Assembly: GCA_029861795.1 (NCBI GenBank)
Contig: JAOTYS010000091.1
Location: 1-12,711, forward strand
Length of the DNA stretch: 12,711 nt
Source: Gammaproteobacteria bacterium
GTDB lineage: Bacteria > Pseudomonadota > Gammaproteobacteria > Arenicellales > JAOTYS01
Reading direction: 5' to 3'
Positions 1 through 12,711 of this stretch are shown in pieces. The notes beneath the pieces were generated by a model. That model did no database searches. It was not told where the DNA came from and saw only the letters and a program-made list of their open reading frames with translations. Made by a program: the position numbers and the translations under genes. The first letter of the stretch is position 1. The number at the start of each line of letters is the position of its first letter.

Positions 1-1
1 C

Positions 2-388
2 GATATTTCCAGGTTTGAGCAATATATGACGCGAGTGCGCGAGCTTGGCCTGCATGAAAGGTGTTTCATTTTGGTGGGTGTGGGGCCATTGGCGTCTTCG
101 AATGCCGCACGCTGGATACGTGAGCATGTCCCAGGTGTTCATATACCAGATGCAGTCATTGACAGGCTGGCGCGGGCAGAGAAGCCAAAACGGGAAGGAC
201 GCATGCTGTGTGTAGAGCTAATTCAGCAAATTCGTGAGATTGAAGGTGTCGCCGGCATTCACGTAATGGCTTATCGTCAGGAGGAAGCCGTGGCGGAAAT
301 TATCGATGCATCGGGAGTGTTGCAAGGGCGCGTTCCCTGGTATCCCGGTCAAGAAAGCGTATCAGAACCCCACAGGGTAACGTTATGA
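2..388 (+). CDS. metF: Methylenetetrahydrofolate reductase (MetF family), C-terminal part only
   Basis: The window opens inside this gene; the first whole codon is at position 2 and 128 codons remain before TGA. The family is usually about 300 residues, so roughly the first 170 are missing. The visible part matches the end of the MetF TIM barrel: a strand with LVGVGPL, the segment VPGVHIPDAVIDRLARA, then the helix VELIQQIREIEGVAGIHVMAY that leads into the last strand and helix. MetF enzymes are flavoproteins that interconvert methylene- and methyl-tetrahydrofolate. Its stop overlaps the start of the next gene (ATGA), so the two are translationally coupled. Beside a methyl-THF:corrinoid methyltransferase, it most likely runs in the oxidative direction, turning methyl-THF from demethylation into methylene-THF (inference). 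The flavin-binding N-terminal half cannot be inspected. Confidence 0.88.
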   Translation, partial: DISRFEQYMTRVRELGLHERCFILVGVGPLASSNAARWIREHVPGVHIPDAVIDRLARAEKPKREGRMLCVELIQQIREIEGVAGIHVMAYRQEEAVAEIIDASGVLQGRVPWYPGQESVSEPHRVTL

Positions 389-1296
389 CCGACACCGTGG
401 TCAGTTCGCCTACCAAGGAAGTAGTGATTGGGTTCGGTCGACCGTTTTGCATAATCGGCGAACGCATCAATCCCACAGGTCGCAAAGTATTGGCCGCGGA
501 GATGGCTGCGGGCGACTACAGCCGTGTCGAAACCGACGCGTTGGCGCAGGTCTCCGCGGGCGCGCACATGTTGGACGTCAATGCCGGCATTCCGTTGGCG
601 GATGAGCCACGCATACTGGCGGAGGCGGTGCAGCTGGTCCAGTCGTTGATCGACGTTCCTTTATCCATTGATTCCTCTATTGTTGCAGCGTTAGAGGCAG
701 GGCTTGCTGTATATCGGGGCAAGGCGCTGGTGAACTCGGTGACCGGAGAGGAGGAACGTCTGGAGTCGGTGCTGCCATTAGTCAAAAAACACGGTGCGGC
801 TGTGGTGGTGATCTCCAACGACGAGACCGGTATTTCCGAAGATCCTGATGTGCGTTTCGCGGTCGCCAAAAAGGTCGTGGAGCGTGCCCAAGACCACGGC
901 ATTCCGCCTTGCGACGTGGTGGTTGACCCGTTGGTGATGCCTATCGGAGCCATCAACCAGGCAGGCCGTCAAGTGATGTATATCGTTCAGCGGTTGCGCA
1001 ACGAGCTTAAAGTCAATACAACCTGCGGCGCATCGAATGTTAGTTTTGGCCTACCTAACCGGCAGGGACTGAACGCCGCTTTTTTGACCATGGCGATCGG
1101 CGCCGGAATGACTTCAGCGATTACCAGTCCCCTGCATCCGGAGGTGATGCAGGCAGTGATGGGCGCCGACGTCATCGCGGGACACGATCCGGAGTGTCGT
1201 CGTTGGATCATGAAATACCGTGAAGCCCCCGCGGCTGGCGCTGAGGGAGCACGTGGGGGCCGCGAGCGCAGGCGGCGCAGAAAACTCATAGGTTAA
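385..1296 (+). CDS. Methyltetrahydrofolate:corrinoid methyltransferase (pterin-binding, DHPS-like fold)
   Basis: This 303-residue protein has the pterin-binding TIM-barrel pattern of the DHPS/AcsE/MtgA-like methyltransferase family. Visible motifs are IIGERINPTGRK near residues 21-34, MLDVNAGIP at 62-70 with Asp64 and Asn66, VNSVTGEE at 116-123, a DPLVMPIG strand, and GASNVSFGLPNR at 215-226. Asn218 in the last motif probably corresponds to the folate-contacting Asn known in the acetogen MeTr. Such enzymes move a methyl group between a corrinoid protein and tetrahydrofolate. The start is the ATG in an ATGA overlap with the metF end, preceded by a CACAGGG ribosome site. The domain ends near residue 280 and is followed by a strongly basic tail (GGRERRRRRKLIG), which is not part of the fold. 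It is a full-length stand-alone methyltransferase; the fused Cys/cobalamin modules of MetH are absent. Confidence 0.88.
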   Translation: MTDTVVSSPTKEVVIGFGRPFCIIGERINPTGRKVLAAEMAAGDYSRVETDALAQVSAGAHMLDVNAGIPLADEPRILAEAVQLVQSLIDVPLSIDSSIVAALEAGLAVYRGKALVNSVTGEEERLESVLPLVKKHGAAVVVISNDETGISEDPDVRFAVAKKVVERAQDHGIPPCDVVVDPLVMPIGAINQAGRQVMYIVQRLRNELKVNTTCGASNVSFGLPNRQGLNAAFLTMAIGAGMTSAITSPLHPEVMQAVMGADVIAGHDPECRRWIMKYREAPAAGAEGARGGRERRRRRKLIG

Positions 1297-1310
1297 TTGA
1301 ACGGTCGACC

Positions 1311-3335
1311 ATGACTGCACGCGCTGATGTATTGGTGGTGTTCACACCTTCGGGTCGCCGCGGGCGGTTTCCCGTAGGCACACCAGTGCTGCAAGCGGCA
1401 CGGTCTTTAGGTGTGGACATCGATTCGGTGTGTGGTGGCCGAGCCCTTTGTGGGCGTTGTCAGGTCTTATTGAGCGAAGGGGAATTCGCCAAACATGGTT
1501 TGACTTCGCGTAAGGAACACCTTTCGGCTTTCAGTGAGGTAGAGAAGGAATACGCCGAGACTCGCGAGCTTGCTTCCGGTCGGCGTCTCAGCTGTTCCAC
1601 CCAAATACTGGGGGATGCGGTTATCGATGTACCACCTGATAGCCAGGTGCACCGTCAGGTGGTGCGCAAAGGTGTGGAAGTCTACGACATCGATCTCGAT
1701 CCAGTTGTGCGGCTCTACTATGTGGAGGTGCAAGAGCCCAATATGCACGATCCCTCAGGGGATTTGCAGCGTCTCAAAGAGGCATTGGAGTTTGAATGGA
1801 GGTTGGAGGGTCTGAATTGTGATTTGCGCTTACTACAAGATTTGCAGGAGGCCCTACGTCAGGGCGAGTGGAAAGTCACCGTGGCGGTGCATGATAACAA
1901 CAAGATCATTGCGGTGTGGTCGGGCTTTCACGACAAAGCGTATGGGTTAGCCATCGATGTCGGCTCCACAACAGTGGCGGCCCATCTCTGCGACCTGTCT
2001 AGTGGAGACGTGGTCGCTTCGTCGGGTGTTATGAATCCGCAGATTCGATTTGGTGAGGACCTAATGAGCCGCGTATCCTATGTGATGATGAATCCGGGAG
2101 GAGATTCGGATATGACCCGGGTGGTGCGTGATGCAATCAATCAGCTTGCTCGTGAAGTGGCAGTGGACGCGGGAATTGAGATCACTGACATACTGGAAGC
2201 TACATTTGTCGGTAACCCCATCATGCACCATCTGCTACTTGGCATTAATCCTGTGGAGCTGGGGGGAGCCCCGTTCGCGCTTGCAACCGATGAATCTATC
2301 TCGATTTGGGCGTCTGAGTTGGACCTTGAGTTTCACCCGAATGCCCGGGTGTTTGTGTTGCCTTGCATCGCCGGCCATGTTGGTGCAGACACCGCCGGTG
2401 TAATTCTTGCTGAAGCACCACACATGCGTGATGAGGTCACATTACTGGTGGATGTGGGAACTAATGCGGAGATCGTGCTCGGAAACCGTGACCGCCTGCT
2501 CGCCGCGTCTAGTCCCACCGGACCTGCATTCGAAGGAGCGCAAATCAGTTGCGGGCAACGTGCTGCGCCTGGTGCAGTAGAAAGGGTACGTATCAACCCC
2601 GATACGCTGGAACCTCGTTTTAGTGTGATTGGCTGTGACAAGTGGTCCTGTGAACCGGATTTTCCAGAGGCTGTGGGCAATGTCGGTATCACCGGTATCT
2701 GTGGGTCTGGAATCATCGAAGTGATCGCAGAGATGTATCTTGCCGGTATCATCAGCAGCGACGGGGTTATCGATGGCAGCTTCGCGGCGAAGACCCCACG
2801 AGTGGTGGCGGATGGCCGCACGTTTGCGTACACGCTTTACCAAGGTGACGTGAACTTACGGATTACCCAAAATGATGTGCGCGCCATCCAGCTTGCTAAG
2901 GCGGCACTCTATGCCGGCGTTCGTCTATTGATGGATCGAATGGGGTTGGATGGTGTTGATCGGATTCGGTTGGCCGGCGCCTTCGGCAGTCACATCGATG
3001 TGAAATACGCCATGGTGCTCGGATTGATACCGGATTGCGACTTGGCCCATGTCGGATCCGCCGGTAATGCGGCCGGCACAGGGGCACGTGTCGCATTGCT
3101 CAATCGCACCGTGCGACCCACCATTGAGGAAATTGTCAAAAGGGTCGAAAAAGTAGAAACCGCAGTGGAGCCGAGGTTTCAAGAGCACTTTGTCGATGCG
3201 ATGGCAATTCCCCACAAAAGCGCTGCTTATCCTAACTTGTCCAAACTGGTGAAGTTACCCGAACCCAAGGTACTCAGTGATGCCACATCTGGTGGCACCC
3301 GTCGCTCTCGCCGCCGCAGCGCACGAAGCGGGTGA
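1311..3335 (+). CDS. RACo-type corrinoid reductive activator ([2Fe-2S] ferredoxin + ASKHA/DUF4445)
   Basis: The 674-residue product starts with a plant-type [2Fe-2S] domain whose ligands are visible as CGGRALCGRC (Cys41, Cys47, Cys50) plus Cys95 in RRLSCSTQ. A linker domain follows (about 100-205), then an ASKHA ATPase-like domain: AIDVGSTTVAAHLCD near 213, the second phosphate-type loop LLVDVGTNAEIVLG near 378, GICGSGIIEVIAEM near 460, and IRLAGAFGSHID near 552. In acetogens and methylotrophs such proteins use ATP to reduce accidentally oxidised Co(II) corrinoid back to Co(I). The gene lies 14 nt after the methyltransferase, almost certainly in the same operon, and serves the methyl transfer encoded around it. 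It ends in a basic tail (GGTRRSRRRSARSG), echoing the tail of the preceding protein. All four cluster cysteines are present and there is no sign of damage. Confidence 0.9.
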   Translation: MTARADVLVVFTPSGRRGRFPVGTPVLQAARSLGVDIDSVCGGRALCGRCQVLLSEGEFAKHGLTSRKEHLSAFSEVEKEYAETRELASGRRLSCSTQILGDAVIDVPPDSQVHRQVVRKGVEVYDIDLDPVVRLYYVEVQEPNMHDPSGDLQRLKEALEFEWRLEGLNCDLRLLQDLQEALRQGEWKVTVAVHDNNKIIAVWSGFHDKAYGLAIDVGSTTVAAHLCDLSSGDVVASSGVMNPQIRFGEDLMSRVSYVMMNPGGDSDMTRVVRDAINQLAREVAVDAGIEITDILEATFVGNPIMHHLLLGINPVELGGAPFALATDESISIWASELDLEFHPNARVFVLPCIAGHVGADTAGVILAEAPHMRDEVTLLVDVGTNAEIVLGNRDRLLAASSPTGPAFEGAQISCGQRAAPGAVERVRINPDTLEPRFSVIGCDKWSCEPDFPEAVGNVGITGICGSGIIEVIAEMYLAGIISSDGVIDGSFAAKTPRVVADGRTFAYTLYQGDVNLRITQNDVRAIQLAKAALYAGVRLLMDRMGLDGVDRIRLAGAFGSHIDVKYAMVLGLIPDCDLAHVGSAGNAAGTGARVALLNRTVRPTIEEIVKRVEKVETAVEPRFQEHFVDAMAIPHKSAAYPNLSKLVKLPEPKVLSDATSGGTRRSRRRSARSG

Positions 3336-3360
3336 CGCGGACGAGTTTTGCTGGCGCGTC
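3334..3360. terminator. Possible stem-loop between convergent genes
   Basis: GACGCG at 3334-3339 and CGCGTC at 3355-3360 are perfect inverted repeats with a 15-nt loop. They fill the 25-nt gap between the activator stop and the stop of the regulator on the other strand. The position suits a bidirectional terminator, but the stem is only 6 bp and neither strand has a clear T-run after it, so intrinsic termination is uncertain. Confidence 0.3.
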
Positions 3361-4398
3361 CTAGGGGTTTCTGGCAACCGCTTTACTGTCGTTTCGTAAC
3401 TCGCCTTGGGGTGGACTTGCTTGCCGCAGTCTGCGCTCGTCGCGTGGTGGAATGCCAAAAAAATCGCGATAGCATTTACTGAAGTGGGGTGCGGAGACAA
3501 ATCCGCAAGACAGCGCCACGTCCACGATCGACTTGCTGGTTTGTAGCAGTAGCTGACGTGCCCGGGTCAGTCGCAGTTCTAGATAGTACCGAGTGGGAAC
3601 ACATTTCAAGTGTTTTTGGAACAGGCGTTCGAGTTGTCGTCGCGACAGACTCACATGTTGTGCTAACTCATCCAAGCTCATCGGCTCTTCAAGGTTCGAT
3701 TCCATCAAAGACACCGCTTCCACCAACTTGGGTTGGCCTGTACCGAGGTGCGACTTCAATGGGATTCGCTGGCGGTCATTGCGTCCCCGAATGCGTTCGC
3801 AAATGAATTCCTCTGAGATTGCTGCGGCCAGCTCTGCGCCGTGATGTTCTCGAATAAGATTCAGCATCATGTCTAGCGGTGCTGTGCCGCCGGAACAGGT
3901 ATAGCGATCTCTATCGATCTCAAACAGCTCGGCGGAGACAATAACGCGAGGATATTCCTCCCTCAGGCTCGCCATGTTCTCCCAATGGATGGTGCAGCGG
4001 TAGCCGTCTAGTAGGTTCGCACGTGCGAGTAAGTGTGTGCCGGTGCACAACGATCCCATGGCAATCTTTCGACTCGCGACCTTGCGTAACCAAAACAGAA
4101 GGCTCTTGCCGGCAGCGCGATCAACGTCTACCCCGCCACACACAAACAAAGTGTCAATCGTGGCGCATTCCGCGATCGAACAACTTGGTGTGATCTCAAG
4201 CCCGTTACTCGAGGCAACAGGTTGTCCGTCGGCGCTGACGATGACCCATTCGTATAAGATTTGGCCACTGAGCCGATTTGCCATTCTCAAGGGCTCGATC
4301 GCCGAGGCAAAGGCGATCATCGAAAAGTCGGGGACTAGCAGGAAGCCAAAGCGACGAGTTTTCTGACCTTCCGTACTAATGACTTTGGGCTGTTCCAT
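3361..4398 (-). CDS. GATase1-AraC family transcriptional regulator (GlxA/GbdR/CdhR type)
   Basis: The 345-residue protein has an N-terminal DJ-1/PfpI-like domain (about 15-185) and a C-terminal AraC DNA-binding domain (about 225-325). In the first domain FLLVPDFSMIAFASAIEPLR, DTLFVCGG and the elbow MGSLCTGTHLLA (Cys118), then TIHWE, are typical of the family. The second shows two helix-turn-helix units, MSLDELAQHVSLSRRQLERL and IVDVALSCGFVSAPHFSKCY. Known relatives GbdR and CdhR sense glycine betaine or carnitine catabolism, which fits an MttB-family locus. The likely role is activator of this cluster, responding to its substrate or an intermediate (inference). The open frame extends to a TTG at 4449, but the ATG at 4398 gives a normal N-terminus, and a candidate promoter lies inside the extension, so I chose 4398. 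No good ribosome site is visible at either start. It lies 126 nt downstream of the OCD gene on the same strand. Confidence 0.88.
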   Translation of the reverse strand: MEQPKVISTEGQKTRRFGFLLVPDFSMIAFASAIEPLRMANRLSGQILYEWVIVSADGQPVASSNGLEITPSCSIAECATIDTLFVCGGVDVDRAAGKSLLFWLRKVASRKIAMGSLCTGTHLLARANLLDGYRCTIHWENMASLREEYPRVIVSAELFEIDRDRYTCSGGTAPLDMMLNLIREHHGAELAAAISEEFICERIRGRNDRQRIPLKSHLGTGQPKLVEAVSLMESNLEEPMSLDELAQHVSLSRRQLERLFQKHLKCVPTRYYLELRLTRARQLLLQTSKSIVDVALSCGFVSAPHFSKCYRDFFGIPPRDERRLRQASPPQGELRNDSKAVARNP

Positions 4399-4427
4399 AG
4401 ACCACAGGGATATGTCGCAAAGACAAT

Positions 4428-4456
4428 AATGTATGACGCAGCAGGGCAAACATCAA
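4428..4456 (-). promoter_or_regulatory. Candidate sigma70-like promoter for the AraC-type regulator
   Basis: On the minus strand TTGATG (4456-4451) is separated by 17 nt from TACATT (4433-4428). Each box matches the sigma70 consensus at 4 of 6 positions and the spacing is optimal. It lies about 30 nt upstream of the ATG at 4398. If real, it lets the regulator be transcribed independently of the OCD gene and argues against the TTG start at 4449. Confidence 0.33.
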
Positions 4457-4524
4457 CAATGGATAAGGCGGGTATAGACGGTGGCTGGTTTTACTCCTGC
4501 AGCCGTCGGAATTAACAGGGGATC

Positions 4525-5487
4525 TTAGGCGTCGTTCTCGATACGCGACACCAGTATCTCGGCAGTCATTAGGTCCAGATGCCCGCCGCCGCCGTTCTTA
4601 AAGATAGTAATTTCATCTCGAGTGCGGCGGCCAGCTACGGTGTTGCGGCACAGATCGTATAGATCCCCCAAAATGTCGTGTTCGGTGATCACCCCCGCTT
4701 CCATGGGCAACAGGATCTCACCGATCTCACCGACGGTCGTCTTCCTGGAGTCTACATAGATGTTGCCACGACGCATTGCCTCGTCGTCGGCCTCGCGCAT
4801 GGTCTTCGTAAAAGCGCCCACCAGATCCAAGTGACAACCTGGCTGCAACCACTCTCCTTTGATCAAAGGGGTGGTGACACGGGTGGCACAGCAGATTATA
4901 TCCGCCTGACGGGCAGCGGCTTCAAGGTCGGTGGTGGCTACTGCTTTCACCCCGCTGACACTGAGTGCATCGGCGAGCTTCGTCGCTCGGGCACTATCGC
5001 GATTCCATATGCTGACCTGACCTATGCTAGGTCGTACCGCACGATGCGCGGCGATCAGTGGCGCCGCCATCGCGCCTGCGCCAACCATAAGCAAGTGCTC
5101 CACATCTTCTCGCGCGAGATAACTTGCCCCCAAGGCAGAGTCTGCCGCAGTCTTACGCCAGGTCAGCGCGGTGCCGTCAATAACTGCTTTTAGGCTGCCG
5201 TCGCTACCATCGAACAGTACGTAAATGCCCTGGATGGCAGGCAGGCCGGTGGCACCCGGGTTATCCGGAAAGATGGTGACCAGCTTCACGCCCATCGCCT
5301 GGTGTCTTTGCCACGCAGCACGAAAGAAGAAATGAGTGGCCGTTCCAGTCGCTCCCGGCTGTTCCAGCAGTAGGTCTTCCATTACGTCCATATCGGCTTG
5401 ATGTAAGTCTTTTAGCCCGGCCACCAGATCGGGATAGTCCAGCAGTTGTTCTACTCGGTGCGCGTCGATGAAAATTATCCGCGACAT
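4525..5487 (-). CDS. Ornithine cyclodeaminase / mu-crystallin family NAD(P)-dependent enzyme
   Basis: The 320-residue product has the family layout: an N-terminal substrate part with GVKLVTIFPDNP (Lys69 is the conserved family lysine) and DGTALTWRKTAADSALGA (Arg111/Lys112), a Rossmann domain opening with MVGAGAM at 134-140, and a C-terminal KNGGGGHLDLMTAEI segment. The family includes ornithine cyclodeaminase, ketimine/pyrroline-2-carboxylate reductases, alanine dehydrogenase and EutC of ectoine degradation. The catalytic Asp of true ornithine cyclodeaminase (Asp228 in Pseudomonas putida, from memory) appears replaced: the stretch reads LVGAFTKTM, with Phe226 at that place. A reductase or EutC-like activity is therefore more likely than cyclodeamination. 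It is divergent from the ectoine-hydrolase-like M24 gene across 82 nt, so the two probably act on the same or successive intermediates. The gene has no clear Shine-Dalgarno sequence. The exact substrate is unknown. Confidence 0.85.
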   Translation of the reverse strand: MSRIIFIDAHRVEQLLDYPDLVAGLKDLHQADMDVMEDLLLEQPGATGTATHFFFRAAWQRHQAMGVKLVTIFPDNPGATGLPAIQGIYVLFDGSDGSLKAVIDGTALTWRKTAADSALGASYLAREDVEHLLMVGAGAMAAPLIAAHRAVRPSIGQVSIWNRDSARATKLADALSVSGVKAVATTDLEAAARQADIICCATRVTTPLIKGEWLQPGCHLDLVGAFTKTMREADDEAMRRGNIYVDSRKTTVGEIGEILLPMEAGVITEHDILGDLYDLCRNTVAGRRTRDEITIFKNGGGGHLDLMTAEILVSRIENDA

Positions 5488-5512
5488 AGGGCTATACTCG
5501 TTGGATTGCAGT

Positions 5513-5532
5513 TAGAATGCGCGACCATTCTA
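5513..5532. promoter_or_regulatory. Perfect inverted repeat in divergent promoter region, operator candidate
   Basis: TAGAATG (5513-5519), six bases, then CATTCTA (5526-5532) form a perfect 7-6-7 palindrome. It lies in the 82-nt gap (5488-5569) between the divergent OCD and M24 genes, 25 nt from one start and 37 nt from the other. The position and symmetry suit binding of a dimeric regulator controlling both genes. The arms resemble -10 boxes (TAGAAT) on both strands, but neither has a convincing -35 partner. The regulator gene in the window is a candidate binder (inference). Confidence 0.45.
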
Positions 5533-5569
5533 TCCATATTATCAGTATTGCACGAACGAGAACGCCCTC

Positions 5570-6736
5570 ATGCCAATCCATTTTGCCAAGGAAGAACTAA
5601 AGCTGCGTCGAACGATGGCCGCCAATGAGCTAATCTCCAGAGGCTTAGAGGGGTTACTGATGTTTCGCCAGGAGAGCATGTATTACCTCGCCGGCTATGA
5701 CACGTTCGGCTATTGTTTCTTTCAATGTCTATACCTACATGCCGATGGGCGTATTACATTGCTGACCCGTGCCCCGGATTTGCGTCAGGCGCAACATACC
5801 TCAGTGATAGAGGACATTCGAATTTGGGAAGATAGTGCGGGTAAAAATCCGGCGCAAGATCTTAAAGCGATTCTCGAGGAGTACGGTTGTAAAGGTAAGA
5901 AGGTTGGTATCGAGTACGACGCCTACGGTTTGACCGCGTTTAATTGGCGGCGTGTTGAGCAACAATTATCGGGGTTTTGCACGCTGGAGGACGCCTCGGA
6001 TTTGGTGAGTCGGCTCAGGGTGGTGAAAAGCCCCGCGGAGATCGAATACGTACGTCGCGCCGGGAAACTGGCGGACGCAGCGCTGGAGCAGGCCAACGAA
6101 CTCGCAGCGCCAGGTGTATTTGAAGGCGACATCCTGGCGGCGATGCAAGGTGTTGTGTTCTCCGGTGGCGGCGACTATCCGGGCAATGAGTTTATTATCG
6201 GCGCGGGTGATGATGCCTTGCTTTGTCGCTATTTCACCGGACGTAAACACCTCGCCCAACAGGACCAGCTCACTATCGAATTCGCGGGCGCCTATCGGCG
6301 CTATCACGCCTGTTTGATGCGCACCATAGTGGTCGGCAAGCCCGATGCAGCCCACTTGGATATGCACCAGGCTTGCGTTGACGCGATGCAGGCATGCTTG
6401 GACACGCTCAAACCTGGGCGCGCGATGGGCGAGGTGTTCGATGCCCACGCAAAAGTGATGGATGCTGCAGGTTATCGTAAACACAGGATGAACGCCTGCG
6501 GCTATAGCCTGGGTGCCACCTATACGCCGACGTGGATGGATTGGCCCATGTTCTATACGGGGAATAGTGTCATTATTGAGACTGACATGGTGTTTTTTCT
6601 CCACATGATTCTGATGAACAGCGAAGACCATAAAGCAATGACCCTAGGTCAGACTGTCAGGGTGACCGGCGACGGTCACGAGCGTTTGAGTAAGGCCCCA
6701 CTGGATTTGGTTGTAAAATCTCCGGAGACCAGATAG
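5570..6736 (+). CDS. Ectoine hydrolase/creatinase-like M24 family protein lacking metal ligands
   Basis: The 388-residue protein has a creatinase N-terminal domain (about 1-150) and a pita-bread M24 domain (about 155-380). The five metal ligands of metallo-members (Asp, Asp, His, Glu, Glu) all appear replaced. TIEFAGAYRRYHACLMRT has Glu237 and Cys248 where the Asp pair should be; ACGYSLG puts Tyr312 at the His; MVFFLHMI puts His345 at the first Glu; MTLGQTVRV puts Gly360 at the last Glu. The motifs ACGYSLGATYTPTWMDWPMF and VFFLHMILMN strongly recall ectoine hydrolase (DoeA/EutD), which opens the ectoine ring without metal. So it is probably a metal-free amidohydrolase acting on a cyclic amidine, amide or guanidino-type C-N bond. 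No EutE/DoeB deacetylase is in the window, so ectoine itself is not assured. The start ATG has only a weak purine run upstream. Confidence 0.82.
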   Translation: MPIHFAKEELKLRRTMAANELISRGLEGLLMFRQESMYYLAGYDTFGYCFFQCLYLHADGRITLLTRAPDLRQAQHTSVIEDIRIWEDSAGKNPAQDLKAILEEYGCKGKKVGIEYDAYGLTAFNWRRVEQQLSGFCTLEDASDLVSRLRVVKSPAEIEYVRRAGKLADAALEQANELAAPGVFEGDILAAMQGVVFSGGGDYPGNEFIIGAGDDALLCRYFTGRKHLAQQDQLTIEFAGAYRRYHACLMRTIVVGKPDAAHLDMHQACVDAMQACLDTLKPGRAMGEVFDAHAKVMDAAGYRKHRMNACGYSLGATYTPTWMDWPMFYTGNSVIIETDMVFFLHMILMNSEDHKAMTLGQTVRVTGDGHERLSKAPLDLVVKSPETR

Positions 6737-6827
6737 TGGGTAGACAGTGTGAGGAGTGACCTGGGGTATGCAAGTTTATGTGTCTTTGGACTTTGACAGT
6801 CACAGGTGAGCGCAGGAGGATACGAGC

Positions 6828-8393
6828 ATGAGCGAAGCAGGTCGGCGCATGGGTGGACGGGCGGCGCGACGTGCGTTACGCGCAGCCCCTATACCTGAGG
6901 AGGAGAAGGCAGTTAGACCTGGCATGCAAGGAGGTCGCTACAAGCCATTGTCAGATGACGATGTAAACCGAATCCACCATGCCGTGCTTGATGTGCTGGA
7001 GAACATTGGATTGTCCCAGGGCATTCCGTCCTGCGTTGACTTGCTCACCGGCATCGGCTGTACCTTATCCCCCGAAGGCCGATTGCTTTTTCCCAGAGCA
7101 TTGGTGGAAGACACCATCGCAAATGCTGCGCGCAACTTTGTGCTTCATGGCAGAGATCAGGCACATGACATGGAGCTCTCCGGAAATAAAGTTTACTTTG
7201 GTACCGCAGGAGCCGCGGTCCATATCGCCGACTGCGATACGCGGGAATATCGTGAATCCACGTTGGCAGACCTATACGATGTGGCACGGCTGGTAGATTC
7301 TCTGGAACACATCCACTTTTACCAGCGTTCTCTAGTGGCTCGTGACATGACTGATCCACGCGAGTTGGACATCAACACCGCATACGCTTGCCTCAGTGGC
7401 ACCAACAAACACGTAGGGACTAGTTTTGTGCTGACGGACTACCTGGACGAAACCATGGACATGCTGCATTTGGTGGCGGGTGGCGAGAAGCAGTGGCGCG
7501 AAAGACCTTTTGTTAGCATGTCCAACTGTTTTGTTGTGCCGCCATTGAGATTCGCAGAAGACGCCTGCGGATGTCTTGAGGCTGGTGTGCGTGCGGGTAT
7601 GCCGATATTGTTGCTGGCTGCCGGCCAAGCCGGCGCTACCAGCCCTGCGGCGTTAGCCGGTGCCGTGGTTCAGGAAGTGGCCGAGGTGTTGGCCGGTCTG
7701 GTTTATGTCAATGCCATTAAACCCGGGCATCCGGCCATATTTGGGACCTGGCCATTCGTCTCAGACTTGCGCACCGGGGCGATGAGTGGCGGAAGTGGTG
7801 AACAGGCTGTGCTGATGGCGGCTTGTGGTCAAATGGGTCGTTACTACGATCTGCCTACCGGCATTGCGGCGGGTATGGCCGACGCCAAGTTACCCGATGC
7901 GCAGTCTGGGTTTGAGAAGTCTTATACCAATGTGCTTGCGGGGCACTCGGGCGCCAACCTGGTGTACGAATCTGCCGGGATGCATGGAAGCCTGTTGGGA
8001 TGCTGTTTCGAAAGTTTTGTTATCGATAACGATATGTTAGGCGCCATTCAGCGTACCATCCGCGGTATCGAGGTAACCGAGGACAGTCTGTCCATTGAGT
8101 CTATAAGGGATGTTTGCATTGGTGGGCCCAATCACTTTCTGGGTCACTCCCAGACCATGGAGTTGATGCAACGAGATTACATCTACCCCGAAATCGGCGA
8201 TCGCACTAGTCCCAAGGAATGGGGCGAACAAGGCTCTACCGATATGCTACAGCGCGCACAGAAGCGCCTGCGTGAACTGATGACAAGCCACTATCCTCAA
8301 TACATTGACCCGGAGCTGGATGCTCAGATCAGACAACAATTTCCCATCAGGCTCCCGCCGGAGTTGATGAAACCTGGCAACGATAGGTGGTAG
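6828..8393 (+). CDS. MttB-family (non-pyrrolysine) methylamine/betaine:corrinoid methyltransferase
   Basis: The 521-residue product is a full-length MttB-family TIM-barrel protein. Recognisable stretches are ELDINTAYACLSGTNKHVGT, GTWPFVSDLRTGAMSGGSGE, GIAAGMADAKLPDAQSGFEK (about 345-363), YESAGMHGSLLGC and IGGPNHFLGHSQTMELM. The family moves a methyl group from a quaternary or tertiary amine to a corrinoid protein. Archaeal MttB uses pyrrolysine for trimethylamine, whereas homologues such as MtgB (glycine betaine), MtpB (proline betaine) and MtcB (carnitine) lack it. This frame has no internal TAG and TAG is the real stop, so it belongs to the non-Pyl group; the exact substrate is open. The N-terminus carries an Arg-rich segment (GRRMGGRAARRALRAAP) seen in many proteobacterial members. 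The ATG is well placed 7 nt after an AGGAGGA ribosome site at 6814-6820. It follows the M24 gene by 91 nt. Confidence 0.9.
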   Translation: MSEAGRRMGGRAARRALRAAPIPEEEKAVRPGMQGGRYKPLSDDDVNRIHHAVLDVLENIGLSQGIPSCVDLLTGIGCTLSPEGRLLFPRALVEDTIANAARNFVLHGRDQAHDMELSGNKVYFGTAGAAVHIADCDTREYRESTLADLYDVARLVDSLEHIHFYQRSLVARDMTDPRELDINTAYACLSGTNKHVGTSFVLTDYLDETMDMLHLVAGGEKQWRERPFVSMSNCFVVPPLRFAEDACGCLEAGVRAGMPILLLAAGQAGATSPAALAGAVVQEVAEVLAGLVYVNAIKPGHPAIFGTWPFVSDLRTGAMSGGSGEQAVLMAACGQMGRYYDLPTGIAAGMADAKLPDAQSGFEKSYTNVLAGHSGANLVYESAGMHGSLLGCCFESFVIDNDMLGAIQRTIRGIEVTEDSLSIESIRDVCIGGPNHFLGHSQTMELMQRDYIYPEIGDRTSPKEWGEQGSTDMLQRAQKRLRELMTSHYPQYIDPELDAQIRQQFPIRLPPELMKPGNDRW

Positions 8394-8440
8394 ATAGAAC
8401 CGCTTCCTGGAACGTAAATACTGCTGCGAAGTGCCCAACT

Positions 8441-8473
8441 AAGACTTAAAGGGGAGGTCTCAAGTCTTCCCCT
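8441..8473 (+). promoter_or_regulatory. Two mutually exclusive hairpins between the mttB-like and B12-protein genes
   Basis: AAGACTT (8441-8447) can pair with AAGTCTT (8462-8468). Alternatively AGGGGA (8450-8455) can pair with TCCCCT (8468-8473), extended inward by a G-T and a G-C pair. The 3' arms overlap, so only one stem can form well at a time. No T-run follows either stem. They could be a processing or attenuation element in the 98-nt gap, or chance. Confidence 0.3.
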
Positions 8474-8491
8474 GACCGTGGGTGTTAGAGT

Positions 8492-10330
8492 GTGGGGTGG
8501 CCACGTCACTCATGTTCTGCGAAACGTCTGTCCATTGTTTGTGAAAACCCATCAGTGAACCCGCTCAGTCGCTCACAAATCCTCCCTGAAACGGTCCTCC
8601 CGGATGCAGCCGAGATGCTAGCGCAGGGCCGCAGCCTCGCGCCGGATGTGACGGTAGCGAGTTGCCCGTTTCTCACCACATACGACGTCCAATCCGAGAT
8701 CGAATACAAACAGGCGCGTGTTGGGGAACAGGCAATAATGCTCCACGCACAAGTGGGGTATCGTGATCTTGAAAAGAGCAAGCGTGCATATGCCGAGATT
8801 TGTGAGCGAGTCGCGGCAGCGGGCCATCGTGTAGATCGATATGGCATTTGTTTGGATTGGAGTATGGGTTATCCGACAAAGGCGCGGCGTAATATGCCCC
8901 GTGGCACCGGATTAATTCTGCAAAACTGTGATGAGTTCGCTCAACTGACTGCGATGGCGCCAGTAGCCCCTCACTTCGGCGACTTTGTTATGGGTATGCC
9001 TGCTGCCGTTGAGAACACTGTGGCGGCATTACGAGCTGGTGCAACATGTATCGGCAACTTAGGGCAATACTTCACTTTTCGTCTACCTCATTGGCATGAC
9101 GATGTGGAGACCACGGCTGAGACCTTAAAGGCATTGGCGCTGGTCGCAGCCCAACCCGTGCCAGTCTTAATTCATTCTAACCTCGACGATGGTTTTGCCG
9201 CGCTTTTCCGCGACCTTTCTTGTGCGCTTGGTGCAGTGCTATTGGAGCAGTACATCGTAGAAGAACTGGTGGGCGGCCGAATCGGTCATTGTTACGGTCA
9301 TACCTACTCCGATCCTATAACTCGGCTGGCGTTTCAACGTGCCCTTGTCCGAGTCAGCAATGCGCCCGGCACCATGGTGTACGGCAATACCACGATCTTT
9401 GGTGCGGAGCTGGCGCAAAATTATGCCTCTTTGTCGAGTTATCTCCTGGTGGACATCTTGGCTCAGAAGGCCAATCCAAGCGGACATGCGCTAAATCCTG
9501 TTCCGGTAACAGAGGCGATTCGAATTCCCGAGATCGACGAAATCATCGACGCCCATCTGTTCGCAAATCGTTTGGTTGAGATGACAGACAAGATAAAGTC
9601 GTTGTTCGATATTGAGAAAGTTGACGAGACAGTGGAACAACTGGTGAGTGGTGGGCAGCTTTTTAAGCAACGTGTGTTGTCGGGTCTTGCAGAAGCAGGC
9701 ATTGATATCAGTGATGCTTTCGAGTTGTTACTATCTATTCGGCGCATCGGGGCAAGATCTTTAGAGCAACGTTTCGGTCCGGGCCAACTCGACAAGACTG
9801 ACCCCGTGCGACGTGTTCCCGTGGTGCCGGTAAGCACTATAAGCGAATTAGAACAAAGGGCGATAAGCTACATTGAGCACCTCAGCGAATCGGACCGAGC
9901 GAATATTCGCAGTGCTCGTTTGACGGGGTGTATTGCGACCACAGACGTGCATGAATATGGCAAACTACTTATTGAAGCCGTGCTGCAGAGATTGGGGGTC
10001 AGCCTAGTGGATGGCGGGGTGAGCACTGATCCAGAGGTATTGATAGGTCGTGCAATCAAAGGCCCGGTGGATTTTATCGGGCTGAGTACCTACAACGGTG
10101 TGGCCCTAGACTACCTGCAACGCACTCAAGTCGAGATGGAGAAAGCCAATTTGGGTGTGCCCATCTTTATCGGCGGCAGGCTGAACCAGATTCCAGAGTC
10201 CACTAATACAAGCCTGCCGGTAGATGTCAGTCAGGATCTTAACCGCGCTGGCGCGATAGTGTGCCTGCGTATCGAAGATATGTTCGAGCGGTTAGTCGCT
10301 ATGGCGAAACAGCGCCAGAGGGCTCGGTGA
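8492..10330 (+). CDS. Cobalamin-binding protein with glutamate-mutase-like N-terminal domain
   Basis: The product is 612 residues if the GTG at 8492 is used; a GTG at 8555 is an alternative, and neither has a strong ribosome site. The C-terminal 130 residues are a B12-binding Rossmann-like domain with DVHEYG (DxHxxG motif: Asp485, His487, Gly490), GLSTYNG (Ser532 region) and IFIGGRL (Gly561-Gly562), the base-off/His-on signature. The STYNG form resembles the SLYG loop of glutamate mutase more than corrinoid methyl carriers. Residues about 60-400 include GDFVMGMPAAVENTVAALRAG and GNLGQYFTFRLP, whose layout recalls the barrel of glutamate mutase subunit E (remembered similarity, not an alignment). 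It may be an adenosylcobalamin-dependent mutase with both parts in one chain, or a novel corrinoid carrier for the neighbouring MttB-like enzyme. No MttC-like helical cap is obvious before the B12 domain. Confidence 0.72.
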   Translation: MGWPRHSCSAKRLSIVCENPSVNPLSRSQILPETVLPDAAEMLAQGRSLAPDVTVASCPFLTTYDVQSEIEYKQARVGEQAIMLHAQVGYRDLEKSKRAYAEICERVAAAGHRVDRYGICLDWSMGYPTKARRNMPRGTGLILQNCDEFAQLTAMAPVAPHFGDFVMGMPAAVENTVAALRAGATCIGNLGQYFTFRLPHWHDDVETTAETLKALALVAAQPVPVLIHSNLDDGFAALFRDLSCALGAVLLEQYIVEELVGGRIGHCYGHTYSDPITRLAFQRALVRVSNAPGTMVYGNTTIFGAELAQNYASLSSYLLVDILAQKANPSGHALNPVPVTEAIRIPEIDEIIDAHLFANRLVEMTDKIKSLFDIEKVDETVEQLVSGGQLFKQRVLSGLAEAGIDISDAFELLLSIRRIGARSLEQRFGPGQLDKTDPVRRVPVVPVSTISELEQRAISYIEHLSESDRANIRSARLTGCIATTDVHEYGKLLIEAVLQRLGVSLVDGGVSTDPEVLIGRAIKGPVDFIGLSTYNGVALDYLQRTQVEMEKANLGVPIFIGGRLNQIPESTNTSLPVDVSQDLNRAGAIVCLRIEDMFERLVAMAKQRQRAR

Positions 10331-10568
10331 GCGTGAGGTGATTGGCAAATCGGGTGGTACGGTGGTGTTAGCTTGTGTCCATCCTGCATTCCATTGAGGT
10401 GTTGTTCTGTGCACGCGCACTTGGCGACGTTTGCGGTTGGGTTTATGCTTTTATAAATGAAGCGAGTAGTGGTGCGGTCCGCCGGCCACTCAGGCTAGCG
10501 CTATAGGTATGGATCGATTGACGACACTACGGCGTTACGGTGGCGCCTACTGGTAATGGGTTGCGAAC
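10331..10568 (+). other. Non-coding interval of 238 nt before the dioxygenase gene
   Basis: No convincing gene is present here. There is an AT-rich island with TTTATAAA at 10451-10458, preceded 15 nt upstream by TTGCGG (10431-10436), a weak promoter candidate with short spacing. A stem-loop can form at 10468-10490 (AGTGG with CCACT, inner CGG with CCG closing a TCCG loop), and TAGCGCTA at 10496-10503 is a perfect 8-bp palindrome. The length suggests that the dioxygenase and aldolase genes have their own promoter here, with a structured leader possible. Confidence 0.35.
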
Positions 10569-11444
10569 ATGATTAGTGCACAACAAGTCAATGCGTACCG
10601 AGATAACGGTTATCTGGTGGTGGAGAACGCCATCGAACCGACGTTGCTTGAAAGATTGCGAAAGGCGACAGCGGAGTTCATCGAGCGTTCCAGAGAGGTC
10701 AGCGTCAGCGATAGCATCTATGATATCGGTCTTGGCCACAGTCCGGATCGTCCGGTCGTTCGGCGTTTGAAGAACCCCCATCAGCAGCACTGCGTGTACG
10801 ACCAGGCCATGCGTTCACCGCGGTTGGTGAGCATCGTCAAGGCATTGCTTGGCACAGATGTACGATTTGATCACAGTAAGCTCAACTTCAAACCCTTGGG
10901 TGGTGACGCGGCGGTGGAATGGCATCAAGACTGGGCATTTTATCCTCATACCAATGATGACATCCTTGCTGTAGGGGTCATGCTGCAAGACTGTGATCTG
11001 GAAAATGGGCCGCTAATGGTTATCCCGGGTTCGCACAAGGGCCCTATCTACGATCATCATCACAACGGCTATTTCGTTGGCGCGTTAGATCCTAACGATG
11101 CCGACGCGGTGATAGGCAATGCTGTAGCGCTTACGGGCAAAGCGGGCTCGGCCAGCTTCCATCACGTGCGCACCATCCATGGATCCGCTGAGAATCGGAG
11201 CTGCGGTGATCGACCCATATTGCTTTTCAGTTACGCGGCTGTGGATGCCTGGCCCTTAGTAGATGTTTACGACTGGGACGAATTCAACAGCCGTATTCTG
11301 ACCGGTGATGTGACGTGGGCGCCCAGACAGAAGCCTTTGCCCATCCGCATCCCGCTACCGAAAGTGCCTGTCGCAGATTCGATTTATGACGACCAAGCAT
11401 CGATAAGAGGTCGGTCCTTCGCGAAAATCTCAGCATCACATTAA
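10569..11444 (+). CDS. Phytanoyl-CoA dioxygenase family Fe(II)/2-oxoglutarate oxygenase
   Basis: The 291-residue protein shows the PhyH-family double-stranded beta-helix core. The facial triad is visible as WHQDW (His119, Asp121) and RTIHGSAEN (His204), and Arg215 in DRPILLFSYAA is the probable 2-oxoglutarate binder. LENGPLMVIPGSHKGPIYDH is the typical strand preceding the distal histidine. Such enzymes hydroxylate an unactivated carbon using O2 and 2-oxoglutarate, so the host lives at least partly aerobically. The EctD (ectoine hydroxylase) signature around the first histidine is not present, so that role is unlikely. It precedes a class II aldolase-like gene by 29 nt, which suggests hydroxylation followed by C-C cleavage of the same compound (inference). 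A clear ribosome site is lacking before the ATG. Confidence 0.86.
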   Translation: MISAQQVNAYRDNGYLVVENAIEPTLLERLRKATAEFIERSREVSVSDSIYDIGLGHSPDRPVVRRLKNPHQQHCVYDQAMRSPRLVSIVKALLGTDVRFDHSKLNFKPLGGDAAVEWHQDWAFYPHTNDDILAVGVMLQDCDLENGPLMVIPGSHKGPIYDHHHNGYFVGALDPNDADAVIGNAVALTGKAGSASFHHVRTIHGSAENRSCGDRPILLFSYAAVDAWPLVDVYDWDEFNSRILTGDVTWAPRQKPLPIRIPLPKVPVADSIYDDQASIRGRSFAKISASH

Positions 11445-11460
11445 ACGTACGAATCCTTCA

Positions 11461-11466
11461 GAGAGG
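11461..11466 (+). promoter_or_regulatory. Ribosome binding site deciding the aldolase start
   Basis: GAGAGG lies 7 nt before the ATG at 11474 but only 1 nt before the in-frame TTG at 11468, so the ATG is the supported start. Confidence 0.65.
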
Positions 11467-11473
11467 TTTGATC

Positions 11474-12241
11474 ATGAGTGCAGCCGATATCGCCACCTTA
11501 GAATCCCGAGCTCGCGAAAGATACTCCGATGCCGAATGGCAGACACGGACAGATTTAGCAGCTTGTTATCGCCTCATCGATCATTTCGGTTACAGCGACA
11601 TAGTGTGGAATCACATTACTGCACGCGTAGCAGGGCATGACGAGTATTTTCTCATCAACCGTATGGGTTTGCGCTACGATGAGATCACCGCGTCCAATCT
11701 AGTAAAACTCGATATTGAAGGGAATGTGATCGATGGTCCGGATGAGGTCAATGTTACTGGATTTATCATTCATTCTGCCATTCACAGAAAACGTCCAGAC
11801 ATCGTTTGCGTGCTGCATACACACACGCGCGGAGGTCTCGGTGTCTCCGCGCTGAAGTGCGGTCTGCAGCCCATGGTTCAAGATGCGTTGATGTTCCACA
11901 AGCGGATCGCCTATCATGACTACGAGGGATTCTCCATCGATATCGACGAGCGTGAACGCTTAGCTGCCAGTCTTGGCGACAAATACGCCATGATCATGCG
12001 CAATCACGGTTTGCTCACAGCGGGGCGCACAATTGGAGAAGCCTTTATGTTGATGTATTACTTAGAGCGTGCCTGCACCATACAGATGGATGTAATGGCG
12101 ACCCAGCAAAAGATATCCCTTCCGGAGGAAGCCATGCTCGCCCACGTTGCGGAACAGTACCAGCAGTTCTGTCCCGGTAAGTACGAATGGCCCGCCCTGG
12201 TACGGTTGATGGATAAAAAGGATCCGTCCTATCGGGAGTAG
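11474..12241 (+). CDS. Class II aldolase/adducin family protein
   Basis: From the ATG at 11474 the protein is 255 residues, the normal length for the family. The zinc site is visible as LHTHTRGG (His115, His117) and RNHGLLTAG (His178), matching the three-histidine site of fuculose-1-phosphate aldolase. The N-terminal part holds SDIVWNHITARV and YFLINRMGLRYDEITASNLV, the usual active-site loops. Members cleave hydroxy-carbonyl compounds by retro-aldol chemistry, or in some cases epimerise or decarboxylate. The phosphate-binding features of sugar-phosphate aldolases cannot be judged from sequence alone, and the substrate is unknown. It is tightly spaced after the dioxygenase gene and probably co-transcribed; the product of the oxygenase is a plausible substrate (inference). 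The family is also common as stand-alone genes of unknown role, so the link rests on position. Confidence 0.85.
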   Translation: MSAADIATLESRARERYSDAEWQTRTDLAACYRLIDHFGYSDIVWNHITARVAGHDEYFLINRMGLRYDEITASNLVKLDIEGNVIDGPDEVNVTGFIIHSAIHRKRPDIVCVLHTHTRGGLGVSALKCGLQPMVQDALMFHKRIAYHDYEGFSIDIDERERLAASLGDKYAMIMRNHGLLTAGRTIGEAFMLMYYLERACTIQMDVMATQQKISLPEEAMLAHVAEQYQQFCPGKYEWPALVRLMDKKDPSYRE

Positions 12242-12554
12242 ACGCAGTGTCTCCGCAGCTTGCTGTAGTATCGATTCGTCTAAAGGAAGGTTGATCTCGT
12301 TTCCCATCCGCGGGATCTGTGGTCGGGCAGTACTTGTACCTCCGCAAATTCCTGCCTATCCCCGTTCGCTGGTACTGAAAGGTAATACAGGTTTCCATCA
12401 TCTCCCCTGTGGTCGAGTACACCGATATTTCAATAAGTCCGGTGAGATTGTTACAGCAACCCATGAGCTTTGGTCTGATGGTTACTCTCCCGCAAGTTGT
12501 GGAGAGTGGGTTTTGTGCTAGCCTGAATAGTTATGTAAGCGGTGAGGCGGTGTG
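12242..12554 (+). other. Non-coding interval of 313 nt between aldolase and EAL genes
   Basis: No supported gene is seen. A 76-codon frame at 12291-12521 has no recognisable motif and no ribosome site, and two minus-strand frames run into the aldolase gene as shadows. The only structure I can point to is the hairpin at 12484-12514. A promoter for the EAL gene should be here, but I could not find a convincing pair of boxes. Confidence 0.5.
12484..12514 (+). terminator. Candidate rho-independent terminator
   Basis: ACTCTCC (12484-12490) and GGAGAGT (12501-12507) form a perfect 7-bp stem with a 10-nt loop; two G-T pairs can extend it. GGGTTTT follows. The T-run is short and offset by three G, so strength is uncertain, but it sits between the end of the catabolic block and the next gene, as expected. 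Confidence 0.42.
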
Positions 12555-12711
12555 ATGGAAAATTCGAGTGCGTTTTCGGATAGCGAAGATCTTCAGTGGT
12601 TGGAGCGCCTGAAGTGGGCATTGCAAAACGACGGGTTTTGTCTGGCGCGGCAACGCATATTTCCGCTTCAGGATGATCCGAACGATGCTGAGCATTACGA
12701 ATTCCTATTGA
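12555..12711 (+). CDS. EAL-domain protein (c-di-GMP phosphodiesterase-like), N-terminal fragment
   Basis: Only the first 52 codons are inside the window and the frame runs off the end. WLERLKWALQNDGFCLARQR followed by IFPL and HYEFLL matches the opening of an EAL domain (typically xRIxxALxxxxFxLxxQxIxPL, then the E-x-L-L motif). In this family the Glu of the EAL motif helps bind metal in c-di-GMP hydrolysis; here the motif reads EFLL, so that Glu is present. The domain begins about 15 residues from the start, so no sensor or GGDEF domain precedes it in this frame. The start is ATG 12555, with GTG at 12552 as an alternative; GTGAGG upstream may act as ribosome site. It is likely a signalling gene outside the catabolic locus. 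Confidence 0.62.
   Translation, partial: MENSSAFSDSEDLQWLERLKWALQNDGFCLARQRIFPLQDDPNDAEHYEFLL

Follow-up and report, generated by a model that had tools for sequence, protein, structure and literature searches.

The 12,711-nucleotide stretch of DNA analysed here (the window) encodes, directly behind an MttB-family methyltransferase, a B12-binding protein that we call B12X. The following features were assigned, in window coordinates:

26 to 388: methylenetetrahydrofolate reductase, C-terminal part only, at the left edge of the window beside the MeTr gene
385 to 1296, plus strand: methyltetrahydrofolate:corrinoid methyltransferase (MeTr) of the MttB demethylation set (PRK07535, 360.9 bits, cut-off 259)
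1311 to 3335, plus strand: RACo-type corrinoid reductive activase (PF14574, PF17651, PF17650)
3361 to 4449, minus strand: GbdR-type regulator (NF052371, 501 bits, cut-off 480)
4525 to 5487, minus strand: OCD-family delta1-pyrroline/piperideine-2-carboxylate reductase (NCBIfam PRK06141, 335.5 bits, cut-off 322)
5570 to 6736, plus strand: M24 creatinase/ectoine-hydrolase-like protein (PF00557, PF01321; ectoine_eutD at only 167 bits, cut-off 613)
6828 to 8393, plus strand: MttB-family methyltransferase, 521 residues with no in-frame stop and thus pyrrolysine-free (PF06253, 396 bits)
8555 to 10330, plus strand: B12X, single-chain B12-dependent mutase-like protein, 591 residues, GTG start (longer open reading frame from 8492)
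8555 to 9604, plus strand: N-terminal mutase-type (beta/alpha)8 barrel of B12X, residues 1 to about 350 (edge approximate)
9503 to 9529, plus strand: P-V-T-E-A-x-R-I-P motif of B12X, residues 317 to 325, at the last barrel strand
9911 to 10327, plus strand: C-terminal base-off B12-binding domain of B12X, residues ~453 to 591
9944 to 9961, plus strand: DVHEYG (DxHxxG) cobalt-ligating motif of B12X, residues 464 to 469
10569 to 11444, plus strand: PhyH-family (ectoine-hydroxylase-like) dioxygenase (PF05721)

Judged by their sequences, the MttB, MeTr and RACo proteins and the GbdR-like regulator have the appearance of a set for betaine demethylation. B12X lies 161 bp downstream of mttB and 238 bp upstream of the PhyH gene. 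The ectoine-pathway family matches of the OCD, M24 and PhyH proteins all fall below their cut-offs. The earlier note had remarked that the ~210-residue corrinoid carrier expected in such a setting is missing from the window; none of the 10 open reading frames scanned there encodes an MttC-type carrier. A riboswitch scan of the window and of 7 loci found no cobalamin riboswitch that reached the gathering score. Its only matches, above the gathering cut-off, were to PYLIS_3, the Rfam model of the mttB pyrrolysine insertion element, and lie inside mttB both in the window (7875 to 7974) and at a related locus, L019 (1910 to 2009). Since the window MttB is read without an in-frame stop, this model seems to track the gene sequence rather than pyrrolysine use.

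The open reading frame called at 8492 to 10330 is real and holds the B12X gene. Its start is the GTG at 8555, which gives the 591 residues of the database copy (P0001) and is the point at which homologue alignments begin. The description of B12X in the earlier note as an unusual single-chain B12 protein holds up well. The sole Pfam match is to the C-terminal B12-binding domain PF02310 (34.9 bits, residues 462 to 543 of 591), a family detected in all 34 aligned members (E ≤ 1), and DVHEYG is present without variation in all 34 sequences. Nine further Pfam families appear at E ≤ 1, each in 1 to 10 of the 34 members, and barrel families of B12 enzymes are not among them. The NCBIfam (E ≤ 0.001) and PDB matches of B12X also fall on the B12 domain, with the methyl carrier MetH at the top, followed by an archaeal mutase and GlmS; the others are weak, lie elsewhere in the protein and resemble chance hits. 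At E ≤ 0.001, neither Pfam nor NCBIfam contains a family that matches the barrel itself. A PHROGs search gave no hit.

Structure prediction gives the N-terminal part of B12X a barrel of the type found in the glutamate mutase subunit GlmE, in agreement with the earlier reading of this region as a B12-mutase barrel. Foldseek ranks the methylmalonyl-CoA mutase family (1e-12), which like B12X combines a barrel with a C-terminal B12 domain, ahead of GlmE (8e-9). Glutamate mutase of Clostridium cochlearium (GlmE/GlmS, or MutE/MutS) is built from two subunits, whereas B12X is one chain. HHalign against glutamate mutase finds the GlmS domain in B12X (E 9.7e-7) and not the barrel; direct alignments of the barrel to GlmE are non-significant (E 0.69 and 0.35), the better of them setting P-V-T-E-A-x-R-I-P against the EAxGIP of GlmE. 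At E ≤ 1, none of the 34 members matches the glutamate mutase family Met_asp_mut_E (PF06368), MM_CoA_mutase (PF01642) or the helical cap PF02607. Because the link between the barrel and GlmE is absent in every sequence method used, functional inference for B12X rests on the predicted fold; the structure of the B12 domain does not tell mutases from carriers. Within the motif, Glu320 and Arg323-Ile324-Pro325 are more than 95% conserved in both subfamilies described below. Arginines 70, 95, 111, 176, 257 and 323 are conserved in the barrel part. The idea of a cationic substrate, suggested by acidic conserved residues, was given up because these six arginines share the same region. Arg66, Arg100 and Arg149 of GlmE, which we take to be the substrate-binding arginines of glutamate mutase, have no objective placement on B12X given the non-significant alignments.

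Of 7999 candidates in a protein search, 1588 scored at E ≤ 0.001; the best 120 of these cover 94 to 97% of the query at 58 to 65% identity, the window's own copy apart, and matches past the best 120 may be to the B12 domain only. Pattern matching in species genomes gave 266 matches; 234 of them are genome stretches that code for a relative, and from these 79 distinct loci were retained. About 70 are proteobacterial by record title, mainly Alpha- and Gammaproteobacteria; the remainder include Chloroflexota, one Acidobacteriota bin, one Bacteroidota genome and two Asgard archaea. A long B12X match is present in 17 of 385 Alphaproteobacterial genomes sampled (16 with subfamily A, to which the window's copy belongs, in one case as two contig pieces, and 2 with subfamily B, one genome having both), and the family occurs in 2 of 151 Chloroflexota genomes. 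Searches of the open-access literature listed no paper whose title or opening abstract lines deal with this family. The Bacteroidota copy (L031, 57% identical and with a ProC-like neighbour) comes from a genome titled Mesoflavibacter and pairs with Pacificispira in our quick tree, so transfer or misbinning is likely. Tandem copies, about five in L010 (on the same contig as L118) and four in L016, fall on separate tree branches, and one of the L010 copies has an in-frame stop.

MutL is a partner of AdoCbl mutases. The sister subfamily B of B12X adjoins MutL and is a separate MutL-linked mutase family; two further subfamily B sequences, meant as outgroup, are not in the tree. One subfamily B cluster (L116, 5998 to 9972) comprises an SDR gene, the B12X-type gene and MutL; another (L155, 1563 to 7207) has the B12X-type gene and, on visual inspection, genes for MutL and a CitE-like lyase. 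At the 79 subfamily A loci, by contrast with glutamate mutase, no MutL gene was seen beside B12X in an earlier scan that missed overlapping genes. The existence of MutL-free and MutL-linked subfamilies would permit a test of the role of MutL.

The neighbour that recurs most at subfamily A loci is a reductase. A gene for a ProC-like protein (pyrroline-5-carboxylate reductase) lies within 4 kb of B12X at 48 of the 79 loci, and only beyond 5 kb at 2; the amounts of near and far sequence compared were much alike (545.8 and 510.9 kb). At 43 of the 78 loci that have a next gene, four plasmid loci included, that gene is ProC-like and on the same strand. In 16 of 42 cases listed, among them both Asgard loci, its mechanically called reading frame has an overlap of exactly 4 bases with B12X. 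The partner matches the NCBIfam pyrroline-5-carboxylate reductase model at 308 bits in Phyllobacterium (cut-off 254) and at 168 bits, below the cut-off, in Hodarchaeota. Other NAD(P)-dependent imine or amino-acid dehydrogenases can take its place near B12X (Asp_DH at 8 of the 79 loci, Ldh_2 at 1, OCD at none and far at 3), so that one of the four families lies within 4 kb at 57 of 79 loci; none was found at 12 of the 55 loci with 3 kb of sequence on both sides. These neighbours come from a home-made gene caller, and contig ends lower the counts.

Near and far counts for other families at the 79 loci were 11 and 0 for PhyH, 7 and 1 for proline racemase, 6 and 0 for M20, 4 and 0 each for DapA-like and DAO, 3 and 0 for Rieske, 2 and 0 for MR_MLE, and 2 and 3 for M24, a contrast that is partly circular for the rarer families because most probes came from near genes. 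These counts are separate from the Pfam tally of neighbours, which left out ProC-like genes and took in 96 of the 110 direct neighbours together with six hand-picked second neighbours. At three Brucellaceae loci and in Ancylobacter, B12X is ringed by Asp_DH, DAO, proline racemase and DapA-like genes, a set like that of hydroxyproline catabolism. The ProC-B12X pair of Phyllobacterium has, no more than 10 kb away and on the opposite strand, genes for proline racemase, aldehyde dehydrogenase and FAD oxidoreductase as well as dapA. Since the neighbour sets vary by clade, the family may act on more than one amino-acid substrate. The window has no ProC-like gene. The three closest relatives of its B12X in the tree (L002, L003 and L009) are all ProC-linked, and L003 has in common with the window both M24 (73%) and OCD (61%). 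The window OCD reductase, 3.07 kb from B12X on the opposite strand, is a possible stand-in for the ProC-like partner.

The frequent imine-reductase neighbour and the look of a fused glutamate mutase therefore make rearrangement of a small amino acid more probable than methyl carriage for the neighbouring demethylase. We conclude that B12X is probably a mutase not described before, which depends on AdoCbl, acts on a small amino acid and joins a glutamate-mutase barrel and a cobalamin domain in one chain. Against this reading stand the missing sequence link between the barrel and GlmE, the higher Foldseek rank of methylmalonyl-CoA mutase, MetH as top B12-domain match, the lack of MutL at subfamily A loci, the loci with none of the four reductase families, and, for the window, the absence of a ProC gene together with an OCD gene whose relatives are not near B12X elsewhere. 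A comparable layout was predicted in 2009 for a B12 family adjoining octopine/nopaline dehydrogenase in Firmicutes, Chloroflexi and Thermotogae; this family likewise has a TIM-barrel-like part and an adjoining NAD(P) CH-NH dehydrogenase (PMC2667541). By that description its B12 domain is N-terminal, whereas that of B12X is C-terminal.

Among alternatives, B12X could belong to, or be a close offshoot of, the family of 2-methyleneglutarate mutase (Mgm), an enzyme of nicotinate fermenters, in which case its architecture would already be known; we consider this unlikely. Mgm is the known enzyme nearest to B12X in layout, a single chain of ~600 (~614) residues with a C-terminal B12 domain. The pathway genes of the Eubacterium (Clostridium) barkeri enzyme seem to be of other kinds than the amino-acid and imine genes beside B12X. 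A cloned Mgm of C. barkeri is cited in PMC2667541. The name Mgm is absent among 240 listed B12X homologues (the best 120 of each of two listings), few of which are named at all, and the loci are overwhelmingly proteobacterial. Two weak Chloroflexota matches with long frames (L153 and L154), considered as candidates for Mgm, resembled folate and corrinoid-carrier genes when judged by eye.

About as unlikely is an enzyme of the aminomutase type, which would resemble ornithine 4,5- or lysine 5,6-aminomutase and move an amino group, whether PLP-dependent or not. In lysine 5,6-aminomutase and D-ornithine 4,5-aminomutase the PLP lysine presumably lies 11 residues past the cobalt-ligating histidine. 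None of the 105 B12X sequences read (of 106) has lysine there, the residue being Leu, Phe, Met, Cys, Ile or Val, which makes this variant less likely, and the aminomutases rank below GlmE.

The earlier note had offered two readings, an undescribed AdoCbl rearrangement or a new corrinoid partner for the MttB-like enzyme. The fold, the MutL-linked sister subfamily and the gene context favor the former; a methyl carrier or methyltransferase serving MttB we regard as very unlikely. It would account for the short gap between mttB and B12X, the MeTr and RACo genes, the missing carrier, the rank of MetH as top B12-domain match and the genome-level co-occurrence with MttB described below, and the window shares MttB, MeTr and RACo with the MtgBCD (Ruegeria pomeroyi) and MttB/MttC systems. 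MttC, MtbC and MtgC, however, are carriers of ~210 residues that pair PF02310 with the PF02607 cap, whereas B12X is 591 residues long, has no such cap and has a mutase-like barrel. No mttB gene lies within 4 kb of B12X at any of the 79 relatives' loci; at four it lies further out, at 6.8 to 7.6 kb (at 78% identity in L019 and 25 to 27% in L039, L045 and L050). Nor did the earlier scan, which missed overlapping genes, find relatives of the window's RACo or MeTr genes at these 79 loci. The suggested co-occurrence with MttB homologues is absent at the level of gene adjacency in these relatives and seen at that of genomes: of the 17 Alphaproteobacterial genomes with B12X 11 also have MttB, against 72 of the 368 that lack B12X (Fisher p 1.0e-4, uncorrected for kinship), and, among listed genomes of at least 2.5 Mb, the figures are 11 of 17 and 27 of 120 (p 7.4e-4, likewise uncorrected). 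A shared, betaine-using lifestyle is therefore likely, and betaine users tend to possess B12X. The remaining 6 of the 17 genomes have no MttB, and both an MttB-specific partner role and a methyl-carrier role were rejected. In R. pomeroyi, MtgC is encoded away from its partner genes (PMC12478193), so the missing carrier of the window needs no special explanation. A placement of B12X within a characterized family with another role, which would have overturned the earlier reading, was not found, Mgm being the chief remaining candidate. That B12X is a methionine-synthase-like or other folate-linked B12 barrel, resembling GlmE in appearance only, is the least credible of these alternatives.

For a small-amino-acid mutase, we infer AdoCbl rather than MeCbl as the cofactor. 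Base-off cobalamin would be bound through His466, with the barrel enclosing the adenosyl group and the substrate; homolysis would then release an adenosyl radical inside the barrel and drive a radical 1,2-rearrangement. The substrate would most likely be a small amino acid from the proline, ectoine or betaine catabolic field, and the ProC-like partner (or one of the OCD, Ldh_2 or Asp_DH families) may interconvert imine and amine forms by acting on the C-N bond. In the window, the step ahead of B12X would be the demethylation of a betaine by MttB, MeTr and RACo, with a carrier presumably encoded elsewhere. More tentatively, B12X may, chiefly in proteobacteria but also in some Asgard archaea, rearrange the skeleton of an amino acid of the proline, hydroxyproline or ectoine type that is released from osmolytes and betaines; the ProC-like partner would then reduce or oxidize the product in the form of a cyclic imine. 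If so, amino-acid or osmolyte turnover would gain a radical step and a further need for B12. Only a few mutases that depend on AdoCbl are known, to our knowledge, and each has opened a pathway; the extent of the family, its unmatched barrel and its recurrent neighbour gene give B12X a like interest. Separately, glutamate mutase E genes were seen in genomes near Pelagibius (L157, L158 and L159), one in an 877-residue open frame and two with an in-frame TGA.
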